A stretch of DNA of 7,293 nucleotides, taken from contig JAQSXM010000167.1 of the NCBI GenBank assembly GCA_029256645.1, positions 1 through 7,293 on the forward strand. The letters are read 5' to 3'. A model generated the notes under the pieces. It did not search any database, was not told where the DNA came from, and was given only the letters and a program-made list of their open reading frames with translations. Shown piece after piece: positions 1 through 7,293 of this stretch. Within the stretch, counting starts at the first letter, position 1. Each line of letters starts with the position of its first letter. The DNA is from Sporomusa sp. (lineage in GTDB: Bacteria; Bacillota_C; Negativicutes; Sporomusales; Sporomusaceae). Position numbers and translations under genes: made by a program.

Positions 1-138
1 CGACCAATACCGGTGAAGCACTTTTATTTTCCAGGGACATTTCCAAAACAAGAATACTTCTTCCGCCAAAACCAACTCCTTGTCATCGTATTTCAAATAT
101 CCTGAAGCTACAGAGATTCCAGCCTCCCCTCCTTTCAA
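1..138 (-). CDS. Possible start of riboswitch-controlled gene, cut by left edge, frame uncertain
   Basis: A promoter, riboswitch and terminator point at this stretch, so a gene is expected here, but I cannot define it. One frame is open from a TAA at 145-147 to the edge. Its candidate starts are TTG at 138 (no upstream Shine-Dalgarno) and TTG at 69 (AAGGAG at 76-81, 6-nt spacer). It contains the stretch SVASGYLKYDDKELVLAEE, then turns Trp/Cys-rich. A second frame is open from 82 to the edge, with an ATG at 40; it reads SILVLEMSLENKSASPVLV, which looks more protein-like at that end. The most natural reading would therefore switch frames near 60-70. That suggests either a late start at 40 or a frameshifted remnant. 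I assign no product. The very purine-rich tract at 121-135 resembles a ribosome binding site, but no ATG, GTG or TTG follows within 5-13 nt. Confidence 0.25.
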   Translation of the reverse strand, partial: MKGGEAGISVASGYLKYDDKELVLAEEVFLFWKCPWKIKVLHRYWS

Positions 139-159
139 TAATGAAATTTTTTACAACAC

Positions 160-199
160 AAAAAAACCATCTGAACACTCTAAAAGATTGTCCAGACGG
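160..199 (-). terminator. Intrinsic terminator, expression platform of the ZTP riboswitch
   Basis: On the minus strand, CCGTCTGGACA (199-189) can pair with TGTTCAGATGG (177-167). This gives an 11-bp stem with two G-U wobbles and an 11-nt loop that can close further. Seven uridines follow directly (166-160). The 5' half of the stem is the same segment that forms the 3' pseudoknot strand of the upstream aptamer, so the two folds are mutually exclusive. In the known ZTP mechanism, ligand binding protects the pseudoknot and prevents terminator formation. Transcription of the gene to the left should therefore be ON when ZMP/ZTP accumulates. Confidence 0.9.
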
Positions 200-262
200 T
201 CGACTTTTCTTACCCAATTTGCACTTCATGTGGTGAACTCCACTTATCCGTCAGTCGTGCAA
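190..262 (-). promoter_or_regulatory. ZTP (pfl motif) riboswitch aptamer
   Basis: This RNA element senses the purine intermediate ZMP (AICAR) and its triphosphate ZTP, which build up when 10-formyl-tetrahydrofolate is short. Read on the minus strand, P1 is TTGCAC (262-257) paired with GTGCAA (224-219). The conserved GACTGACGGA follows P1 (256-247). P2 is GTGG/CCAC (243-240 with 233-230) with a 6-nt loop, followed by ATGAAG. A short linker leads to the 3' domain GTCGACCGTCTGGAC (204-190). The internal-loop strand GACGG (252-248) is perfectly complementary to CCGTC (199-195), giving the diagnostic pseudoknot. The order, spacing and conserved bases match the family as I remember it, particularly the Fusobacterium aptamer. 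Family members usually precede purine or folate/one-carbon genes. A consensus promoter lies just upstream and a terminator overlaps the 3' end, so the switch is complete. Confidence 0.93.
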
Positions 263-285
263 TTGATTTATTCTATTATGTGAAG

Positions 286-315
286 ATTATAACACATTGC
301 AGTTTTCCTTGTCAA
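286..315 (-). promoter_or_regulatory. Consensus sigma-A promoter for the riboswitch transcript
   Basis: On the minus strand there is a perfect -35 box TTGACA (315-310) and a perfect -10 box TATAAT (291-286), separated by 18 bp. A TGT directly before the -10 box adds an extended -10 element. Transcription should begin near 279. That places the riboswitch aptamer about 17 nt into the leader and the terminator at the end of a leader of roughly 120 nt. The strength of this promoter fits a transcript whose output is set by attenuation rather than by initiation. Confidence 0.9.
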
Positions 316-423
316 TCACCATTTTCAAACAATAGTGAATATTTGAACATACCTGAATAGTTGCTATTATCAAAACCGACAAAACCTAAACTGACTAGAG
401 TATAAACTAGTAATTTTACATTA
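316..423. other. Intergenic spacer, nothing strong found
   Basis: This AT-rich stretch lies between the end of the DUF1003 gene and the riboswitch promoter. It has two short inverted repeats of 5 bp each (394-398 with 407-411, and 356-360 with 364-368). Neither is GC-rich or followed by a convincing U-tract on the minus strand, so I see no clear terminator for the DUF1003 gene. I found no open frame worth calling. Confidence 0.5.
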
Positions 424-927
424 TTATACTTTTTCAACAGTTCTCTCTATTTTTTCCAGACGGGCCATTAGTTGATTCATAAATTCATCCTGATGCACCA
501 AGTGTGCCATAATAACCTCTATTTCTTCTGCCGATTTTTTGTTAATCTGATAATCCTGTTCAGCCATTACGCGATCCTTTTCAGCCTGTCTGTTTTGACT
601 CATCATTACTACCGGGCCAGTATAGGCGGCCTGGAAGCTTAACACAAGATTAAGCAAAATAAATGGATACGGGTCCCAGGCATTAAAATAATCAGGGTCA
701 AAGACTTTCATATAGACCAAATAGGCGTTAACTCCCATCCAAACTGCAATAATGACACTTTGGCAAATAATGAACGGCCAACTGCCGACCACCTTTGCTA
801 CATAGTCAGCAACACGCTGACCACAGGTCTGTTGTTCATGAAATTCACGGTAAACATTTCTTACAAGATGTTCTTTAACTCTATACCTGGCTGCTGGTCC
901 AAAGTTTGGCAGATCTTGCTTATTCAT
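424..927 (-). CDS. DUF1003 family membrane protein
   Basis: This 167-residue protein belongs to the DUF1003 family of small integral membrane proteins, whose function is unknown. A hydrophilic N-terminus (about 1-40) is followed by QRVADYVAKVVGSWPFI, which leads into transmembrane helix 1 (about 50-72). Then comes the family signature WDPYPFILLNLVLSFQAAYT (about 84-103), which forms helix 2. The conserved cytosolic SQNRQAEKDR follows at 110-119. The C-terminus (about 130-167) is charged, with heptad-like spacing that suggests a coiled coil. I chose the ATG at 927 because AAAAGGAG (936-943) sits 8 nt upstream. The alternative TTG at 969 would add 14 residues and has no such site. The gene is separated from the chemotaxis genes by a long hairpin and may be a separate unit. 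No link to chemotaxis is evident beyond adjacency. The family call is confident; no enzymatic role should be inferred. Confidence 0.9.
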   Translation of the reverse strand: MNKQDLPNFGPAARYRVKEHLVRNVYREFHEQQTCGQRVADYVAKVVGSWPFIICQSVIIAVWMGVNAYLVYMKVFDPDYFNAWDPYPFILLNLVLSFQAAYTGPVVMMSQNRQAEKDRVMAEQDYQINKKSAEEIEVIMAHLVHQDEFMNQLMARLEKIERTVEKV

Positions 928-935
928 GCAGATTA

Positions 936-943
936 CTCCTTTT
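936..943 (-). promoter_or_regulatory. Ribosome binding site fixing the DUF1003 start
   Basis: AAAAGGAG on the minus strand lies 8 nt before the ATG at 927. It decides in favour of that start over the upstream in-frame TTG at 969. Confidence 0.85.
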
Positions 944-972
944 GACGGCTTTTTAATCTTCAAATTCAATTA

Positions 973-1024
973 AGAGAAAGTATCCATAACTTGCCTATAG
1001 GCTTAAGTTATGGATACTTTCTCT
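973..1024. repeat. Perfect 20-bp inverted repeat, possible terminator or attenuator hairpin
   Basis: Bases 973-992 are exactly complementary to 1005-1024. The spacer (993-1004) begins with its own palindrome, GCCTATAGGC, so an RNA could fold into one nearly continuous hairpin with a TATA tip. On the minus strand it lies 57 nt after the stop of the small membrane protein gene and 45 nt before the DUF1003 start. It could end the che transcript or form part of the DUF1003 leader. The stem is AT-rich and is followed on the minus strand by TTAATTGAATTTG rather than a clean U-tract, so it is not a typical intrinsic terminator. A small palindromic repeat element or a protein-binding palindrome are alternatives. 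Confidence 0.75.
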
Positions 1025-1081
1025 CCGGATTGCTTGTATTCCTCTATGAACTAAACTAAGATGCGTCTTTAATAACCACCG

Positions 1082-1570
1082 CTAGAATTTCTTTTTGAGC
1101 ATTATTTGATAATCATTGTTGGAATCTGATGGATTTCGTTTAATTTCAATCCACTTTTTATTCTCTTCATCAATTTCAACGTGGACTACCCCTTTTCTCA
1201 CATTCACTCCCGGCATGAGCTCAAAGCTTTTTTTCTCCTCTTTTTGTATGGTGTATGTATGGTTGGATAGATTAGGAGGGTTATTATCCGTAATATCAAA
1301 TTTTTTAACAGGAATATGCTGTGACTCCATTGTCTCTGCTTTCGGCTTTGGCAGACTGGTATCAGAAACAACAGGTTCAGGATTGCTATGGCCTTGCTCC
1401 TTGTTGACAGGGGGCACTAGGGCTTCTTCCGGTCTGGCACGGGCTGGTTCCGCCGTTGGCGTTGGTGCTGCAGAAAAATAATAATGTTTTACCGCCCAGC
1501 CAAGCAACAGCAAAATACTAAAAATAATTACTAAAACCATTGGTTGATTTCTCAGTTTGCATCCCCCCAT
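1082..1570 (-). CDS. Unrecognised small membrane-anchored protein at the end of the che operon
   Basis: I do not recognise this 162-residue protein. A short basic N-terminus (K5, R7) precedes one hydrophobic segment (about 11-27, MVLVIIFSILLLLGWAV), consistent with a signal anchor that leaves the rest outside the cytoplasm. A low-complexity linker rich in Pro, Ala and Glu follows (about 35-80). A compact C-terminal part (about 85-162) has alternating strand-like patterns such as KGVVHVEIDEENKKWIEIKR and ends in a basic tail. C4 is not in a lipobox: it precedes the hydrophobic stretch. The gene is 72 nt downstream of cheB on the same strand and is probably cotranscribed. Its start is weak. The ATG at 1570 has only GTGGA directly abutting it, and an in-frame TAG lies just upstream. 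A downstream ATG (about 1540) would begin right at the hydrophobic segment. A role in chemotaxis is suggested only by position. Confidence 0.75.
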   Translation of the reverse strand: MGGCKLRNQPMVLVIIFSILLLLGWAVKHYYFSAAPTPTAEPARARPEEALVPPVNKEQGHSNPEPVVSDTSLPKPKAETMESQHIPVKKFDITDNNPPNLSNHTYTIQKEEKKSFELMPGVNVRKGVVHVEIDEENKKWIEIKRNPSDSNNDYQIMLKKKF

Positions 1571-1577
1571 TCCACTG

Positions 1578-1606
1578 CGAAGCTAAATTATGCAATATTT
1601 GCTTCG
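1578..1606 (-). promoter_or_regulatory. Hairpin directly upstream of the small membrane protein start
   Basis: CGAAGC-AAAT (minus strand, 1606-1597) can pair with ATTT-A-GCTTCG (1588-1578). This gives a 10-bp stem with one bulged base and an 8-nt loop. It ends 7 nt before the ATG at 1570, where a ribosome binding site would normally be. It may limit translation of this last gene of the operon, or it may be an RNA-processing or stability element. There is no U-tract, so it is not an intrinsic terminator. Confidence 0.45.
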
Positions 1607-1642
1607 ACAGCAGGGGACTAATTCCCTTTACACCAGCATTCC

Positions 1643-2671
1643 TTACATCAGTGAGTATATCTTCCGGGCAATCATGGTTAACGGCACTTGTTCCTGGACA
1701 GCACCGATTTCCAAAGCTGCCTTAGGCATCCCATAAACAATTGATGAACGCTCATCTTGCCCGATCGTGCGCGCTCCTGCCTTGCGGAGAGCGAGTAAAC
1801 CATTGGCCCCGTCATTCCCCATTCCGGTTAGAATTACGCCAATTGCATTCCTGCCCACAATATTAGCGACTGAATTAAACAGGACGTCAACCGATGGACA
1901 ATGTCCATTGACTTTGTCACCGCGGAAACATTCGACCATATAATCATTATTGAGTCGTTTAATACGCATATGATGATCCCCGGGAGCAATTAGCACCCGG
2001 CCTGGCAGAATCAAATCACCTGTTCGGGCTTCTTTGACCTGAACAGCACACGTGTGATTCAAACGGTTTGCATACATAGCGGTAAAGACTGGGGGCATAT
2101 GTTGCACAATAACTGTCCCCGGCATGTTTGCAGAGAACCCTTTAAGCACGGTATCAATCGCCTCAGTTCCACCAGTTGATGCTCCAATAGTAATAATAAG
2201 GTTTCGTTTCACAGCCCCTTGCCCGCTTGGGACAGGCGGCCTGGACCCGGCATTACCGGCCAGAGGTCTGACTTTCGCCATTGAAGCCACTTTAATTTTA
2301 ACTATAAGTTCACTGACCAGGCTGTCCTGACTACGTCCACTACTAACATCCGGCTTAGTAACAAAATCAACAGCTCCGGCATTTAAAGCATCGAATACTG
2401 TTTCGCTCACAGCACTTACCATGATGACAGGTATTGGGTATTGAGGCATTAGCCTCTTCAAAAATTCAATACCGTTCATACGCGGCATCTCGACATCCAG
2501 GGTCATTACATCAGGTTCAAGTTCCAGTATTTTGTCTCTGGCCATATAAGGATCTGCAGCAGTTGCCACAACCTCAATGGACGGGTCCTGTGCAATTGCC
2601 CTGGCCAATGTTTCCCGAAACACAATCGAATCATCTACCACCAAAACCCTGATCTTTTTCCTAGCGGACAT
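1643..2671 (-). CDS. cheB: Protein-glutamate methylesterase/glutamine deamidase CheB
   Basis: CheB demethylates receptor glutamates and deamidates receptor glutamines, resetting receptor activity after CheA phosphorylates it. Numbering from the ATG at 2671 (342 residues), the N-terminal receiver domain spans about 5-120. It has the acidic pocket D13/D14, phospho-acceptor D59 (LDVEMPRMNG), S86 and K106 (TKPD). A linker of about 30 residues leads to the methylesterase domain (about 157-342), whose catalytic triad is S165 (GASTGGTEAI), H191 (QHMPP) and D287 (GMGNDGANG). All key residues are intact. An in-frame GTG at 2677 overlaps the cheR stop (TAGTG). However, the site AAAGGGA (2680-2686) is only 2 nt from GTG and 8 nt from the ATG at 2671, so the ATG is the better start. 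Location is cytoplasmic, and translation is probably coupled to cheR. Confidence 0.97.
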   Translation of the reverse strand: MSARKKIRVLVVDDSIVFRETLARAIAQDPSIEVVATAADPYMARDKILELEPDVMTLDVEMPRMNGIEFLKRLMPQYPIPVIMVSAVSETVFDALNAGAVDFVTKPDVSSGRSQDSLVSELIVKIKVASMAKVRPLAGNAGSRPPVPSGQGAVKRNLIITIGASTGGTEAIDTVLKGFSANMPGTVIVQHMPPVFTAMYANRLNHTCAVQVKEARTGDLILPGRVLIAPGDHHMRIKRLNNDYMVECFRGDKVNGHCPSVDVLFNSVANIVGRNAIGVILTGMGNDGANGLLALRKAGARTIGQDERSSIVYGMPKAALEIGAVQEQVPLTMIARKIYSLM

Positions 2672-2676
2672 ATACA

Positions 2677-3492
2677 CTATCCCTTTCTATACACAGCCGG
2701 TGCTATAAATTTATACTTGCTCTCATGACGATTTATAGATTCAGAGTGACCAATAAACAAGTAACCCCCGGGTTCCATGTGGTCATAAAATCGATTGACC
2801 AATTCCTGCTTTGTTTCGGTGTCAAAATAGATCATGACATTACGGCAAAAAATAATATGGAATTTCTTTTTAAAGGGAAAAACCAGATTCATCAGATTAA
2901 AGCGCCGAAATATAACCTCGTTCCGCACTTTCTCAGTAATAATGCTGCAGTCATCGTCAAGTTTACGAAAATATTTTGTCCGCCACCCGCCTGGGAGAGT
3001 TTCTAGCTGGCTATTGGCATAGACAGCTTTTTGCGCTCTTTCTAAAGCCGCTGCGGACAGGTCTGTTGCCAGGATTTTGGTGTCCCAGCGCCATTTCTCC
3101 GCTCCAAAATAGGAGTCAACCGTCATTGCCAGGGTGTATGGCTCTTCCCCGGTTGAACAGCCGGCACTCCATATCCGCAGATCACGATTTTTAGCTTCAG
3201 TCCCAGCCAGGTAAGGCAGTACATCACGCTCTAAAAGCTCGAAATGTTTCGGCTCACGCTGAAAATAAGTATGGTTTGTCGTGAGCTTATTTAACAAAAT
3301 TGTTCCGGCTTTACCAGTACGATCGCTTAATACATACTGTAAGTACTCTGAGAAATTGTCAAACCCACTCTGCACAATATAATTATGTAAGCGCCCCAGT
3401 ACCAAACTTCGTTTTTGCGATAAATTGATACCATAATTTTGCTTGATAAACTGAACCAGCTCGCTAAATTCCTGATCACTAATCGCGTCCAT
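2677..3492 (-). CDS. cheR: Chemotaxis protein methyltransferase CheR
   Basis: CheR transfers methyl groups from S-adenosylmethionine to glutamates on the receptor signalling helices, opposing CheB in adaptation. Numbering from the ATG at 3492 (271 residues), the N-terminal all-alpha domain spans about 1-75 (ISDQEFSELVQFIKQNYGIN, then LLNKLTTNHTYFQREP). The Rossmann-like SAM domain follows, with WSAGCSTGEEPYT (108-120), LATDLS (141-146) and FCRNVMIYF (215-223). The inserted beta-subdomain that docks on receptor tails in some species falls around 165-195. The family length and motifs are complete. Two starts are possible: the ATG at 3501 has AAAGG abutting it with no spacer, while the ATG at 3492 has AAAGG (3502-3506) at 9 nt. 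I prefer 3492. The stop TAG at 2677-2679 lies within the cheB initiation region. Confidence 0.97.
   Translation of the reverse strand: MDAISDQEFSELVQFIKQNYGINLSQKRSLVLGRLHNYIVQSGFDNFSEYLQYVLSDRTGKAGTILLNKLTTNHTYFQREPKHFELLERDVLPYLAGTEAKNRDLRIWSAGCSTGEEPYTLAMTVDSYFGAEKWRWDTKILATDLSAAALERAQKAVYANSQLETLPGGWRTKYFRKLDDDCSIITEKVRNEVIFRRFNLMNLVFPFKKKFHIIFCRNVMIYFDTETKQELVNRFYDHMEPGGYLFIGHSESINRHESKYKFIAPAVYRKG
2680..2686 (-). promoter_or_regulatory. Ribosome binding site fixing the cheB start
   Basis: AAAGGGA lies inside the last codons of cheR, 8 nt before the ATG at 2671 and only 2 nt before the alternative GTG at 2677. It supports the ATG and suggests that cheB translation is coupled to termination of cheR. 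Confidence 0.75.
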
Positions 3493-3501
3493 GGGCTCCA
3501 T

Positions 3502-3506
3502 CCTTT
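3502..3506 (-). promoter_or_regulatory. Ribosome binding site favouring the second cheR ATG
   Basis: AAAGG directly abuts the first ATG (3501) but is 9 nt from the second (3492). The extended AAAGGATGGAG also offers GGAG. The second ATG is therefore the more likely start. Confidence 0.6.
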
Positions 3507-3547
3507 AAAGCAAACAAAGAGAGCTATCGCTCCCCTTGCTAACTACT

Positions 3548-5266
3548 CTAATACTTGCCAAACTCGTTGTCATCAAGCAGTATTTTCATCTTCGGCTGTA
3601 TTCCCGTTTTACCGTCCTGTTGAAACCCGTTTTTTTTCTGCTCAATCATAGCTTCAATCGCCCGTACAACCTCCGGATTCAGATTCAAAGCATTACTACC
3701 GTTTAAATCCCGGCTCATTTGTTTTAACTTGAATTTCCGGACATGTTCACGCATTACGTCTGCTTGACCTGAGAGTTCTTCACTGGCGGCAGCACTTTCC
3801 TCAGCTGTTGCCGAGTTGGTCTGTACAACTTGTGATACCTGACCAATGGCCTGATTTACCTGTGCCAGCGCTGTAGCCTGTTCATTAGAAGCAGCCGCGA
3901 TATCGCCCACCAATTCCGCAGCCTTGGAAACACCACCTACAATGCCGTTTAGTGCTGCTGCAGTTTCATTGGCGATTTTTGTTCCCACATCTACTTTTTT
4001 AATCGAACCCTCAATCATAGCCGTCGTTTCTTTGGCAGCATTGGCGCTTCTGGCGGCCAGATTCCGTACCTCTTCAGCCACAACAGCAAATCCTTTACCG
4101 TGTTGTCCTGCTCTAGCCGCTTCAACAGCAGCATTCAGCGCCAAAATGTTCGTTTGAAAGGCAATCTCATCAATTACCTTGATAATCTTAGAGATATTGG
4201 CAGATGACTCATTGATCTCATCCATAGCCTTTATCATTTGTATCATTTGACTGTTCCCGGCAATGGCTTGCTCCTTAGCTTCAATTGCCAGATCATTTGC
4301 CTGGTTGGCATTAACTGCATTTAGCTTGGTTTGCGTGGCTACTTGTGTCATTGAGGCAGTAATCTCTTCAATAGAGCTGGCTTGCTCTGTTGAGCCTTGT
4401 GATAACACCTCGCCTGAAGCCGCTATTTGGCGTGCACCGGCTGCTACCTGTTCTGTAGCCTGATTAATACTGGTCATCGTTATATTAAGATTATCCGACA
4501 TTGTGTTAAAAGCCTGTGCCAATACCCCTATTTCATCCTTTGTCGTAATGTTGACAGCAACATTTAGATCCCCAGTAGCAATCTTTCCTGCCGCTTCTAC
4601 AACTATATTAATCGGCCCTGAGATTATTCTTGCAATATACAGGCCAAACCCCATCGCAATCACAACACTGATAACGATAAAGGTAATCATAATCATCATT
4701 GCCTGATCAGCAGCGGCTGTGTTCGCAGCTGCTTTTTCTTTCGCCATTTGCACTTTCATTTGGGTCAGCTTATCAAGTGTATCACTAAATATCCCGGCGA
4801 TTCGGACACCTTCGGTCTGCAGCAATTGATTAACCTGATCATTTTGACCAGCCTGAAGCATCAAAAACAGTTTTTTGGTATAGGGTTCATATTCAGCAAT
4901 GGCACCCTCAAGCGCTTTATGCAATTTTACCCCTTCATCGCTGACCAGGGTTTTGCCAATCTTATCTGTTTCTTCTTTCATAGTGGTGATCGATTCGTTA
5001 AATTTCTTTATATTCTCGGCCTGAACCCTAAGGTCTTTGGTCGCCATGGCATCACGGAAATGTACACGCCCCCGTTGGTATGCCTCTGAAATATTTCCCA
5101 TCTGTTCCAATGGTATCGTAAAGTATTCATACAGCTTGGCATCTTCTTTTGCCAGGTTATTTAGATTGATTACCCCAACTGTACCTATGAGGGCTGCAAT
5201 CACAGTCACGCAGAGAAATGCACCAATTAGTTTTGAAGCCACTTTTAAATTTCGGAACCAATTCAT
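3548..5266 (-). CDS. Methyl-accepting chemotaxis protein (four-helix-bundle sensor)
   Basis: This 572-residue membrane receptor feeds the CheA/CheW complex encoded beside it. In order it has TM1 (about 13-33), an extracytoplasmic helical sensor of about 155 residues resembling the 4HB_MCP ligand-binding fold, TM2 (about 189-211), a HAMP domain (about 212-265) and the signalling coiled coil (about 270-515). The kinase-binding hairpin tip is [21 protein letters not shown] (368-387). Likely adaptation sites are the acidic/amide pairs in [16 protein letters not shown] (291-306) and [15 protein letters not shown] (487-500). A tail of about 57 residues follows the coiled coil and ends in NEFGKY. 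It does not carry the enterobacterial NWETF CheR tether. The start is clear: TGGAGG lies 7 nt before the ATG at 5266, and only 2 nt separate it from the cheW stop. The ligand cannot be read from the sequence. Confidence 0.97.
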
Positions 5267-5268
5267 CT

Positions 5269-5754
5269 TTATGCCTCCAGCCTATCCAATTCTTCATCGT
5301 TCAGCAACTTATCACAATCCAGAATTAGTTTTACATTATTGCCAACTTTACCAATTGCCCTGATATAACGCTGGTGGTACATGTTATTAACCTGCGGCGG
5401 AAGAACAATGTCCTGCTCAGCAATCACCAGGACTTCAGCCACAGTATCCACAATCAGGCCTACCGCAATATCCCTGATTTCCACGACAATAATGCAGGTC
5501 CGGTCATTATATTCTCTGAATGGCTTTTTAAACCGGCTTCTAACATCAATAACAGGGATAATTTTACCTCTTAGGTTGATAATACCTTTTACATACTCGG
5601 GAAGGTCAGGCACCTCGGTGACAACCTGCAGGCCGATAATTTCTGTAACATATCTGATTTCAATACCATATACTTCTTTATCTAACGCAAAAGTAAGAAA
5701 TTTTCCCTTCTGGGTATCTTCTTCAAAGTCTGAATCAACCACAAGTTCTGGCAT
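5269..5754 (-). CDS. cheW: Chemotaxis coupling protein CheW
   Basis: CheW is the cytoplasmic adaptor that joins receptor tips to the P5 domain of CheA in signalling arrays. The protein has 161 residues, the usual CheW length. A single CheW domain spans about 17-155, with [15 protein letters not shown] at its start and the hallmark [18 protein letters not shown] (55-72), including the conserved Arg in NLRG. The acidic N-terminus ([11 protein letters not shown]) and C-terminus ([10 protein letters not shown]) are short extensions. There is no receiver domain, so it is CheW and not CheV. The start at 5754 is supported by AAAGGTGG with a 6-nt spacer. It lies 67 nt after the cheA stop and 2 nt before mcp, which suggests that receptor and coupler are made together. 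Confidence 0.97.
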
Positions 5755-5821
5755 AACAAGCCACCTTTCGTATTTTCAGAAGGCTTTGTAAGCTTAATAC
5801 TGGCCATTAACACTTTTGCCC

Positions 5822-7293
5822 CTACAACAGTCCGGCTACATCCAATATTAAACTAACACTGCCGTCTCCCAATAATGTGCATCCGGCAAGTCCCTGCTTC
5901 TTTTTGATATACCCTGGCAAAGCCTTGACAACCACTTGCTGCTGCCCTAGCAGTGAATCAACAAATAAACAGAGGCTGCAGCCATCTACCTCAACCATAA
6001 GCATGATTCCTTCATATAAATCTGTTTTACCTGCCTTAATCCCGAATTGTTCATGCAATCGCAGTACAGGATAGCACTGCCCCCTAATCATAAGCATTTC
6101 ATTATTATCAACATCTTTAATCAGGTTTTGGTCCTTCAACCGGAAAGATTCCTTGATCGAAATAATTGGCACAGTATAGATCGTATGACCAACGCTAACA
6201 ATCATGCCATCAATAATAGCCAGTGTGAGCGGGATTCTAATCGACATGGATGTACCCACTCCAGCCACACTGTCAACAGTGATTGCCCCCCCAATTGCTG
6301 TGATGTTCTGCGCTACGACATCCATACCCACACCACGTCCGGAAAACTCTGTTACAACTTCTTTAGTCGAAAATCCGGGATGCAGAATAAAAGCATATAC
6401 CTGTTTGTCTGTTAAAGTGCTATCTGCTTCTTCAATGAGGCCACGCTCGATTGCCTTATGCAGTATTTTTTCCCGGTTCAGCCCCCCGCCATCATCGTGT
6501 ACAATAATCCAAACATCACCGCCGGCATTTTTCGCTTCCAGCCGAATTTTCCCAATTGGGTGTTTTCCCTTGGCAATCCGTTCTTGCAATGACTCGATAC
6601 CATGATCAACCGCATTACGAATTAGGTGCATGAGTGGATCAGCTATGTTTTCAATTATATTTTTATCAACCTCGGTCTGCTCACCAATTATCTCCAGTTC
6701 AACCTGCTTATCCAGTTTGCGGGCCATATCTCTGACAATGCGCGTCATTTTATGAAAGGTCGCTGCTAACGGAATCATCCGGATTGACATGACAACATCC
6801 TGGAGCTCACCGGTAATTTTCCGTAACTGCCGCGCCGCTTTATAAAACTTATCCAGATTTAACCCTTGCAACTCAGGATTCTGTGTCACCATTGCTTCAG
6901 CGGTGACAAGCTCACCCACTAGATCCATGAGCATATCCATTTTTGTCACATTGACACTGATAAAACTTTGCTTGCCTCCCAGGCAGCGCTCATTATCAGC
7001 AGTTACATCCGGTAATCCGAAATCTGTCACCCCACAGGCACTAGGTTCTGATGGCAGTGGCCCGTCTAAATCAATGGTACGCTTTGGCAGTTGTTGGGTT
7101 ACAGCCAGTTTTTTTACTGTTTCCAGGGTAAATTCCTTTAAAAACATGGTCTGAGCAAAAAAAGCCTCCATTGTCTCCAGGGGATATGAGGTAACAAAGA
7201 GTATTTTAAAGCCTTCAGTTTTGATTATCTCCGCAGTGTCATCATTCTCCAGAATGTCAGGAGGAAAATACTCCATATGTTGAGAAAAATCGC
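5822..7293 (-). CDS. cheA: Chemotaxis histidine kinase CheA, 5' end beyond window
   Basis: CheA is the cytoplasmic kinase that autophosphorylates and passes phosphate to CheY and CheB. The frame is open through the right edge (codons before the ATG at 7276 read DFSQH), so that ATG is internal. About 490 C-terminal residues are visible and the P1 phosphotransfer domain is missing. Numbering from the internal ATG, a small unit at about 15-57 (GFKILFVTSYPLETMEAFFAQTMFLKE) may be a P2-like or linker domain. P3 dimerisation spans about 105-165. P4 ATPase spans about 166-350, with N box LMHLIRNAVDHGIE (215-228), DDGGGLN (261-267), F box HPGFST (299-304) and GRGVGMDVV (313-321). P5, the CheW-like regulatory domain, spans about 352-484. 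The DDGGGLN box has Gly where Arg is usual (DDGRGLD). The gene heads the visible operon; its promoter is outside. Confidence 0.96.
   Translation of the reverse strand, partial: DFSQHMEYFPPDILENDDTAEIIKTEGFKILFVTSYPLETMEAFFAQTMFLKEFTLETVKKLAVTQQLPKRTIDLDGPLPSEPSACGVTDFGLPDVTADNERCLGGKQSFISVNVTKMDMLMDLVGELVTAEAMVTQNPELQGLNLDKFYKAARQLRKITGELQDVVMSIRMIPLAATFHKMTRIVRDMARKLDKQVELEIIGEQTEVDKNIIENIADPLMHLIRNAVDHGIESLQERIAKGKHPIGKIRLEAKNAGGDVWIIVHDDGGGLNREKILHKAIERGLIEEADSTLTDKQVYAFILHPGFSTKEVVTEFSGRGVGMDVVAQNITAIGGAITVDSVAGVGTSMSIRIPLTLAIIDGMIVSVGHTIYTVPIISIKESFRLKDQNLIKDVDNNEMLMIRGQCYPVLRLHEQFGIKAGKTDLYEGIMLMVEVDGCSLCLFVDSLLGQQQVVVKALPGYIKKKQGLAGCTLLGDGSVSLILDVAGLL

Follow-up and report, generated by a model that had tools for sequence, protein, structure and literature searches.

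The window, by which we mean the whole 7,293-nt stretch of DNA that was analysed, carries at 424-7291 (-) a chemotaxis cluster encoding CheA (cut by the window edge), CheW, an MCP, CheR and CheB, followed by a small protein (1082-1570) and a DUF1003 protein (424-969). All of these genes lie upstream of a ZTP riboswitch and on its strand. No convincing family match was obtained for the small protein encoded at 1082-1570 (-). The DUF1003 protein is 77% identical to a relative in a soil Bacillota MAG, 73% to one in Sporomusa silvacetica, 71% to one in Anaerospora hongkongensis and 54% to one in a Binataceae MAG; S. silvacetica and A. hongkongensis belong to the Sporomusaceae, class Negativicutes, which makes this family the probable source of the window. 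No ZTP switch is present at any of the four loci to which the DUF1003 protein led, and the upstream synteny is not shared with genome G009, a relative discussed below, which carries different genes upstream of its ZTP switch.

Riboswitches of the ZTP class are sensors of a purine-synthesis alarm molecule, and the element at 315-160 (-) is a complete and ordinary member of the class, constituting no new one. The covariance-model search (cmscan against Rfam 15) matched RF01750 (ZMP-ZTP) on the minus strand at 268-183 over model positions 1-86 of 86, with 58.5 bits (E 7.1e-8) against a gathering cut-off of 39 bits, and this is the sole match at the gathering threshold in the whole window. The first-pass annotation, made from the letters alone, had read a complete ZTP riboswitch here, and its four parts (aptamer, promoter, pseudoknot and overlapping terminator) are all present. 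The consensus extended -10 promoter that it described is found at 315-286 (-), where TTGACA (315-310), an 18-base spacer with the extended TG, and TATAAT (291-286) match the sigma-70 consensus in 12 of 12 letters; the five other promoter-like matches in positions 1-1000 score 9. The pseudoknot of five pairs is likewise as described, with GACGG at 252-248 (-) being the exact complement of CCGTC at 199-195 (-).

The pseudoknot strand 199-195 doubles as part of the 5' arm of an intrinsic terminator (201-160, minus strand; -19.6 kcal/mol), so that the expression platform overlaps the aptamer. In the fold, arms 201-189 and 177-165 form 13 pairs with three further inner pairs, and seven T follow at 166-160; the 5' arm had been placed at 199-189, which was right in including the pseudoknot strand, and the fold moves its beginning to 201. 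A simple terminator pattern scan missed this terminator, which the fold shows. Folding of a growing transcript predicts a stem that is still short when the 3' end has reached 172 and is complete by 163. The stretch 285-140 folds moderately better than its shuffles (z -1.85; 9 of 200 shuffles equal or better) in a program that cannot represent the pseudoknot.

Comparison with related aptamers corroborates this architecture. The window aptamer was aligned with 37 from relatives, giving 38 sequences of which 36 are distinct, and among the distinct ones 95.6% of the cells at the 19 aptamer pairs are standard pairs, a share that drops to 34-42% if the partner column is shifted by one to three places. 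Changes on both sides occur at 13 of the 19 pairs. P2 is the least well kept helix (82.5% paired), for which alignment shifts account at least in part. All five pseudoknot pairs are formed in each of the 36 distinct aptamers, and two of the five show two-sided changes: the second pair is G-C in 20 sequences and A-U in 16, and the fourth is G-C in 35 and A-U in one. The exchange at the second pair indicates that GACGG/CCGUC in the window is a compensated version of GGCGG/CCGCC.

We are fairly sure that the element is a transcriptional ON switch for ZMP/ZTP, most likely serving a major facilitator (MFS) carrier of the SfMCT / oxalate-formate antiport group and perhaps also a formate-THF ligase. 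It is proposed that RNA polymerase would start a few bases downstream of 286 and that, when 10-formyl-tetrahydrofolate is short, bound ZMP/ZTP would hold P3 and the pseudoknot strand (about 204-190), which would block the terminator at 201-165 and let transcription continue; without ligand the stronger terminator would form and the transcript would end near 160. In the ON state the cell would take up more formate, or a related acid, and activate it to 10-formyl-THF. We infer ligand binding and the ON direction here by analogy, because the overlap of terminator and pseudoknot strands is that of the ZTP switch of Thermosinus carboxydivorans, an ON switch in which ligand binding favours the pseudoknot over the terminator (PMC7337938). 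T. carboxydivorans belongs to the Sporomusaceae, the family of the nearest named relatives of the window. The two elements share the aptamer, the pseudoknot between J1/2 and the P3 loop, and a terminator built from the P3/pseudoknot strand, whereas the window has GACGG/CCGUC instead of GGCGG/CCGCC and its probable target is a transporter. An OFF switch, in which ligand binding would promote termination, is predicted for a tandem ZTP pair at moeA in a review of tandem riboswitches (PMC9481103), but we regard it as highly improbable here, since the 5' arm of the terminator is the pseudoknot/P3 strand itself, making the bound aptamer and the terminator mutually exclusive, and the same strand overlap occurs in the T. 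carboxydivorans ON switch (PMC7337938).

The gene controlled by the ON switch lies outside the window; no gene start is found within the leader that extends past the terminator (158-1, minus strand). An edge-open minus-strand frame was rejected as a coding start in the leader; it has no Pfam or NCBIfam match, and indels relative to G009 shift its frame. When positions 1-300 (-) were compared with 100 relatives, matches were found in 30, and G009 was by far the best, being 78% identical across query bases 7-300 of 300 (E 7.5e-57). In G009 the conserved leader runs into an MFS carrier, which starts about 360 bases past the pseudoknot strand and is followed by fhs (formate-THF ligase). We infer the downstream gene of the window from this arrangement. 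With the NCBIfam models, the G009 carrier reaches 340.7 for SfMCT ("L-lactate MFS transporter"; cut-off 320) and falls below the cut-offs for oxalate/formate antiporters, and the substrate assignment is therefore left broad.

Matches to RF01750 above the cut-off were found in 121 of 150 relatives, and 53 ZTP loci were classed by the first recognised downstream gene using tblastn with eight reference proteins. That gene is the SfMCT-type carrier at 23 loci, PflB at 19, Fhs at four, PurH at two and Rex at two, with none recognised at three; locus L051 has only a carrier remnant, and at L044 the match is out of register. Eighteen of the 53 were chosen by their likeness to the window; the other 35 comprise the 30 best RF01750 scores and five more, and are thus not a random sample. 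Among these 35 the carrier is first at 10, PflB at 16, Fhs at three, PurH at two and Rex at one, with none at three, and the pseudoknot differs with the downstream gene: GGCGG accompanies PflB in 16 of 16, and GACGG, the version found in the window, accompanies the carrier in nine of 10. The split is not strict, since three PflB switches among the 18 likeness-picked loci also have GACGG. Published gene associations of ZTP riboswitches include purine and formyl-THF genes (PMC2864571), and a search of the open-access literature, with the gene lists of the 2015 ZTP riboswitch paper outside its scope, found no report joining a ZTP riboswitch with a major facilitator and formate. The switch is useful mainly as a pointer to a ZTP-controlled transporter branch with a pseudoknot version of its own.

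What speaks against the carrier as the target is that in relatives switches of the same type also precede fhs, Rex-like genes or a carrier remnant, along with the position of the gene outside the window and the lack of shared upstream synteny noted above. The switch might be intact while its original target has been lost, the carrier being deleted and read-through ending up in a different gene (a Rex-like repressor, for example) or in none. Genome G004 has an arrangement of this kind, where a degenerate hairpin comes after the ZTP switch, then what is left of the 3' end of the carrier, and then a Rex-like gene, and in S. silvacetica (G002) and G010 the next recognised gene after the ZTP switch is Rex-like. 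Such a loss is nevertheless rather unlikely in the window, whose leader is 78% identical to that of G009 right up to the window edge and which, as far as is visible, still has the half of the hairpin that has degenerated in G004.

The hairpin half in question lies at the very edge of the window. Positions 1-30 (+) look like the 3' half of a terminator, comprising its loop, its 3' arm and its T tract, and would belong to a putative small RNA gene that runs towards the ZTP switch, convergent to it. This reading is suggested by likeness to G009 and by the family evidence given below. On the plus strand 19 of the first 20 bases equal those of G009, and CTTTTATTTT follows. The 5' arm, the conserved 5' part GGYAAATCAAATAAACC and the promoter would fall beyond the window edge, and since the promoter is outside, the membership of 1-30 (+) in the family rests on a short match together with the likeness to G009. 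A promoter resembling TTGAAA-17-TATAAT accompanies the 5' part GGYAAATCAAATAAACC in G009 (11/12 letters) and in genome G005 (10/12). The hairpin sits between the ZTP terminator and the carrier in G009, and the same hairpin precedes a formate/nitrite channel gene in G005, the channel having been identified through a close copy (L076) that scores just under the family cut-off. The hairpin is tied to a conserved AGGGTTTATTTG stretch, which is present before nifH too.

A covariance model of the small RNA was built from six copies; run at E <= 0.1 against 250 genomes listed as relatives of G002, it yielded 83 places in 53 genomes, of which three (G064:C10:96825-96915, G115:C7:191-290 and G058:C10:85851-85880; E 0.014 to 0.046) were left out. 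The set that we analysed has 81 entries with one duplicate (L125 equals the first copy in L147), leaving 80 distinct copies; at 12 of 39 loci the copies come as a tandem of two. Of the 80 distinct copies, 76 have a nitrogenase gene within 1.5 kb, on the opposite strand and pointing away from the putative small RNA. This neighbour encodes the Fe protein in all but one of the 76, usually within 320 bases; seven of the 81 entries have the Fe-protein gene farther away, at 0.8-1.3 kb, with other short genes between. By automatic label the 81 entries comprise 74 Fe protein, one nitrogenase alpha and six "other", and two of the latter (L110 and L114) precede nifH. The four distinct copies without a nitrogenase gene are those of G009 (MFS carrier) and G005 (formate/nitrite channel), L162 (another gene) and L166 (a poor match).

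Taking a NifH-family match at E <= 1e-130 as the mark of a nitrogenase-bearing genome, the element occurs in 51 of 66 such genomes (50 without G038, whose sole match is poor) versus two of the 184 others, a contrast for which the P value of a Fisher test overstates the significance because related genomes are not independent. The NifH-bearing genomes without the element number 15 (G029, G031, G104, G110, G125, G137, G152, G153, G170, G185, G186, G198, G203, G213 and G242).

Several features place the putative small RNA on the strand opposite the nitrogenase gene. On this strand a promoter that agrees with the consensus in 10 or more of its 12 letters, typically TTGAAA-17-TATAAT, is present in 70 of the 81 entries; the distal copies of several tandem pairs are among the 11 that fall short. 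A 12-bp hairpin lies some 55-60 bases past the -10 element; in 58 of the 80 distinct copies 98.6% of its cells are paired, with two-sided changes at 10 of the 12 pairs. A T-rich tract follows the hairpin on the small RNA strand, with a mean of 8.2 T in 12 (minimum 5). Promoter, hairpin and T tract in this order make up the layout of a small RNA gene about 90-95 nt long. A motif of a sense-strand leader had also been considered; it was dropped because the conserved ATTATA..N17..TTTCAA, read from the opposite strand, gives TTGAAA-17-TATAAT. Some tens of bases past its terminator, the small RNA strand carries in many copies, as judged by eye, a CACCTCCTT-like stretch that is complementary to a Shine-Dalgarno sequence; a rough pattern counts 41 of 81.

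The hairpin is palindromic and so reads on both strands, and the one at the edge might not be a small RNA terminator of the plus strand; taken on the minus strand, it could be a leader or DNA operator for the downstream gene. In nearly every copy examined it stands 5' of a nitrogenase or transport gene, and a Shine-Dalgarno-like stretch upstream of it is visible by eye in many copies (41 of 81 by the same rough pattern, which also allows CCCCCTT and CCACCTT). We consider this leader or operator reading distinctly improbable. Promoters with at least 10 of 12 letters number 70 of 81 on the small RNA strand versus two of 81 on the other strand and two of 81 in mononucleotide shuffles, the T tract is likewise on the small RNA strand (8.2 versus 2.8 T in 12), and the hairpin arms change together at 10 of their 12 pairs.

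The putative nitrogenase-linked small RNA family is the novel part of this analysis. It had no Rfam family when 20 loci were searched on both strands at E <= 0.5, nor when the G009 and G005 loci were searched at E <= 5. Small RNAs of nitrogen fixation are known from Pseudomonas (NfiS/NfiR), Azotobacter (ArrF), Methanosarcina (sRNA154) and cyanobacteria (NsiR4/NsrR1) (PMC9170634). The putative family resembles these in being tied to nitrogenase or nitrogen regulation, and differs in being divergent from nifH/anfH in relatives of Sporomusa; the sequence comparison covered Rfam, without a match. In the open-access literature, searched by title and abstract, we found no nitrogen-fixation small RNA of Negativicutes, no nifH-linked small RNA of Firmicutes and no such RNA of Sporomusa. 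The putative gene, which covaries, has a promoter of its own and lies beside nitrogenase genes, would be a candidate for the regulation of nitrogen fixation in this group.

We tentatively suggest, as a possibility that we would not yet favour, that a nitrogenase-linked small RNA is convergent to the ZTP riboswitch at this locus. The read-through leader, complementary over the whole small RNA, would then sponge or silence it, and the small RNA would pair with the leader of the carrier mRNA. If true, such pairing would link one-carbon and purine stress to a regulator of nitrogen fixation.

The ZTP riboswitch of the window has one aptamer, whereas tandem ZTP, ZTP/THF and ZTP/glycine riboswitches (PMC9481103) combine two, with the same aptamer class. 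At least six tandem ZTP-ZTP pairs were seen in relatives (G010:C1:487200 and 487370; G022:C138; G017:C100; G049:C17; G027:C2; G059:C6), the one in G010 preceding a MoeA-like gene and the one in G022 an SfMCT-type carrier. The accessible portion of the tandem riboswitch review names ZTP/THF, ZTP/glycine and ZTP/ZTP and does not name ZTP with a molybdenum/tungsten cofactor riboswitch (PMC9481103). In S. silvacetica (L008, the same place as L063) a ZTP switch at 1583-1501 is followed by a molybdenum/tungsten cofactor riboswitch at 1441-1323 (-) (RF01055, 65.5 bits) and then by a Rex-like gene.
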